Shown here in pieces: positions 1 to 64,000 of a DNA stretch of 64,000 nt. The DNA is taken from contig NZ_AZAY01000025.1 of the NCBI RefSeq assembly GCF_001021165.1, positions 1 to 64,000 of the forward strand, read 5' to 3'. A program made the translations under genes and the position numbers. The DNA comes from Marinitoga sp. 1197 (lineage in GTDB: Bacteria; Thermotogota; Thermotogae; Petrotogales; Petrotogaceae). The notes below the pieces were generated by a model that saw nothing but the letters and a program-made list of their open reading frames with translations, had not been told where the DNA came from and searched no databases. How positions within the stretch are numbered: the stretch's first letter is position 1; every line of letters starts with the position of its first letter.

Positions 1-5
1 AAAAT

Positions 6-33
6 ACCTCTCTGCTTGATTTAGCAAAGAGGT
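6..33 (-). terminator. possible terminator hairpin, minus strand
   Basis: A 10-bp stem with one mismatch (ACCTCTCTGC / GCAAAGAGGT) and an 8-nt loop. Read on the minus strand it is followed by ATTTT at the window edge, so it could end the lipoprotein transcript that stops at 76. The tract beyond the edge cannot be seen. Confidence 0.4.
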
Positions 34-47
34 TTGTCTTCAATCTG

Positions 48-74
48 AACTCCCTTTAAAAGGGAGTTTTAAAT
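48..74 (+). terminator. intrinsic terminator of a plus-strand gene left of the window
   Basis: A perfect 9-bp stem (AACTCCCTT / AAGGGAGTT) with a 3-nt loop, followed by TT and an AT-rich stretch on the plus strand. It lies just past the stop of the minus-strand lipoprotein gene and may act in both directions. Confidence 0.5.
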
Positions 75-75
75 T

Positions 76-1518
76 TTAATGATATTTAAATATTATAGGA
101 TTAATATTTCTATAATTTTCCATAGCATTTTCAGAATCGTCAAAATCTGAATAAATAATCTTTTCGTTTTCGATATCATAAATATAATAATAATATTTTG
201 ATAATTCAGGATTGGAATTGGAACTATTAAGATATAATATACTTATATTCAAATAATTATCTATTTTATTTACTATTAAAAAACTTGGAGTTTCACTACT
301 TGTTTCATCATAATTTATATTGATAGTTTTATATTGCGATAACTTATTGTTTTCAAAAGAATAGATCTTTATTTTTTTGTCATCCACTGTATATAAATTT
401 TTCCCATCAAAAGAATAAAATCTTGTAAAATTATTATTAGATGCTGTAAAATCAACAGAAATTATATCGTTTTCAGAAAAAGAATCTGTTATTTCAAAAT
501 AATATGTTTTTGAACCATCATTTATAATATATTTATTATTATATTTTGCAAAATTCATAATATACGGAGAATTTGATATCTTCACTTTTTTATTTTCTAT
601 AATATCAAAGTTCGAATCTAAAAACTGAACATATATTCCGCCATCATCATTATTTCCACCAAAGTAAATTACATAATAATTTTCACCACTTTTTCCGAAA
701 TTAGCACTCTGTGCCCCCAACATTAAATTATAATTTTTAATTTTTATCGGTTGTTCAGGGTTTTTTAAGTCGTAAATATATAATGATGCATAAGGAGTCA
801 TATTTTCAAATTGTATTCCACCAACAATAAGTTTTTCATCAACATTTCTAATGAATATTATTAAATATGGTAAATTCCCAAGTTTCCCGATTACATTAAT
901 TTTTCCAAATTTATCTATTTTTAGTATATTGATTTCAGAAGACATTATACTAAAATTATTATTTGACAAATATATATATTCATTATTATATATATTTTCA
1001 GATAATCCTAATGCAAGTAGGCTAAAAGGGTCTATATTTAAATTTTCAAGTTCTTTTTCATCATTTATATAAATTTTATTATCTTTTATTCTATGATCAA
1101 AGTTTTTCACAATTCCATTATTTATACTAATAAAATCATTTAAACTTATCATTGATACATTTTCAGAATTTTCACTTTTAACAGGAATACTTTTTGTTGT
1201 TTCTTTAGGCATTACTTTATACTGAACATTTCCAGCAAATGGATTTGTATCTTCAAATTTTAATCCTTTCACTTCACCTTTAAAAATATAATCTTTATCA
1301 CTTTCTTTTTTAGAATATATTTGATATATTGTATTTTCATCACCCTTCCAAGTTATTAAAACTTTACCTGTTTCAGGATAATACTCAGAGACTACATCTT
1401 TTAAAATTATATCATTTTCATCAACTTTCTCACTTTTATTTATACTTTTGTCAACTCTCATACATCCAACAAACAAAAATACCACTACCAGAAAAATTAT
1501 AAAACTTAGTTTCTTCAT
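76..1518 (-). CDS. predicted lipoprotein with Fn3-like N-terminal domain and beta-rich C-terminal region
   Basis: I do not recognise a specific family. The first 19 residues form a lipoprotein signal: MKK, a hydrophobic core, and the lipobox FVGC with Cys19. Residues about 38-108 (YYPETGKVLITWKG, then IYQIYSKKE and VQYKVMP) look like one fibronectin type III fold. The remaining 370 residues are rich in short beta strands with repeated Asn/Tyr/Ser segments, as in a beta-propeller, but no blade motif is clear. The start is fixed by a GGGGAGG Shine-Dalgarno 8 nt upstream. The gene stands alone, divergent from ffh. A surface or periplasmic binding role is only an inference. Confidence 0.75.
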   Translation of the reverse strand: MKKLSFIIFLVVVFLFVGCMRVDKSINKSEKVDENDIILKDVVSEYYPETGKVLITWKGDENTIYQIYSKKESDKDYIFKGEVKGLKFEDTNPFAGNVQYKVMPKETTKSIPVKSENSENVSMISLNDFISINNGIVKNFDHRIKDNKIYINDEKELENLNIDPFSLLALGLSENIYNNEYIYLSNNNFSIMSSEINILKIDKFGKINVIGKLGNLPYLIIFIRNVDEKLIVGGIQFENMTPYASLYIYDLKNPEQPIKIKNYNLMLGAQSANFGKSGENYYVIYFGGNNDDGGIYVQFLDSNFDIIENKKVKISNSPYIMNFAKYNNKYIINDGSKTYYFEITDSFSENDIISVDFTASNNNFTRFYSFDGKNLYTVDDKKIKIYSFENNKLSQYKTININYDETSSETPSFLIVNKIDNYLNISILYLNSSNSNPELSKYYYYIYDIENEKIIYSDFDDSENAMENYRNINPIIFKYH

Positions 1519-1974
1519 AATCTACCTCCCCATTTATTTTTTGCATGATTATTTTATCATTAATAAAATAAACTATCAAGTAAAATTTTATTTATAAATA
1601 TTATAATATTTTTTAAAAACACCAATTTTATGAAAATAATTTGGAATATTCAAAAAGTCAAATTTATTTAGATGAGCTTAATGCCATTTCGAAAAAATAA
1701 TTGTAAATTCTTCTTTGAGAATGAATTAAATTTTTCTTTCTATTACAGTAATCAAATTGTAACTTTAAATTTTCCACCTTCTCACATTTTGTTCAATATA
1801 ATTCATGAAAAAATAGGTTTTTTATAGTATACTAAACTTGTATATCCTTATGTTAATTCATTAAATATAGAATAGACCAAGCTCAAGTACAGATTGTAGC
1901 GAATAGAAAAGCTATAATCTGCAATTGTTTTGTTTTTAAAATGAAAATTTTTAATCCTCACCGGAGGTGTACAC
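1519..1974. other. 456-bp divergent intergenic region upstream of ffh
   Basis: The region holds the ribosome-binding site of the lipoprotein gene, a long AT-rich stretch with no convincing gene, a weak -10 candidate TATACT near 1828-1833, and the ffh leader hairpin annotated separately. I looked for a 4.5S/SRP RNA next to ffh and found none of its conserved core. Confidence 0.6.
1890..1935 (+). promoter_or_regulatory. hairpin in ffh leader, possible attenuator
   Basis: An 11-bp stem (CAGATTGTAGC at 1890-1900 with GCTATAATCTG at 1911-1921, one G-U pair) and a 10-nt A-rich loop, followed by the T-rich run CAATTGTTTTGTTTTT. It ends about 40 nt before the ffh start. It may be a terminator-like attenuator for the ffh-rpsP-trmD operon. 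Confidence 0.4.
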
Positions 1975-3303
1975 ATGTTTGACAATCTTCAAAAAAAGCT
2001 TTCGAAAGCGTTTAAGTCGTTAAAAGGGCAGGGTAAATTATCAGAAAAAAATATCAAAGATGCTGTTAGAGCAGTAAAAATGTCTTTATTAGAAGCTGAT
2101 GTTAATTATAAAGTTGTTAAGGAATTTATAGAAAAGGTTAGAGAAAAGGCGCTTGGAAAAGAAGTTTTAGAAAGTTTAACACCTGATCAGGAATTTATTA
2201 GAATAGTTAGAGACGAATTAATAGAATTAATGGGTGGAAATGAAAAAACGAAATTAAATATTTCTAAAAGACCCGGATATATAATGTTGGTAGGTCTTCA
2301 GGGAAGCGGTAAAACTACTCATGCAGCAAAATTGGCAAAGTATTTTAAAAAACAAGGAAAAGCTCCTTTGTTAGTTGCGGCAGATACATATAGACCAGCG
2401 GCAATTGATCAACTTGTTCAATTAGGGGAACAAATAGGAGTTCCAGTTTTTACAGGTGATAGAAAAAATGCTGTAAATATAGTAAAGGAAGCAATGGATT
2501 ATGCAGAAAAATTGGTGCATGATATAGTTATTTTAGATACTGCTGGTAGATTACATATAGATGATCAAATGATGAAAGAACTTGAGGAAATAAAAAGAAT
2601 AGCACAACCAGAAGAAATTCTTATGGTTGTTGATGCAATGATAGGCCAGGATGCAGTAAATTCTGCGAAAGAATTTAATAATAGGCTGGAATTAGATGGG
2701 TTCATAGTTACAAAACTTGATGGTGATGCACGTGGTGGTGTAATAATTTCAATTAGACAAATTACTCAAAAACCCATTAAATTTGTAGGTATTGGTGAAA
2801 AAGTTGATGATCTTGAGTTATTTTATCCTGAAAGATACGCAAGTAGAATTTTGGGTATGGGAGATGTGTTATCCCTTATTGAAAAAGTTGAGAGTGAAAT
2901 AGATAAAGAAAAGGCAGAAGAATCTGCTAATAAGTTTTTAGAAGGTAAATTTGATTTTAACGACTTTTTAGAGCAAATACAGCAAATTAGAAAATTAGGA
3001 CCACTGTCTAAAATACTAGAAATGATACCTGGTGTTCCAAAAGATGGAATAGATGTAAACAAAAGTGAAGCAGAATTGAAAAAAATAGAAGCTATAATTA
3101 ATTCGATGACAAGAGAGGAAAGGCGAAAGCCGAGAATATTAAATTATTCAAGAAAACAAAGGATTTCAAAAGGTAGTGGAACGACATTGCAGGATATAAA
3201 TAAATTGATAAAATCATACGAGCAAATGAAAAAAATGATGAAACAGGTAAAGAAAATGAAAAATAAAAAGTCTTTATTCGGAAAAATGCCATTTGGATTT
3301 TAA
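1975..3303 (+). CDS. ffh: signal recognition particle protein Ffh (SRP54)
   Basis: GTPase that binds SRP RNA and nascent signal sequences and delivers ribosomes to FtsY at the membrane. The 442 residues match the family. An N-terminal four-helix N domain (1-85) precedes the G domain, with P-loop GLQGSGKT (107-114), DTAGR (188-192) and TKLDGDARGG (246-255). The C-terminal M domain is methionine-rich and contains the RNA-binding helix region KPRILNYSRKQRISKGSG. The start follows a GGAGGTG 7 nt upstream. It leads an operon with rpsP, khpA, rimM, trmD and rplS, the common arrangement that joins SRP to ribosome biogenesis. Confidence 0.97.
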   Translation: MFDNLQKKLSKAFKSLKGQGKLSEKNIKDAVRAVKMSLLEADVNYKVVKEFIEKVREKALGKEVLESLTPDQEFIRIVRDELIELMGGNEKTKLNISKRPGYIMLVGLQGSGKTTHAAKLAKYFKKQGKAPLLVAADTYRPAAIDQLVQLGEQIGVPVFTGDRKNAVNIVKEAMDYAEKLVHDIVILDTAGRLHIDDQMMKELEEIKRIAQPEEILMVVDAMIGQDAVNSAKEFNNRLELDGFIVTKLDGDARGGVIISIRQITQKPIKFVGIGEKVDDLELFYPERYASRILGMGDVLSLIEKVESEIDKEKAEESANKFLEGKFDFNDFLEQIQQIRKLGPLSKILEMIPGVPKDGIDVNKSEAELKKIEAIINSMTREERRKPRILNYSRKQRISKGSGTTLQDINKLIKSYEQMKKMMKQVKKMKNKKSLFGKMPFGF

Positions 3304-3351
3304 TAAGAATATTAAATATAAACTAAAATTCTTAGGAGGTGTATTATTAGT

Positions 3352-3627
3352 ATGGTAAAAATAAGATTAAACAGAATGGGAAGAAGGCATAGACCCTTTT
3401 ATAGGATTGTGGTTGTTGATTCAAGAGAAAAAAGAAGTGGGAAGTATATAGAATCATTGGGCTTTTATGATCCGCTAAGAGAAAATGACACTTTTCAAGT
3501 AAATGTTGAAAAAGCAGTTGAATGGATTTTAAAAGGCGCTCAACCTACTGATACAGCAAGAGATATTTTATCAAAAGCTGGAGTTATGAAAAGAGTTCAT
3601 GAAATAAAATTTGAAAAGAAAGCGTAA
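3352..3627 (+). CDS. rpsP: 30S ribosomal protein S16
   Basis: Small-subunit protein that binds 16S rRNA in the body of the 30S and helps assembly. The 91 residues carry the family signature [20 protein letters not shown] at the N-terminus and [13 protein letters not shown] at about 29-41. An AGGAGGTG lies upstream, about 12 nt before the ATG, which is slightly long but no better start exists. It sits 48 nt after ffh and 17 nt before khpA. Confidence 0.98.
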
Positions 3628-3644
3628 TGCCAGGAGGCATGTAA

Positions 3645-3875
3645 ATGAAGAAATTATTAGAAAATATAATTAAAGGAATTGTTAAAAATCCAGAGTTAGT
3701 AAATATAGTGGAATATAAAAATGATAATGAAATAGTTTTTGAAATCCATGTAGATCCACATGATGTGGGACAAATTATTGGAAAAGATGGGAGAACTATA
3801 AAGTCTATAAATACTCTATTAACAGCAGCTAAGAAAGATGAAAGTACTAAATTTCTTTTAAAGGTAATAAGGTGA
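3645..3875 (+). CDS. khpA: KH-domain RNA-binding protein KhpA
   Basis: Small single-domain KH protein of 76 residues. The GxxG loop IIGKDGRTIKSI lies at about residues 44-55, followed by the third helix. In other bacteria KhpA binds RNA, often together with KhpB/Jag, and affects cell division and translation. The gene is in its usual place between rpsP and rimM, with a strong AGGAGG Shine-Dalgarno, and is only 4 nt from rimM. The exact RNA targets cannot be told from the sequence. Confidence 0.93.
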   Translation: MKKLLENIIKGIVKNPELVNIVEYKNDNEIVFEIHVDPHDVGQIIGKDGRTIKSINTLLTAAKKDESTKFLLKVIR

Positions 3876-3879
3876 TAAA

Positions 3880-4420
3880 ATGAAGAGGTTAGACGACCTC
3901 TTGAAGGATAAGATAGCTATTGGAAAAATTTCCAATACACACGGTTTGAATGGAGAACTTAAACTTTTTCCTTATACTAGTGAGCAAAGAATTTTTGAAA
4001 ATTTAAGTGATGTTTTGCTTTATAACTCAAAAACAAAACGTTTCTTATATGCAAAATTGGAATCAATAAGAAAAGCAAATAAGGTCTATATTGTGAAAAT
4101 TTACGGTGTTGAAAATATATCTTCTGCTCAAAGATATAAAGATTTTATAATCTATATTTCTGAGAAAGATTTGCCAGATCTTGAAGAAACAGAATTTTAT
4201 TATTTTCAATTGTTAAATAAAAAAGTTTTTTATGATGATGGTGCATATATTGGAAAAATAATTGATATTTTAGAAACCGGTGCAAATGATGTGATAGTCA
4301 TTGAAAATGAAATAAATAAATTTGAAAAAGAAGAAATTCTTTATCCATTAATAAAAGAGAATGTGGTTAAATTCGATAAAAATGCTGATGATATTATTGT
4401 AAAAAGATTGGAATGGTATA

Positions 4421-4446
<26 letters not shown>
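3880..4446 (+). CDS. rimM: 16S rRNA processing protein RimM
   Basis: Ribosome maturation factor that binds S19 and aids folding of the 30S head. The N-terminal beta-barrel begins IAIGKISNTHGLNGELKL, and the PRC-barrel half begins near residue 100 (EFYYFQLLNKKVF, then IGKIIDILETGANDVIVI). The 188 residues are normal for the family. The C-terminus overlaps trmD by 26 nt, which suggests translational coupling. Confidence 0.95.
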
Positions 4447-5735
<1,289 letters not shown>

Positions 5736-5767
5736 TTAATATAAAATATTCTCAAGGAGGGTTTAAC

Positions 5768-6115
5768 ATGGATCAATATATTAGAGCCATTGAAAAAGAA
5801 TATATACGAGAAGATATTCCAGAATTCAGACCTGGTGATACAGTAAAAGTATATGTAAAGGTTGTTGAAGGTGGTAGAGAAAGAGTACAGGCCTATGAAG
5901 GTATTGTTATAAAAATAAGAGGTGGCGGATTAGGAAAAACATTTACAGTTAGAAGAATTGGTGCAAATGGTATAGGAGTAGAAAGAATATTCCCATTGCA
6001 CTCACCATCGATTGAAAAAATACAGGTTGTAAGAAAAGGTAAAGTAAGAAGAGCAAAACTTTACTACTTAAGAAATATTAGAGGTAAGATTAAGATTAAG
6101 GAGAGAAGGGACTGA
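5768..6115 (+). CDS. rplS: 50S ribosomal protein L19
   Basis: Large-subunit protein at the 30S-50S interface. The 115 residues contain the family blocks [40 protein letters not shown] and [16 protein letters not shown], followed by the basic tail [20 protein letters not shown]. An AAGGAGGG Shine-Dalgarno fixes the ATG. It follows the methyltransferase by 32 nt and is 2 nt from lepB, so the two are probably co-translated. Confidence 0.98.
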
Positions 6116-6117
6116 GC

Positions 6118-7044
6118 TTGAGTCTTAAATCTAAAATAAAAAAAGAAACGTATGAATGGGTTAATGCTCTTGTTTATGCGGTGATTTTTGGAACAATAAT
6201 AAGATTATTTGTTTTTGAAACAATGATGGTTCCAACACCTTCTATGGTACCAACCATACAGGTGTTGGATCGTTTGTTTATCGAAAAAATAACATATGAT
6301 TATAGCAAGCCAAAATTAGGCGATATTATAGTCTTTTGGACACCTTTTGTTGACAAAAGTGCTCAAAAGCAACTTGGTGCATTTGATAAATTTATGGATT
6401 TATTTGCTCCAAAGAAATTTGATGGTCATGTGAAGTATGTAAAAAGATTAGTTGGTGTTCCTGGAGATACATTAGAATTAGTGCCAGATAGTAAAATATG
6501 GGAAAAATTAAAATCAGATAAAGATTTTACACCACCATATTGGTTAAAGAAAATCATAGATTATTATAATGGTGTGGAAAATGTTCCATCAAGTGTAAAA
6601 AATTCTGTAGCTCAATTATATGTAAATGGTAAGATACCAGAAGGATTTGAAAATAGATATTATTATATTGATGGGATTTTTGCTTCAAAAGACTATTATA
6701 AATTTATGGCATATCCAGAAAAATATAGTAGCGATATATATAGAGCTTATAGCGAAATAAGAAAACCTATGTTTGACCTTGGTGCTTTTAGATATTACAA
6801 CAAAACACTGGATTATACAAAATATTATGAATCTGTTTTATCTAAGTTGGATTTAAATAAAGTTTTTGTTGAAGAAAAAGGCAGAGTAAAAATTAATCTT
6901 CCTGATGGATTTTATTTTTTCATGGGAGATAATACAACTGAAAGTTTTGATAGCAGATATTTTGGAATAGTTCCAGAAGAAAATATAATAGGAAGACCTT
7001 TTTTAAGAATATGGCCGTATAATAGATTTGGATCTGTAAAATAA
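6118..7044 (+). CDS. lepB: signal peptidase I
   Basis: Membrane serine protease that removes signal peptides from Sec and Tat substrates. One N-terminal membrane segment (about 15-35) is followed by the catalytic Ser42 in PTPSMVPT, the Lys/Arg pair VKRLVGVPGD (Lys109) and a C-terminal FFMGDNTTESFDSRYFG. About 145 residues between the Lys motif and this last box form a Tyr-rich insertion, so the protein is longer (308 residues) than minimal family members. The start is TTG at 6118; no in-frame ATG lies before the catalytic serine. It ends the ffh operon at a strong terminator. Confidence 0.95.
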   Translation: MSLKSKIKKETYEWVNALVYAVIFGTIIRLFVFETMMVPTPSMVPTIQVLDRLFIEKITYDYSKPKLGDIIVFWTPFVDKSAQKQLGAFDKFMDLFAPKKFDGHVKYVKRLVGVPGDTLELVPDSKIWEKLKSDKDFTPPYWLKKIIDYYNGVENVPSSVKNSVAQLYVNGKIPEGFENRYYYIDGIFASKDYYKFMAYPEKYSSDIYRAYSEIRKPMFDLGAFRYYNKTLDYTKYYESVLSKLDLNKVFVEEKGRVKINLPDGFYFFMGDNTTESFDSRYFGIVPEENIIGRPFLRIWPYNRFGSVK

Positions 7045-7049
7045 CCAAA

Positions 7050-7076
7050 AACCGCCCAACAAAATTGGGCGGTTTA
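7050..7076. terminator. bidirectional terminator between lepB and tRNA-Ser
   Basis: A perfect 10-bp stem (AACCGCCCAA / TTGGGCGGTT) with a CAAAA loop. On the minus strand it is followed by a T-rich run, ending the tRNA transcript. On the plus strand it closes the ffh-lepB operon 5 nt after the stop. Confidence 0.85.
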
Positions 7077-7080
7077 ATAT

Positions 7081-7169
7081 TGGCGGAGACGGTGGGACTC
7101 GAACCCACACGGGGCGTCAACCCCATCGGTTTTCAAGACCGACGCCTTAGCCAATTAGGCTACGTCTCC
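7081..7169 (-). tRNA. tRNA-Ser (anticodon UGA)
   Basis: An 89-nt tRNA on the minus strand with encoded CCA (7081-7083), G discriminator, a perfect acceptor stem GGAGACG / CGTCTCC, the anticodon loop CUUGAAA giving UGA, a long variable arm typical of serine tRNAs, and the T arm GTGGGTTCGAGTCCCAC. It reads UCA and UCN codons. It stands alone between lepB and rsmG, in the opposite orientation to both. Confidence 0.97.
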
Positions 7170-7204
7170 GAGAAGTATTATACCACATTAGGAGGTACTT
7201 GTCA

Positions 7205-7909
7205 ATGAAATTTTTATTGAGACTTTTTAAAGAATATGAAATTTCTTTGAACGAAAATTCATATAATAAGATGAAAAAGTTTATTGATTTAATAATAAAT
7301 TACCCTGTTAATCTTACTGCAATAAAAGATTTCGAGATAGCTTTTAAATCCCTAATTTTAGATAGTATATACCCTTTTGTTAAATTTGCTAAATTAAAAG
7401 ATAATTATAAATTTTTAGATATTGGAACAGGAGGTGGAATTCCAGGTATTCCATTATCAATAGTGTATCCAAAAATTAATTTTACACTTTTGGATAGTAT
7501 AGAAAAGAAAATAAAAGGCGTAAAATTTTTTATAAACGAATTGGATTTAGAAAACGCTAATGCTATAAGTGAAAGAGTAGAAATTTTTTCAAAGAATAAT
7601 TTATCTTCTTTTGATTATATTACAGCTAAAGCAGTTTCAAGAAGTGATGTTTTATTAGAATATGCTGCACCGTTATTAAAAACAGATGGACTTTTATTTT
7701 TGTATAAAGGTCCAACATATATATCTGAAGAAAGAAAATATTTAATAAAAGCTGCTGAAAAAATATATTTTGATATTGTAGAGGAACATTATTACAGACT
7801 TTTTGAAAAAGATAGAGTATTTATTATATTGAAAAAAACGGGGGAAACTCCGTCTACTTTTCCAAGAAAAATTGGTATGGCGCTAAAAAAACCTTTGGGA
7901 GGTATTTGA
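7205..7909 (+). CDS. rsmG: 16S rRNA (guanine-527-N7)-methyltransferase RsmG
   Basis: Methylates G527 in the 530 loop of 16S rRNA. The Rossmann-fold SAM site is visible as FLDIGTGGGIPGIPLSIVYP followed by FTLLDSIEKKIKGVKFF, and AKAVSRSDVLLEYAAPLL is the later family block. A TTG lies 6 nt upstream in frame, but the AGGAGGT at 7190-7196 is only 2 nt from it and 8 nt from the ATG at 7205, so the ATG is preferred. The stop overlaps the next start as TGATG. Confidence 0.95.
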   Translation: MKFLLRLFKEYEISLNENSYNKMKKFIDLIINYPVNLTAIKDFEIAFKSLILDSIYPFVKFAKLKDNYKFLDIGTGGGIPGIPLSIVYPKINFTLLDSIEKKIKGVKFFINELDLENANAISERVEIFSKNNLSSFDYITAKAVSRSDVLLEYAAPLLKTDGLLFLYKGPTYISEERKYLIKAAEKIYFDIVEEHYYRLFEKDRVFIILKKTGETPSTFPRKIGMALKKPLGGI

Positions 7910-8697
7910 TGATAAGGCTTATTATCGATACATATCATATGGGTTCATGGAATATGGCATGTGACCTTTCTATTGCTAAACATGTAGGAAAGGGAATACA
8001 ACCAACAACGATAAGATTATATGGTTGGACATTACCAACTTTATCGCTTGGAAGGTTTCAAAAAATAGAGGATATAGATATAGATTATTTGAGAAATAAC
8101 AATATAGATATTGTCAGAAGGCCAACAGGCGGAAGAGCAGTTTTACATAATAAAGAAATAACATATCTTTTTTCAGCGGCTACCAAACATCCGTTGCTTC
8201 CGGATAATGTAGTTGGAAGCTATAAAGTAATTGCTGAAGCTTTGAGGAAAAGTTTAGAAATTTTGAAAATACATTGTGATGTTGAAAAAAATAAAAACAA
8301 GCATCTTAATACTCCAGCATGTTATGATGCACCATCTATATATGAAATTACAGTTGATAAAAAAAAGTTTATCGGTAGTGCACAATATAGAAATGAAAAT
8401 TATATTTTACAACATGGTTCTATACCATTAAGTTTTCCATTGAGAAATTATGTAAATTCATTTAAATTATCTCAGGAAAAGAAAGAAAAATTATATAATC
8501 ACCTGGAAAAAAAAGTCATTGATATAAAAAGTATTTTAAATAAAGAAATTTCTTTTGAAGAGTTAGCTGAAGCATTAAAATACGGTTTTGGAAAGGAATT
8601 TAATGAAGATGTATTTATTGGTGAACTTTCACAATCTGAATATGACCTTACAAAAAAACTTGTAAAAAAATTTGAAATTGATATCGATACACTTTAG
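7909..8697 (+). CDS. lipoate-protein ligase / octanoyltransferase family protein
   Basis: BPL/LplA/LipB-fold acyltransferase of 262 residues. The signature VRRPTGGRAVLHNKEITYLFSA lies at about residues 68-89, and SYKVIAEALRKSLEIL follows. IGSAQYRNENYILQHGSIPLSF contains the lysine-proximal QHGS block common to LplA and LipM proteins. Cys143 in TPACYDAPSIYEI is placed like the acyl-accepting Cys of LipM octanoyltransferases, so LipM activity is as likely as lipoate ligase. The start overlaps the rsmG stop and uses a GGGAGGT Shine-Dalgarno. Confidence 0.85.
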   Translation: MIRLIIDTYHMGSWNMACDLSIAKHVGKGIQPTTIRLYGWTLPTLSLGRFQKIEDIDIDYLRNNNIDIVRRPTGGRAVLHNKEITYLFSAATKHPLLPDNVVGSYKVIAEALRKSLEILKIHCDVEKNKNKHLNTPACYDAPSIYEITVDKKKFIGSAQYRNENYILQHGSIPLSFPLRNYVNSFKLSQEKKEKLYNHLEKKVIDIKSILNKEISFEELAEALKYGFGKEFNEDVFIGELSQSEYDLTKKLVKKFEIDIDTL

Positions 8698-8720
8698 GGA
8701 TGGAGACCATCCCTAATTTT
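8694..8720 (+). terminator. intrinsic terminator after the lipoate-ligase gene
   Basis: A perfect 10-bp stem (TTAGGGATGG / CCATCCCTAA) with an AGA loop and a following TTTTATTTAG. The stop codon TAG at 8695-8697 is part of the stem. Confidence 0.85.
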
Positions 8721-8766
8721 ATTTAGTTTTTCTATTTTAATATAAAATGCTTTTTTTGTTAAACAA

Positions 8767-8789
8767 TAATGTTAGTAATAGTAACATTA
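8767..8789. promoter_or_regulatory. inverted repeat, possible operator upstream of the decarboxylase gene
   Basis: Perfect 8-bp arms TAATGTTA and TAACATTA separated by GTAATAG, 48 nt before the decarboxylase start. The size fits a dimeric regulator, but no matching site was seen elsewhere in the window. Confidence 0.35.
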
Positions 8790-8837
8790 ATGATTTATCA
8801 TTTTTTCAATATTATAAAATTGTAGGGAGGGAGAGAC

Positions 8838-9980
8838 ATGAAAGTTACTGATTTAATTAGAAAAGCTGCTAAAAAATTAGAGACTCCATTTTTAGTATTG
8901 GATATAGAACAGGTTAAAAAAAATTATTTAAGATTAAAAGATTCAATGAAAAATGTGGAAATATTTTATGCAGTTAAAGCAAATTCTCATATTGAAATAT
9001 TAAAAGTTTTAAGGGATTTAGGGTCTTCTTTTGATGTTGCATCAGTTGGAGAAATTAATAAATTATTATCTCTTGGAATATCGCCAAAAAAAATGAGTTT
9101 TGGAAATCCAATAAAAAAAGAAAAAGATATAGCTTATGCATGGGAAGTTGGAATTGAATATTTTTCTGTTGATAGTGAAATGGAGGTAGAAAAGGTTGCA
9201 AGAAATGCTCCGGGCTCAAAAGTATACGCAAGGATTGCAACAAGTTCTTCTGATAGTGATTGGCCATTGTCCGGAAAGTTTGGAACGGATATAGATCATG
9301 TTATTTCTATTTTAAATTGGGCAAATAGACATGGATTAAAGCCCTTTGGAGTAAGTTTTCATGTTGGTTCTCAATCTTATAATAAATATAAATGGCAAGA
9401 AGCTATTTTAGAGTCGAGTGTTGTTTTTAATAAACTTTTGAAAAATGGAATTGAATTAAAAATGCTAAATTTAGGTGGAGGAATACCTGTTAAACATACA
9501 AAACCAATTCCAACAGTTGAAGAAATTGGAGAGGTTGTTGAAGACTCCATAAGGGAATATTTATGGAAACACAAGAATTTAATGATAGTTTCTGAACCAG
9601 GAAGGTCTATGGTGGGAGATGCAGGAATTTTAGTTTCAAGAGTTATATTAAAAAGCAGAAAAGGAAGTAAAAAATGGATATATTTAGATGTTGGTGTGTT
9701 TCATGGATTGATGGAAACTATAGAAAATTTTCAGTATGAAATTCAGGTTGAAGGTAAAAATCATGGTAATAAAGATGTTTTTACAATAGCAGGGCCAACA
9801 TGTGATAGTGTGGACACAATTTATGAGGATACATTATTGCCATCAGATATTGATTATAATGATATTGTTTATTTTATAAATTCAGGTGCATATACAGTTG
9901 AATATTCTTCATATTTTAATGGTATAGAACCTCCAAAAGTTTATACACTTGATGAATTAAAGGAAATTTTAAAAGATTGA
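8838..9980 (+). CDS. PLP-dependent basic amino acid decarboxylase (ornithine/lysine type)
   Basis: Fold-III PLP decarboxylase of the ornithine/diaminopimelate decarboxylase group, 380 residues. The PLP lysine is in FYAVKANSH (Lys48). Phosphate and substrate blocks follow: FDVASVGEI, FHVGSQ, LNLGGGIPV and SEPGRSMVGDAG. The C-terminal barrel carries AGPTCDSVD, the Cys-Asp pair that the ornithine decarboxylase branch uses for substrate binding. The length and the GPTCDS motif favour a polyamine-pathway ornithine or lysine decarboxylase over LysA. The start has a GGGAGGGAGAG Shine-Dalgarno. It appears to be transcribed alone. Confidence 0.88.
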   Translation: MKVTDLIRKAAKKLETPFLVLDIEQVKKNYLRLKDSMKNVEIFYAVKANSHIEILKVLRDLGSSFDVASVGEINKLLSLGISPKKMSFGNPIKKEKDIAYAWEVGIEYFSVDSEMEVEKVARNAPGSKVYARIATSSSDSDWPLSGKFGTDIDHVISILNWANRHGLKPFGVSFHVGSQSYNKYKWQEAILESSVVFNKLLKNGIELKMLNLGGGIPVKHTKPIPTVEEIGEVVEDSIREYLWKHKNLMIVSEPGRSMVGDAGILVSRVILKSRKGSKKWIYLDVGVFHGLMETIENFQYEIQVEGKNHGNKDVFTIAGPTCDSVDTIYEDTLLPSDIDYNDIVYFINSGAYTVEYSSYFNGIEPPKVYTLDELKEILKD

Positions 9981-10064
9981 GGAATTATATAATAAAATTT
10001 TATCGAAGTTATAAATATAAAATTTGCAAGTATTGATCTCGTTCAGACGATCATTTACTTATCT

Positions 10065-10078
10065 GATAAAATTATAAT
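10065..10078 (+). repeat. direct repeat GATAAAATTATAAT, left copy
   Basis: The 14-bp sequence GATAAAATTATAAT occurs here and again at 10608-10621, bracketing both structured elements. It may be a target duplication, but its AT richness makes chance plausible. Confidence 0.3.
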
Positions 10079-10106
10079 AAAAAACTTTGGAGTCAATTAT
10101 TAGGTA

Positions 10107-10306
10107 CAAAATATTTCTCAAAATAATATATCGTTCAAGCGGTGAAATTTCTAATCTTCAAAATTTTTCATTCTCGCCGGTCGCTCAGACTCGCATCCAT
10201 GCTCGGCTTTGCTCAAAATCACATCCATGTGATTTTGACCGGCAACATTCAAAATTTTTTCAGGAAATTTCAAGCTTTCTCTCATATTATTTTTTGAAAT
10301 ATTTTG
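10107..10306 (-). repeat. structured fold-back element, copy A (minus orientation)
   Basis: A 200-bp element whose ends (10107-10129 and 10284-10306) are inverted repeats of 23 bp with 2 mismatches. Pairing continues inward with gaps to a GCCGGTC / GACCGGC helix. Inside are a near-perfect hairpin CAAAATCACAT GG ATGTGATTTTG and a second core GCATGGATGC, joined by GAGC segments. Read on the minus strand it has the same order of motifs as copy B. It could be a MITE-like sequence or a structured RNA; no transposase is nearby. Confidence 0.75.
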
Positions 10307-10388
10307 TTATTAGTTCTAAAAAAATATGATAGTCATAAAAATTATTTATAATTGTTTGTAAATTTTATGTATTATAAATTATATATGA

Positions 10389-10595
10389 TTAATAATAATA
10401 ACGAATTATAATCTGAGAAAAGGCTTGAAAATTCCCGAGTTAAATATTTGCGTGAGCTGTCAAAAAAACAGGACGTTTTTTTGAGCGAAACCATTGCATG
10501 GATGCAATGTTTGAGCGACAGCGGTAAGCAAATATTTAATGAGGATTAAGAATTTTCACCGCCTGGCCGAAGATTGTGATTCGTTATTATTATTT
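10389..10595 (+). repeat. structured fold-back element, copy B (plus orientation)
   Basis: A 207-bp element ending in 24-bp inverted repeats with 2 mismatches (10389-10412 and 10572-10595). Inner paired segments are GAAAATTC / GAATTTTC, TTAAATATTTGC / GCAAATATTTAA and GCTGTC / GACAGC. The centre has two hairpins: CAAAAAAAC / GTTTTTTTG with loop AGGAC, and CATTGCAT / ATGCAATG with loop GG. It shares GCATGGATGC, TGAGCGAC and TTTTCACCGC with copy A, but its terminal arms are different. Confidence 0.75.
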
Positions 10596-10607
10596 CCTAT
10601 TTATTCC

Positions 10608-10621
10608 GATAAAATTATAAT
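10608..10621 (+). repeat. direct repeat GATAAAATTATAAT, right copy
   Basis: Second copy of the 14-bp sequence found at 10065-10078. Confidence 0.3.
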
Positions 10622-10671
10622 TACTTGAAAAAACATTTGAATTTGAAATTGTTTATTCTGTAATATACCTC

Positions 10672-10680
10672 TGATATAAT
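10672..10680 (+). promoter_or_regulatory. extended -10 promoter of rsmB
   Basis: TGATATAAT lies 19 nt before the rsmB ATG and ahead of the Shine-Dalgarno AGAGGTGAT. No good -35 box is visible, which is common for extended -10 promoters. Confidence 0.55.
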
Positions 10681-10699
10681 AACAAAAAGAGGTGATTTT

Positions 10700-11977
10700 A
10701 TGGTCAGAAAAGACGCGTATTTATTATTGCGTGAATTTGATAAAAAGCATTATATTCCACAAAAATCTTTTGATTATTTTACTAAAATTTATTCAAATCA
10801 GGATATGGCGTTATTAAAAAATCTTGTATGGGGAACTATAAGGAATCTTGTGAAAATAGACTTTTATTTAAAAAAACTGATTAAAAATTATAAAAATATT
10901 CCACCTGCTTCTAAATGGATATTGAGATTAGGGGCATATCAAATTCTAAATGGTTTTAAGCCTTATGTTGCTGTAAATGAAACGGTTAAAGTTGCGAAAA
11001 ATAGAAAGGTTAGAGGATTGGTTAATGCTACGCTTAAAAATCTTATGAGGAAAAAAGATGATTATATTTTGCCTCCATGGATAGAATTTTCAATTCCAAA
11101 ATGGATATATGACTATATGAACGAACACTTTCCGGAAGATTATGTCAACGCATTCTTGAAAAAAAGTTATTCAATTAATCCACTTACCTTAAGGACAAAT
11201 ACATTAAAAATTTCTCGAGATGATCTTATAAAAAATTTATCAGAATACTCCATTAAACCAACAATTCATTCTCCTTTTGGAGTTATTATTGAAAATCCAA
11301 AATTTCCAATTGAAAGTACAAAAGAATATTTAAAGGGTTATTTTTATATTCAGCATGAAAGTTCTCAAATTATTCCATTAATTTTAAACCCTCATCCAGG
11401 TGAAGCTGTCCTGGACATGTGTGCGGCTCCTGGAGGAAAGACAACAGAACTGGCACAGTTGATGGATAATAAAGGAAAGATTGTAGCTTTAGATATCGAT
11501 ATTGATAGGCTGGAACTTATTGAAGCAAATATTCAAAGATTGGGAATTAATATAATTAAAACAAAATTAATATCCGGCATTGAATATAATGAAGAAAAAT
11601 ATGATAAAATACTTATTGATGCACCGTGTTCTTCTTTAGGGACGGCTTCAATTCATCCCGAAGTCTTTCATAGAATTACAAATAAAGATTTTATTAAATA
11701 TTCAGATGTTCAGATAAAATTATTGGAAAATGCTATTAGTAACTTGATTAAAAACAATGGAGAAATTGTATATTCTACATGTACAATTTCGATAGAAGAG
11801 AATACGAAAATTATGAAATATATATTCGAAAAGTTTTCGAATATAAGCTTTGAAGAAATTGATTTGAATAAATATAATATAAAAAATTATTATGATGGTT
11901 TTGGATATTATTTTTATCCTGATGATACATTAATACCATTTTATGTGGCAAAAATTAAAATAAAAGAAAGGGGTTAA
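10700..11977 (+). CDS. rsmB: 16S rRNA (cytosine-967-C5)-methyltransferase RsmB
   Basis: m5C methyltransferase of 425 residues. An N-terminal NusB-like RNA-binding domain (1-125; LRLGAYQIL and AVNETVKVAK) is followed by the NOL1/NOP2/Sun catalytic domain. The SAM loop is LDMCAAPGGKTTE (238-250), motif IV is DAPCSSLGT (Cys310), and motif VI is YSTCTIS (Cys361), the nucleophile in this family. The start has an AGAGGTGAT Shine-Dalgarno. It is 2 nt from the asparaginase gene. Confidence 0.95.
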   Translation: MVRKDAYLLLREFDKKHYIPQKSFDYFTKIYSNQDMALLKNLVWGTIRNLVKIDFYLKKLIKNYKNIPPASKWILRLGAYQILNGFKPYVAVNETVKVAKNRKVRGLVNATLKNLMRKKDDYILPPWIEFSIPKWIYDYMNEHFPEDYVNAFLKKSYSINPLTLRTNTLKISRDDLIKNLSEYSIKPTIHSPFGVIIENPKFPIESTKEYLKGYFYIQHESSQIIPLILNPHPGEAVLDMCAAPGGKTTELAQLMDNKGKIVALDIDIDRLELIEANIQRLGINIIKTKLISGIEYNEEKYDKILIDAPCSSLGTASIHPEVFHRITNKDFIKYSDVQIKLLENAISNLIKNNGEIVYSTCTISIEENTKIMKYIFEKFSNISFEEIDLNKYNIKNYYDGFGYYFYPDDTLIPFYVAKIKIKERG

Positions 11978-11979
11978 AC

Positions 11980-12963
11980 ATGAAAGTTGCGATAATAACC
12001 ACCGGTGGAACTATTGCTATGGTTCATGACCCTTTATTGGGGGTAATACCTTCTGAAGAAAGAAATAAACATTTAAACGAAATCCCTGAATTAAAAAAGA
12101 TTGCTGAAACTGAATTAATTGAATTTACCAATATACCAAGTCCGCATATGACACCAAAAATTATGTTTGAACTTTCAAAATTTATAAAAAAAGTTATTTC
12201 TCGCAAAGATATTAATGGTGTTGTTATAACTCATGGAACTGATACTCTTGAAGAAACCGCATATTTTTTAGATTTAGTTTTGAATGAAAGGAAACCTGTT
12301 GTATTAACAGCTGCTATGAGAAATTGGAATGAACCAAGTACAGATGGACCAGCGAATTTAATTTCTTCTGTGCGAGTCGCATCATCTAAAAAAGCTATGA
12401 ATAAAGGAGTTCTTGTGTGTTTAAATGACGAAATTCATTCTGCCAGAGAAGTAACAAAAACTTATACAAGTAATGTGGCAACCTTTGACTCTCCAGGGTA
12501 TGGGCCTCTGGGTATTGTTGACGAAGATGCTGTAATATTTTATAGAGAATCACTTTTAAGAATGCATATTGATGCCAATGATGTGGAGGATAAAGTTGCT
12601 TTAATTAAAACGTATACAGGTGATGATGGAGCAATTTTGAAAGTTTTACCTGATCTTGAGTTTAAAGGAGTAGTTATTGAAGGTTTTGGAAGAGGAAATG
12701 TTCCTCCAAAAGTTGCTGATAAAATAGAATGGCTGGTTAAGGAAAAAAAGATACCTGTTATTGTTGTTTCAAGATGTTTTAAAGGAAGAGTTTTAGGCGT
12801 ATATGGGTATCATGGTGGAGGAGCTGATTTGAAAAATAAAGGCGCAATACTCGGAAATGAAGTTTCAGGACAAAAAGCAAGAATAAAATTGACAGTAGCT
12901 CTTGGGGTTACGAACGAAATTGAAGAATTAAGAAAATATTTTGAACTTAATGGAGTTGATTAA
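11980..12963 (+). CDS. ansA: L-asparaginase (type I/II family)
   Basis: Hydrolyses asparagine to aspartate and ammonia. The two threonine motifs are present: ITTGGTIAMVHDP near the N-terminus and VVITHGTDTLEETAYFLDL at about 80-98, then LTAAMRNWNEPSTDGPANL. No signal peptide is present, so it should be cytoplasmic. At 327 residues it has normal length. It follows rsmB by 2 nt and precedes the AI-2E-type gene by 1 nt, so the block is one transcript. Confidence 0.93.
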   Translation: MKVAIITTGGTIAMVHDPLLGVIPSEERNKHLNEIPELKKIAETELIEFTNIPSPHMTPKIMFELSKFIKKVISRKDINGVVITHGTDTLEETAYFLDLVLNERKPVVLTAAMRNWNEPSTDGPANLISSVRVASSKKAMNKGVLVCLNDEIHSAREVTKTYTSNVATFDSPGYGPLGIVDEDAVIFYRESLLRMHIDANDVEDKVALIKTYTGDDGAILKVLPDLEFKGVVIEGFGRGNVPPKVADKIEWLVKEKKIPVIVVSRCFKGRVLGVYGYHGGGADLKNKGAILGNEVSGQKARIKLTVALGVTNEIEELRKYFELNGVD

Positions 12964-12964
12964 A

Positions 12965-13978
12965 ATGAAATTAAGCCCTAATTTAAAAGGTGCTTTATTT
13001 TCTGCGGTTTATTTTATAATATTTATAAGTATAGCGTTCATTTCAAGAGATGTTTTTGCAATTATAATCTTTACTATAGGTTTTGTTCTGGCTATAAATC
13101 TTATAGCCAAGGGATTGAATCGTTTGAAAATTCCAATGAAAATTGCAAATATTATAGCGCTTATTAGTTCTTTATTCTTTTTATATTTATTACTTGTGTT
13201 GTTAATACCAACAGTAATTAAAGAAATTAGCAATTTTGTCGTTTTTTTAAATGACTTTTTTCAAAAAGCGCAATGGAAAGTATTGTTGCAAAATCAACCA
13301 GAAAATATTGTTGATAATATAGAAAATTTTATGAATTCACTACAACCTAAGTTAATAGAGTTATTATCTAATTTTATTGAATTGATTCCAACATATGGTC
13401 AAAGAGCTTTCACTTTTTTGTTTTTCTTAACTATCGGAACTATATATTTTAGTTTTTATTTTGAGTCATTTAAAGAAAAATTACAGTATCTTTATCCGAA
13501 ATCTTTGAGAAAAACAGCAAATGAGTTTTACAATGAAACGTTTAATCAGATTGAACATTATGTTGTTGCTACGCTATTAGCTTCAGCCTTTGTTGGTGTT
13601 TCAGCCTTTTTAGCAATGTCTTTTTTAGGGATTAAATATCAGTTATTACTGAGTTTTTGGGCAGCTGTTACAAATTTTATTCCTGTTATAGGCGTTGTTT
13701 TAGAATTTATTCCTATGATTATAGTCGGAGTTTCAAGTGGATTAACAACTATGTTATTATTTTTGCTTATAATGTCTGTTATACATGGTATAGCATTTAT
13801 TATATTTATTTCAATAATGAAAGATTATGGTCGAATTAATCCAGTTATTACTATTTTTTCATTATTAATATTGGGTTCAATTATAAGCCTAACAGGGGCC
13901 TTAATTGCTGTACCGACAGCTATGATAATAAAGGTTTTCTGGCAAATTTATATAAAACCAGAACTTGAAAGGGGTTAA
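12965..13978 (+). CDS. AI-2E transporter family membrane protein
   Basis: Polytopic protein of 337 residues and the UPF0118/AI-2E exporter fold. Membrane segments lie near 10-65 (three), a soluble periplasmic-like stretch (FLNDFFQKAQ) follows, and a further set of helices runs from about 140 to the end, with the family block LSFWAAVTNFIPVIGVVLEFIPMI. The ATG at 12965 is used because GGAG lies 9 nt upstream; an earlier in-frame TTG lies inside the asparaginase gene. Members of this family carry varied substrates, and the autoinducer role should not be assumed here. Confidence 0.88.
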   Translation: MKLSPNLKGALFSAVYFIIFISIAFISRDVFAIIIFTIGFVLAINLIAKGLNRLKIPMKIANIIALISSLFFLYLLLVLLIPTVIKEISNFVVFLNDFFQKAQWKVLLQNQPENIVDNIENFMNSLQPKLIELLSNFIELIPTYGQRAFTFLFFLTIGTIYFSFYFESFKEKLQYLYPKSLRKTANEFYNETFNQIEHYVVATLLASAFVGVSAFLAMSFLGIKYQLLLSFWAAVTNFIPVIGVVLEFIPMIIVGVSSGLTTMLLFLLIMSVIHGIAFIIFISIMKDYGRINPVITIFSLLILGSIISLTGALIAVPTAMIIKVFWQIYIKPELERG

Positions 13979-13979
13979 A

Positions 13980-15350
13980 ATGAAAAAAACTTTTGTTTCT
14001 TTTTTTCTAGTGTTATCGATTATACTTTTTTCTATTTCTATTGAAGATATTAAAAATCTTTCAAAAATGCCAGATACTTTAAATCAAGCATGGGGTGAGT
14101 TCATTAAATATATTGCAGAAAACCCTGATGACCCTGCTATTGGTGTGCTTGGAGAGGTTTTATCTGCAAAAAAGTATTTTTATAAAAATTATAAAAATGC
14201 TCCATTTTTTGAAGCACTAATTCAAGAAAATTTTAATAAATTTTGTGGTTCTTTAGGTTTATACAATAACATATTAAATGAAGATGAAACGGGATTAATT
14301 CTAAAAATTTTTCCACAAATACCTTTAATTGTTAAAAGAACTTTAGAAACAGGGATTATGGAGTTAAATTCTTATAAGAATTTATATAAATTAGAAGGTC
14401 TTGAGAAATATATAACCCCTTTTTCTTATGAGGGTTTTTTACAAATTCTGGTTGATAAATCAATAAAATCCCCAGTTTTTTTAGATAAAGATATGGAAAA
14501 CTTTATAGTTAAATTTGTTCCAAAGTCTAAAATTCGGGATATTAACAATATATTGAATAATTCAACATATTTTTTAGACGAAAACAATTATATGGGAGCA
14601 TTTAAACTATTGAGTTTTTTGAAAGAACAGGGGGTAATAAGCGCAAATGAATTGCAAACATATTCATTATTAAAAAAATATTTTGATTTAAAAACAAAAA
14701 TAGGGGAACTGTCTTCTAATATATATATAATTTCACCAGAAGAATTGTTAGATTTTACATTAAATGTTTTAGATATAGTCGATCAAACGGTAAATTTGAA
14801 TATAGAAAAAAATACATTATATACATTATTAGAAGGAGTTATCAAAACCATACGTATAAGAATTGAAAGTTCAAATAAGATAATATTTAAAAATATTCCT
14901 GATAAATTAGATGATTTAATTGAAAAATCACCGTCTGATATAAGTAAAGAACTCGCAAGTTTGAAAAAAATAATATTAAATTCAACTTTACAAAATACAA
15001 AAGATCAAAAGACATCAGATATTTCCACTTCGAGTAAGGCGACATCTGCTGAAAAGAGAGAAAGTAAAGGTTTTATTATTTATCCAGCTATAGTTATTAT
15101 TTTAATAATATTGCTTGTATTATATATTCCCTATAATGTTGTTTCATATAAAAGTGTTGAATTTTATATGAATTTGAAAATGTATAAAGTTGCATTAAAA
15201 GTGGTTGAAAAACTATTGATTAAAAATCCAGATGATTATAAAGCTTATATATTAATGGCCCGAATCTTAGAAGAGTTAAATGAAATAGATAAAGCAATGA
15301 TTGCTTATAAAACAGCACATAACAAAAGAAAAAATCATGATTTAAAATAG
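13980..15350 (+). CDS. membrane protein with N-terminal signal, central TM helix and TPR-like C-terminus
   Basis: Not recognised as a named family. A signal-like hydrophobic stretch (residues 3-21, FVSFFLVLSIILFSIS) leads into about 330 helical residues, then a strong membrane helix at about 365-387 (IYPAIVIILIILLVLYIP), then a C-terminal helical repeat (YKVALKVVEKLLIKNPDDYKAYILMARILEELNEIDKAMIAY) of TPR type. The topology implies an outside N-terminal domain and a cytoplasmic TPR. The start at 13980 follows AAAGGGG. The 3' end overlaps the convergent YdjM-like gene by 16 nt. Confidence 0.75.
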   Translation: MKKTFVSFFLVLSIILFSISIEDIKNLSKMPDTLNQAWGEFIKYIAENPDDPAIGVLGEVLSAKKYFYKNYKNAPFFEALIQENFNKFCGSLGLYNNILNEDETGLILKIFPQIPLIVKRTLETGIMELNSYKNLYKLEGLEKYITPFSYEGFLQILVDKSIKSPVFLDKDMENFIVKFVPKSKIRDINNILNNSTYFLDENNYMGAFKLLSFLKEQGVISANELQTYSLLKKYFDLKTKIGELSSNIYIISPEELLDFTLNVLDIVDQTVNLNIEKNTLYTLLEGVIKTIRIRIESSNKIIFKNIPDKLDDLIEKSPSDISKELASLKKIILNSTLQNTKDQKTSDISTSSKATSAEKRESKGFIIYPAIVIILIILLVLYIPYNVVSYKSVEFYMNLKMYKVALKVVEKLLIKNPDDYKAYILMARILEELNEIDKAMIAYKTAHNKRKNHDLK

Positions 15351-15874
15351 TAATCCAAAATCAGATGGATAAAAAATCCGGTAGTTAAAGATAAAGCAAT
15401 GAATAAAGTTTTATAATCAACAGAATAATAATTTGAAGTTTTAAGAAAATATAATATTATTCCGGTCAAAATTCCAGTAAATGGGCTATGCCATTTTCCT
15501 CTATGTTTAGTAATATGATTGAATAAAATACCGAAAATCCATCCAAGTATAATTCCTATTATAATATATATTGTTTTTATTAAATAAATATTTATTGAAA
15601 GAAAGGAAAGAAAATTATAATATTTTTCTATCTTGAATATAGAATAAATTCCTGCTCCAATTAACAATATTCTGAATACTCTGTTTATCAACGACATATT
15701 ATGGTCGACATCGGGCAAATCTGAACCTAATACAAAGAAAAAAAATGCTGTTAAAATTAATGTATCGTTTTGATAAAAATCAATGTTAAAAAAATTCATA
15801 ATTGCTGAATATAATAAAAAATAAACTGGATAAAATAAAATTCCTGTTATTATATGTGTTTTAAAATTTGGCAT
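15335..15874 (-). CDS. YdjM-like membrane-bound metal-dependent hydrolase family protein
   Basis: 179-residue multi-helix membrane protein of the YdjM/DUF457 group. Conserved metal-ligand-like residues are in KTHIITG, LGSDLPDVDHNMSLIN, HRGKWHSPFTG and GFFIHLILDYY, spread over four or five membrane helices. Some members are annotated as LexA-regulated hydrolases; substrates are unknown. It is convergent with the TPR gene and divergent from tsaB, whose leader overlaps its own. Confidence 0.82.
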   Translation of the reverse strand: MPNFKTHIITGILFYPVYFLLYSAIMNFFNIDFYQNDTLILTAFFFFVLGSDLPDVDHNMSLINRVFRILLIGAGIYSIFKIEKYYNFLSFLSINIYLIKTIYIIIGIILGWIFGILFNHITKHRGKWHSPFTGILTGIILYFLKTSNYYSVDYKTLFIALSLTTGFFIHLILDYYFKS

Positions 15875-15903
15875 ACATTATTCTCCTTTCAGGTGGTGAT
15901 ATT

Positions 15904-16587
15904 TTGAATATATTAGGTATAGATGCTTCCAATAAAGGTGTTTTGATTGTATTGAAAAAAGATGATTCTATATATTATAAAGAAAATTTCGAAAAAAATT
16001 CTGGCAGTTATATTATTTCAATGATAAATTCAGTTTTAAAAGAAAATTATATATGCACAGATGATATAGATTTATTTGGTTGTACAATAGGGCCAGGATC
16101 ATTTACAGGTATAAGAATCTCAATAGCATCAATACAGGGATTACTCTTCAGGAAAAAGAAAAAGGTTGTTCCTCTTATTTCAACAGATTTGCTGTATAGT
16201 AGTTATAATACGAATAACAATTCATCTCAACAGATAGCAATTTTAAAAAGAGCTCGTGTCGATGCTGCGTATGTAAATATATTTGAAAATAATAAAAGTA
16301 CTTTTGGACCAGAACTTGTTCATGTGGATGATTTAACGGTTCTATTGAAAAAAGATACAATTTTATTAGGTGAAGAGAGTTTATATTTCAAAGAAAAATT
16401 AAATCTGGATAACCGGGTAGAAATTGCGAATATATCTCCTGAATCTTTTGTAAATTATATTGAAAAAAACAGAGAATTATCAGTCTTACCAGAAGATCTT
16501 AAAGTTTTGTATCTTCAAAAACCACTTGCAGTTGAAAATTTTGAAAAAAAGAATAATGTAAATATAAATAAAGATATTTATAACTAA
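15904..16587 (+). CDS. tsaB: tRNA threonylcarbamoyladenosine biosynthesis protein TsaB
   Basis: Partner of TsaD in making t6A37. The N-terminal ASKHA fold reads MNILGIDASNKGVLIVLKK, and the hallmark GCTIGPGSFTGIRISIA is at about 57-73. At 227 residues it matches the family. The TTG at 15904 is preferred over an upstream in-frame TTG because AGGTGGTGAT lies just before it, and the conserved N-terminus begins there. tsaD is not in the window. Confidence 0.93.
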   Translation: MNILGIDASNKGVLIVLKKDDSIYYKENFEKNSGSYIISMINSVLKENYICTDDIDLFGCTIGPGSFTGIRISIASIQGLLFRKKKKVVPLISTDLLYSSYNTNNNSSQQIAILKRARVDAAYVNIFENNKSTFGPELVHVDDLTVLLKKDTILLGEESLYFKEKLNLDNRVEIANISPESFVNYIEKNRELSVLPEDLKVLYLQKPLAVENFEKKNNVNINKDIYN

Positions 16588-16607
16588 AAATAATTATAAT
16601 ATCTAAT

Positions 16608-16637
16608 TAAAAATAGCCCTGAGGGCTATTTTTTTTC
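16608..16637. terminator. bidirectional terminator between tsaB and csrA
   Basis: A stem of AAATAGCCC / GGGCTATTT flanked by A and T runs. The plus strand has eight T after it, and the minus strand has an A/T run. The csrA stop TAG is inside the stem. Confidence 0.85.
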
Positions 16638-16859
16638 AAATAATTTCTTTACCTGGGAAATATCTTTAACCTTTGTAGCTGAAATATTTTCTTCTATAAT
16701 ACTTTTGTATACTTCTTCCCTATATATTTTGAAATCTTTTGGACCTTCAAATCCCAATTTTATAACCGATCCTTCGATGGATAAAACCTTTAACTTTAAA
16801 ATTTTATCTTCTATCATTATAGTAATACCTTCATTATTTTTTCTTGATAAGACTAACAT
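16626..16859 (-). CDS. csrA: carbon storage regulator CsrA
   Basis: Homodimeric RNA-binding regulator that blocks translation by binding GGA-loop hairpins, and in flagellated Gram-positive-type systems it represses flagellin. The 77 residues begin MLVLSRKNNEGITIMI and continue through LKVLSIEGSVIKLGFEGPKDFKIYREEVY, with a C-terminal helix extension (ISQVKKLFEKK) of the kind found in FliW-regulated CsrA proteins. The ATG at 16859 is chosen because MLVLSRK is the universal start and AAAGGGG lies 9 nt ahead; an ATG 6 nt upstream is too close. It follows fliW directly. Confidence 0.95.
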   Translation of the reverse strand: MLVLSRKNNEGITIMIEDKILKLKVLSIEGSVIKLGFEGPKDFKIYREEVYKSIIEENISATKVKDISQVKKLFEKK

Positions 16860-16861
16860 AA

Positions 16862-17842
16862 TCATGCACCCCTTTCATTATCAGGTGCTTGTTTTTTGAT
16901 AATTTCATTGCTTCTTTCTATTTCTTCTTTTACATTATGTTTTAGATGATATAGTTCGTTATCCAAAATAATTTGAATACCTTTGTTGTTTACTTTAGAT
17001 ATTACTATAGGTGCTTTTAGATTTACGGTAATATTATCAGGGTCTCCATGAGGAATTGTCATTATTGAAAAGATTTTAACATCTTCTGGATTATTTATAT
17101 TTAAATATTCGACTAAGTCTTTTGATAATTCAAATGAATAATCCGCTCTAACCAATATTGGATCTATTATAGGGAAGGTTATATCAGGATTTTCCAATGA
17201 AATTAACCATTGTATAGGAAATGTATCCTTTGAAAAATAAACATAGAACGCCTTTAAATTTTCAAACCCTGGAATTCCATTTTCAAAGGTGATTATTTCG
17301 TCATCAGAAATTTCCAATTCACCAAATTTGGTATTGAATTTTTTTGTTTTTTTAGAAATTTTAGAAACTTCTTTTATCTGCCTTTCAAGAATTTGCTGAC
17401 TTATTATAATTTCATCTCGTATAATATGTTTCAAAGATAATTCCTCATTGTCTAAAATATATTGTATCCCTTTATTTGTTTTTTTAGAAATAATTAAAGG
17501 TGCTTTTAGATTTACAGTAGCGTTTTCCGGATTTTCATGAGGTATTGTCATTATTGCAAAAACTGCGGCATCATTTATATTTTCTATATCTAATTTTTTA
17601 GCTATTTCAATAGGAAGTTGAACCTGATAGTCTATTTTTATTAATTTAGGTTCAATAATAGGAAAAGATACAAGTTCATCTTCTAAAGATAATAACCACA
17701 TTATAGGATATGTTTCTGGAAAGGTAAATATAACAAATTTTCTCAAATTTTCAAATCCGGGAATACCATCTTCAAAATAAATAATTTCATTATCTTCTAC
17801 CTCGATTTCACCAATTCGAGTATTATATGTTTTTAATGCCAC
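16862..17842 (-). CDS. fliW: tandem-domain flagellar assembly factor FliW
   Basis: FliW binds flagellin and CsrA and so links flagellin export to flagellin translation. Family members have about 150 residues; this protein has 326 and is two complete FliW domains in a row (about 4-160 and 168-325). Both halves keep FE(D/N)GIPGFENL, PI(M/Q)WL(L/I)SLE, FPII(E/D)P, FAIMTIPH / FSIMTIPH and TVNLKAP. The start is GTG at 17842 with GGGAGGAG upstream. It lies between flgL (14 nt) and csrA. A fused dimer facing the CsrA dimer is an attractive inference. Confidence 0.93.
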   Translation of the reverse strand: MALKTYNTRIGEIEVEDNEIIYFEDGIPGFENLRKFVIFTFPETYPIMWLLSLEDELVSFPIIEPKLIKIDYQVQLPIEIAKKLDIENINDAAVFAIMTIPHENPENATVNLKAPLIISKKTNKGIQYILDNEELSLKHIIRDEIIISQQILERQIKEVSKISKKTKKFNTKFGELEISDDEIITFENGIPGFENLKAFYVYFSKDTFPIQWLISLENPDITFPIIDPILVRADYSFELSKDLVEYLNINNPEDVKIFSIMTIPHGDPDNITVNLKAPIVISKVNNKGIQIILDNELYHLKHNVKEEIERSNEIIKKQAPDNERGA

Positions 17843-17856
17843 TTTTGATCTCCTCC

Positions 17857-18753
17857 CTATCTAATAAAGTCCACAAGGGACTGCGGTAATATTTGTGCAG
17901 TTGTTTTTAATGCTGCCTGCAAAGTTGTTTGTTCCAGAGATAAATCACTTAATGCTTTTGGTAAATCTGTTCCTATTAATTCATTTATAATATCTGTATT
18001 GTTGTCTACAACCTTTTCAAATCTATTTTTCATAGATTCCAGCATATTATCAACACTTCCTACTCTGGCAAGATTGGCATTTACTTTATTCAGTATATTA
18101 TCAAGTGATCCAAGATCACGTTCTATATCACCGTTATTTCCTTTTTCTACAGAATTTATAAGTCTATCCAATATACCGAATACAGTTTCACCCGAATCTG
18201 TTTTAAAAACATCATAAACTGTTACGCCATATTCTATGTCTATATGTTCAATAGGAAGTTTGGCTCTTATATTCGCCTCCTGAGGAGTATTAATGACTAC
18301 ACTTTCATTTTCTTTTCTAACAGGAGGAACATTAGTTTTTGCACCACCAAAGATATATTTTCCTCCAATTTGTGTATTGGCGAGTTTATAAAGATGTTCT
18401 TTTAATTGTTTTAATTCAAGGGCAATATGATTTCTATCTTCAACAGTTTGAGTGTCATTGGCAGCCTGAACGGTTAATTCTTTTATACGATGGTTGACAT
18501 TTTGCATTTCTTGTAATGCTGTATCGTAATAAACAAGTACTGAGCGTGTATTTTTTATATCATCTATGTATTCATTTAGTAATCTATTTCGACTCATTAA
18601 ATAACTTGATTTTCCAGCTTTTGCCGGATCATCGGAAGGTCTATTTACAGTTTTACCTGTACTTATTTGCTCACTTAATTCTTCTCTTCTTATATAAGAA
18701 TTCCTTATATTTTTTAAAGCATTATTTGCTATCATGCTTTGAGTAATTCTCAT
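17857..18753 (-). CDS. flgL: flagellar hook-filament junction protein FlgL
   Basis: 298-residue hook-associated protein 3. It has a flagellin-like N-terminal coiled-coil (MRITQSMIANNALKNIRNSY, then LSEQISTGKTVNRPSDDPAKAG) and a matching C-terminal helix (LIGTDLPKALSDLSLEQTTLQAALK). The middle part has GGAKTNVPPV. It starts 4 nt after flgK ends, within a flagellar operon flgM-flgN-flgK-flgL-fliW-csrA. Confidence 0.95.
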   Translation of the reverse strand: MRITQSMIANNALKNIRNSYIRREELSEQISTGKTVNRPSDDPAKAGKSSYLMSRNRLLNEYIDDIKNTRSVLVYYDTALQEMQNVNHRIKELTVQAANDTQTVEDRNHIALELKQLKEHLYKLANTQIGGKYIFGGAKTNVPPVRKENESVVINTPQEANIRAKLPIEHIDIEYGVTVYDVFKTDSGETVFGILDRLINSVEKGNNGDIERDLGSLDNILNKVNANLARVGSVDNMLESMKNRFEKVVDNNTDIINELIGTDLPKALSDLSLEQTTLQAALKTTAQILPQSLVDFIR

Positions 18754-18757
18754 AAAA

Positions 18758-21679
18758 TCACCTCATCAATCCGTTAATTATTCTGTCCAGCATTCCGTCA
18801 ACAACATTAATTACTTTAGCTGCAGCATTAAAAGCTTGTTGATATTTTATCATATTTGTCATTTCTTCATCCAGAGAAACACCTTTTACGCTCTCACGTT
18901 GATTTAAAAATTCTGTTCTTAAACTATCGCTATTTATTTCCATTCTTTTAGCTTTTTCTCCTGATAATCCAACATCTGTTATCATATCTGAAATATAATC
19001 ATCAAAATCATGTCTTCCATCTGAAAAAATCTTTGCGCTTTTTAATAAATATCCATCTTCCCAGAGAGTTGATGAATGCTCACCTGATGGAATAACGGTA
19101 TCAATATCACCATCATTATCTGAATCTATTCTTTTACCTAAATCCATAGCCAGCATATCAGGATTATTCAATAAATAATCTTTAACCTTTAGTTTTTTAG
19201 CCATATCCATACCATTGCCCAAAATGAATTTAGACGTGTATTTTAATTTATCTTCAAGCGTATTAGTACTGAAATCTGGGTTTAATAAGGTGAAATTTTC
19301 TGAATAATCCTGTGAATTTTCATGTTTCCATAATCCGAGCAATTCAAATAATCTTTCAGGGCCCTTAATTTCGGCATTTTTTAAATCATAATTAAGTGTT
19401 TTATCCGCTTTTAAAACAAATCTTCCACCCGGTGTATAAAATGCCAGAACACCTGTATTTGTATTGTTTATTTTTTCGGTTAAACTCTGTAAAGAGTCTC
19501 TATGAAAATCTATTTGAATCTTTTTACCCTGAATAGAAATAAAAGAACCAAAATCAAGAAAATCCATTCTCCATTTTAAATTTTTATCAGATTTTAGAGT
19601 TAATTTAGCACTTTGAGTATCTGTTGCCCATCCCTGAGATACTAATTTATTTGCTGCAGAATTTTCGTCATAATAGAAATTTTCTAACTTTATTGAATTT
19701 GAACCTATTTTTATTTCTATATTATCAATGTTGTTCCAGCTAAATGTATTACCATCAGCACCAGGTAATATTTCGAATTCTTCTCCATTTTGTATAATCT
19801 GAAATTCATTATTTGTTCCTATAGTGCTGTTGTTTAAAGAGCTTTTTTGTATAGTAGTTGAGAATTGTGGAGTAGAATCTTTATAATTTATTGTTATATT
19901 TACATTATCTGTTGGTTGATAAGAGGATAAATCAAAACTTTTTGTTTTATATGCATATAAGCCAAATGAATTTTTAAGAGAATTTTGAGATGCATCCAGT
20001 ACAGATAAATCAACTGAATTGGAATTCATTTCATGTAGCATTCCATTTGGATCGTCTATAATCACATTTTTCATATCTGTATAAGCTTTATCTGTTGGTA
20101 CTATATATAATTCGTTATTTCTAACAAAAGCTCTTACCAGTTTTAATCCACCATCAGTATTACCATCACCATCAGAATCTGTGTTTATCCTTTGAGCTAT
20201 ATCGTTTAATGAAGTTACGCCTGTTAAATCAAGAGTTTCAGAATAATTTCCCGGTCCTTTAAATGTCATTATTCCCTGAGTATTTGATGTTGGGATATCT
20301 GTCCATTTTAAAGCTTCAATATCTTTCGTCGGAAGTCCCAGTTGTTTGAAAACATTTCTATTAAAATCTATTATTAACCTATTATCGAGAGAGGCTCCTC
20401 CTTCATTTGAAAAAGTTAATAATCCACCATTTTGAGTGCTATATTTGTAATTAAAATCGGCTCTGAATTTATTTCCGGTATTTAAACTATCAAGGGTTTC
20501 TCCACTATTTATTGTAGCTGTATAATCAGTATTATCTTCAAACCCATTTTCTATATTTATTAACTCACCAGAGCCAATATCGAAATTAACCTTTATGTTG
20601 TTTATTGTATTTTGATTAAATTTAATATAGCTATCAACATAATTTTTAGGCTCTCCGCTTAACAGAATATTTCCTGCTATTCTTCTTAATTTATCTGTAC
20701 TAAGATTTCCTGATTGTATTTCTTCAAAAAAATTCATACCTTTTATTGTTCCAGTTAAATCATAACCTTCTTCATGTATTAGATTTAATGTATCATAAAA
20801 AGTTGTTGCTAATTCATTTAATCTATTTAATTGACTGTTTATAACGTTATCTCTTAATTCGAATGTAGCTCCTAATGTTCCGCTTTTTACATCTATTTTC
20901 CCATTATCCACAAAAATATAATTTTTATTGTTAACTTCTTTAATTTTTAATTCTTTATATATACTTCCATTCAATATTTCATGATTTTTTAGAAAAATAT
21001 TTATTTGTCCATCCTTTTTCTCTTTAAAGGTAAAGTTTAGCTTTTCTGATAAATCATCAAGCAATTTATCTCTTTTATCAAGTAAATCATTAGCTTCTAT
21101 ATTTTGTGCTTTTAATTCTTTTATTTGACTATTTAAATTGGATAATTCTTTGAGTTTTGAATTTATTTCTTTTGTTATAGTATTAATATCATTATTTAAA
21201 TTTTGTTGAATATTTTCTATATCTGAGTATAAACTATTCATTTTATTTGATAATTCCTGAGCTTTATATATAAGTTCTCTTTTATTTTCCGGAACTGTTG
21301 GTTCGGATAATATTTTATGAATTGATCCCCAGAATTCATCAAATGATTTTCTAAATCCATCTTCTGAAGGTTCATTATAAAGAGATTGTATATAATTTAA
21401 ATTTGAATTCATTGTTTTCCAATATCCATAATCACTATTGTATTTTCTATATTGAATATCAAGAAATTTATCCCGTATTCTTTCTATTGATTCTATTTTA
21501 GAGCCTGTTCCAAGTTCAAATCCACCATAATTAATGGTGGTATTTGTAGAAATATTAACCTGTCTTCTTGAGTAGTCAGGATTGTTCACGTTGGCAATAT
21601 TTTGTGATACAACATTCATAGCTCTTTTATTTGAGAAAATTCCCGACATTCCTGTGTGTAAAGTATTAAATAATGACAT
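18758..21679 (-). CDS. flgK: flagellar hook-associated protein FlgK
   Basis: HAP1, which joins hook to filament. The N-terminus MSLFNTLHTGMSGIFSNKRAM and SQNIANVNNPDYSRRQV is the rod/hook-type D0 motif, and the C-terminus GVSLDEEMTNMIKYQQAFNA ends in the matching helix. At 973 residues it is almost twice the usual 450-650. The extra length lies in the central beta-rich part, about 330-830, with repeated Asn/Ser/Thr-rich stretches and two DSDGDGNTD-like acidic loops that could bind calcium. FlgN, its likely chaperone, is encoded just upstream. Confidence 0.94.
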   Translation of the reverse strand: MSLFNTLHTGMSGIFSNKRAMNVVSQNIANVNNPDYSRRQVNISTNTTINYGGFELGTGSKIESIERIRDKFLDIQYRKYNSDYGYWKTMNSNLNYIQSLYNEPSEDGFRKSFDEFWGSIHKILSEPTVPENKRELIYKAQELSNKMNSLYSDIENIQQNLNNDINTITKEINSKLKELSNLNSQIKELKAQNIEANDLLDKRDKLLDDLSEKLNFTFKEKKDGQINIFLKNHEILNGSIYKELKIKEVNNKNYIFVDNGKIDVKSGTLGATFELRDNVINSQLNRLNELATTFYDTLNLIHEEGYDLTGTIKGMNFFEEIQSGNLSTDKLRRIAGNILLSGEPKNYVDSYIKFNQNTINNIKVNFDIGSGELINIENGFEDNTDYTATINSGETLDSLNTGNKFRADFNYKYSTQNGGLLTFSNEGGASLDNRLIIDFNRNVFKQLGLPTKDIEALKWTDIPTSNTQGIMTFKGPGNYSETLDLTGVTSLNDIAQRINTDSDGDGNTDGGLKLVRAFVRNNELYIVPTDKAYTDMKNVIIDDPNGMLHEMNSNSVDLSVLDASQNSLKNSFGLYAYKTKSFDLSSYQPTDNVNITINYKDSTPQFSTTIQKSSLNNSTIGTNNEFQIIQNGEEFEILPGADGNTFSWNNIDNIEIKIGSNSIKLENFYYDENSAANKLVSQGWATDTQSAKLTLKSDKNLKWRMDFLDFGSFISIQGKKIQIDFHRDSLQSLTEKINNTNTGVLAFYTPGGRFVLKADKTLNYDLKNAEIKGPERLFELLGLWKHENSQDYSENFTLLNPDFSTNTLEDKLKYTSKFILGNGMDMAKKLKVKDYLLNNPDMLAMDLGKRIDSDNDGDIDTVIPSGEHSSTLWEDGYLLKSAKIFSDGRHDFDDYISDMITDVGLSGEKAKRMEINSDSLRTEFLNQRESVKGVSLDEEMTNMIKYQQAFNAAAKVINVVDGMLDRIINGLMR

Positions 21680-21688
21680 AAAACCACC

Positions 21689-22168
21689 TCAACCCTGCCA
21701 ATTAGCCCCGCTATTTGGTATTAAATTTCTATATCCTCCATTTTTATTATAAACGGGTATATTATTAGGTTCTTTATATAATTTTATTAATATATCGTTG
21801 TATTCCAGTTTGGTCTTTAATAATTCTTTTAACGTTTCATTTGTGCTGGAAATATCAAGAAGAATTTCAGCCATTTTCTTTAGTTCATCTGATACTTCTC
21901 TGTCTGTTTTAGAAAAAAAATCAATAAATGCATTTAAAGTGTTTTTTAAATTGTACATTTTTGATGTTTCTTCAAATATTCTAATTCTTTGTTTTTCTAA
22001 TTTTGATAATTCCAGAGCCTTTTCGCTTATTTTAGATAAATGGTAATTCAATGATTTAACATCTTCATTATTTAAAATCCCATTTTTTAATTTTTCCATA
22101 AAATAAAAAAGATCCACGAGGATATTCAACTCCTCGTGGATTATTTGTTTTATATTAATATCTGGCAT
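21689..22168 (-). CDS. flgN: FlgN-family flagellar export chaperone
   Basis: 159-residue all-helical protein with long amphipathic segments (ELNILVDLFYFMEKLKNGIL, LSKLEKQRIRIFEETSKMY) and a C-terminal disordered tail (NSGANWQG). FlgN proteins escort FlgK and FlgL to the export apparatus, which fits the neighbouring genes. The ATG at 22168 is chosen: GGAGGG at the end of flgM is 7 nt upstream, while a TTG 15 nt upstream has no Shine-Dalgarno. Codons 10-20 contain a strong terminator-like hairpin described separately. Confidence 0.85.
   Translation of the reverse strand: MPDINIKQIIHEELNILVDLFYFMEKLKNGILNNEDVKSLNYHLSKISEKALELSKLEKQRIRIFEETSKMYNLKNTLNAFIDFFSKTDREVSDELKKMAEILLDISSTNETLKELLKTKLEYNDILIKLYKEPNNIPVYNKNGGYRNLIPNSGANWQG
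22112..22141 (-). promoter_or_regulatory. terminator-like hairpin inside flgN start
   Basis: On the minus-strand transcript ATCCACGAGGA (22141-22131) pairs perfectly with TCCTCGTGGAT (22122-22112) around an 8-nt loop, followed by C and TTTTTTATTTTAT. It meets the criteria of an intrinsic terminator, yet lies in flgN codons 10-20. It could reduce transcription past flgM. A rival pairing partner lies at 22251-22260. Confidence 0.55.
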
Positions 22169-22169
22169 A

Positions 22170-22460
22170 TTAGTACCCTCCAAGCATTTTTTCAGCTATT
22201 TTATCAGCGTCTATTTTATATAATCCCTTCTCAATGGCCTGGCGCAACTCATCCACGAGGTTTTCCCTTATTTCAGGGATATCATTCCTGGCCATTTCTA
22301 TATATTTTTTTGAAGAGCCGTCAACTGATACCTTCACAGGAGAATTATCCTGTTTTATTATTCTACTTTCATTGGAGGTTTTCCCTATTTTATTTTCTCT
22401 CTTTATCGTTTCGTTTTTTACATATTGCTGATATACGCTGTTCAATTTATTTATATCCAT
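22170..22460 (-). CDS. flgM: anti-sigma-28 factor FlgM
   Basis: 96-residue protein. An Asn/Lys-rich unfolded N-terminal half is followed by the sigma-binding C-terminal part (ELRQAIEKGLYKIDADKIAEKMLGGY), where ID..KIAEKML is the FlgM signature. It holds sigma-28 inactive until it is exported through the completed hook. It leads the flgM-flgN-flgK-flgL-fliW-csrA cluster after pheT, with CGGAGGTG as Shine-Dalgarno. The C-terminal part has GC-richer codons than its surroundings. Confidence 0.92.
   Translation of the reverse strand: MDINKLNSVYQQYVKNETIKRENKIGKTSNESRIIKQDNSPVKVSVDGSSKKYIEMARNDIPEIRENLVDELRQAIEKGLYKIDADKIAEKMLGGY
22251..22260 (-). promoter_or_regulatory. potential antiterminator segment within flgM
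   Basis: On the minus strand CCTCGTGGAT repeats 10 of the 11 bases of the 3' arm of the hairpin at 22112-22141. It can therefore pair with the 5' arm (22141-22132) and prevent terminator formation. It encodes Leu-Val-Asp with CTC and GTG codons that are uncommon in this AT-rich genome. Confidence 0.4.
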
Positions 22461-22494
22461 AATTACACCTCCGAAATAATCCTGATCATAATAT

Positions 22495-22521
22495 ATATCG
22501 TCGAAAAAATGCCAGATATTA
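22495..22521 (-). promoter_or_regulatory. candidate sigma-28 promoter of flgM
   Basis: Read on the minus strand: TAAT, 15 nt, GACGATAT, close to the sigma-28 pattern TAAA-N15-GCCGATAA. It lies in the 64-nt gap between pheT and flgM, 35 nt before the flgM start. Confidence 0.4.
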
Positions 22522-22524
22522 ATA

Positions 22525-24885
22525 TTAAATTCTTACTTGAATATTCAATTTATTATGTAATTCCTCTATTGTTTTTTTAGCAATTACATTTACTTCATCG
22601 TCTGTTAGAGTTCTATCTTTAGCTCTGTATGTAACAGTTATTGTTAAACTTAATTTTCCTTCATCTATATTTTTCCCCTTATATATATCAAAAATTTTAA
22701 TTTCCTCAACTAATTTTTTTCCAGTTTTTAATATGATGTTTTTTATGTCTAAAAAAGTAATTTTATCGTCAATTAATATTGAGTAATCTCTTCGCATAGA
22801 TGGATATTCAGTTAATACAACCTTATTTTTTTTCATATGTTTAAATTTATATAATTTTTCTATATCTATTTCTGAAATATAAACAGGTTGATTTATATCA
22901 TATATATCTTTAGCTATATCGTTGTCAATTTTTCCAATAAACCCAATATATTCTCCCTTAATATAAATATTTGCACTTTGTGAATAAGACAAACCTTCTA
23001 TATTCTCTCTTTTAAATTCAGCTTCAATTCCAAAATATTCGAATAAATTATCCAGAGAACCTTTAAATGTATAAAAAGAAATATATCTTTTATCGGTATA
23101 ATCATAAGGATTTTCTTCTCCGATAGCAATAAAAGCCAGTTTTTCAACTTCTTTTACACCAGTTTCGCTACTTTCATCTTTTAAGAAGTTTTTTCCTATT
23201 TCAAATAATTTAATATTTCTATTTTGGTTTCTGAAATTGTAAGATGCGGATTCTAAAATACCATATACGAGTAAAGATCGCATAGTTCCTAATTCTGAGG
23301 ATATTGGATTTTTTAAAAATACTTCTCCTTTTTTTAACCACATTCTTGAGTTGTCCATAAATGCGAATGTGAAAGCTTCATTAAAACCATTTAATCTCAT
23401 TATTTCTGATAATTTTTCTCTAAAGTGTATATAATTTGAAACTCCACCAACTAAATTATTAATTGGTAGTTGCGATGGAATATTGTGGTATCCATAAATT
23501 CTTCCTATTTCTTCAACAAGGTCTATTTCTTCTGTAATATCAGGTCTTTTTGTTGGAATAGTTACATTAAAACCTTTATTATCTTTTTCTGAATCAAATC
23601 CCAATCTATTTAAAATATTGTTTATATCTTCATCAGCAATAGAAATCCCTAATCTTTCTTCAAGATAGGTTTTTCTTATGTATACTTTCTTTTTATTTAT
23701 TTTTTCAGGATATATATCTGTCATAACTGATTTTACTTCCCCATTAGCTAATTTTTGAATTAGATAAGCTAATCGTCCCATCACAAATTCTGTATCATTT
23801 GGATCTACGCCTCTTTCAAATCTATACGAAGAATCAGAAGATATTTTATGATACCTTGCGCTTTTTCTTATATTTACAGGATCAAAATAAGCAACTTCCA
23901 ATAAAATTCTTTTTGTATTTTCATTAATACCTGAATCTTGACCTCCCATTATTCCACCTAATGCCAATATTTTTTCACCATCTGTAATCAAAGTTTCTGT
24001 TCCATTCATTTCGTATTCTTTTTCATCAAGTAATATAATTTTTTCACCTTTATTTGCTTTTCTAACAATGATTTTTTCACCTATTAAATCTAAATCAAAT
24101 GCGTGTACGGGATGTCCTGTTTCAAGCAAAACATAATTGGTTATATCAACTATATTGTTAATACTTCTAATACCAGCTGTTGCTAATTTTTTTACCAGCC
24201 ATGAGGGTGATGGTTTTACTTCGACATTTTCAATAATTAATGCAGCATACCTTTTACATCCATTATATTCGATATATACAGGAAAACCATTTCCTTTTTC
24301 CAAATTTAAAATTTCTGGATATCCAAAATTTTTTGCTACATTTATAGCTGTGAATTCGTTAGCAACACCAAAATAGGACAACAAATCTGGTCTATTTGGA
24401 AAAACTTCTATATCTATTATATCATCTTTTAATTTCAAATAATTTATAAAATCTGTTCCCGGTTCTATGTTTTCAGGTATTTTATAAACATATTCAGATT
24501 TTTCTTCTAAACCTAGTTCTTCTAAAGAACACATCATTCCTTCAGACATTATACCTCTCATTTTCCTTGATTTAATCTTAAAATTTCCTGCCAGTATAGC
24601 CCCATCTATAGCTACAGGTACTAAATCATTTACCTTTACTGATTTATCAGCTGTTAATATTTGCAATAATTTATCTCCAACATCTACTTTACAAATTATT
24701 ATTCTATCAGCATTTGGATGATTTTCAATTTCTAAAACTTTTCCAACTATTACCCCTTTAATGCCGTCACCTAATGTTTCAACACCTTCAACATTTGTAG
24801 AATGTAACTTAATTTTATTTACCAGTTCATTGGTATCAACCGTTAAATCTATATATTCAGAAAGCCAATTTCTTGATATTTTCAC
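22525..24885 (-). CDS. pheT: phenylalanyl-tRNA synthetase beta subunit
   Basis: 786-residue beta chain of the alpha2-beta2 PheRS. The N-terminal tRNA-binding (EMAP-like) domain has GVIVGKVLEIENHPNADRI. The B3/B4 editing domain, the B5 domain and the catalytic-like core follow (DITEEIDLVEEIGRIYGY, KLFEIGKNF). The C-terminal ferredoxin-fold anticodon-binding domain reads YPSMRRDYSILID to LTDDEVN. It starts 13 nt after pheS with GGAGG upstream. Confidence 0.97.
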   Translation of the reverse strand: MKISRNWLSEYIDLTVDTNELVNKIKLHSTNVEGVETLGDGIKGVIVGKVLEIENHPNADRIIICKVDVGDKLLQILTADKSVKVNDLVPVAIDGAILAGNFKIKSRKMRGIMSEGMMCSLEELGLEEKSEYVYKIPENIEPGTDFINYLKLKDDIIDIEVFPNRPDLLSYFGVANEFTAINVAKNFGYPEILNLEKGNGFPVYIEYNGCKRYAALIIENVEVKPSPSWLVKKLATAGIRSINNIVDITNYVLLETGHPVHAFDLDLIGEKIIVRKANKGEKIILLDEKEYEMNGTETLITDGEKILALGGIMGGQDSGINENTKRILLEVAYFDPVNIRKSARYHKISSDSSYRFERGVDPNDTEFVMGRLAYLIQKLANGEVKSVMTDIYPEKINKKKVYIRKTYLEERLGISIADEDINNILNRLGFDSEKDNKGFNVTIPTKRPDITEEIDLVEEIGRIYGYHNIPSQLPINNLVGGVSNYIHFREKLSEIMRLNGFNEAFTFAFMDNSRMWLKKGEVFLKNPISSELGTMRSLLVYGILESASYNFRNQNRNIKLFEIGKNFLKDESSETGVKEVEKLAFIAIGEENPYDYTDKRYISFYTFKGSLDNLFEYFGIEAEFKRENIEGLSYSQSANIYIKGEYIGFIGKIDNDIAKDIYDINQPVYISEIDIEKLYKFKHMKKNKVVLTEYPSMRRDYSILIDDKITFLDIKNIILKTGKKLVEEIKIFDIYKGKNIDEGKLSLTITVTYRAKDRTLTDDEVNVIAKKTIEELHNKLNIQVRI

Positions 24886-24898
24886 TGCAAATTCCTCC

Positions 24899-25915
24899 TT
24901 ATAATCCTAAAAATCTCATATCATTTCTATAAAATTCTCTCATATCAGAAATTCCGTGTTTTAGCATTGCAATTCTTTCTACTCCCGTTCCAAAAGCAAA
25001 TCCCTGCCATTGTTCAGGATCATAACCTACATTTTTTAATACATTTGGATGAACAAGCCCTGCTCCCAAAATTTCTATCCAGCCTGTACCTTTACATACA
25101 TTACACCCTTTTCCGCCACAGAACATACAATCCACATCTACTTCATATCCGGGTTCTACGAAAGGGAAATAACTTGGTCTTAATAATACTTTTCTCGAAC
25201 CACCAAAATACATAGTTAAAAATCTCTCTAATGTAGCTTTTAAATGCCCTACCGTTACATTTTTATCAATATATAAGCCTTCTACCTGATTAAATGCCGG
25301 AGAATGTGTAGCATCAGGCTCATCTTTTCTATAAACTCTTCCAGGAGAAATTATTGCTAATGGCGGTTTTTGAGATAACATAGTTCTAACCTGAACAGGA
25401 GAAGTATGTGTTCTTAAAATTATGTTGTCTTCTATATAAAAGGTATCTTGCATGTCTCTTGCAGGGTGCCATTCAGGTGTATTTAATGCATCAAAATTAT
25501 GCCATGTTGTTTCTATTTCAGGGCCTTCTACAATTTTATATCCCATTGCAGAGAAAATATCATAAATTTCCCTTATTGTTTGCTTTAGTATATGTTCATG
25601 TCCAATTTTTCTTTTAGCACCTGGTAATGTAATATCTACCCAATTTTTCATTTCTTCTTCTTCTTTTATTTTATTTTTTAAATCTAAAAATGCATTATTT
25701 AATAATTCTTCAGCCTCTGTTTTTATACTATTTACAAAAGCACCGAATTCTTTTCTTTTCTCCTTTTCTATTTTAGATATTTGTTTCATTAAGTTTGAAA
25801 TTTCTCCTTTTTTACCTAAAAATTTGGATTTTAATACCTGAAATTCCTGAATATTAGAAACTTCATTCAACCTTTCTTTTAATTCTTTTAAAATTTTATC
25901 TTTCATTTCGTTCAA
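24899..25915 (-). CDS. pheS: phenylalanyl-tRNA synthetase alpha subunit
   Basis: Catalytic chain with an N-terminal coiled-coil (1-85) and class II motifs: HPARDMQDTFYI, VYRKDEPDATHSPAFNQVEG and motif 3 FGTGVERIAMLKHGISDMR. A CMFCGGKGCNVCKGTGW stretch precedes ILGAGLVHPNVL, as in many bacterial PheS. The TTG at 25915 is 9 nt after GGGAGG, whereas the ATG at 25906 is 18 nt away, so TTG is preferred. It overlaps the membrane-protein gene by 20 nt. A product-controlled leader was not seen. Confidence 0.96.
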   Translation of the reverse strand: MNEMKDKILKELKERLNEVSNIQEFQVLKSKFLGKKGEISNLMKQISKIEKEKRKEFGAFVNSIKTEAEELLNNAFLDLKNKIKEEEEMKNWVDITLPGAKRKIGHEHILKQTIREIYDIFSAMGYKIVEGPEIETTWHNFDALNTPEWHPARDMQDTFYIEDNIILRTHTSPVQVRTMLSQKPPLAIISPGRVYRKDEPDATHSPAFNQVEGLYIDKNVTVGHLKATLERFLTMYFGGSRKVLLRPSYFPFVEPGYEVDVDCMFCGGKGCNVCKGTGWIEILGAGLVHPNVLKNVGYDPEQWQGFAFGTGVERIAMLKHGISDMREFYRNDMRFLGL

Positions 25916-26699
25916 TTTCGGTAGCCTCCCTGGTTATAAAAATTGATATATAGTTGAAAATGAAATTAATTAAGAAAACTAAAAATAAAATTATAAAATA
26001 TATATTATTTGAAATAATCATATTATCAAAAAAAAGATTAATTATTCCAAATATAATATACACAAATAAATTTAAATATATATTTTCAAATATAGAAACT
26101 ATGAATATAGCACTTAAAGCATATATTAAACTGGATAAAAATATATTATAATTAGAAAAAAAGAAAAAAATTGGTATCAAATATAGTATAATTGCAGATA
26201 AGAAAATTAAAAATCTTATAGAAATTTCTTTATAATAATGCAAAAAAAATAATTTTAAATTATTTTTGTCAAAAAGTGAAAACATCCACCCGCTAAAAAA
26301 TATTACAGAGTAAAATACACTTCTTAATATTTTTATATAATAATCATATATATCTGGAAATTCTAAATTCTTTTTTTCTATAAAATAGGGCTTTACTATT
26401 TTATTAAGTTTTATCGAGATATCATATAAAAATGATTTTATATCTTTTAGAATTAAATCAAAATACTCATTATCCTTTGGCAAATATACTTTTAAAATAT
26501 CATCTTCCAAAACTAAAACAGCTTTAGCTTGCTGTGGAAAAGTTTTTGAGAATATCAAATTCTTATTTTCAATAGGGAAAGAGCCATAATAAAAATATGG
26601 CTCATTTTGAAAAATATAATTAAATATTATTTGCGATAGTGAAAGAAAAATAATAAACGATAAAAGTAAAGAGATAAATATACTTATTTTTATTTTCAT
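25896..26699 (-). CDS. unrecognised membrane protein, possible ABC-2-like permease
   Basis: 267 residues with one N-terminal membrane helix (5-27), a soluble loop of about 90 residues, and five or six closely spaced helices from about 125 onward, very rich in Phe and Ile. No conserved motif is obvious. It overlaps by 1 nt the upstream gene, which looks like a decayed ABC ATPase, so the pair may descend from an ABC-2 exporter. The 3' end overlaps pheS by 20 nt, coupling it to the synthetase operon. Confidence 0.6.
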   Translation of the reverse strand: MKIKISIFISLLLSFIIFLSLSQIIFNYIFQNEPYFYYGSFPIENKNLIFSKTFPQQAKAVLVLEDDILKVYLPKDNEYFDLILKDIKSFLYDISIKLNKIVKPYFIEKKNLEFPDIYDYYIKILRSVFYSVIFFSGWMFSLFDKNNLKLFFLHYYKEISIRFLIFLSAIILYLIPIFFFFSNYNIFLSSLIYALSAIFIVSIFENIYLNLFVYIIFGIINLFFDNMIISNNIYFIILFLVFLINFIFNYISIFITREATEIERNER

Positions 26700-27286
26700 T
26701 ATTCCCTCACATTCAACTCTCTTTTTTTAAAGATTATAGGAATATATTTTCCTTCAATTTCTTCTATACTATTAAATGTTTCTAAATTATCAAGTCTTTT
26801 AATATAAATGCCATCTTCAAAATTTATAGGATTTCCATTTTCATCAATAACTTTATCACAAATTGCCTCCAATAAATCTTTTGAATTAGTAATAATTAAA
26901 ATATTTTCGTCAGACAATTTATTTTCTATGTATCTGGATATTTCCGATATAGTATCGATTTTTAAATCTTTTTTGTCAACAGAAATAATTGTTATTTTTC
27001 TACTGTCTTGCTTATTTTTTAATAATTGAAGTATATCTTTTTCTTTCCATAAATCCAGAGAAATAATATGAAAAATTCTTCTACTAAAATATGAAAGTTC
27101 TTCAGCATTCATCCCTTCCAGAATATACTCATCAGTATATTTTTTAGGTTTAATAATTATTTTTATTAAATTATTAATTGTGTTAGTAACTCTCTCTGTA
27201 TAAATACCTATTTTTTCTCCGCTAAGTAATTCTATATCTGGAAACTCAATTTTGGAATTTTTAATTTTAAGCATAATATCAGACAT
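26699..27286 (-). CDS. ABC-ATPase-like protein without a Walker A motif
   Basis: 195 residues. The layout resembles an ABC nucleotide-binding domain: LSGEKIGIYTERVTNTINNL occupies the P-loop position but has no GxxGxGK(S/T), and DENILIITNSKDLLEAICDKVI mimics the H-loop/D-loop end (usual form HD...E..CDRV) with Asn in place of His. KITIISVDKK stands where Walker B is expected, but no Asp-Glu pair is visible. It is short (usual 220-240). Most likely a degenerate, non-hydrolysing homologue working with the membrane protein downstream. The call rests on pattern alone. Confidence 0.5.
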   Translation of the reverse strand: MSDIMLKIKNSKIEFPDIELLSGEKIGIYTERVTNTINNLIKIIIKPKKYTDEYILEGMNAEELSYFSRRIFHIISLDLWKEKDILQLLKNKQDSRKITIISVDKKDLKIDTISEISRYIENKLSDENILIITNSKDLLEAICDKVIDENGNPINFEDGIYIKRLDNLETFNSIEEIEGKYIPIIFKKRELNVRE

Positions 27287-27314
27287 AATACGCCATCTCC
27301 GTTAAATTTTTTAA

Positions 27315-27974
27315 TTATTTATGTTTTAATTCTAGATATTTTTTCCAATCTTCGTTAAATCTTTTTATTCCTTTGTCTGTTAAAGGGTGAAAAAATAATT
27401 TTTCTAATACATTAAAAGGAATAGTAGCAACATCACATCCCATTTTTGCTACTTCAACAACATGATATGGATGTCTGATACTTGCAGCAATGATTTGTGT
27501 ATCAAAATCATAATTATAATAGATTTGAATAATTTCTTCTATTAAATCAAGTCCCTGATTTCCAACATCATCAATTCTACCAATAAACGGACTAACATAT
27601 GTAGCCCCTGCTTTTGCAGCTAATAAAGCTTGAAGTGGGCTGAAAACAAGAGTTACATTTGTTTTTATACCTTCAGAAGATAAAGTTTTAACAGCTTTTA
27701 TACCGTCCTGTGTCATTGGTATTTTTACAACAACATATTCGCTTAGTGAGGCTAAATGTCTGGCTTCTTTTACCATATTTTCATAATCCATTGACGTCAC
27801 TTCGGCACTAACAGGTCCTTTTACAACATTACAAATTTCTTTTACCCTTGTTTCAAAATCTATATTACCTTCTTTCGAAACTAAGGTTGGGTTTGTAGTA
27901 ACTCCATCAATAATACCCCAATTCATTGCAACCTTTATTTGTTCAATGTTTGCGGTATCCAAAAAAAATTTCAT
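27315..27974 (-). CDS. tal: transaldolase (small TalC/fructose-6-phosphate aldolase type)
   Basis: 219-residue (beta/alpha)8 class I aldolase. The family start [13 protein letters not shown] and [14 protein letters not shown] are present; the Schiff-base lysine is in [14 protein letters not shown] (about residue 83), and [13 protein letters not shown] follows. It runs the non-oxidative pentose phosphate branch; the closely related aldolase activity cannot be told apart by eye. GGAGGCG precedes the ATG. It is the first gene of a transcript running into the ABC-like pair and pheST. Confidence 0.94.
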
Positions 27975-28027
27975 TATATCGCCTCCATATATAAATCTTG
28001 TTTATTAATATTATATCATAAAAAAAC

Positions 28028-28054
28028 AAATGAGGCAATTTAATTGCCTCATTT
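28028..28054 (-). terminator. terminator of the secreted protein gene
   Basis: A 13-bp stem AAATGAGGCAATT / AATTGCCTCATTT, followed on the minus strand by GTTTTTTTATG. The stop codon of the 28049-28921 gene is inside the stem. Confidence 0.85.
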
Positions 28055-28921
28055 TGCTTTTGATAAATTTATTTTAACATTTCTTATCCACAAATTTGCT
28101 GTTAAAGTTTTATAAGAATCACTGCCAAAAGTCCAGAAGATTATTCTAATGTATTTTACATCTTTATTATCAGTTATATCTTTAATATTAAAAGAAATAT
28201 GAAAATCGCTATTATTAGTTAAAGGCATAGGATTTATCCAAATATGCTCTTTAAATGGATGTTGAGATGAACTCCAAACAAAAGAAAATTTATCAATATT
28301 TTTTTTATCTTTATTTAAAAATGAAAAAATAATTCCTGCAGCGCTGTAAGTTTTTTCTGGTAAAACCTTACTTTTTGTTACCAAGCCCGCTATTTCAGCA
28401 GAAAAATCTACGAAAGAATTAATACCATATGGTAATTCGAAATCTTTATATAATGTGTTTTCTGAATATCCAGTTTTATGGATTTTATACCAGATTGTGT
28501 TGTTTAGTGTATCTAAGCCCATATAATTTGTGTCTTCTTGTCTCCCTCCAATTTTCCAATATTTAAAATCTTTAGGCATAAAATATTCAAACAAGTGGGA
28601 TTTTTCAAATAAATTAAGAGTAGTTTTTGTTTTAATAAAATTTCCATCAACAATTATTTCATCCGAAGATTTTATGTTCATATTACCTTCTTTTTGATAC
28701 ATTGAATTTATTGATTCTTTTATTCCATCTTTTATAATTATGATTCTTTTGTCTGAAATTTCTTGAATCTCTTTTTCCGGTGAAAAATATTTAAGTTCGT
28801 ATCCAGTTTGGTTGGAGTTTGATGAGCCTTTATATACCATGTTTCCTATGACATAATATGTTTCAGAAAAAATAAAACCAGATAGCAGTAATATAAGAAA
28901 TAATACAAAATCCTTTTTCAT
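28049..28921 (-). CDS. secreted protein of unknown function
   Basis: 290 residues. A signal peptide (MKKDFVLFLILLLSGFIFSE, cleavage near 20) is followed by a mostly beta protein. The C-terminal half resembles a carbohydrate-binding jelly roll only in general form (FELPYGINSFVDFSAEIAG, then KYIRIIFWTFGSD and TANLWIRNVKINL). No catalytic motif is seen. The ATG at 28921 is preferred over an upstream in-frame start because GGAGGGG lies 7 nt before it. The gene is transcribed alone, divergent from rng. Confidence 0.72.
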   Translation of the reverse strand: MKKDFVLFLILLLSGFIFSETYYVIGNMVYKGSSNSNQTGYELKYFSPEKEIQEISDKRIIIIKDGIKESINSMYQKEGNMNIKSSDEIIVDGNFIKTKTTLNLFEKSHLFEYFMPKDFKYWKIGGRQEDTNYMGLDTLNNTIWYKIHKTGYSENTLYKDFELPYGINSFVDFSAEIAGLVTKSKVLPEKTYSAAGIIFSFLNKDKKNIDKFSFVWSSSQHPFKEHIWINPMPLTNNSDFHISFNIKDITDNKDVKYIRIIFWTFGSDSYKTLTANLWIRNVKINLSKAK

Positions 28922-28997
28922 ATGCACCCCTCCTTGGAAAGTTCTCATTATCTTATCGTCTATTATATAAAAATATTTAATTTTAAAAAAAATTTTG

Positions 28998-29006
28998 TGA
29001 TATAAT
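28998..29006 (+). promoter_or_regulatory. extended -10 promoter of rng
   Basis: TGATATAAT 31 nt before the GTG start of the RNase G gene; the -35 region is AT-rich without a good box. Confidence 0.55.
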
Positions 29007-29037
29007 ATAATGAAAAAAATTTTATGTGGGTGATATT

Positions 29038-30450
29038 GTGAAAAAATCTCTTGTATTTAGCACATATTCTGAAGAAATACGCGTGGCAGTGCTTGAAGAT
29101 AATAAATTAATGGAAATATTTTTCGAAGATTTAGAAGCTGGAAAATTATCCGGAAAGATTTTTTTGGGTAGAATTGAAAATATAGTTCCTGCTTTAGAGT
29201 CTTTTTTTGTTAATATAGGAACTAAAAAAAATGGTTTTTTAAGATTTAAGGATACAACAATTGATCCGAATTCTCTGCGAAGAGGTTCATTCATCATTGT
29301 GCAGGTAAAAAAAGATGGGAATTCCAGAAAAGGTCCTCAATTAACTATGAGAATAGATATACCAGGAAGATATATTGTATATATGCCATTTGGTGAAAAT
29401 AGTATAGGTATTTCAAAAAAAATATATTCATCAAATGAGAAAGATAGACTGAGAGAAATTGGAGAAATATTAATTGAAACAGAAAGAGAAGGAATAATAT
29501 TTAGAACAAATTGTGAAAATGTAGATTTTGAAACTATAAAAAATGAATTCATTAATTTAAAAAAGATATGGAAAAATATACTCAATGATGTGAAGAAGTA
29601 TAATAAACCCATGTTATTATATGAAGATGAAGACTTTATTCAGTATATATTGAGAGAAAAACTTGATAACCATACATACGAAATAATAACAGATGATATT
29701 GAATTATTTAAAGAATTTAATAATTTAAAAAATGAATATTTTAATTTGAAAGTTAGAAAAGTCGATATAGATGCATTTGCATGGGCAGATATTTATAATC
29801 AATTGGATGATCTTTTTTCTCGAAAAATTGAACTTCCAAGCGGTGGTGTTATCACTATTGATAAAACTGAGGCTCTTACAGTGTTTGATGTTGATTCAGC
29901 AAGTAATGTTTTAGAAAAAAATGTTGAAAATACTTCATTTAAGACGAATTTAGAAGCTGCAAAAGAAATTGCGAGACAACTTAGACTTAGAAATATAGCA
30001 GGTATAATACTTATTGATTTTATAGATATGAAAGATAATAATCATAAAGAAGAAATAATAAATATATTTAGAGAAGAAACATTAAAAGATAAAGCGAGAA
30101 TTTCTATTTCTGGATTTACCAGATTAGGACTATTAGAGCTTTCCAGAAAGAGAACCACTCCTTCTATAGATGCTTTGTTATTTACTCAATGTCCGGTTTG
30201 TCAGGGAACAGGGAAAATTGCGTCTCCAAGAATCGTTTTTAGAAAAGCTCTAAAGGAGTTAGAGGAATCGTTATATGACTTGAAAAAGAAACATAATATA
30301 AAAGAAGTTTATATAAGTGTATATCATAATCTTTCCGGATATTTTACAAAAGAAAAGAAAAAAGAAATAGAAAAAAAATTTAATATAATTTTAGATATTG
30401 ATTTTAATTGGAATGATCCTAATTCGTATAACATCAGATACAGAAAATAG
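29038..30450 (+). CDS. rng: ribonuclease E/G family endoribonuclease
   Basis: RNase G-like enzyme of 470 residues with no long C-terminal scaffold. The S1 domain is near the N-terminus (GKIFLGRIENIVPALESFFVNIG, NGFLRF), the DNase I-like catalytic region holds FDVDSAS and LIDFIDMKD (acidic metal ligands), then SGFTRLGLLELSRKR, and the zinc link is CPVCQGTGKI. The start is GTG at 29038, just after GGTGAT, and an earlier in-frame GTG at 29026 lacks a Shine-Dalgarno. It sits ahead of the PfkB-like gene with a 13-nt gap. Confidence 0.94.
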   Translation: MKKSLVFSTYSEEIRVAVLEDNKLMEIFFEDLEAGKLSGKIFLGRIENIVPALESFFVNIGTKKNGFLRFKDTTIDPNSLRRGSFIIVQVKKDGNSRKGPQLTMRIDIPGRYIVYMPFGENSIGISKKIYSSNEKDRLREIGEILIETEREGIIFRTNCENVDFETIKNEFINLKKIWKNILNDVKKYNKPMLLYEDEDFIQYILREKLDNHTYEIITDDIELFKEFNNLKNEYFNLKVRKVDIDAFAWADIYNQLDDLFSRKIELPSGGVITIDKTEALTVFDVDSASNVLEKNVENTSFKTNLEAAKEIARQLRLRNIAGIILIDFIDMKDNNHKEEIINIFREETLKDKARISISGFTRLGLLELSRKRTTPSIDALLFTQCPVCQGTGKIASPRIVFRKALKELEESLYDLKKKHNIKEVYISVYHNLSGYFTKEKKKEIEKKFNIILDIDFNWNDPNSYNIRYRK

Positions 30451-30463
30451 TGGAGGAAATTTT

Positions 30464-31330
30464 ATGAGAATTCAATTTCAGATAAAAGAAAAAATGATTC
30501 CCATATTCGAAATAGAAAAAAATCATGATATATTAATTGTAGGTGGAATTGAAATATTTATAAAAAGTATTCTGAATATTCCCCATATATCTTTAGTCGT
30601 GAATGGAATTGGAACTAAAATAGCTATTCATTTAAAAAAAATAGGTTTATATCCAGTAATTTTTGACTTTTTGGGGAATGATGAATTTTTAGAATTAATA
30701 AACAGATATTTTGAACAAAATGAAATAAATCTTTTTTTTTCAAGGCAACCTTATGGAACTAAACGAGTTTTAAAAATTTTAGATAAAGGTGAAGAATTGG
30801 TATATAAAGATTTTAGAAATATAGAAAAATTGGATTACAATTCTTCTATAAATATACTTGCTGATATATATAAAGAAGTAAAGAGTGTTTATTTAATATT
30901 GCAAAATTGGGATACAAATATAGTCAGAAATATTAAATTAATGGGTAAATTTTTATTTCTTGATTTTGAAGAAAGCTTGATTGTTCCAGAAAAAAAAGAA
31001 ATATTTGGAGACTTTATTTTTACAAATGAAAATATAAAACTTACAGATAATATACATTATTTATATAAAGTAACATTTAAAAAAGATGGAAAAATAAAAT
31101 TTGAATTTTCAGAAGAATCATGGGAAATTATACCTTTTTCACAAAAAAAAGAATTTTTGTTTGAAGCAAAATGTGCATTTAAAAGTATTGTTATCAGTTC
31201 TCTTTTTGATGGTAAATCATTAAAAGATGTTTTGCTTTTAGGAAATATTGCTTATTCATATGCCTTAGAAAATAAGGGGAAAATGATTTCAAAAATACAA
31301 TTATTTGAAGAATATTATAAATTAAAATAA
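30464..31330 (+). CDS. divergent PfkB/ribokinase-fold protein, probably not a kinase
   Basis: 288 residues with the outline of a ribokinase. NGIGTKIAIHLKKIGLYPVIFDFLGNDEF matches the usual G..N.A..L..LG......G.D pattern, RVLKILDKGEELVYKDFRN the strand lid, and a C-terminal AFKSIVISSLFDGKSLKDVLLLGNIAYSYAL the ATP-site end. The catalytic GAGD is replaced by EAKCAF, so phosphotransfer looks unlikely. The start follows GGAGG by 8 nt. Function unknown; the link to RNase G suggests co-expression only. Confidence 0.55.
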   Translation: MRIQFQIKEKMIPIFEIEKNHDILIVGGIEIFIKSILNIPHISLVVNGIGTKIAIHLKKIGLYPVIFDFLGNDEFLELINRYFEQNEINLFFSRQPYGTKRVLKILDKGEELVYKDFRNIEKLDYNSSINILADIYKEVKSVYLILQNWDTNIVRNIKLMGKFLFLDFEESLIVPEKKEIFGDFIFTNENIKLTDNIHYLYKVTFKKDGKIKFEFSEESWEIIPFSQKKEFLFEAKCAFKSIVISSLFDGKSLKDVLLLGNIAYSYALENKGKMISKIQLFEEYYKLK

Positions 31331-31352
31331 GAGGGAAATCCCTCTTATTTTA
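31324..31352. terminator. bidirectional terminator between convergent genes
   Basis: A 12-bp stem AAAATAAGAGGG / CCCTCTTATTTT with loop AAAT, between the PfkB-like gene and the minus-strand esterase. Confidence 0.85.
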
Positions 31353-31360
31353 AATAAATT

Positions 31361-32131
31361 TTAAATAAAAAATTTGATTACTTCATTAGCTACTACTTCT
31401 TTTTCAACATCATCTACAACAACATGACCGCTTTCTTCAAGAATTATTGTCTTTACAATATCAGAATTTATATTGTTTTTTATTATATCTTTAACCTTTA
31501 ATGGAACAGTATTGTCTTTTTTTGAGACAATTATTAAAGTGTCACTTTTTACTTTATTCATCCTCTTTTTAGCTAACTTTTGTAATTTATACAAATCAGC
31601 ACCTTTCGAAGGAAAATTATAAGTCCAATATTCTTTAGTTAATTTTTTCAGACAATCATCGTTATATACCTCTCTTTTTTTTCTTTTGATTTTCTTTGTG
31701 AATAATTTTATTATTGGAGTTAGCTTTAATCTCCAATCTGTAGCTTCTATTGCTGGGGCTGCCAATACTATTTTTTCTGGAGTAAATTGTGAAGCCAATA
31801 ATAGGGTTAATACTCCTCCCATGGATAATCCCAAAACATACACTTTCTTATATGTTGTTTTTAATTCAATATATGAATCAACTACTTGCCTTAACCAATC
31901 TCTCCATGTACTATTGAGGAAATCAGTTGAATTTGTCCCATGTCCTGGTAATCTTGGAATATATACAGTATAACCGGCTTTATTTAATCTTTTTCCAATA
32001 TATTGCATATTGTGAGGTGAACCGGTAAAACCGTGTATTATTAATACCGCAATATCGCTACCTTTTAAAAATATAGAATTAAAGTCAGAACATAAAATTT
32101 CAGTATCTTTAGATATATTATCCAGAAACAT
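31361..32131 (-). CDS. alpha/beta hydrolase, carboxylesterase/monoacylglycerol lipase type
   Basis: 256-residue esterase of the Est30/YvaK type. The oxyanion motif is IIHGFTGSPHNM, the nucleophile is in VLGLSMGGVL (Ser near 98), the acid in ISKKDNTVPLKV-like SKKDNTV, and the His in EESGHVVV near the end. No signal peptide, so cytoplasmic. Members hydrolyse short acyl esters. It is a single gene with its own promoter, convergent with the PfkB-like gene. Confidence 0.92.
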   Translation of the reverse strand: MFLDNISKDTEILCSDFNSIFLKGSDIAVLIIHGFTGSPHNMQYIGKRLNKAGYTVYIPRLPGHGTNSTDFLNSTWRDWLRQVVDSYIELKTTYKKVYVLGLSMGGVLTLLLASQFTPEKIVLAAPAIEATDWRLKLTPIIKLFTKKIKRKKREVYNDDCLKKLTKEYWTYNFPSKGADLYKLQKLAKKRMNKVKSDTLIIVSKKDNTVPLKVKDIIKNNINSDIVKTIILEESGHVVVDDVEKEVVANEVIKFFI

Positions 32132-32244
32132 AAAACACCCCCATTCACAATACTTTGTATTTATTATATCATTTTTCTAAAGTTTTTAAAATAATAAACG
32201 ATATATAATCTGAAAAAATTGATTGCTTTTGAAGAGATTTAAAA

Positions 32245-32272
32245 TTAAAGTATATAAAAAAACAGTCGAAAT
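32245..32272 (+). promoter_or_regulatory. sigma-28 promoter of flagellin gene 1
   Basis: TTAAAG with 15 nt between TAAA and GTCGAAAT, fitting the flagellar sigma pattern TAAA-N15-GCCGATAA. The same promoter appears before flagellin 2. Confidence 0.8.
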
Positions 32273-32297
32273 AAATAATGATGGGAAGTAAATAATA

Positions 32298-32315
32298 TTT
32301 CACACGGAGGTGAAA
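32298..32315 (+). promoter_or_regulatory. GGA-loop hairpin over the flagellin 1 Shine-Dalgarno (CsrA-site-like)
   Basis: TTTCAC and GTGAAA form a 6-bp stem presenting ACGGAG, part of the Shine-Dalgarno GGAGGTG, in the loop. This matches the shape of CsrA-binding sites. The hairpin lies 3 nt before the ATG. Confidence 0.6.
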
Positions 32316-32317
32316 TT

Positions 32318-33493
32318 ATGAGGATTTATCACAACATGGAAGCTTTAAACGCATGGAGAACCCTTAACACTGTTAAAGGAGAGATGGGAAAATCTTTAGA
32401 AAAACTTTCTTCAGGTTTAAGAATTAACAGAGCAGCAGATGATGCGGCAGGTTTGGCTATCTCTGAAAAAATGAGGAATCAGGTTAAAGGTTTAGACACC
32501 GCAGTTAGAAATGCTCAAGATGCAATTTCGATGATTCAAACAGCAGAAGGTGGAATGGATGAAATACATTCTATATTAAAGCGTATGAGAGAGCTTGCTG
32601 TTCAAGCATCAACAGATACAAACACAGATGCTGACAGGGTGCAATTACAAAACGAATTTACAGAATTAAGAGATGAAATCAACAGAATAGCAAAGACAAC
32701 ACAATTTAACACAAAGAATTTATTGGATGGTTCATTAAAAGAAACAAGAAAAGCTGATGCTAAAATCGTTTCTCCTGGTTCCGCACATTTTTATGTTGAT
32801 GCATTTACTTCTTCTATTCAAACAAGTGGTAATATCATTATAGAAGTTGGGCAATTTAGTAATGCAGCAACCTCACAATTAGAAGTAAAAGTAACATTAA
32901 TAACAGCTGGTGGAACTACTGTATCAACTACAACAGTTGGCAATGGTAGTATAGCTATAGGTGGTGTATCTATAAAATGGGATACAGATCAAATAGCAAC
33001 TATCGATGATTTTGGTGGAACATTGGCAAAAGGAACGAAAGTGGATGGTGGTGCTGTAGCGGTATTTGGGCAAGTAACTGCTGGAACTAATGGAGTTGAT
33101 CCTTTAAATTACCATATTGGAGCTAATGAAGGTCAAGTTATTAGTCTTGGTTTTGAAAGTATGAAAGCTGATGATATTGGCATTACAACGGGAATTAAAA
33201 TAGATTCACAAAGTGATGCTGAATTTGCTGTAAGTGCTATTGATGCCGCTGTATATAAAGTATCAGCATTTAGGTCAAAGTTAGGTGCTGCACAAAACAG
33301 GCTTGAACATACAATTAAAAACTTAGGTGTAGCTTCTGAGAACTTAACCGCAGCCGAATCGAGAATTAGAGACGCAGATATGGCGAAGGTTATGGCGGAA
33401 TATACAAGACAACAAATACTTATGCAATCTGGTACTGCAATGTTATCTCAGGCAAATCAGTTACCTCAACAGGTTTTACAATTATTAAGATAA
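32318..33493 (+). CDS. fliC: flagellin, tandem copy 1
   Basis: Flagellar filament subunit of 391 residues. The N-terminal D0/D1 (MRIYHNMEALNAWRTL, SSGLRINRAADDAAGLAISE) and C-terminal helix (ENLTAAESRIRDADMAKVMAEY) are standard; residues about 150-260 form a variable surface domain. It should be exported by the flagellar type III system with FliS and FliW, which are not or only partly encoded here. Residues 1-144 are identical to copy 2. It ends at its own terminator, so each copy is a single-gene unit. Confidence 0.97.
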   Translation: MRIYHNMEALNAWRTLNTVKGEMGKSLEKLSSGLRINRAADDAAGLAISEKMRNQVKGLDTAVRNAQDAISMIQTAEGGMDEIHSILKRMRELAVQASTDTNTDADRVQLQNEFTELRDEINRIAKTTQFNTKNLLDGSLKETRKADAKIVSPGSAHFYVDAFTSSIQTSGNIIIEVGQFSNAATSQLEVKVTLITAGGTTVSTTTVGNGSIAIGGVSIKWDTDQIATIDDFGGTLAKGTKVDGGAVAVFGQVTAGTNGVDPLNYHIGANEGQVISLGFESMKADDIGITTGIKIDSQSDAEFAVSAIDAAVYKVSAFRSKLGAAQNRLEHTIKNLGVASENLTAAESRIRDADMAKVMAEYTRQQILMQSGTAMLSQANQLPQQVLQLLR

Positions 33494-33501
33494 TTTTAAA
33501 A

Positions 33502-33530
33502 AAGGGGCATAATGCCCCTTAATTTTTTTT
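33502..33530 (+). terminator. terminator of flagellin 1
   Basis: AAGGGGCAT / ATGCCCCTT stem followed by AATTTTTTTT. Confidence 0.9.
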
Positions 33531-33546
33531 AAGAGTATTTTTAAAA

Positions 33547-33574
33547 TTAAAGTATATAAAAAAACAGTCGAAAT
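33547..33574 (+). promoter_or_regulatory. sigma-28 promoter of flagellin gene 2
   Basis: TTAAAG and GTCGAAAT with the same 15-nt spacing as copy 1. The whole leader to the ATG, about 80 nt, differs from copy 1 at two positions. Confidence 0.8.
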
Positions 33575-33599
33575 AAATAATGATGGGAAGTAAGTAATA

Positions 33600-33617
33600 T
33601 TTCACACGGAGGTGGAA
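33600..33617 (+). promoter_or_regulatory. GGA-loop hairpin over the flagellin 2 Shine-Dalgarno (CsrA-site-like)
   Basis: TTTCAC pairs with GTGGAA, the A-to-G change giving a G-U pair, and the loop is again ACGGAG. The stem is therefore kept despite one of the only two leader differences between the copies. Confidence 0.55.
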
Positions 33618-33619
33618 TT

Positions 33620-34804
33620 ATGAGGATTTATCACAACATGGAAGCTTTAAACGCATGGAGAACCCTTAACACTGTTAAAGGAGAGATGGGAAAATCTTTA
33701 GAAAAACTTTCTTCAGGTTTAAGAATTAACAGAGCAGCAGATGATGCGGCAGGTTTGGCTATCTCTGAAAAAATGAGGAATCAGGTTAAAGGTTTAGACA
33801 CAGCAGTTAGAAATGCTCAAGATGCAATTTCGATGATTCAAACAGCAGAAGGTGGAATGGATGAAATACATTCTATATTAAAGCGTATGAGAGAGCTTGC
33901 TGTTCAAGCATCAACAGATACAAACACAGATGCTGACAGGGTGCAATTACAAAACGAATTTACAGAATTAAGAGACGAAATCAACAGAATAGCAAAGACA
34001 ACGCAATTTAACACAAAGAATTTATTGGATGGCTCATTAAAAGAAACAAGAGATGCAGAAGCTAAATTGGTATCTCCAGGTTCCGCGCATTTTGCAGTTG
34101 GGAAAACTGGTACTACTTTAGCCAATGGTAATATCATTATAGAGGTTGGACAATTTACTGGATCCGCTGCAAGTACTTTAGAAGTAAAAGCAACTCTAAT
34201 AACAGCTGGTGGCTCTTCTTCGTGGACTACAAATGTTAATGCTGGATCAATTTCGGTTACAGTTGGTAGTGCTGCAGTAAGTATTACTTGGGATACTAAC
34301 CAGATTGCTTCAATTGATGATTTTGGTGGAACATTGGCAAAAGGAACGAAAGTGGATGGTGGTGCTGTAGCGGTATTTGGGCAAGTAACTGCTGGAGCTA
34401 ATGGAGTTAATCCTTTAAATTATCATATTGGAGCTAATGAAGGTCAAGTTATTAATATTGGTTTTGAAAGTATGAAAGCTGACGATATTGGCATTACAAC
34501 GGGAATTAAAATAGATTCACAAAGTGATGCTGAATTTGCTGTAAGTGCTATTGATGCTGCTGTATATAAAGTATCAGCATTTAGGTCAAAGTTAGGTGCT
34601 GCACAAAACAGACTTGAACATACAATTAAGAATTTAGGTGTAGCTTCTGAGAACTTAACTGCTGCAGAATCAAGAATTAGAGATGCAGATATGGCAAAGG
34701 TTATGGCAGAATATACAAGACAACAAATACTTATGCAATCTGGTACTGCAATGTTATCTCAGGCAAATCAGTTACCTCAACAGGTTTTACAATTATTAAG
34801 ATAA
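33620..34804 (+). CDS. fliC: flagellin, tandem copy 2
   Basis: 394-residue paralogue of the preceding gene. The first 144 residues and the last about 130 are almost the same as copy 1; the central domain (about 150-265) is diverged, for example SSSWTTNVNAGSISVTVG against TTVSTTTVGNGSIAIGG. Such mosaic similarity is typical of tandem flagellins kept alike at the ends by recombination or export and assembly constraints. It has its own sigma-28 promoter, GGA-loop leader and terminator. Confidence 0.97.
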   Translation: MRIYHNMEALNAWRTLNTVKGEMGKSLEKLSSGLRINRAADDAAGLAISEKMRNQVKGLDTAVRNAQDAISMIQTAEGGMDEIHSILKRMRELAVQASTDTNTDADRVQLQNEFTELRDEINRIAKTTQFNTKNLLDGSLKETRDAEAKLVSPGSAHFAVGKTGTTLANGNIIIEVGQFTGSAASTLEVKATLITAGGSSSWTTNVNAGSISVTVGSAAVSITWDTNQIASIDDFGGTLAKGTKVDGGAVAVFGQVTAGANGVNPLNYHIGANEGQVINIGFESMKADDIGITTGIKIDSQSDAEFAVSAIDAAVYKVSAFRSKLGAAQNRLEHTIKNLGVASENLTAAESRIRDADMAKVMAEYTRQQILMQSGTAMLSQANQLPQQVLQLLR

Positions 34805-34813
34805 TAAAATAAT

Positions 34814-34840
34814 AAAAAGAGGGCATAGCCCTCTTTTTAT
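34814..34840. terminator. bidirectional terminator after flagellin 2 and secF
   Basis: AAAAAGAGGGC / GCCCTCTTTTT with loop ATA, with T runs on both strands. It ends the plus-strand flagellin and can also end the minus-strand secF transcript. Confidence 0.9.
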
Positions 34841-34913
34841 TATTTGACCATGTATAATAAAAAAGATTCTTCTACAAAAATAAAGTATTATTAAGAAATT
34901 GATTTTATATTTA

Positions 34914-35822
34914 TTAATAAACTTTTGCCTTTTTTATCCAGCCAATAACAATTGGACTTGCAATATAAAGTGAGGAATAAGTTCCAACAACAACACCAAC
35001 AGCTAAACCGAAAGCAAACGGAGCTATGGCTTTTCCACCCCAAATTAAAATTGGCAATACTACAAGAAATGTTGTAAATGATGTATTAATTGATCTAACT
35101 ATAACTTCATTGATACTTGTATTAACAATTTCTTCTATACTTTTTTTGCCTCTTAATTTTTTCATATTTTCTCTTATTTTATCATATACAACTATAGTAT
35201 CATTTAATGAATATCCAGCAAGAGTCAAAAATGCTGCAATAGCTGCTACATTTATTTCAATATTAAATATAGAGTAAAATCCCATTGTAATTATTATGTC
35301 ATGAGCTAAAGCTAAGATAGCACCAACACCAAATGAAAATTTAAATCTTAATGTGATATAAGCTAATAATAAAACTAATGAAATAATAACAGCATACCAT
35401 GCATATGATTTTATTTCTTCTGCAGCATAACCTGAAACATCGTTAAATTCTAAAAAGTCTATTTTTATATTTTTTTCAGAAAAATTTTCTTTCATTGAAT
35501 TAATTAAATTTTCTTTTAAAGCAGTTGATCCTGATAACGATTCTTTTAAAACAACAGAATATTGAAATAATTTAGAATTTTCAACATTCAAATTTTTAAG
35601 TTTTGCAATTTTTGCCGTTGCATAATCGGATTTTATAGAACTCAATATATTTCTAATTTCATTTATGTTTACTTCTTTATCTGAAGAAATTACAAATTCT
35701 GTTCCACCTGCAAAATCAACACCAAGATTAAAACCTTTTGTAAAAACAAAAATTAAACTTGTAATTATCAACAATAATGAAAGTAATATAAAAAATTTTC
35801 TTTTACCTACAAAATCGATCAT
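34914..35822 (-). CDS. secF: protein translocase subunit SecF
   Basis: 302-residue six-helix partner of SecD, which drives late steps of Sec export with the proton gradient. FNLGVDFAGGTEF follows the first helix, then a periplasmic loop; the membrane core has SLNDTIVVYDKIRENM and IVRSINTSFTTFLVVLPILI. Its start overlaps the secD stop by 4 nt. Confidence 0.97.
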   Translation of the reverse strand: MIDFVGKRKFFILLSLLLIITSLIFVFTKGFNLGVDFAGGTEFVISSDKEVNINEIRNILSSIKSDYATAKIAKLKNLNVENSKLFQYSVVLKESLSGSTALKENLINSMKENFSEKNIKIDFLEFNDVSGYAAEEIKSYAWYAVIISLVLLLAYITLRFKFSFGVGAILALAHDIIITMGFYSIFNIEINVAAIAAFLTLAGYSLNDTIVVYDKIRENMKKLRGKKSIEEIVNTSINEVIVRSINTSFTTFLVVLPILIWGGKAIAPFAFGLAVGVVVGTYSSLYIASPIVIGWIKKAKVY

Positions 35823-37231
35823 TTTTTTCCCTCCTCAACAGCCACTTTTTGATATTTTTTAACATTGACTAGATGACTTGTGGACTCAAGAATAGCCCTT
35901 GATACAACTAAATTCGTAAACATACTTCCTAAAACACCTATAATCAATGTTATTGCAAAACCTCTTACTGTACCTGTTGCGAAGTAATACAATACAACAC
36001 CCGCTAATACGGTTGTCAGATTTGCATCAAAAAGTGTCCAGAATGCTTTATCAAAACCAAATCTAACGGCTGTTAAAGGAGGCCTACCATGTCTTAATTC
36101 TTCTTTTATCCTTTCATAAATAATAACATTACCATCAACCGTTGTACCAAAAGTTAAAATAATACCAGCTAAACCAGGTAAAGTTAAAATTGCATGTGTT
36201 CCCGCCAATACTCCAAGGAGTAAAGTTGAATTAAATAATAATGCAATATCTGCTACTACACCCATCCAACCATAGAAAATAATCATATAAACCATAACAA
36301 CAACTAATCCTAACAAACCAGCTTTTACAATAGTTTCAACAACATCTCTTCCTAACGTTGGACCTGTTGTTCTTTCCTGGAATTTGACTAAATCAACAGG
36401 CAAATTACCAGCTTTAATTAATGCTGCAACATTTCGAGCTTCTTCGATAGTTTGAATTCCTTCTATTACTGCTGAATTGCTAGTAATCTTTTGATTAATA
36501 ACAGGAGCTATAATAACTTTATTATCTAATATTATTGCCAATCTCTTTCCAACTAAATTACCAGTTATCAATTCAAATCTTTTACTACCCTGAGAGTTGA
36601 ACTTTAGATTTACTAAAAATCCTTTTTTCCTTGTGTTTATATCAGCATTAGCATCTATTACTTCAGCTCCTGTAAATTCAAAAGGTTCTTTACCGAAAGT
36701 AAAATATTTTTTTATTTTATACCATGTTGTTTCATCATATAAATCTCTGACATAATCATATAAAGGCTCATCTTTACCATTTATAACCACATATTTATTT
36801 CTTTTAACTTCTGGTTTTATATCGGATGTTTGAACTTCGATCACTTCAGCAAAATAAAGTTTTCCTCTACTACCGATTAACTTTTCTGCAGTTTCAATAT
36901 CAGTAATTCCAGGAATTTCAACACGAACTCTGATTTTATTTCCGCTAACAACTTTTGATACAACAGCTTCAGTGTATCCTGCAGCATCTAACCTTTTTCT
37001 CAATACAAGAATAACATTATCTATAATTTCATTTGGATCTGTACCTTCATCGAGTTTCATATTATATTCCAACATACTACCGCCTTTAATATCCAGCCCG
37101 AGTTTAATATTAGAAAAGTACTTAAAAATTCCAGTATTTTCACTTGCTGTTTTCGATGGCCAAAAAAATAACAATAATGCGGTTAGTATAACTACTACAG
37201 AAATAATTACTCTAACTTTGTGTGCTTTCAC
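35819..37231 (-). CDS. secD: protein translocase subunit SecD
   Basis: 470-residue SecD. After the first helix the family motif IKLGLDIKGGSMLEYNM appears, then the P1 domain including IRVRVEIPGITDIETAEKLIG, and the membrane part has TFGTTVDGNVIIYERIKEEL. The P1 domain seems shorter than in E. coli (615 residues), as in other thermophiles. It lies between yajC (20 nt) and secF (4-nt overlap). Confidence 0.97.
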   Translation of the reverse strand: MKAHKVRVIISVVVILTALLLFFWPSKTASENTGIFKYFSNIKLGLDIKGGSMLEYNMKLDEGTDPNEIIDNVILVLRKRLDAAGYTEAVVSKVVSGNKIRVRVEIPGITDIETAEKLIGSRGKLYFAEVIEVQTSDIKPEVKRNKYVVINGKDEPLYDYVRDLYDETTWYKIKKYFTFGKEPFEFTGAEVIDANADINTRKKGFLVNLKFNSQGSKRFELITGNLVGKRLAIILDNKVIIAPVINQKITSNSAVIEGIQTIEEARNVAALIKAGNLPVDLVKFQERTTGPTLGRDVVETIVKAGLLGLVVVMVYMIIFYGWMGVVADIALLFNSTLLLGVLAGTHAILTLPGLAGIILTFGTTVDGNVIIYERIKEELRHGRPPLTAVRFGFDKAFWTLFDANLTTVLAGVVLYYFATGTVRGFAITLIIGVLGSMFTNLVVSRAILESTSHLVNVKKYQKVAVEEGKK

Positions 37232-37251
37232 AAAACCAACCCCCTTGAATA

Positions 37252-37632
37252 TTACTTTTTATTTTCTTCTTTGTTGGATTTAGATAAAATAGCAACTATT
37301 GAACTTTTAGTAATATCTAACTCTGTTTTATCAGCAGTTCTAATTCTTACAAAATCATTATTAATATTCACTATTTTTCCTATAATTCCTGATTGGGTTA
37401 GGATTTTATCATCCTTTTTTAATTTTGAGAGCATATCTCTATGCTTTTTTTCCTGCCTTTTTTGTGGCATTATTATTAAAAAATACATTAAACCAAAAAT
37501 TAATACAAACGGAAATAATATTCCAAAAATACCACCTGAAGCTGTTGTGGCAGCGCTCCCTGTAGTAGTTTGAGGAGCAGCCGCTTCAGGTGGACCAAAA
37601 AATAAAAAATTTGTTATACTATAAAAATTCAT
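37252..37632 (-). CDS. yajC: preprotein translocase accessory subunit YajC
   Basis: 126-residue YajC with an extra Ala/Thr/Gly-rich stretch of about 30 residues before the single membrane helix (FGILFPFVLIFGLMYFLIIMP). The soluble domain KRQEKKHRDML, GIIGKIVNI and IRTADKTELDITKSSIVAIL is standard. It heads the yajC-secD-secF operon and starts after GGAGGTG. Confidence 0.94.
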   Translation of the reverse strand: MNFYSITNFLFFGPPEAAAPQTTTGSAATTASGGIFGILFPFVLIFGLMYFLIIMPQKRQEKKHRDMLSKLKKDDKILTQSGIIGKIVNINNDFVRIRTADKTELDITKSSIVAILSKSNKEENKK

Positions 37633-37704
37633 AATAACTTCACCTCCGAATAAAATTTTTCTTAGAATATTATAACACAGATTCGTGATTTATGGAAATT
37701 TTTA

Positions 37705-37713
37705 TGATATAAT
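37705..37713 (+). promoter_or_regulatory. extended -10 promoter of the ZapB-like operon
   Basis: TGATATAAT 64 nt before the first gene. It can drive zapB-like, zapA-like, murI and the genes behind them, all closely packed. Confidence 0.5.
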
Positions 37714-37776
37714 AAAGAGGGAAATTTAATATTTTTGTGGAAAAAAATATTGAATAACGATCAAGGGGGTATGAAT

Positions 37777-38115
37777 ATGGAACTTTTAAAAGAACTTGAA
37801 AACATTATAAACAATTTAACTGAGAAGTACAACAGACTCAAAGAAGAAAAAGAGGCTTTAAAAAAAGAAAATGAAGAATTATACGCTGAATATGAAAATC
37901 TTTCAAGAGAAAGAGATGCATTAAAAAACCAACTTGAAGAATTAAAGAAAAACGAAGAAGATATGGAAAAATATATCAAGGATATCAATTATAAATTAAA
38001 AGAAATCCTTGGCGAAGACAATTCTTCTGAAGGAAATTTATTTGAAACTCAAGAAGAATCTATTAGTAATGAATCTGTTACTGAAACATATTCGCAAGAA
38101 GAATCTAAATGGTGA
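37777..38115 (+). CDS. coiled-coil protein, ZapB-like
   Basis: 112 residues. About residues 1-75 form one continuous heptad-repeat coiled-coil (ELENIINNLTEKYNRLKEE, ENEELYAEYENLSRERD) followed by an acidic Ser/Glu tail. The layout resembles ZapB, a FtsZ-ring accessory coiled-coil, and the next gene looks like ZapA, its partner. The ATG at 37777 lies 7 nt after GGGGG; the ATG at 37771 is too close. ZapB identity rests on form and context only. Confidence 0.6.
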   Translation: MELLKELENIINNLTEKYNRLKEEKEALKKENEELYAEYENLSRERDALKNQLEELKKNEEDMEKYIKDINYKLKEILGEDNSSEGNLFETQEESISNESVTETYSQEESKW

Positions 38116-38135
38116 TTTTCAGGTGGTGAAGTTTT

Positions 38136-38405
38136 ATGGGAGACAAAGGACAAAAACATATATATTTTGATTTAATGGGAAAAAAATACGATTTTATTAC
38201 AGATGAACCTGAAGAAATTGTAAATGAAATTTTAGAAAACATAAAAAAGAATGTTGAAGATATATATTCTAAAATGAACAATCCTGATCTTGTTCATATC
38301 CTGTTGTTTTTATTATTAAATGAAAATCTGGAAAAATTAGAATTAAAAAACGGATTAAAAGATTTAATAGATAAAGTCTCTTTTGTCTCCCGTAATAAAG
38401 TGTAG
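38136..38405 (+). CDS. ZapA-like cell division protein
   Basis: 89 residues with the ZapA pattern: a short beta hairpin (HIYFDLMGKKYDFITDEPEEI) then helices (ILENIKKNVEDIYSKM, LVHILLFLLLNENLEKLELKN). ZapA tetramers cross-link FtsZ filaments. It is 20 nt after the ZapB-like gene and 18 nt before murI, a division and wall context. Confidence is moderate since the family is weakly conserved. Confidence 0.65.
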   Translation: MGDKGQKHIYFDLMGKKYDFITDEPEEIVNEILENIKKNVEDIYSKMNNPDLVHILLFLLLNENLEKLELKNGLKDLIDKVSFVSRNKV

Positions 38406-38423
38406 TTTGGTGGTGTGTAAATT

Positions 38424-39200
38424 ATGAAAATAGGTTTTTTCGATTCAGGTATAGGTGGATTAACCGTATTGAAAAAGGTGGTCAAGACCTTTAAAGGCCA
38501 CCAGTATTTTTATTTTGGTGATACCATGAATGTACCTTATGGTTCGAAACCAATAAAAAAAATTATATCAATTTTGAAAAGTCTATTCCGATTTTACGAT
38601 GAGCTCGGAATAGACATTGTTGCTGCTGCATGTAATACCTCTGATTCAATAATTTTAAGAAATTATATAGATATGTCTGTTTATAAATTCAAATATATCA
38701 GTATATTGGAAAATGCTGTTCAACAGGTAAATGCAAACGAAAGGGTTTTGCTATTGGCTACCGAAAATACCGTTAAAACAGGAACTTATAGAGAGCTTTT
38801 AGCTTCTAAAAGAGTGAAATTAAGTGAAATAGCCTGTCCTTTATTTGTACCGTTGATTGAAGAAGGAATATGGCACGGACCAATAGCAGAATCAATTGTA
38901 AACTTTTATTTGAGAAAACAAAAAAAATATGACAAAATTATTCTGGGTTGCACTCATTATCCGATTTTGGAAAAACATATAAAAAAAGCGGTAAAAGGTG
39001 AGATAGTAGACCCTGCTAACGGAATTGTGGATTCATTAAAAAATTATATACCAATTAATGAATCATCTCCAGAAATTACTTTTTTTGTTTCAGGTAATTT
39101 ACCCAAATTCATATATAATTCAGAAAGAATTTTACATAAGAATTATAAAGTTAAATATTTATCTCTTGCTTTTGATGAAAGTGAAGTGGTTTTATGGTGA
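38424..39200 (+). CDS. murI: glutamate racemase
   Basis: Makes D-glutamate for peptidoglycan. MKIGFFDSGIGGLTVLKKV begins the enzyme, and the two catalytic cysteines are in AAACNTSDS (near 72) and ILGCTHYPILE (near 177). 258 residues, normal length. It overlaps rapZ by 7 nt. Confidence 0.96.
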   Translation: MKIGFFDSGIGGLTVLKKVVKTFKGHQYFYFGDTMNVPYGSKPIKKIISILKSLFRFYDELGIDIVAAACNTSDSIILRNYIDMSVYKFKYISILENAVQQVNANERVLLLATENTVKTGTYRELLASKRVKLSEIACPLFVPLIEEGIWHGPIAESIVNFYLRKQKKYDKIILGCTHYPILEKHIKKAVKGEIVDPANGIVDSLKNYIPINESSPEITFFVSGNLPKFIYNSERILHKNYKVKYLSLAFDESEVVLW

Positions 39201-40066
39201 AGAAAAGAAAAATTTTACTAATTACGGGATTATCTGGAGCTGGAAAAACAACAATATTAAAGATTTTAGAAGATATTAACTTTTATACTATAGATAATAT
39301 TCCACCGCATTTAATTAAAGAATTTCTAATTATGATTTTAAAAAGTTCAGATATAGAAAATATTGCTTTTGTTAGTGATATTAGATGGAAAGATCCGAAG
39401 AGATTAAAAGATGAAATAATAAAGATTAGAAAGACATTTAAAAAAGGAGATAATGATTTTAAAGTTATATTTTTAGATTCTTCTGTAGAAACTATAAAGA
39501 TTAGATTTATGAAATCAAGACGTTCCCATCCTTTACAAAACGAAAATAATTCTTTGGAAAAAGCTATAGATAAAGAAGTTGAATTAATGACACCTATAAA
39601 GGAAATTTCAGATATTATTATAGATACTACAAATCTCGAACCTTTAAAATTCAGAGAAAAAATTTTTGAAATTTTAGAAGAAAATAAAGAAAATAACACA
39701 AAAATAAAAATAATTAGTTTTGGGTTTAAATATTCTGTTCCAAACGATTTAGATTATTTGTTTGATGTAAGGTTTTTACCCAATCCTTATTATATAAAAG
39801 AATTATTTATTCAAACTGGAAAAGATAAAGATATTATAAACTATTTAGAGCATTTTGGAGAATCAAAGGATACCGTAAAATCCATCTTTGAGTTGATATT
39901 AAAAATTCAAAAATGGTATTCATCAACAGGTAGAGTTTCTATTAACATTGGAATAGGGTGTACAGGTGGTCGTCATAGATCTGTTTATGTAGCAGAAAAG
40001 ATTTATGCTTTGCTAAAAGATAATAATCTAAATGTATCTATTTTTCATAGAGATATTGACAGGTGA
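39194..40066 (+). CDS. rapZ: RapZ/YvcJ nucleotide-binding protein
   Basis: 290-residue P-loop protein that in E. coli adapts RNase E to GlmZ sRNA and in Bacillus is YvcJ. The N-terminal Walker A is ITGLSGAGKTTIL, followed by FYTIDNIPPHLI. The C-terminal domain carries RVSINIGIGCTGGRHRSVY, the family hallmark. The start overlaps murI by 7 nt and the stop overlaps the whiA leader. The usual rapZ-yvcK-whiA trio lacks yvcK here. Confidence 0.95.
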   Translation: MVKKRKILLITGLSGAGKTTILKILEDINFYTIDNIPPHLIKEFLIMILKSSDIENIAFVSDIRWKDPKRLKDEIIKIRKTFKKGDNDFKVIFLDSSVETIKIRFMKSRRSHPLQNENNSLEKAIDKEVELMTPIKEISDIIIDTTNLEPLKFREKIFEILEENKENNTKIKIISFGFKYSVPNDLDYLFDVRFLPNPYYIKELFIQTGKDKDIINYLEHFGESKDTVKSIFELILKIQKWYSSTGRVSINIGIGCTGGRHRSVYVAEKIYALLKDNNLNVSIFHRDIDR

Positions 40067-40071
40067 TAGAA

Positions 40072-40992
40072 ATGTCAGTTTTTTCAGAAAATGTTAAATT
40101 AGAATTGGTCAATACAAAAATTGATTACCCTGAAGTAGAATTATTTGGTTTTATAAAAGGAAAGGGAAATTTTGTTATAAATGGAGATCAACGTTTTTTA
40201 AAATTATCTGTTTCATCAATGAATACTCTGAAAAGAGTATATAAGATTTCTAAAGAATTATTTGAGGAATGGATAACAACTTATATAAAAATTGAAAAAA
40301 GATTAAAATTAGGGAGAATGGGAGAACTTTATTTTAATTTAATGCATGCAAAAATAGTTTTTGAAGAAAAAAATATAGATATTTTTTCTGATGATATTCC
40401 GAAATATATTTATAATGACCCATATTTATTTGGTATTTTTATGCGAGGTTTGTTTTTGAGTTGTGGGTCGGTTTCAATTACCAAAAATTACCATTTTGAA
40501 ATTTTTTCTGATTTTACTGATTTTTTTGCGCAAAAAATAATAAAAAATTTACATAATCTTATAGGAATTAAAGCCAATTATATAACAAAAAATAATAAAA
40601 TAAAAATATACATAAAATCATCTAGAGATATTCTAAATGTGCTTGAATTAATAGGAGCACATGATTCTGTGGAAAAAATATCGAATATTATAAAAGTTCG
40701 CGAATTGAAAAGTAATGTGTCGCGGACGTTTAATTTTATTTCTGCAAATGCAACTAAAACTGCAGAAAGTGCTTCGAAACAAATTGAAAGTATTAATATT
40801 CTTTTAGAAAATGGATTGTTTGATGAGTTGCCAGATGAATTAAAACAAATAGCATTGTATAGATTGGAAAATGAAAGTGATAGTTTAAGCGAAATGGCTG
40901 AATCATTGAATATATCAAAATCTTCGTTATATTATAAAATAAAAAAATTGGAAAAATTAGCTAATAATATAAAAAGAGGTGGATATTTATGA
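40072..40992 (+). CDS. whiA: DNA-binding protein WhiA
   Basis: 306-residue protein with a degenerate LAGLIDADG-like N-terminal half (FGIFMRGLFLSCGSVSITKNYH is the WhiA form) and a C-terminal helix-turn-helix (SLSEMAESLNISKSSLYYKIKKL). Widespread in bacteria, with roles in division and chromosome control. The ATG at 40072 follows AGGTGAT; a GTG 9 nt upstream coincides with the Shine-Dalgarno. It overlaps nrdR by 4 nt. Confidence 0.93.
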   Translation: MSVFSENVKLELVNTKIDYPEVELFGFIKGKGNFVINGDQRFLKLSVSSMNTLKRVYKISKELFEEWITTYIKIEKRLKLGRMGELYFNLMHAKIVFEEKNIDIFSDDIPKYIYNDPYLFGIFMRGLFLSCGSVSITKNYHFEIFSDFTDFFAQKIIKNLHNLIGIKANYITKNNKIKIYIKSSRDILNVLELIGAHDSVEKISNIIKVRELKSNVSRTFNFISANATKTAESASKQIESINILLENGLFDELPDELKQIALYRLENESDSLSEMAESLNISKSSLYYKIKKLEKLANNIKRGGYL

Positions 40993-41447
40993 AATGTCCA
41001 TATTGCGGACACGATGAAACGAGAGTATTGGATTCAAGAACAATTGCTGAAGGTACTGTGACTCGAAGAAGACGGGAATGTTTGAAATGTGGTAGTAGAT
41101 TTACAACATATGAAAGATATGAAATGCATAAAATTTTTGTTATTAAAAAAAATGGACAAAGAGAAATATTCGACAGGCAAAAAGTATTAAATGGAGTAAT
41201 TAAAGCCTGCCATAAAAGAGCTATAAGTTATGAGCAAATTGAAAATCTGGTTGCAGAAATTGAAGAGATTGTGAGAAAAATGGGAACTTCAGAAATAGAA
41301 AGCAGAAAAATAGGTGATATAATTATGAATAAATTAAAAGAGCTTGATCATGTTGCCTATGTTAGATTTGCTTCAGTATATAAAGAATTCGGAGATTTAA
41401 ACCATTTTATAAAAATAATAAATGATTTAAAGAAAAAAGAAAATTAA
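40989..41447 (+). CDS. nrdR: transcriptional repressor NrdR
   Basis: 152-residue regulator of ribonucleotide reductase genes. An N-terminal zinc ribbon (CPYCGHDETRVLDSR, CLKCGSRFTTYER) precedes an ATP-cone (VIKKNGQREIFDRQKVLNG) that senses dATP. No NrdR box or nrd gene was seen in the window. It overlaps whiA by 4 nt and is 13 nt from greA. Confidence 0.97.
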   Translation: MKCPYCGHDETRVLDSRTIAEGTVTRRRRECLKCGSRFTTYERYEMHKIFVIKKNGQREIFDRQKVLNGVIKACHKRAISYEQIENLVAEIEEIVRKMGTSEIESRKIGDIIMNKLKELDHVAYVRFASVYKEFGDLNHFIKIINDLKKKEN

Positions 41448-41460
41448 GGAGGTTTAAAAT

Positions 41461-41961
41461 ATGGTACCAGGTGAAAAGATACAACTTACAAAAGAAGGTT
41501 ATGAAAATTTAATAAAAGAAAAAGAAGCGTTAAAGAAAAAATTAATGACTGAAATTGCTGAAAGAATAAAAGAGGCAAGAGAATTAGGTGATTTATCTGA
41601 AAATAGTGAATATGAAGAAGCAAAAAATGAACAGGGAAAGATTGATTCAAGAATAAAAGAAATTGATTATATATTGGAAAATGCAGAGGTTATTGATGAA
41701 TCTGAAAGCAATAATGAGGAAGTTAATTTAGGGAATACAGTTATTGTTAAAGATTTAAAAAAGAATATAGAAGAAACCTATAAGATAGTTAATTCACAGG
41801 AAGCTGACATATTTTCCAATCCTAAAAAGATTAGTTCAGAATCTCCATTAGGAAAAGCTTTATTAAAGAAAAGAATTGGTGATAAAATAAAGTTTAAAAC
41901 ACCATCAAATAAAGAAAGAGAACTTGAAATATTAGCTATATTAAAATATGGAGGTGCTTGA
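41461..41961 (+). CDS. greA: transcription elongation factor GreA
   Basis: 166-residue GreA that rescues stalled RNA polymerase by transcript cleavage. The coiled-coil finger ([39 protein letters not shown]) has the catalytic Asp-Glu pair in [13 protein letters not shown], and the FKBP-like C-terminus contains [26 protein letters not shown] precedes the start. The stop is 1 nt before the lysS start. Confidence 0.96.
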
Positions 41962-41962
41962 T

Positions 41963-43462
41963 TTGAGCGATTTAAGAGAGCAAAGATTAAAGTTGATAGA
42001 AGAAATTAGAAAAGAAGGAAGGAATCCATATCCTTACAAATTTGAAAAGGATATGAAAGTTGAAGAAATAAAAGAAAAATACAACAATATTTCTGATGGG
42101 GAATTATTAGAAAATGAAATATTTAAGTTTGCTGGTAGAGTGATGTCAATTAGAAAGCATGGAAAATCTGCCTTTATAGTAATAAAAGATGATACAGGAA
42201 GAATACAAGCATATATAAGAAAGGATAAAGTTGCTGACGGAAAATTCGACGAATTCAAAAAATATATGGATATTGGAGATTGGATTGGAATAGAAGGATT
42301 TCCTTTTAAGACGCATACAGGAGAATTAACTTTATTAATATTGGATTTTGAAATTTTGTCAAAAGCATTGAGACCATTACCTGAAAAATGGCATGGACTA
42401 AAAGATAAAGAAGTTAAATACAGACAGAGATATGTTGATATGATAGCCAATGATGAGAGTTTAAAAACATTTGTAACAAGATTTAAAGCTATTAGATATA
42501 TCAGGGAATTTTTATCTTCAAAGGGATTTATAGAGGTAGAAACACCAACATTGCATCCTATTTTAGGTGGTGCAAATGCAAGACCATTTGTAACACATTT
42601 AAATGTTTATGATGTTGATATGTATTTGAGGATAGCTCCCGAACTATATTTAAAAAGGCTTGTTGTTGGTGGAATGGAAAAAATATTTGAAATTGGTAAG
42701 AATTTTAGAAATGAAGGTGTTTCTTATAAACATAATCCTGAATTTACGATGATGGAATTATACCAAGCATATGCTGATTATAATGATATGATGAAAATTA
42801 CAGAAGAAGTTTTATCATATGTTGTAGAAAAAATACATGGTACAACAAAAATTAATTATCAAGGAGTAGAAATTGATTTCAAACCACCTTTTAAAAGAGT
42901 AAAGATGAGAGATTTTATAAAAGAACATCTTGGGGTTGATATTTTAGAGGATTCAGATGAAAGAATGATAGAAGTTTTAAAAGAAAATGGGGTTGATATT
43001 CAGGTAGAAGATAAAGGGCATTATATAGATGAATTGTGGTCGTTAGTTGAAAACAAAATAGTTCAACCAACATTTGTCTTGGAACATCCTGTTGAAATAT
43101 CACCATTGGCTAAACGCCATAGAGAAGATCCAAGAGTTACAGAACGATTTGAATTAATCATATATGGCAGAGAATTAGCAAATGCATTTAGTGAATTAAA
43201 TGACCCTGTAGATCAATTACAGAGATTCAAAAAGCAAGTGGAATTAAAAGAAAAAGGTGATGATGAAGCTCAGATGATGGATCTTGATTTTGTTAGAGCT
43301 TTAGAATATGGGTTGCCACCAACAGGTGGTCTCGGAATTGGTATAGATAGATTTGTTATGTTCCTTACTAATGCAGAAACAATAAGGGATGTTATAGCTT
43401 ATCCAATAGTAAAGCCAATGAAATTTGAAGATGAAGAGAAATTAATTGAAAATGATGAATAA
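41963..43462 (+). CDS. lysS: lysyl-tRNA synthetase (class II)
   Basis: 499 residues. OB-fold anticodon domain ([21 protein letters not shown]) and class II motifs: [21 protein letters not shown], motif 2 [23 protein letters not shown], and motif 3 [20 protein letters not shown]. The TTG at 41963 is 7 nt after GGAGGT; an in-frame ATG 15 nt upstream overlaps greA and sits on the Shine-Dalgarno itself. The conserved block begins only after this point. Confidence 0.96.
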
Positions 43463-43560
43463 AATTAACCTTATTTAAATATTAAATTCATCTTTATGTA
43501 TATAATATATAAGGTACATTAAATATAATAAATAATAAAATATATAGGAGGCTGATTAAA

Positions 43561-43755
43561 ATGGCTAGAGTTTGTGAAGTGTGTGGAAAAAGACCAACAG
43601 CAGGCAATAGCGTTGCTCATTCTAAAGTAACAACAAGAAGATGGTGGAAACCAAATATTCAAAAAGTTAAGGTTGTTTTAGAAGATGGAACAATAAAAAG
43701 AATGAATGTTTGTACGAGCTGTTTAAAAGCTGGAAAAGTAAAGAGAGCAATATAA
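43561..43755 (+). CDS. rpmB: 50S ribosomal protein L28
   Basis: 64 residues. It has the zinc-ribbon form: CEVCGKRP near the N-terminus and CTSCLKAGKV near the end, with SVAHSKVTTRRWWKPN between. AGGAGG precedes it. It is 98 nt from lysS and has its own strong terminator. Confidence 0.97.
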   Translation: MARVCEVCGKRPTAGNSVAHSKVTTRRWWKPNIQKVKVVLEDGTIKRMNVCTSCLKAGKVKRAI

Positions 43756-43793
43756 TAATAAAGTCTCGCAAATTGCGAGACTTTATTATTATA
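43751..43793. terminator. bidirectional terminator after rpmB
   Basis: A perfect palindrome of about 20 bp per arm centred at 43772, with core AAGTCTCGCAA / TTGCGAGACTT and TAATAATA flanks. It includes the rpmB stop. Confidence 0.9.
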
Positions 43794-43834
43794 TCCCTAA
43801 AATTGATTTTGTTAGAAATATTTTACCAGTGTTT

Positions 43835-43865
43835 AACCAGCTTACTATTAGTAAGCTGGTTTTGT
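43835..43865 (+). terminator. second hairpin between rpmB and dnaE
   Basis: Stem AACCAGCTTAC / GTAAGCTGGTT with loop TATTA, followed by TTGTGTTATAATAG, where TATAAT could be the dnaE -10. A back-up terminator or an element in front of the dnaE promoter. Confidence 0.5.
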
Positions 43866-44011
43866 GTTATAATAGCATTGAAAGCGGTTAGAAAAATCAT
43901 ATAAATTGAATTATAAAAGAATTGGAATGTGTAAAATATTAACAAATATTACTAAAGAAAATTTTAATATTTATTTTTTATATGGAGTATGCATTTAATG
44001 AGGTGATTATT

Positions 44012-46294
44012 TTGAAAATATTAGGTCCTGTTGTAACCTCTAAAACAATTGGACAATCTTATATTCAAATAAGAGATTTGGTTCCACTGGCAAAAAAATA
44101 TAATTATTCATCTATTGCAATATTAGAAAACCATCCAAAATCGTGGATAGATTTCATACATACATGCAATTTGTATAAGATAAAGCCTATAATATTTTTT
44201 GAATATAAAAACAATGTTGCATTACTTAAAAATACAGAAGATCTTAAAAAAGCTATAAGAATATATAATGGAATGAAAGATAATTTATATTTTTTTTCCA
44301 GTAAAAAAATTTTAAGAAAAATAGTATATCCAACGAAAAGATTTTCAGAATTAATAAATAATCTTAATGGTGATTATATAAGGAAAAATTACAGTATTGA
44401 AAATTATATTGATAAGAAATTATATAATTATATTTTAAGTATAGATACTAATTATGATATTTCCAAATTTTTTGTTGACATTCCTAATATGGGTGGATTT
44501 AAAAAGTTATATGAAAGTATTCTACCAATAATAAAAAAAATACCGGAAAGTTATATGGATAGATTGAAATATGAATTAGAAATTATCAGAAAACTAAATG
44601 TTTCAGATTATATATTAACTGTAAAAAAGATAATTGATATTGCTAAAGAATCTAAAATATTAATAGGACCCGGAAGAGGTTCAGCCGTAGGTTCTTTAAT
44701 TGTTTATATGCTTGGTATAACATTAATAGATCCGGTAAAATACAATCTTTATTTTGAAAGATTTTTAAACGAATCAAGACAGGAATTACCCGATATTGAT
44801 GTTGATATTGAGTCAGAAAAAAGAGACGTTCTTATTGAAAATTTGGCGAAAGAATTTAAAGTTGCTCAGGTTAGAACTTATGTAAGAATGAAAAGTAAAA
44901 GTGTTTTTAAAAAAGTCAAAAGTATTTTGGGAATAGATTATTCAAATAAATTTACAAAAAAAATAAGAGATAAAGAAAATATGAAATTATATAATAAACC
45001 GGAAATAAAAGATTTTTATACATTATCTTTTTATCTTGAAGGAATTGAAACAGCTGAATCCGTACATGCTGCGGGTGTAATTTTGTCAGATAAAAACATC
45101 GAAGATATCATACCACTTGATTTTTCAAGAAACATTCCTGCAACATTATGGGAGATGGACGAACTAAAGTTAATTGGTATAGAAAAATTTGACCTATTAT
45201 CTTTAGATACGCTATCTTTATTAAAAAAATTCAACTTTCATTATTCTAAAGATAAATTTTTCAATTTATCCAATAAAAACGTATATAGTATGATATCAAG
45301 AGGTTTAACAGAAGGAATTTTTCAACTTGAATCGAATCTGGCAAAAAAATTAACCAGAAAATTAAGACCTAAAAATTTTAATGAATTATATATATTATTG
45401 GCATTAAATAGACCAGGTCCTCTGAATTCAGGAATGTTTGATGAGTATTTAGAAGGAAGTTCGAAAGAGTATTTAAAAAAGATGCTACCGGAAACAAAAG
45501 GGGTTATTATATTTCAAGAACAGGTAATGTATCTGGCACAAAAATTAGGCGGATTGGCAGCACATGAATCTGATAATTTTAGAAAAGCTATTGCCAAAAA
45601 GGATATTAAAAAAGTTACAGCATTAAAAGAAAAATTTATTTCGAATGCAGCAAAAAAAATTGGAGAAAAGGAAGCAAAAGAATTATATAAAAAAATAGAA
45701 ATTTTTGCTCAATATGCTTTTAATAAATCTCATAGTGTAGCATATTCGCATTTGAGTTATTGGATTGCTGAAATAAAAAGTTTATATCCCGAAAGGTTTT
45801 ATCTTGAATATATAAAGTATAAAGGATTTTCTTTTGATTTGTATAATGAAATAAAACTTATGAACATTAATTTATTACTACCTGATATAAATTTTCCATC
45901 AGGAAAAATTAAAAAAAGTGTTGTTATACTTCCTTTGAGAACTATAAAAGGTGTTGGTGAGTTTGTGGAGAAAAAAATTTTTGATGATGTTAATAAGAAT
46001 GGAAACTATATATCCTTTGAAGACTTTATAAAAAGAACTAAAAATATAGGAATTACACGAAATATTATAGAACAGATGATTAAAGGAGGAGCGTTTAATA
46101 ATATTGATAAAAATAGAAGAAAATTATTAAGGAAAATTTCTGAAATAGAAATGTATGCTAGCGATTCATCACAAAAAATTCTTTCCAGTGTTTTTGGGGA
46201 AAATTTACGAAAAAAAGATAAAAATATAGTAACTTCCAGAAATGATATAATTGCATTCGAAAAAGATGCGTTCGGTTTTGCAATTTCCACTTGA
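44012..46294 (+). CDS. dnaE: DNA polymerase III alpha subunit DnaE, short form
   Basis: C-family polymerase of 760 residues, compared with about 840 in T. maritima DnaE and 1,100 or more in most bacteria. The palm carries GPGRGSAVGSL, and the catalytic aspartates are in ELPDIDVDI; fingers motifs QEQVMYLAQKLGG and FNKSHSVAYSHLSYW are present. The N-terminal region lacks the PHP histidines (HLHVHT is replaced by VVTSKTIGQ), and the sequence stops after FGFAIS, so the C-terminal OB and tau-binding parts are missing. The TTG at 44012 follows GAGGTGATTATT; an in-frame ATG at 43982 lacks a Shine-Dalgarno. PolC is likely the main replicase. Confidence 0.9.
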   Translation: MKILGPVVTSKTIGQSYIQIRDLVPLAKKYNYSSIAILENHPKSWIDFIHTCNLYKIKPIIFFEYKNNVALLKNTEDLKKAIRIYNGMKDNLYFFSSKKILRKIVYPTKRFSELINNLNGDYIRKNYSIENYIDKKLYNYILSIDTNYDISKFFVDIPNMGGFKKLYESILPIIKKIPESYMDRLKYELEIIRKLNVSDYILTVKKIIDIAKESKILIGPGRGSAVGSLIVYMLGITLIDPVKYNLYFERFLNESRQELPDIDVDIESEKRDVLIENLAKEFKVAQVRTYVRMKSKSVFKKVKSILGIDYSNKFTKKIRDKENMKLYNKPEIKDFYTLSFYLEGIETAESVHAAGVILSDKNIEDIIPLDFSRNIPATLWEMDELKLIGIEKFDLLSLDTLSLLKKFNFHYSKDKFFNLSNKNVYSMISRGLTEGIFQLESNLAKKLTRKLRPKNFNELYILLALNRPGPLNSGMFDEYLEGSSKEYLKKMLPETKGVIIFQEQVMYLAQKLGGLAAHESDNFRKAIAKKDIKKVTALKEKFISNAAKKIGEKEAKELYKKIEIFAQYAFNKSHSVAYSHLSYWIAEIKSLYPERFYLEYIKYKGFSFDLYNEIKLMNINLLLPDINFPSGKIKKSVVILPLRTIKGVGEFVEKKIFDDVNKNGNYISFEDFIKRTKNIGITRNIIEQMIKGGAFNNIDKNRRKLLRKISEIEMYASDSSQKILSSVFGENLRKKDKNIVTSRNDIIAFEKDAFGFAIST

Positions 46295-46319
46295 TTTTAT
46301 AAAAAAAATGTGATATAAT
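46291..46319 (+). promoter_or_regulatory. promoter of rimP-nusA
   Basis: TTGATT, 17-nt spacer, TATAAT with TG extension (TGATATAAT). It overlaps the 3' end of dnaE. The leader it creates contains the hairpin at 46346-46366. Confidence 0.7.
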
Positions 46320-46345
46320 CGCATTGAAATAAATTATTTAAGATG

Positions 46346-46376
46346 TTCGAGGGCTTCGCCCTCGAACTCTCTTTTA
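46346..46376 (+). promoter_or_regulatory. hairpin in rimP-nusA leader, possible attenuator
   Basis: Perfect 9-bp stem TTCGAGGGC / GCCCTCGAA with loop TTC, followed by CTCTCTTTTATT. It starts about 20 nt after the predicted transcription start and ends before the Shine-Dalgarno AAGGAGGTG. It could also be the terminator for dnaE. Confidence 0.5.
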
Positions 46377-46397
46377 TTAATAAGGAGGTGTATTATT

Positions 46398-46856
46398 ATG
46401 AAAATTGACCTGATAAAAGAAAAAGCTAATGAAATTGCTAAAAGGATGAATCTTGAAATATTTGATGTTTCAATGAAAAAAATCAGAAGAAAATTAAAAT
46501 TAGAAATAATTATTGATAAGTTAGATGGATATATTGGAATTGACGAATGTGAAAAGTTTTCAAGAGAAATAGAGATATATCTTGATGAAAAAGACATAAT
46601 AGATAGTTCTTATGATTTAATAGTTAGTTCTCCTGGATTGGATAGGCCATTAAGAAATTTAAGAGATTTTATACGATTTAGAGGAAAATTAGCTAAAATA
46701 ATCTTAAAAGAACGAATACAAAATCGTTCTGTTGTTAAAGGATATATCGAAAATATAGAGGATAATACTATATTTATAAGAGAAAAAGATGGTGGAAAAC
46801 TTTTAAATATTCCTTATACAAAAATACTTAGATCAAATTTAGAAATAGATTTATAA
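46398..46856 (+). CDS. rimP: ribosome maturation factor RimP
   Basis: 152-residue protein needed for 30S assembly. N-terminal alpha/beta domain with LEIIIDKLDGYIGIDECEKFSREIE, followed by the C-terminal SH3-like half YDLIVSSPGLDRPLRNLRDF. It is in the canonical position just ahead of nusA (15 nt). Confidence 0.95.
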   Translation: MKIDLIKEKANEIAKRMNLEIFDVSMKKIRRKLKLEIIIDKLDGYIGIDECEKFSREIEIYLDEKDIIDSSYDLIVSSPGLDRPLRNLRDFIRFRGKLAKIILKERIQNRSVVKGYIENIEDNTIFIREKDGGKLLNIPYTKILRSNLEIDL

Positions 46857-46871
46857 AGTGGAGGTGATTAT

Positions 46872-47897
46872 ATGAATGTGGTTTTAATAGAAGCATTAGA
46901 AGAATTGGAAAGAGAAAAAGATATAAAAAAAGAGGTTCTTTTAGAAATTATCGAAAAAGCAATAGAAAAAGCTTATAAAAATAATTATGAGATGGAAAAT
47001 GTTGAAGTAATTGTGGACAAAAATCATGGAGAAATCTCAATATATCAACTTCTTAAAGTTGTTGAAAATGTTGAAAAAGAAGGTGAAGAAATTACTTTAG
47101 ATGAAGCAAAAAAAATAAGTTCAAAAGTACAATTGGGGGATGTTGTTAAAAAGAAAATAAACCCGAAGAAAGAATTTAAAAGAATAGCTGCACAAACAGC
47201 TAAACAGGTTATAAAGCAAAGTATTAGAGAAATAGAAAAAGAAAATTTATATCATAAATATGCTCCACTTGAGGGTAAAATAACCACAGCAGAAGTATTA
47301 TTGGTAACAAACGATTATGCGGATATAAGGATTGGAAAATTGGAAACAAAATTACCAAAAAAAGAATGGATACCTAATGAAACCCTATATTCTGGAGATA
47401 TCATAAAAGTTTACATTAAAAGCATTCAAAAAACAACTAAAGGGCCTAAAATTCTTGTGACAAGAAATGCACCAGAATTTGTGGAAGAATTATTCAAAAT
47501 GAATATACCTGAAATTGAAGATGGTATAGTAAAAATAAAAAAAATATACAGAGAACCCGGAATAAGGAGTAAAATAGCAGTTTATTCAGAAGACCCAAAA
47601 ATTGATCCAGTAGGTGCATGTATTGGTGAAAATGGTGTAAGAATAAGCCAAATATTAGATGATTTGAAAAATTTGGAAAAAATAGATGTTATTAGATGGT
47701 CAGATAATGTCGAAGAATTGATAAAAAATGCTCTAGCGCCTGCACAGGTTTTGAAAATTAAATTGGACAAAAAAAATAAAACAGCTTTGGTTCATGTCCC
47801 TGAAAATCAATTATCTCTGGCAATAGGTAAGGGTGGTCAGAATGCTCGTGCTGCAGCGAAGATTACCGGGTGGAAAATTGATATACACACTGTTTGA
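46872..47897 (+). CDS. nusA: transcription termination/antitermination protein NusA
   Basis: 341 residues: N-terminal polymerase-binding domain, S1 domain (PLEGKITTAEVLLVTNDYADI), and KH1 and KH2 (DPVGACIGENGVRISQIL, LAIGKGGQNARAAAKITGW). It lacks the C-terminal acidic repeats of E. coli NusA, as usual in this phylum. A protein of this kind may regulate its own operon through the leader hairpin. Confidence 0.96.
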   Translation: MNVVLIEALEELEREKDIKKEVLLEIIEKAIEKAYKNNYEMENVEVIVDKNHGEISIYQLLKVVENVEKEGEEITLDEAKKISSKVQLGDVVKKKINPKKEFKRIAAQTAKQVIKQSIREIEKENLYHKYAPLEGKITTAEVLLVTNDYADIRIGKLETKLPKKEWIPNETLYSGDIIKVYIKSIQKTTKGPKILVTRNAPEFVEELFKMNIPEIEDGIVKIKKIYREPGIRSKIAVYSEDPKIDPVGACIGENGVRISQILDDLKNLEKIDVIRWSDNVEELIKNALAPAQVLKIKLDKKNKTALVHVPENQLSLAIGKGGQNARAAAKITGWKIDIHTV

Positions 47898-48001
47898 ATT
47901 AAATAAAAGGGAACACAATTTTAATAATATTTAAATCAAAAAGTTTTTTTTTTGCTGTAAAATTGAATCGAACTAAAATATGAGGAGGCGGATTTTACAC
48001 T

Positions 48002-48427
48002 ATGTCCCAACAAATATTAAAAAAGGTTCTCAGAGATAAAAAACAAAGGATGACTGCACAAAGAGAGCTTATTTTAAAAATATTTATGGAATCAAAAGGA
48101 AGATTATTGAGTTTAGATGATGTATATATGAATATCAGAAAGAAAAAAAGTCATAAAACAAGTAAAATGACAGTAAAGAGGGGTATAGATCTTTTAGAAG
48201 AAATAGGTATTATTAGAAAGTTGGATTTTGAAGATGGAACACCAAGATATGAATTGATTGAAGATTTTGATGACGCTCCCAGAGTGTTGTTTATATGTGA
48301 AAATTGTGGGAAGGCCTTAAAGTTGGATTTGGATAAAGAAAAAATAAGAAGTATTTTACCATATGAAAATATTGAAATTAAAGATTTCGACTTGAAGATA
48401 TATGGGATGTGTACTGAATGCAAATAA
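48002..48427 (+). CDS. divergent Fur-family regulator
   Basis: 141 residues. The winged helix is RMTAQRELILKIFMESKGRLLSLDDVY and SKMTVKRGIDLLEEIGIIRKL, and structural zinc cysteines are in CENCGK and CTEC at the end. The usual HHHxHxxC sensing block before the first Cys pair is replaced by FDDAPRVLFICENC, so the histidine ligands of Fur/PerR/Zur are missing. The nearest Shine-Dalgarno GAGGAGG is 13 nt upstream. Ligand and regulon unknown. Confidence 0.8.
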   Translation: MSQQILKKVLRDKKQRMTAQRELILKIFMESKGRLLSLDDVYMNIRKKKSHKTSKMTVKRGIDLLEEIGIIRKLDFEDGTPRYELIEDFDDAPRVLFICENCGKALKLDLDKEKIRSILPYENIEIKDFDLKIYGMCTECK

Positions 48428-48455
48428 TACTGCACTTAAGTGCAGTATTATTTTT
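48425..48455. terminator. terminator after the Fur-family gene
   Basis: 26-nt perfect palindrome TAATACTGCAC TTAA GTGCAGTATTA followed by TTTTTATC; includes the stop region. Confidence 0.88.
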
Positions 48456-48518
48456 ATCAGATTGAGTTGACATTTTTATAATTAATTAAAGATAAAATCT
48501 TTATATTATAATAATTAT

Positions 48519-48548
48519 AAATAGCAGGTAATTACTTACCTGCTATTT
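48519..48548 (-). terminator. terminator of lon-engB
   Basis: 13-bp stem AAATAGCAGGTAA / TTACCTGCTATTT with loop TTAC. The engB stop lies within it. The downstream minus-strand run is AT-rich rather than pure T. Confidence 0.65.
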
Positions 48549-49121
48549 TAAATATTTATATATTTCACTTTTTAATAAGCCTATACCTTCGCCAGTTTTT
48601 GAAGATACAGGGAAATATAAATATTCTCCATATTTTGATAATTCAGTTTGTATTATTTTGAGTTTTTTATTTCTTTCTGATTTCTTTAACTTATCGAGTT
48701 TTGTAAGAACTATAATAAAAGGTATTTCTAGTTGTCTCAACCATTGTATCATTTCAATATCTTTCTTTTGTGGTTCATGCCTATGATCGATTAGCAAAAA
48801 GACCATCTGTAATGAAAATCTGTTAGTAAAGTAATCTTCCAATAATTGAGCCCATTTTTTCTTTTCCTCTTTTGAAACGCTTGCGAATCCATATCCAGGT
48901 AAGTCTACAAGATAACCTTTGTTATTTACACTATAAAAATTTATAGATCGAGTTTTTCCAGGATTAGAACTTGTTTTTGCGATTTTTATACCGAATATTT
49001 TATTAAGCAAACTTGATTTTCCAACATTAGATCTTCCGGCAAATGCTATTTCTGAATTAAGAACAGGAGGATAATCTCCTTTTATATATGCGGTTTTTAC
49101 TAATTCTATTTTATTAGACAT
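48543..49121 (-). CDS. engB: ribosome biogenesis GTP-binding protein EngB/YsxC
   Basis: 192-residue small GTPase for 50S maturation. P-loop [19 protein letters not shown] switch, VDLPGYGFA, and TKLDK base-recognition motif. The ATG at 49121 follows GGGGTGAT; a GTG 9 nt upstream overlaps the lon stop. It follows lon by 5 nt, a common pairing. Confidence 0.96.
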
Positions 49122-49126
49122 TTTTA

Positions 49127-51487
49127 TCACCCCAGTAAAGCTATTTTTAATACTTCTTCAATATTATTAACTTTATTGACTTTTATTCTTTTTAGAATTT
49201 CTTCTGGAATTTTTTCTAAATCTTTTTCATTATCTTTAGGGATTATTACTTCTTTAATTCCGCTTCTATATGCGGACAATAACTTTTCTTTAATTCCACC
49301 TACAGGTAATACTTTGCCCATTAAAGTAATTTCGCCAGTCATAGCAATTTCATTGTTGACAGGTTTTTTTAATATTGAGGAGATTATTGATGTTGTTAAA
49401 GTAATCCCGGCAGATGGACCATCTTTTGGTACAGCCCCTTCTGGAACATGTATATGAAAATTACAATTTTCAAATTTGTCTTTTAACTTTTCATCAAATT
49501 TTTCTATTAATACTTTTGATAGCGTTAATGCTATTTGCGCAGATTCTTTCATAACTTCTCCTAATTTACCTGTAATTATGATTTTTCCTTTACCAGAGGT
49601 TATAAGCGTTTCAACCTGCAAAATTTCTCCACCATATGCTGTCCAGGCCATTCCTGTAGCCACGCCTATTTCGGGTTTTTTTAATTTGTCTGATCTGAAA
49701 TATGGTGGAGTACCTAAAAAATCAGCTATATCTTTAACTTTAATAGTAACTTTATTTTCACCTTCAGCTAATTTTAAAGCAGTTTTTCGCATTAATTTTG
49801 CCAGAACACGTTCTAGAGATCTCACGCCAGCTTCTCTTGTGTATTCAGAAATTATCTTTTGTAAAGCAGATTTATTCAATTTTATTTGAGAATGTTTTAT
49901 TCCATGTTCTTCAATTAAACGTGGAATTATATAATCTTTGGCTATATAATACTTTTCAGCATCAGTGTATCCTGAAATATGTATAATTTCCATTCTATCC
50001 CTTAAAGCTGAAGGGATTGTATGCAACACATTAGCAGTAGTAATGAAAATCACTTCAGAGAGATCAAATGGTATTTCTAAATAATGATCTATAAAACTAT
50101 TATTTTGTTCTGGATCAAGAACTTCTAAGAGAGCAGAGGCAGGATCTCCTTGATAAGAAATTCCCATTTTATCAATTTCATCCAGTACAATAACCGGGTT
50201 TTTCACATTTAGTCTTTTTATTAATTGAATTATTCTACCTGGCATAGCTCCCACATATGTTCTTCTATGTCCGCGTATTTCAGCTTCATCTCTTATGCCA
50301 CCAAGTGAAATTCTTCCGAATTTTCTTCCTAAGGCTTCAGCGACAGATTTTCCAAGAGATGTTTTACCAACTCCCGGAGCACCTACGAAACATAGAATAG
50401 GTGCTTTTGGTTTATCTGTTAATTTTCTTACAGCCAGAAATTCTAAAATTCTTTCCTTTGGGTCTTTTAACCCATAATGATTTTTATTTAACAATTTTTC
50501 AGCTTCTTTTATATCCAGTCTATCTTCAGTTTTATTATTCCAGGGCAAATTAATAATCCAATCTAAATACGTTCTAACGACATTAGATTCTGGAGAATAT
50601 GGCGACATTTTTTCAAGTCTTCCTAGTTCGTACTCCGCTTTTTCTTTTACATAATCTGGTAAATTGAAATTTTCAATCTTATTTTTGATCTCTTTAAATT
50701 CTTCATCAGATTCTCCAGAGAGTTCCTCTTGAATAGCCTTTAATTTTTCCCGTAAATAAAATTCCTTTTGACCTTTTTCAATTTTTTCCCTTACTTTTGA
50801 TTCTAAAACTTCTTCTATTTCCAATAATTCAATTTCTCTTGCAAGAAATTCCAATTCTAATTCTAAACGTTTTTTGGGGTGTAACTCTTCCAATAATTCT
50901 TGTTTTTCTTCTAGTTCAAGAGGTAAAACAGATGCTATTAAATCACTTATAATTTCAGGATCATTAGTATCTTCTAACACCATTATTGCTTCTTGAGGGA
51001 ATTTTTTTGTTAAACTAATATATTTTTCAAATAAATTTTTTGCTTTTCTCACTAGTGCCTCTAAGGTTTTTGTGATTTTATATTTCTTTTCAAGAGGAGT
51101 AATTTCAAATTTAAATAGTTCTTCTGTTTCAATAACTTTTTTGAATTTAGCTCTTTTCAATCCTTCAACTAAAATTTTATACTCACCTTCTGGTGATTTT
51201 ACTATTTGAACAATTTTTCCAACAGTTCCGATTTTATATAAATCTTCAATTTTGGGATTTTCCTGTTCTATATGTTTTTGTGAAACAAAAAAAATCATGT
51301 TGTTGTATTTCTCAAGAGATTCTTCAAGAGCTTTTATAGATTTTTTTCTTCCGATTAACATTGGTAATATGGAATTTGGAAAAATTACTAATTTAGCTCT
51401 TGTTGCAATTACTGGTAATTCTTTTGGAATACTTTCCTGAAAAGATTTATCTATGAATCTATCTATAGCACTTTTTTTATTATCCAT
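49127..51487 (-). CDS. lon: ATP-dependent protease Lon
   Basis: 786-residue LonA. N-terminal substrate domain ([15 protein letters not shown]), AAA+ module with [19 protein letters not shown] and [10 protein letters not shown], and a C-terminal serine protease with the catalytic Ser in [11 protein letters not shown] and the Lys in [14 protein letters not shown]. The ATG at 51487 has GGAGG 8 nt upstream; the open frame runs 13 codons further upstream to an ATG without a Shine-Dalgarno and with no conserved residues. Confidence 0.97.
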
Positions 51488-51718
51488 ACAATCAACCTCC
51501 ATTTTTATTGTAAATTTAACATTCATATTAATAAATTAAGACAGAAATATGGTAAAATATAAAATTGAGTAAGGTTTAGCAATATACAGTCCGTTATATA
51601 TTTTAGCACATTAATTATAATTTATTAGGTATTTAAGGTAAAGATAAAGAAAAAATAAATAGAAGCGTTTATTAAAAAAGTTTATAAAAAAATTGTATAT
51701 CAAAAAGGTGGGAATGAT
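51488..51718. other. 231-bp divergent intergenic region
   Basis: Region between lon (minus) and the glycosyltransferase (plus). It is AT-rich. Several TATAAT-like words are present (for example TAAAAT near 51555), but I see no convincing hairpin or gene. Confidence 0.4.
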
Positions 51719-52456
51719 GTGACTCAAATGATACAATTATTTGGTTTAAAATTATTATCGGGTAAAAAGGAAGAAATGTGGAATTTTATAAAAAGAAAAA
51801 TAAATTCAGATGAAAAAGTTTGGGTTGTAACTTTAAACGCATTAATGTTTTTAGAATATTTTAAAAATGATGAATATAAATATGAATTACAGAATGCAAC
51901 AATATCAATACCAGATGGTATTGGTGTTGTAAAGTATCTCGAAAAATGGGGGTATACAACTGAAAGATGTCCAGGAATAGATACAATGTTAAAAATTTGC
52001 GAATGGCAGGAGCATAAAATATTTTTATTGGGGTCTCAACCTGGTATTGCAAACAAGGCAAAAAAACACTTAGAAAATAAATATCCAGATATTTCTATTG
52101 TTGGAACGCATCATGGCTATTTTGATAATACAGAAGAAGTAATTAATAGAATTAATAATAGTGGTGCTGAAATCCTTTTTGTAGGAATGGGTGTTCCAAA
52201 ACAGGAAGAATTTATTTACAAAAATATTCATAGGTTAAATGTAAAATTAGCTATGGGTGTTGGAGGGAGTATAGATGTTATATCCGGTAAGATACCAAGA
52301 GCACCGAAATTATTTCAGTTTTTTGGATTAGAATGGCTATATAGAATGTTAAGAGAACCAAAAAGATTTAGAAAATTTCCTGATTTGATGAATTTTTATT
52401 TTAAAATTTATAGATCTAAAGAAATGCCTATAAATTTAGAAGTTATCAATTTATAG
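51719..52456 (+). CDS. WecG/TagA/CpsF family glycosyltransferase
   Basis: 245 residues of the GT26 family that makes N-acetylmannosaminyl linkages in enterobacterial antigen, teichoic acid linkers and capsules. Conserved blocks: VTLNALMFLEYFKN, IPDGIGVVKYL, RCPGIDTMLKI, IFLLGSQPGIANKAKKHLE, VGMGVPKQEEFI and GVGGSIDVISGKIPRAP. The start is GTG at 51719, 7 nt after AGGTGGG. No wall-polymer cluster adjoins, so the acceptor is unknown. Confidence 0.93.
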   Translation: MTQMIQLFGLKLLSGKKEEMWNFIKRKINSDEKVWVVTLNALMFLEYFKNDEYKYELQNATISIPDGIGVVKYLEKWGYTTERCPGIDTMLKICEWQEHKIFLLGSQPGIANKAKKHLENKYPDISIVGTHHGYFDNTEEVINRINNSGAEILFVGMGVPKQEEFIYKNIHRLNVKLAMGVGGSIDVISGKIPRAPKLFQFFGLEWLYRMLREPKRFRKFPDLMNFYFKIYRSKEMPINLEVINL

Positions 52457-52488
52457 CAACCAATTAAAGGTTGCTTTTTATTTTTTAA
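52455..52488 (+). terminator. terminator after the glycosyltransferase gene
   Basis: AGCAACC / GGTTGCT stem, 7-nt loop, followed by TTTTATTTTTT. Confidence 0.85.
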
Positions 52489-52534
52489 ATTTTTATGATA
52501 AAATTGTTATTAATGAAGATAAAGGAGTGGTTAA

Positions 52535-52894
52535 ATGGGAATTCATCATGTTGTTGAAATTCTTGTTGATTACGTTTCAAATATATCATATATTTTAGCT
52601 ATGATTGTAATAGTATTTGGAATGATAAAAGGTTTTTCTATATTTTTAAAGGATGTACTTTTTGGAAAAGAATCCGAAGTGAGTATATGGGAAAGTCGGT
52701 TAGAACTTGGACATTCTTTTTCTCTAGGGTTAAGTTTTCTGATAGGGGCAAGTATCCTTAGAACAACAGTATCTCCAACATGGAATGATACCGGACATCT
52801 GGCAACTATAATTGCAATTAGAACCACATTGAATTATTTTTTAACGAGAGAAATTAGAGAACATAAAAAGGATGTTAAAAATGATTCAAAATAG
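52535..52894 (+). CDS. DUF1622-family membrane protein
   Basis: 119 residues with three hydrophobic segments (ISYILAMIVIVFGMIKGF, LGLSFLIGASILRT, and a weaker one near LATIIAIRTTLNYFL). The WESRLELGHSFSLGLSFLIG and IRTTLNYFLTREI blocks are those of DUF1622. Function unknown. It overlaps dprA by 14 nt, so it is probably co-transcribed with it. Confidence 0.85.
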   Translation: MGIHHVVEILVDYVSNISYILAMIVIVFGMIKGFSIFLKDVLFGKESEVSIWESRLELGHSFSLGLSFLIGASILRTTVSPTWNDTGHLATIIAIRTTLNYFLTREIREHKKDVKNDSK

Positions 52895-53858
52895 TATTAT
52901 ATGGATGAAGGAATTTTTGAAAGAGCCTAATAAAAAAATAATCGATAATATTAAAAATAATAAAGAGCCTATAATTGATCATAAACAATTAAAAGAGTTT
53001 TATAGTATTTTGAAAGAAAAGGATATAAAAGTTATTACTTTTTTTGATGAAGAATATCCTGAAAAGTTAAGGCGAATATATAACTCGCCATTAGTCTTAT
53101 ATATAAAAGGTAATGTAAAATTATTGAAAGAAAAATCTATTGGAATAGTAGGCTCAAGAAAATGCACAGCATATGGAAAAAATATAGCTTTTTCCTTTTC
53201 TGAGATATTATCAAAAAAATACGTCATAATTAGTGGTATGGCTTATGGAATAGATTCATTTGCTCATAAAGGAGCTATAAAAAATAAAACGATAGCGGTT
53301 TTGGGTAGTGGTGTGGATATTCCATATCCTGCTTTTAATAGAACCTTATATAATGAAATATTGGAAAATAATGGATGTATTATCTCAGAATATGCTCCAG
53401 GCACGCCTGCTCAACCGTTTAGATTTCCTGAAAGAAACAGAATAATTGTTGGATTGAGTAGTAGCATAATTGTAATAGAAGCAGCTAAAAAAAGTGGTTC
53501 TTTAATAACAGCTAGATTAGCAATAGAAAATGGTATAGATGTTTATGCGATTCCAGGGGATATTACAAAAAAATCTTCTGAAGGAACGAATAATTTAATT
53601 TATAATGGTGCAATACCGATTATTTCGGAAAACCATTTAAAAGAAATTTTTAATCTTGAAAATACTAATAATATTGATATTAAAAATCCATTAGATTCTA
53701 AAATAATTGAGGCTATAACTAATAATTTTAATACATTTGAAAAAATTATATATTATACATCTGAGGAATCATCTATTATACTACAAAGGCTAACAATTCT
53801 GACCATAGAGGGGATAATAATAGAAAATAATGGAATTTATTATTACAAAGGGGGATGA
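52881..53858 (+). CDS. dprA: DNA processing protein DprA
   Basis: Loads RecA on incoming single-stranded DNA in natural transformation. 325 residues with the Rossmann fold: IGIVGSRKCTAYGKN, VIISGMAYGIDSFAHKGAI, TIAVLGSGVDIPYP and FPERNRIIVGLSSSIIVIEAA. The C-terminal winged-helix-like end is short. ATG 52881 has AAAGG 9 nt upstream; an ATG 9 nt earlier is too near. DprA suggests that the organism can take up DNA. Confidence 0.94.
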   Translation: MIQNSIIWMKEFLKEPNKKIIDNIKNNKEPIIDHKQLKEFYSILKEKDIKVITFFDEEYPEKLRRIYNSPLVLYIKGNVKLLKEKSIGIVGSRKCTAYGKNIAFSFSEILSKKYVIISGMAYGIDSFAHKGAIKNKTIAVLGSGVDIPYPAFNRTLYNEILENNGCIISEYAPGTPAQPFRFPERNRIIVGLSSSIIVIEAAKKSGSLITARLAIENGIDVYAIPGDITKKSSEGTNNLIYNGAIPIISENHLKEIFNLENTNNIDIKNPLDSKIIEAITNNFNTFEKIIYYTSEESSIILQRLTILTIEGIIIENNGIYYYKGG

Positions 53859-53860
53859 AT

Positions 53861-54910
53861 ATGAGAAAAAGCGTTTTTTTTCTGTTAATCATGTTTTTAT
53901 TTATACTAAATTCCTGTTCTTCACAACCCGAAACGGAACCTTATGAATATTTTTCTTCTACGGATAATGACTTTGATGAGATTGTAGTGGAAGGAAAAGG
54001 AATTAATTATGAAGAAGCGGAAACTAACGCGCGTATTCAGGCTTTACAAAATATAGTAGGAATGAAATTATATAATCAAACAACTGTAAAAAATTTCAAA
54101 TTAGTTGATAAAACAATACTTTCAAAAACCTATGGATTTATAAAAAATTCTGAAATATTACAGAAAACAAATGAAAATGGAATTTATAAAATAAAAGCAA
54201 AGTATAAAGTTTCAAAAAAATTAACAGATGATGATTATTTCTATATATTACAACAGATGAAAAAACCCAAAATAGGTGTTTTTATTCCAATAACAAGGAG
54301 TAACGATTTTTATATAAAAATTGCGGAAACAACTATTGAAGGAAAATTAAGCAAATATGGTTTTAATTTATTTGATTTGAGGAAAATACAAAAATTATCG
54401 GATAAAATAAATTTAGCTAATGAAGGACTTGACATTTTAATTGAAGGCAATATATATGCTGAATATTCTGGAGAATATTATGGTTTGAGTACAGCAAGAA
54501 GTAAAATAGAGCTTAAAGCCTATTGGACATCAACAGGCAAATTGGTTGCAAGTGTGTCTGCTGAATCTGGAGGTTCTGATGTAACGGAAATAGGTGCTAT
54601 AAAGACAGCTGTAAGAAAAAGTTCTGAAATTGTTGGTGAAAAGCTTTCTAAAGAAATAATAAAAACATGGATGGATTATCTCGCAAACGGTCTTCCTGTT
54701 CAGATTGTTATATTAGATATTTCAAATGAAAAATATCAAAAAATTTATAATTTAATAACGAATAATTTTAAAGTATATTCTTATAATTATTCTAATAATA
54801 CAGCTATTTTTGAAATAGAATCAAAAATTTTTACAGATAAACTATATAATTTGTATTTTAAGGATTATGATTTGATTACACAAAATATGTTATATTTAGT
54901 TATAAGATAA
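53861..54910 (+). CDS. lipoprotein with LPP20/FlgT-like domain
   Basis: 349 residues. A lipoprotein signal (RKSVFFLLIMFLFILNSC, Cys20) precedes the segment VVEGKGINYEEAETNARIQA, which has the G.....A...A...A pattern of LPP20 and FlgT N-terminal domains. The rest has a FlgT-like alternation of beta strands (KIGVFIPITRSND, LDILIEGNIYAEYSG). In Vibrio FlgT is part of the flagellar basal H ring; here the assignment is only by outline. The start at 53861 is 7 nt after GGGGG. It follows dprA closely. Confidence 0.6.
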   Translation: MRKSVFFLLIMFLFILNSCSSQPETEPYEYFSSTDNDFDEIVVEGKGINYEEAETNARIQALQNIVGMKLYNQTTVKNFKLVDKTILSKTYGFIKNSEILQKTNENGIYKIKAKYKVSKKLTDDDYFYILQQMKKPKIGVFIPITRSNDFYIKIAETTIEGKLSKYGFNLFDLRKIQKLSDKINLANEGLDILIEGNIYAEYSGEYYGLSTARSKIELKAYWTSTGKLVASVSAESGGSDVTEIGAIKTAVRKSSEIVGEKLSKEIIKTWMDYLANGLPVQIVILDISNEKYQKIYNLITNNFKVYSYNYSNNTAIFEIESKIFTDKLYNLYFKDYDLITQNMLYLVIR

Positions 54911-54935
54911 CTTTTTTAATTTTTAATTAGTAATA

Positions 54936-54952
54936 AAACGTTATAATCGTTT
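54936..54952. promoter_or_regulatory. small inverted repeat upstream of malE
   Basis: AAACG - TTATAAT - CGTTT, with a TATAAT word in the spacer. Could be an operator or part of an upstream promoter; weak evidence. Confidence 0.3.
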
Positions 54953-55001
54953 ATAAACTCCCTTGAAAATAAAAAAAGATATAGAAAAATATAAAATTAT
55001 G

Positions 55002-55010
55002 TGTTATAAT
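55002..55010 (+). promoter_or_regulatory. promoter of malE
   Basis: TGTTATAAT extended -10, with TAGAAA 17 nt upstream of the hexamer as a partial -35. It is 49 nt before the ATG. Confidence 0.5.
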
Positions 55011-55058
55011 TTTACTGTAACAGTTTTTTTATAAAAATAGTAAAGGGAGGGTAAAAAG

Positions 55059-56267
55059 ATGAAAAAAGCTGCAGTATTAACATTATTGGTATTATTTGCA
55101 TTTACTTCCATATTTGCAGTATCAAACAAGATAGTTGTATGGTGTTCAGAAAAACAGGTTGATTTTATGAAAGCATTTGGTGAAAAATTTACGAGAGATA
55201 CAGGAATATTGGTTGAAGTGCAACAAGTTAACTTTGGTGACATTAAATCAAAATTTTTAACAGCTGCACAAGCAGGAGAAGGTCCAGATATCATTGTTGG
55301 TGCTCATGACTGGGTTGGAGAATTAGTTGAAAACGGTTTAATCGATTCAATTCCATTTTCTGCTATAGAAACAGATAAATTCGCACAATCAGGTTTAAAT
55401 GCTTTCACAGTAAATGGGAAACTATATGGCGTTCCTTATGCAATTGAAGCTGTTGCTTTATTATACAATAAAGATTATGTTGAGGAAGCTCCAAAAACTA
55501 TCGAAGATTTAAAAGCCATTGCCGCAGAATATACAACTGATGAAACTTTAGGATTTGTATATGATGCTGGAAATTTCTATTTCTCATATAGCTTTATCGC
55601 TGGAAATGGTGGATATGTATTTAAATGGACAAAAGAAAATGGTTATGACGTAAATAATATTGGTTTAGCAAATGATGGGGCAATTAAAGGTGCTGAATTA
55701 ATTAAATCTTTCTTTGATGAAGGATTAATTCCACAAGGAGCTAACTACGGAACGATGGATTCAATGTTCAAAGATGGTTTAGCTGCTATGATTATTAATG
55801 GGCCATGGGCTGTAAAAGACTATATAAATGCAGGAATAGACTTTGGAGTATTACCTTTAACAGAATTAAAATTATCTGATGGTCATTTTGGAAAACCATT
55901 TGTTGGCGTTCAAGGTTTAATGATAAATGCAAGAAGTGAAAATAAAGCTTTGGCAAAAGAATTTGTAATTAATTACTTAGCTACAAAAGAGGGAATTTAT
56001 GAATTCTATTTAGCAGATCCAAGATTACCAGCAAGAACAGATGTTGCTAAAATTATCGAAGAAAAAGGCGGACCTGTTCCAAAAGAAATCGTTGATGCAT
56101 TTGTAAAAAGTGCAGCAGGTGGAGAACCTATGCCAAATGTTCCAGAAATGGGGTCGGTTTGGGGACCAATGGGAGATGCATTATCTCAAATTATAAATGG
56201 TCAATTAGAACCAGCTCAAGCTTTAAAAGAAGCTGTTGAAAAAATTAAAACATCAATTTCTAAATAA
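55059..56267 (+). CDS. malE: maltose/maltodextrin-type ABC transporter substrate-binding protein
   Basis: Periplasmic binding protein of 402 residues, signal peptide MKKAAVLTLLVLFAFTSIFA. The family blocks are IVVWCSEKQVDFMKAFGEKF, GEGPDIIVGAHDWVGELVENG, VNGKLYGVPYAIEAVALLYNKD and AAMIINGPWAVKDYINAGIDFG, all as in MalE. Its malF and malG permease genes are not in the window and it ends in a strong terminator, so the operon is split or the permease is elsewhere. Sugar specificity cannot be decided by eye. Confidence 0.93.
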   Translation: MKKAAVLTLLVLFAFTSIFAVSNKIVVWCSEKQVDFMKAFGEKFTRDTGILVEVQQVNFGDIKSKFLTAAQAGEGPDIIVGAHDWVGELVENGLIDSIPFSAIETDKFAQSGLNAFTVNGKLYGVPYAIEAVALLYNKDYVEEAPKTIEDLKAIAAEYTTDETLGFVYDAGNFYFSYSFIAGNGGYVFKWTKENGYDVNNIGLANDGAIKGAELIKSFFDEGLIPQGANYGTMDSMFKDGLAAMIINGPWAVKDYINAGIDFGVLPLTELKLSDGHFGKPFVGVQGLMINARSENKALAKEFVINYLATKEGIYEFYLADPRLPARTDVAKIIEEKGGPVPKEIVDAFVKSAAGGEPMPNVPEMGSVWGPMGDALSQIINGQLEPAQALKEAVEKIKTSISK

Positions 56268-56268
56268 G

Positions 56269-56309
56269 ATAATAAACAAATGACGGCTAAGCCGTCATTT
56301 GTTTATTAT
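56269..56309. terminator. strong bidirectional terminator after malE
   Basis: Perfect 19-bp stem whose core is AAATGACGGC / GCCGTCATTT with loop TAA and AT-rich outer arms. It serves malE and possibly the minus-strand hydrolase. Confidence 0.92.
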
Positions 56310-56348
56310 TTAAGTTTCAGAATATTAAAATAAATCAAAGGCACAAAA

Positions 56349-57170
56349 TTATTTGTTTATTTTTAAACCATCAAATGCTGGAATAATATTATGTTTAGAA
56401 TATATATTTTCTAATTCTGAGTGAACAGGATTATGTAAATGAGAAAAATGAGTAACTATAAAATCAGTTTTTTCATTAATGATATTTTCTTTTTCGAATA
56501 CATTTTTTGTTTCTAATATTTCTTCATAACCCATATGAAATTCATATTTTTTGTTAAATCCCATAGTAGCATCTAAAATTACAATATCTAGATATCCGAT
56601 TTTATTTTTTATAAAATTCACACTTTCTTTCAGAAATTTCCCTGTATCTACACCATACAAAATTTTTATTCCGTTTTTTTCTACAATATAATTCAAAGGG
56701 GTTTCATCATAACCTGAAGTATGATATGCTTTTAATGTATATATAATATAACCATTTAAATGTAGAGTTTTAAATGGCTCAACTGACATTAGACTTATTT
56801 TTGGAAGATCAGTATTATTTTTTATGATTGTACCTAAATTATCAGGAACAATTAAGTCTATATGTGGTAAATCATCAAAAGAACCGGAAAATATAGGATT
56901 GCGATATTCAAAGTTTTTAAAAAATAGATGATCAGAATGGCCATGAGTTATTAAAATATGCTTAATTTTAGCCAAATCTTTGCCAAATCTATTAGTTGAT
57001 GCGACTATGTCCGGTCCAAAATCAATTAATATTTCTTCGTCAATTAAAATACTTGATCTTAATCTGATACTTTTTTGACCTTCTTTTCTGGCGTTTTTGC
57101 AATTTTCACATGAACAAAAAGGATTTGGAAAACCTTCTGATGCAGCCGTTCCTAAAAATAAAACTTCCAT
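56349..57170 (-). CDS. PhnP-like MBL-fold metal-dependent hydrolase
   Basis: 273-residue metallo-beta-lactamase fold. The start MEVLFLGTAASEGFPNPFC is followed by the cysteine cluster CSCENCKNARKEG, a zinc site typical of PhnP-like proteins. The metal motif HILITHGHSDHLFF and later VDTGKF and THFSHLHNPVH are the metal ligands. PhnP is a cyclic phosphodiesterase, but no phosphonate genes are near, so the substrate is unknown. Single gene, convergent to malE. Confidence 0.88.
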   Translation of the reverse strand: MEVLFLGTAASEGFPNPFCSCENCKNARKEGQKSIRLRSSILIDEEILIDFGPDIVASTNRFGKDLAKIKHILITHGHSDHLFFKNFEYRNPIFSGSFDDLPHIDLIVPDNLGTIIKNNTDLPKISLMSVEPFKTLHLNGYIIYTLKAYHTSGYDETPLNYIVEKNGIKILYGVDTGKFLKESVNFIKNKIGYLDIVILDATMGFNKKYEFHMGYEEILETKNVFEKENIINEKTDFIVTHFSHLHNPVHSELENIYSKHNIIPAFDGLKINK

Positions 57171-57271
57171 AGCCTTTCCCCCTTGAAGATTAGTTTTCTT
57201 TAATTATACCATATTTGCTCCATAAATACACACCTAGCGGTGGGCAATTTTTGGATATATTAAAAGATGTA

Positions 57272-57301
57272 TTGTCATTTATAGCAATATTGTGGTAAAA
57301 T
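57272..57301 (+). promoter_or_regulatory. promoter of YfcE-like gene
   Basis: TTGTCA, 18-nt spacer, TAAAAT, with a TG extension. 41 nt before the start codon. Confidence 0.6.
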
Positions 57302-57342
57302 ATACAATGTAAATAATAACTTTAATTTTGTGGAGGTAAAAT

Positions 57343-57894
57343 ATGAAATTAGCTATAATTAGTGATACACACGGTTCAATATTTTATTTTGAAAAAGCTT
57401 TAAAATATATAAAAGAAGCTGATAGATTGATACATCTTGGGGACTTTTTATATCATGGCCCGAGAAATTCGTTGCCAGAGGGTTATGAGCCAATGGAACT
57501 TGCGAATAGATTAACAACATTTTCTAAACGAACATTTGTAACCGGGAATTGTGATTCGCCAATAGATTTAAAATTGTTAAATATACCGGAATCAATACCC
57601 TATGTAATTGAAAGTTATGGTCCATTTAATTTTTTCTTCACTCATGGCTGGGATCCTGATTTAGAAGATTCGATATTATTGGCAAAAAAATATAATTGTC
57701 AATATTTGATTCATGGTCATACACATATTCCAAGATTTGATAAGGTTGATAATATTGTTGTAATAAATCCGGGAAGTATGTCTACTCCAAAGGAAAACTC
57801 GCCTAATAGTATTTTATTGGTTGAAGTAGATATGGATTCCATAGAATTTAAATTTATAGATATTTTAAAAGATATTGTCTATATGGAATATTAG
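57343..57894 (+). CDS. YfcE/MJ0936-type phosphodiesterase
   Basis: 183-residue calcineurin-like phosphoesterase. All metal motifs are in order: ISDTHGS (Asp8, His10), HLGDFLYHG, TGNCDSP, FFTHGWD and IHGHTHIPRF. It is cytoplasmic and acts on small phosphodiesters in characterised relatives. It is 87 nt before the nucleotidase gene. Confidence 0.93.
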   Translation: MKLAIISDTHGSIFYFEKALKYIKEADRLIHLGDFLYHGPRNSLPEGYEPMELANRLTTFSKRTFVTGNCDSPIDLKLLNIPESIPYVIESYGPFNFFFTHGWDPDLEDSILLAKKYNCQYLIHGHTHIPRFDKVDNIVVINPGSMSTPKENSPNSILLVEVDMDSIEFKFIDILKDIVYMEY

Positions 57895-57981
57895 TATGTA
57901 TTTTTAAAAATTTGATGTACATTTTTTTGTAAAAAGTAGTATAATAGTATTTATCAATATAACAAAGCAGGGGGTGTATGT

Positions 57982-59763
57982 ATGAGAAAGTTTCTTATTC
58001 TTTTAAGTATTTTAATTATTAGTTTGACTATTTTTGCAGAAGAAGTAAATCTGGTTATTCTTCATACCAGTGATTTACATGGAAATATATTTCCTGTAAA
58101 TTATGCAACAAATAAGCCTTATTATGTAGGGTTGGGAAGAGTTTCAACATTTTATAAAATGGAAAAAGAGAAAAATCCAAATGTCTTTTTGATTGACACA
58201 GGTGATTTAATCCAAGGGACGCCTTTAGAATATTATCATGCGAGAATAGATAATGGTCCTGTTGATCCAATGGTTAAAGTCATGAACCATATGGGATATC
58301 TTGCTTCAATTATAGGAAACCATGAATTTAATTATGGTAAGAAAGTTTTAAATAAAGCAATATCAGAAGCAACATTTCCGTTCTTAAGTGCTAATATAGT
58401 AGATAAAGATACAGGGAAACCAGTGTTTAAACCATATATGGTTTTCGATTATAAAGGTATTAAAATAGGTATTCTGGGGTTAACTACAAAATATATTCCA
58501 AATTGGGAAGATCCGAAAAATATCAGAAATCTTGATTTTTATGATCCAGTTGAGGTTGCAAAAAAATATGTAAAAATATTAAGAGAAAAAGAAAAAGTTG
58601 ATGTTTTAATAGTAGGTTATCATGGAGGATTTGAAAGGGATTTAAATACTGGAAAACCAACTGAAGAATTAACTGGTGAAAATCAAGGATATCAGCTGTT
58701 AACAGAAGTTCCAGGAATAGATGTTTTGCTGACAGGACACCAACATAGAGCAATTTCAGGAGTTTATAATGGTGTTGCAGTATCTATGCCAAAAAATTGG
58801 GGTAAAATGGTTGGAAGAATAGAATTAACTCTTGATAACTCAGATGGAAAATGGAAAATAGTTTCAAAGAAATCTGAATTGTTAAATTCTAAAACTGTAG
58901 AATCAGACAAAGAAGTTTTAGATTTAGTTCAGGATTATGAAGATAAAGTTCAAAAATGGTTGGATCAACCAGTTGGAACTGCAAAAGGCGATTTTTATGT
59001 TTACGATCCTTTAAAAACAAGATTAGCAGATAATGCACTTATAGAATTTGTAAACAGAGTACAACAAACTTATTCTGGAGTAAAGATTTCTTCAACTGCA
59101 TTGTTTAATAATGATATAAAAGGATGGAAATCTGGCCCTGTTACTTTAAGAGATATAAATGGAGTTTATATTTATCCAAATACTTTAAAAGTATTGAAAG
59201 TTACAGGTAAAGATATAAAAGATGCAATAGAGAGAAGTGCGGACTATTTTGTATTAAAAGATGGAAAGGTTGAAGTAAATAAATCATGGGTTGATCCTAA
59301 ACCTCAACATTATAATTATGATATGTGGGAAGGTATAAGATATATTATAGATGTTAATAAACCTGTTGGAGAAAGAGTAGTATGGCTTGAGTATGAAGGA
59401 AAACCAGTTGAAATGAATAAAGAATATGAAATTGTATTGAATAATTATAGAGCTGGTGGCGGTGGAGGATATTCCATGTTTAAAGGAAAACCAGTTGTAA
59501 AAGAAGTAATGATGGAAGTTTCAGAATTAATGGCTGATTATATAATGGAACATAAAGTTATAGAAGCTAAAGTGGATAATAATTGGTATGTTGCAACAGA
59601 TATTATGTATAATGTAAAATCAGGAGATACTTTGTTTAAATTAGGAAGAATGTACAATGTAAATCCTTATGCAATAGCAAAATGGAATAATATCGAAAAT
59701 CCAGATTTAATTTATATTGGACAAAAATTAGTAATATATAAACCAGCAATTTCTGATAATTAA
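57982..59763 (+). CDS. secreted 5'-nucleotidase/2',3'-cyclic phosphodiesterase with C-terminal LysM
   Basis: 593 residues of the UshA family. Signal peptide MRKFLILLSILIISLTIFAE. The metallophosphoesterase domain has ILHTSDLHGNIFP, LIDTGDLIQGT, IIGNHEFNYG and LTGHQHRAI. The C-terminal nucleotidase domain contains the GVYIYPNTLKVLKVTGKDIK and YEIVLNNYRAGGGGGY blocks. The last about 50 residues are one LysM repeat (YNVKSGDTLFKLGRMYNVNP, then NPDLIYIGQKLVI), unusual for UshA and expected to bind peptidoglycan. GGGGGTG precedes the ATG. Confidence 0.93.
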   Translation: MRKFLILLSILIISLTIFAEEVNLVILHTSDLHGNIFPVNYATNKPYYVGLGRVSTFYKMEKEKNPNVFLIDTGDLIQGTPLEYYHARIDNGPVDPMVKVMNHMGYLASIIGNHEFNYGKKVLNKAISEATFPFLSANIVDKDTGKPVFKPYMVFDYKGIKIGILGLTTKYIPNWEDPKNIRNLDFYDPVEVAKKYVKILREKEKVDVLIVGYHGGFERDLNTGKPTEELTGENQGYQLLTEVPGIDVLLTGHQHRAISGVYNGVAVSMPKNWGKMVGRIELTLDNSDGKWKIVSKKSELLNSKTVESDKEVLDLVQDYEDKVQKWLDQPVGTAKGDFYVYDPLKTRLADNALIEFVNRVQQTYSGVKISSTALFNNDIKGWKSGPVTLRDINGVYIYPNTLKVLKVTGKDIKDAIERSADYFVLKDGKVEVNKSWVDPKPQHYNYDMWEGIRYIIDVNKPVGERVVWLEYEGKPVEMNKEYEIVLNNYRAGGGGGYSMFKGKPVVKEVMMEVSELMADYIMEHKVIEAKVDNNWYVATDIMYNVKSGDTLFKLGRMYNVNPYAIAKWNNIENPDLIYIGQKLVIYKPAISDN

Positions 59764-59796
59764 AAAAACAGCCCCTTCAAGGGGTTGTTTTTTTAG
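59762..59796. terminator. bidirectional terminator after the nucleotidase gene
   Basis: AACAGCCCC / GGGGTTGTT stem with one G-U pair and a TTCAA loop, flanked by A and T runs. It serves the minus-strand helicase as well. Confidence 0.88.
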
Positions 59797-59808
59797 TCTG
59801 GTGTTTGC

Positions 59809-61788
59809 TTATTCTTCATATCCAATTTTCCAGTATTCAACAAGGTGTTCAGGAATTTTATCGGTAAAATCAGGAAGTTTTTGTCTCATATAAAATGAGT
59901 TACCATAATATGGTTTTGCTGTTCCTGTTAATTGTTTAACTATATATAATTCATCTTTTGCTCTGGTTACCGCGACATAAAATAACCTTTCTTCTTCATC
60001 AAGTTTTTTATCTTTTAACGCCATGCCATTTGGGAAGTCTCCAGGATTAACAGAAATTATTATTACTACTTTCCATTCGAGACCTTTAGCGCCATGTACT
60101 GTTGTTAATGTTATCTTTTCTGTTTTTTTATCTTTATCAGCATTCTGAATTTCAATGTTTTCGCTTAATGCAAGTTCTTCGAGAAATTTATCAAGAGTTT
60201 CATATCTTGAAGCAATTTCTGATAATCTTTCTATGTCAAGTTTTCTTGAATAAGCATCTTTAAAATTAAGCTCTAAATATTCTCTATAAAATTCAAAATA
60301 AATATAATCGATTAAATCCTGGGGATTTTCTGTTTCATTTTCATATAAATATAATATTATATCTTTTAATTTTGGATACTTTTTAAGATTGATATTCTCA
60401 AATGCATCATATGGTGTTGTATATTCCATCAGGTTAGAATAAAAACTATTTGTTATTTTTGATACAGTTTTTTGCCCAATCCCGGGAAATAATTTTAAAG
60501 TTCTTGACCATGAAATATTGTCAAATGGATTATTTGTTATTTTTAAAAATGCTAGTATATCTTTTATATGTCTTGTTTCGATAAATCTCTTTCCTGATAA
60601 TAATTTATATGCTATTTTATTAGCATCTAATTTTTGTTGCAATGCCATAGAAAGACTATGGGATCTATATAAAATAGCTATTTCATCTGGAGAAATACCT
60701 TCATTAAATTTATTTTCAATTAATTGAACAACGAAATCAGATTGTTCCAATTCATCATAAGTTTTTACGATTTTTGGTTTTATATTATATGAAGATCTAT
60801 ATGGTTTTAATTTTTTTGGAATTGAATGTGTGGGAATTAAATAATTTTCAAGATTTACAATTTCTGGAACACTTCTATAATTTGTTTGAATTTTAAATAG
60901 TTTTACATTTTCATGATTCGTGAAATCATCAACATTTTCAAATCTTGACCCTCTAAATGAATAAATACTTTGAGAGTCGTCACCAACTGCTATTAAATTT
61001 TTATGAACACTGGATAGAAACTCTACAATTCTCAGTTGAACTAAACTTGTATCCTGAAATTCATCTACCAATACCCATTTAAACTTTGAAGCTATATGGT
61101 TTCGAATATCTTCATTTGTTTCTAATAAGTGCAATGTATTTATTAACATATCATCATAATCCATTGCGTTGATTTTTTGTTTTAATTCAATATATTTCAT
61201 GTATATTTTCTCAATATCATTTTCGAAATTTATCAGATACGAAGCGATATCTAAAATTGCTTCTCTTATAGATTTTAATGTATTAGCAGCATAACCTATA
61301 ATTTTTAATATAACGCCTTCATTTGGAATTTGTTTTGCTTCTTCTTTGGATAAATGTTCTTTATATTCATTTTTAGCTATTCTCATTAAATCCTTTGAAT
61401 CTTCAGAATCAAGAATAGAAAAATTATTTTCATAACCTATTATTTTCGAATATCTTCTTAAAATTATATTGCATATATGATGAAATGTTCCAGCTGTCAA
61501 TGATGAAGTGTCTACATTTGTTACATTTCTAACTCTTTCTATCATTTCTTTTGCTGAAGCTCTTGTGAATGTGACTAATAATATATTTTCTGGTCTGATT
61601 CCTTGAGATAATAAATATGCAATTTTATAAGTAATAACCCGGGTTTTTCCGGAACCCGGGCCTGCAATTATTAATGTTCGGCCATTTGAATTAATAACAG
61701 CATCCAATTGTTCGTCATCAAGTTCTTCTTTAAAAAATTCTGGAATAATGTATTCAGTTTTTTTTAAATTAAAAATTTTTTCTTTCAT
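59809..61788 (-). CDS. UvrD/Rep/PcrA family DNA helicase
   Basis: 659-residue superfamily 1A helicase for repair and recombination. Motifs in order: Q motif DDEQLDAV, I AGPGSGKTRVITYKI, II VDEFQDTS, III GDDSQSIYSFRGS, IV TNYRSVPEIV, V TTVHGAKGLEWKV and VI EEERLFYVAVTRAKDEL. The length is slightly short of PcrA (about 720) and lacks its C-terminal extension. It is 15 nt after rpoD. Confidence 0.94.
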   Translation of the reverse strand: MKEKIFNLKKTEYIIPEFFKEELDDEQLDAVINSNGRTLIIAGPGSGKTRVITYKIAYLLSQGIRPENILLVTFTRASAKEMIERVRNVTNVDTSSLTAGTFHHICNIILRRYSKIIGYENNFSILDSEDSKDLMRIAKNEYKEHLSKEEAKQIPNEGVILKIIGYAANTLKSIREAILDIASYLINFENDIEKIYMKYIELKQKINAMDYDDMLINTLHLLETNEDIRNHIASKFKWVLVDEFQDTSLVQLRIVEFLSSVHKNLIAVGDDSQSIYSFRGSRFENVDDFTNHENVKLFKIQTNYRSVPEIVNLENYLIPTHSIPKKLKPYRSSYNIKPKIVKTYDELEQSDFVVQLIENKFNEGISPDEIAILYRSHSLSMALQQKLDANKIAYKLLSGKRFIETRHIKDILAFLKITNNPFDNISWSRTLKLFPGIGQKTVSKITNSFYSNLMEYTTPYDAFENINLKKYPKLKDIILYLYENETENPQDLIDYIYFEFYREYLELNFKDAYSRKLDIERLSEIASRYETLDKFLEELALSENIEIQNADKDKKTEKITLTTVHGAKGLEWKVVIIISVNPGDFPNGMALKDKKLDEEERLFYVAVTRAKDELYIVKQLTGTAKPYYGNSFYMRQKLPDFTDKIPEHLVEYWKIGYEE

Positions 61789-61802
61789 AAATATTCCCCC
61801 AG

Positions 61803-63065
61803 TTATAATTCTTTTCCAAGCATTGAGCTTAATTCTTTAAGTTGAGCACTTCTGCTGGGGTGTCTTAATTTTCTTAAAGCTTTAACTTCTATTTGTCTAA
61901 TTCTTTCTCTTGTTACGTTAAAATATTGACCTACTTCTTCAAGTGTTTTTACTTTTCCATCAAGTAGTCCATATCTCATCTTTAATACCATTGCTTCTCT
62001 TGGTTGTAATGTGTCCAATATTTTTTCTAATTCTTCTCTTAATAGCATTTTCATTGCAACTTCAGATGGTTTATCAAGTGAATCATCGGCTATGAAATCA
62101 CCTATTGTAGAATCATCTTCGTCAGAAGAGCCTAAAGGTGAGTCTGCAGATATAGTTTCTCTTGCTGTTAATAATATTTCATTAACTTTTTCAACTGGTT
62201 TGCCGGTTAATTCTGCAAGTTTTTCAGGTGAAGGGTATTCGCCATACTCCTGCAAATATTCCCTTATTATTTTATTGAATTTATTAATTGTTTCAACCAT
62301 ATGTACAGGTATTCTTATAGTTCTTGCCTGGTCAGCAATTGCACGTGTAATAGCTTGTCTTATCCACCATGTAGCATATGTACTAAATTTAAACCCTTTT
62401 TTATAATCAAATTTATTAACGGCTTTAATCAGTCCGATATTTCCTTCTTGAATTAAATCAAGAAACGATAAACCTCTACCAACGTATTTCTTTGCAATGG
62501 ATATAACAAGTCTTAAATTAGCTCTTATTAATTCATCTCTTGCTTTTTTATTCCCTTCATGAGCTCTTTTAGCTAATCTTCTTTCTCTTTGTGGTGTTAA
62601 TAATTTAATTTTTCCAATTTCTTTCAAATAAACTTTTATGGGATCTTTTAAAGACATATTATCAAATACTTGAGTTACACCATCTTCTAAATAGTCCATT
62701 AATTCTATGGTAGCAGTACCTTCAGATTCTATTATTTCTTCAATTTCATGAATACTATTTTCGTCTAATTGAGAACCGTCATCTACAACGATACCTTCTT
62801 TTTCTAAAGATTCATACACTTTTTCTATTAATTCTGTATCTAATTCAGATGGAAGAGTTTTATCAATGTCTTCATATGTTAATATCATATTATTCTTTTT
62901 TGCTTTTTTTACTAACTCTTTTATAATTTTTTCAAATGGTTTAGGTGGTTTATAACTTTTTCTTTTTTTCTTTTTCACTTCAACATATTCCTGTGATTTA
63001 TCAATATTTCCAATTTCCAAATCTCCTATATCTTTTATAGCCTTCATTAAATCTTTATCTGCCAT
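61803..63065 (-). CDS. rpoD: primary sigma factor RpoD (SigA)
   Basis: 420 residues. A Lys-rich N-terminal region is followed by region 1.2 ([21 protein letters not shown]), region 2 ([36 protein letters not shown]), region 3 ([16 protein letters not shown]) and region 4 ([20 protein letters not shown]). It sits in the usual dnaG-rpoD operon, and the start overlaps the dnaG stop as TAATG. The -10 words TATAAT and TAAAAT in the window match its expected specificity. Confidence 0.97.
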
Positions 63066-64000
63066 TAAAAAACACCTCCTCGCTTTTTAAGGCTAGCGAG
63101 TATCTCGAATATTTCTCTCATTAAATCTTTTTTTTCAGTTAGATCTGTAGTAGCATTTAATTTTTTTCTCAATTTTTTTATTTGTTTTTCTTTTCTAATT
63201 TTATCTACTGATTGTATTAGACTTAAAAAAATACTTTCAGGTTCTAATTCATAATCAAAATTCCATACAAGTTTTATTAAATCTATTAAATCTTCGCTAC
63301 CATTTTCCAAAATTTCAGATAAATCGTAGCCACTTTCAATTAGTTCGAAAAACTCTTTTCCTAAAGTTTCAAAATCTTTTGATGATAATTTTTCTTTTAT
63401 TTTTTCTCTAAATCTTTTATGTTTAATCCATAACCATATTAATTGCTTATCTAATTCTCCAGCTTTTTTGGAATAAGCATCAGATATATTTTCATCTTTT
63501 GGTGTATATGGTATGATTTTTCTATTCAATTTTTTATATTTTATTATATTTTCAATAGCTTTTTTTATATTGTTTTCTGGTTTTAAAAGAATTAATGAAA
63601 TTCTTTTAATAAACGTATCCAGAATAACAGCATGTTTTGATTTTTGAAATTTAAGATACCATTCAGCCATTTTTTCAAGATATTGTTCTATACCAAATTC
63701 ATCGTTTATGTTATATTTATCTTTGTAATATTCAGGAATAAAATCATAAAATTTTTTTGATTTTTCTAAGGCATTTAACACCCCAGTTTCTCCGGATTTC
63801 TTTATTAATTCATCTGGATCTTTTGCATGATATTGAGAAATTGCGACTTGAAAACCATAGGATAATAGATAATCCAATGATCTTAAAGTAGCTTTTTGCC
63901 CAGCTTCATCCATGTCAAACATTGTAATTATTTTGTCTGTTAATTTTATAAGTTTTTTTGCATGATTTGCTGTAAAAGCTGAACCTAAAATAGCAATGGA
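63065..64000 (-). CDS. dnaG: DNA primase DnaG (C-terminal part, 5' end outside the window)
   Basis: Primer synthesis at the replication fork. Translation continues without stop to the window edge: [19 protein letters not shown] precedes [18 protein letters not shown], the TOPRIM metal motif (usual form FDGDxAG; here Met replaces Gly), then [11 protein letters not shown]. The C-terminal helicase-binding part is helical and Lys/Glu-rich. The ATG inside the frame (63922) is internal, not the start. It overlaps rpoD by 1 nt. Confidence 0.93.

Follow-up and report, generated by a model that had tools for sequence, protein, structure and literature searches.

The gene-free stretch between lysA and rsmB in Marinitoga sp. 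1197 contains two long fold-back elements in opposite orientations, and the question is whether such a pair is a structured RNA, a mobile palindrome, or both. We analyzed it within a 64,000-nucleotide stretch of the genome (the window). Element A lies at 10107–10306 on the minus strand and element B at 10389–10595 on the plus strand; the stretch 9981–10699 holds a single chance ORF of 80 codons. The coordinates, strands, helices and hairpins given in the original prediction, which was made from the letters alone, were all confirmed, and the structured RNA family that it proposed and left unnamed proved to be Rfam RF01731 (TwoAYGGAY). The cores of A (10130–10286) and B (10413–10572) scored 52.2 and 50.6 bits in cmscan against a gathering score of 43 bits, and both alignments spanned model positions 1–168. 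A THF riboswitch match to B was rejected (21.5 bits vs. a cut-off of 36).

Both elements contain two adjacent AYGGAY-loop hairpins on a long outer stem, and the TGAGCGA segments and both GGA-loop hairpins were confirmed in each. In A (all features on the minus strand), the outer arms at 10284–10307 (5′ side of the RNA) and 10106–10129 (3′ side) pair at 22/24 positions. The closing helix GCCGGTC/GACCGGC joins 10176–10182 to 10237–10243 and is helix 1 of our core alignment, with two-sided changes in 6/7 pairs. Hairpin 1 (10213–10238) has the CsrA-type GGA loop CACAUGGAUGUG, marked by invariant CA-GGA-G columns and covarying pairs, and hairpin 2 (10188–10207; GCAUGGAUGC) carries tandem G·A pairs in its stem. 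In B (plus strand), the arms at 10391–10414 (5′) and 10571–10594 (3′) also pair at 22/24 positions, the closing helix GCTGTC/GACAGC joins 10456–10461 to 10517–10522, hairpin 1 (10460–10484) has a shorter loop, ACAGGACGU, and hairpin 2 (10489–10512) is again of the GCAUGGAUGC type. The hairpins and closing helices were placed from the sequence and the core alignment, and the arms from the sequence and pairing energies. The arms of A and B differ in sequence and, as predicted, each pairs with its own partner: the energy was −16.0 for A vs. −5.6 for the 5′ arm of A with the 3′ arm of B, and −21.9 for B vs. −4.4 for the 5′ arm of B with the 3′ arm of A. The elements folded far more stably than shuffled sequences, with energies of −63.4 kcal/mol (A, z −8.0) and −83.0 kcal/mol (B, z −12.2).

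Copies, transposon ends and paired layout

A blast search with A as query found about 30 places in the window's genome. One of them, on a second contig (C2:50304–50497), is a full-length copy of A, 93% identical over positions 10–205 of 211; it ends at the arms, and its flanks are unlike those of A. The composite unit comprising the left flank, A, the spacer of the divergent pair A(−)/B(+) (10308–10388, unstranded) and B (9989–10599 as a whole, unstranded) also recurs, as a deletion derivative at G000:C14:42452–42814 (L075), which blastn aligned in two pieces (95% and 99%). The deletion fuses the first hairpins of A and B, with its junction inside the stem common to both; the hairpins might have recombined, or a polymerase might have switched from one to the other. 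At 10020–10080 on the minus strand, a sequence (CGTCTGAACGAGATC) resembles the 3′ part of TwoAYGGAY elements and is possibly a decayed third copy, within which the A–B unit is nested.

Two further subfamilies have the ends TGTCCAATTAGT/TGTCYAAAAAGT. The terminal pattern TGTCYAAAAAGT occurred at 88 sites in the window's genome vs. 7 for the reversed control, and that genome holds at least 41 related, distinct terminal-repeat copies, which were extracted. Of these, 33/41 had flanking direct repeats of ≥8 bp vs. 9.6% for swapped flanks (mean longest repeat, 9.5 vs. 5.8). The repeats began 3–5 nt outside TGTC in nearly all such copies; they are target-site duplications of about 9–14 bp. An IS4-like DDE transposase (PF01609) bears TGTCYAAAAAGT at its own end in the window's genome and in four genomes of the same genus (5/7 searched). 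Because this end is common to the resident transposase and the terminal-repeat copies, the latter can be classed as MITEs; their MITE-like behavior is well supported, and their mobility is shown. The transposase copies in the window's and same-genus genomes mostly had stop codons or lay at contig ends, and an active source may have been lost or left unassembled.

For A and B themselves, mobility is suggested by the duplicated copies and by absence in relatives: no element was found in the orthologous lysA–rsmB spacer of three sister species (G002, G005 and G006). Neither element has TGTC ends or a clear target duplication, the best candidate beside A being the 7-bp CTAATAA. A 14-bp direct repeat (10065–10078/10608–10621) flanks the pair, yet the homology of the deletion derivative extends past the left repeat. 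The flanking direct repeats looked for as the mark of a mobile element were clear in the terminal-repeat subfamilies, with only candidates at A and B. The mobile reading itself held up, on the dispersed copies, the target duplications in those subfamilies, the shared transposase end and the empty spacer in the three sister species. In another species, G004, the same spacer (L092) contains a different palindrome-like insertion, TTTCGC...GCGAAA, and therefore the site may collect repeats.

All 41 copies in the window's genome were intergenic, and a same-strand gene lay upstream in only 10/37 cases, so that simple carriage in 3′ UTRs is unlikely. In the other 27/37, the upstream neighbor was on the opposite strand, with divergent promoter regions outnumbering convergent ones (11 vs. 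3). This is an orientation bias against sense read-through among the 41 copies. No promoter-like excess was seen. The plasmid and phage collections searched contained no similar DNA.

Lack of further copies had been named as grounds against the original prediction; many further copies exist, in the same genome and in other bacteria, so these grounds fall away. Within a neighbor sample of 61 genomes, RF01731 was confined to the window's genus, with a copy number from 0 to >40. Scanning the species genome collection with a pattern gave at least 120 stretches, mostly from Lachnospiraceae and Gammaproteobacteria among the matches listed. Whole-genome counts with the Rfam model reached 78 in Lachnospira sp. 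RGIG8763, 67 in Pantoea coffeiphila, 54 in Solimonas aquatica, 38 in a Eubacterium bin, 37 in Psychromonas arctica and 32 in Roseburia hominis. The model found zero copies in 5/20 genomes probed via pattern hits, which were probably chance pattern matches. Listed neighbors within 700 bp of each other were divergent in 31/31 cases, the layout of A and B (Lachnospira, 23/23; Eubacterium bin, 6/6; window's genome, 2/2). Among the Lachnospira pairs that we read, most combine unlike arm types, and the two units have complementary inner flanks, which suggests a composite unit. No autonomous element with Roseburia-type ends (GTGTCAAAAGGT) was found: these ends occurred at nine sites, eight of them at already known copies. 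The ninth, in Roseburia hominis (L332, near 1381–1510), is an arms-only relic with palindromic ends and without the two-hairpin core.

Selection on RNA or on DNA

The core alignment comprised 21 distinct cores, all from the window's genus. Standard pairs filled 96.5% of the alignment cells, and two-sided changes occurred in 16/22 pairs. The covariation score was 0.637 vs. 0.202 for shuffled alignments and no more than 0.176 when structures were slid, in agreement with the claim that pairing is kept while sequence is not. As had been expected of a structured family, the bases of the closing helix vary between copies (GCCGG/CCGGC, GCAGG/CCTGC, GCCTG/CAGGC and ATTAG/CTAAT, among others). The CA-GGA-G of hairpin 1 was invariant in 21/21 cores, and the GGA of hairpin 2 was kept in 19/21. 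In 40 Lachnospira copies, arms paired with their own partners at −55.3 kcal/mol vs. −28.1 kcal/mol when swapped, and 98.5% of swaps were worse. In the control, own and swapped pairing were equal for Lachnospira flanks farther out, and the own-arm advantage was absent from flanks 70–110 nt outside the Roseburia matches.

Within the outer helix, the cleanest one, G·U pairs outnumbered A·C mismatches (31 vs. 12, p 0.005), a pattern expected under selection on the sense-strand RNA. When stems were counted in full, conserved internal loops confounded the comparison, and G·U was not favored over A·C (165 vs. 226). The core covariation and the wobble test both speak for selection at the RNA level, with a signal that is not uniform across stems. 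Stem changes among the 21 cores were almost all two-sided (115 cells changed on both sides, few on one). This excess goes beyond what ordinary compensatory evolution would lead one to expect, and module exchange or hairpin-templated repair could be its cause.

Such repair is the basis of the strongest alternative, a purely DNA-level selfish palindrome whose single-stranded or cruciform fold serves transposition and in which hairpin-templated repair preserves the identity of the paired arms. DNA mobility is evident from the target duplications and transposase ends, and the nearly always two-sided stem changes, the whole-stem G·U count and the lack of any preference of upstream genes for sense transcription of the elements all fit this explanation. 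The G·U excess in the cleanest helix and the csrA association described below count against it. So does the invariance of the CA-GGA-G loops and flanking linker positions: since these stay fixed while the stems change freely, templated repair alone is insufficient. On balance, we regard an exclusively DNA-level element as unlikely.

The possible CsrA link and the proposed mechanism

CsrA binding of TwoAYGGAY has been proposed from motif matches (Gardner and Eldai 2014, PMC4333381). In the window, a csrA gene encoding a 79-aa protein (PF02599), the presumed partner, lies at 16626–16865 on the minus strand, 6 kb from the elements. It is overlapped by an adjoining gene at 16862–17842 (minus strand) whose 326-aa product combines two FliW domains in a single chain; FliW, an antagonist of CsrA, normally has just one such domain. 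As expected of a CsrA-binding RNA, GGA is located in hairpin loops within ACANGGANGU-type sequence, and the loops CACAUGGAUGUG, ACAGGAUGU and similar ones fit the known CsrA recognition sequence. Among 298 Lachnospiraceae genomes, screened with first-look filters that may overlook weak copies, RF01731 was found in 46 and csrA in 148. The csrA gene was present in 43/46 RF01731 carriers vs. 105/252 non-carriers (Fisher p 8e-12, with kinship not corrected for). The three csrA-lacking carriers were searched for fliW as a test for assembly gaps; because fliW was missing there as well, they stand as exceptions. One of them, G377, has at least nine RF01731 copies. All three csrA-bearing hosts that were checked had fliW. 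Taken from loop sequence and gene co-occurrence, binding of CsrA by TwoAYGGAY RNA is a plausible prediction.

As a whole, we give a probability of roughly 60% to the reading that A and B are a mobile, transposase-dependent palindromic repeat whose transcript folds into the RF01731 RNA and binds CsrA. In recent TwoAYGGAY copies, core and arms travel together. The IS4-like transposase would move copies in trans, and a sense-strand transcript would form a long rod capped by a three-way junction with the two GGA-loop hairpins, where one CsrA dimer could bind both loops. The retained benefit might be the shielding or regulation of the element's own RNA, or a local or global modulation of CsrA. As with REP doublets (REPINs), the two members of a divergent pair probably spread or function together. 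A broader proposal, which we hold only tentatively, is that TwoAYGGAY is an RNA domain common to transposable elements of several phyla that captured the global host regulator CsrA; the arms would have been swapped between transposase systems and the two CsrA loops kept as CsrA binding would control element RNA or movement.

The elements might instead be a family of CsrA-sequestering small RNAs analogous to CsrB/RsmZ, amplified by transposition and now domesticated for host regulation. Each element has two CsrA-type loops of the kind for which binding was proposed (PMC4333381), most carriers have csrA, with fliW in the three csrA-bearing hosts checked, and the Rfam scan reported no CsrB-type RNA in the window. 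The parasite-like copy number, from 0 to >40 within one genus, and the absence from the site in G002, G005 and G006 make this explanation improbable. Known CsrA-sequestering RNAs, moreover, usually have many GGA sites and occupy a single conserved locus or a few. The Rfam type label ‘Cis-reg’ and the intergenic position of 41/41 copies might point to a 5′ leader acting in cis or to a transcription terminator, a reading that is largely refuted and hardly credible: copies are dispersed in both orientations, with neighbor genes that vary from copy to copy, no terminator-like site was found in the window stretch, and the motif was scored as not cis-regulatory by Weinberg 2010 (PMC2864571).

If CsrA binding of this mobile repeat is confirmed, the result would be a transposable element linked to a global RNA-binding regulator, and the CsrA-binding RNAs of Lachnospiraceae and Thermotogota might come from it. 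TwoAYGGAY, an orphan RNA family since 2010, is now testable as a mobile repeat with up to 78 copies per genome, and Rfam motif families can arise by repeat amplification, not by cis-regulation alone.

Relation to known systems

The RNA family itself is already known; TwoAYGGAY has been listed for the human gut, Gammaproteobacteria and Clostridiales (Weinberg 2010, PMC2864571). The literature that we searched contained no account of it as a mobile or high-copy repeat, in divergent pairs, or tied to csrA by co-occurrence; within that literature, both the portrayal of TwoAYGGAY as a mobile, paired element of high copy number and its co-occurrence with csrA are new. A and B resemble RF01731 in exceeding its gathering cut-off over the full model and in having the outer stem and two AYGGAY hairpins. 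They differ in occurring in a Thermotogota-like genus, in their longer linker (TGAGCRAA, TGAGCGAC), tandem G·A pairs and longer arms, and in having sister copies with clear transposon ends.

With CsrB/CsrC and RsmX/Y/Z, the elements share GGA-loop hairpins that match the CsrA recognition sequence, but they have only two sites each, dozens of dispersed mobile copies and no shared Rfam match. They resemble REPINs and BIMEs (REP doublets, PMC3116915) in that palindromic units form inverted pairs as the repeated unit, as in the 31/31 divergent pairs here; TwoAYGGAY units, however, are 5–10 times longer, and the enzyme with matching ends identified here is an IS4-like DDE transposase rather than a RAYT tyrosine transposase. 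MITEs such as the Correia element of Neisseria (PMC10969869) are similar in length (about 190 bp), terminal inverted repeats, target duplications, dependence on a transposase in trans, intergenic placement and a foldback transcript. Unlike MITEs, TwoAYGGAY copies contain a conserved RNA domain that is multi-branched and has two loops of a protein-binding type, and this domain is found in several phyla between unrelated arms.
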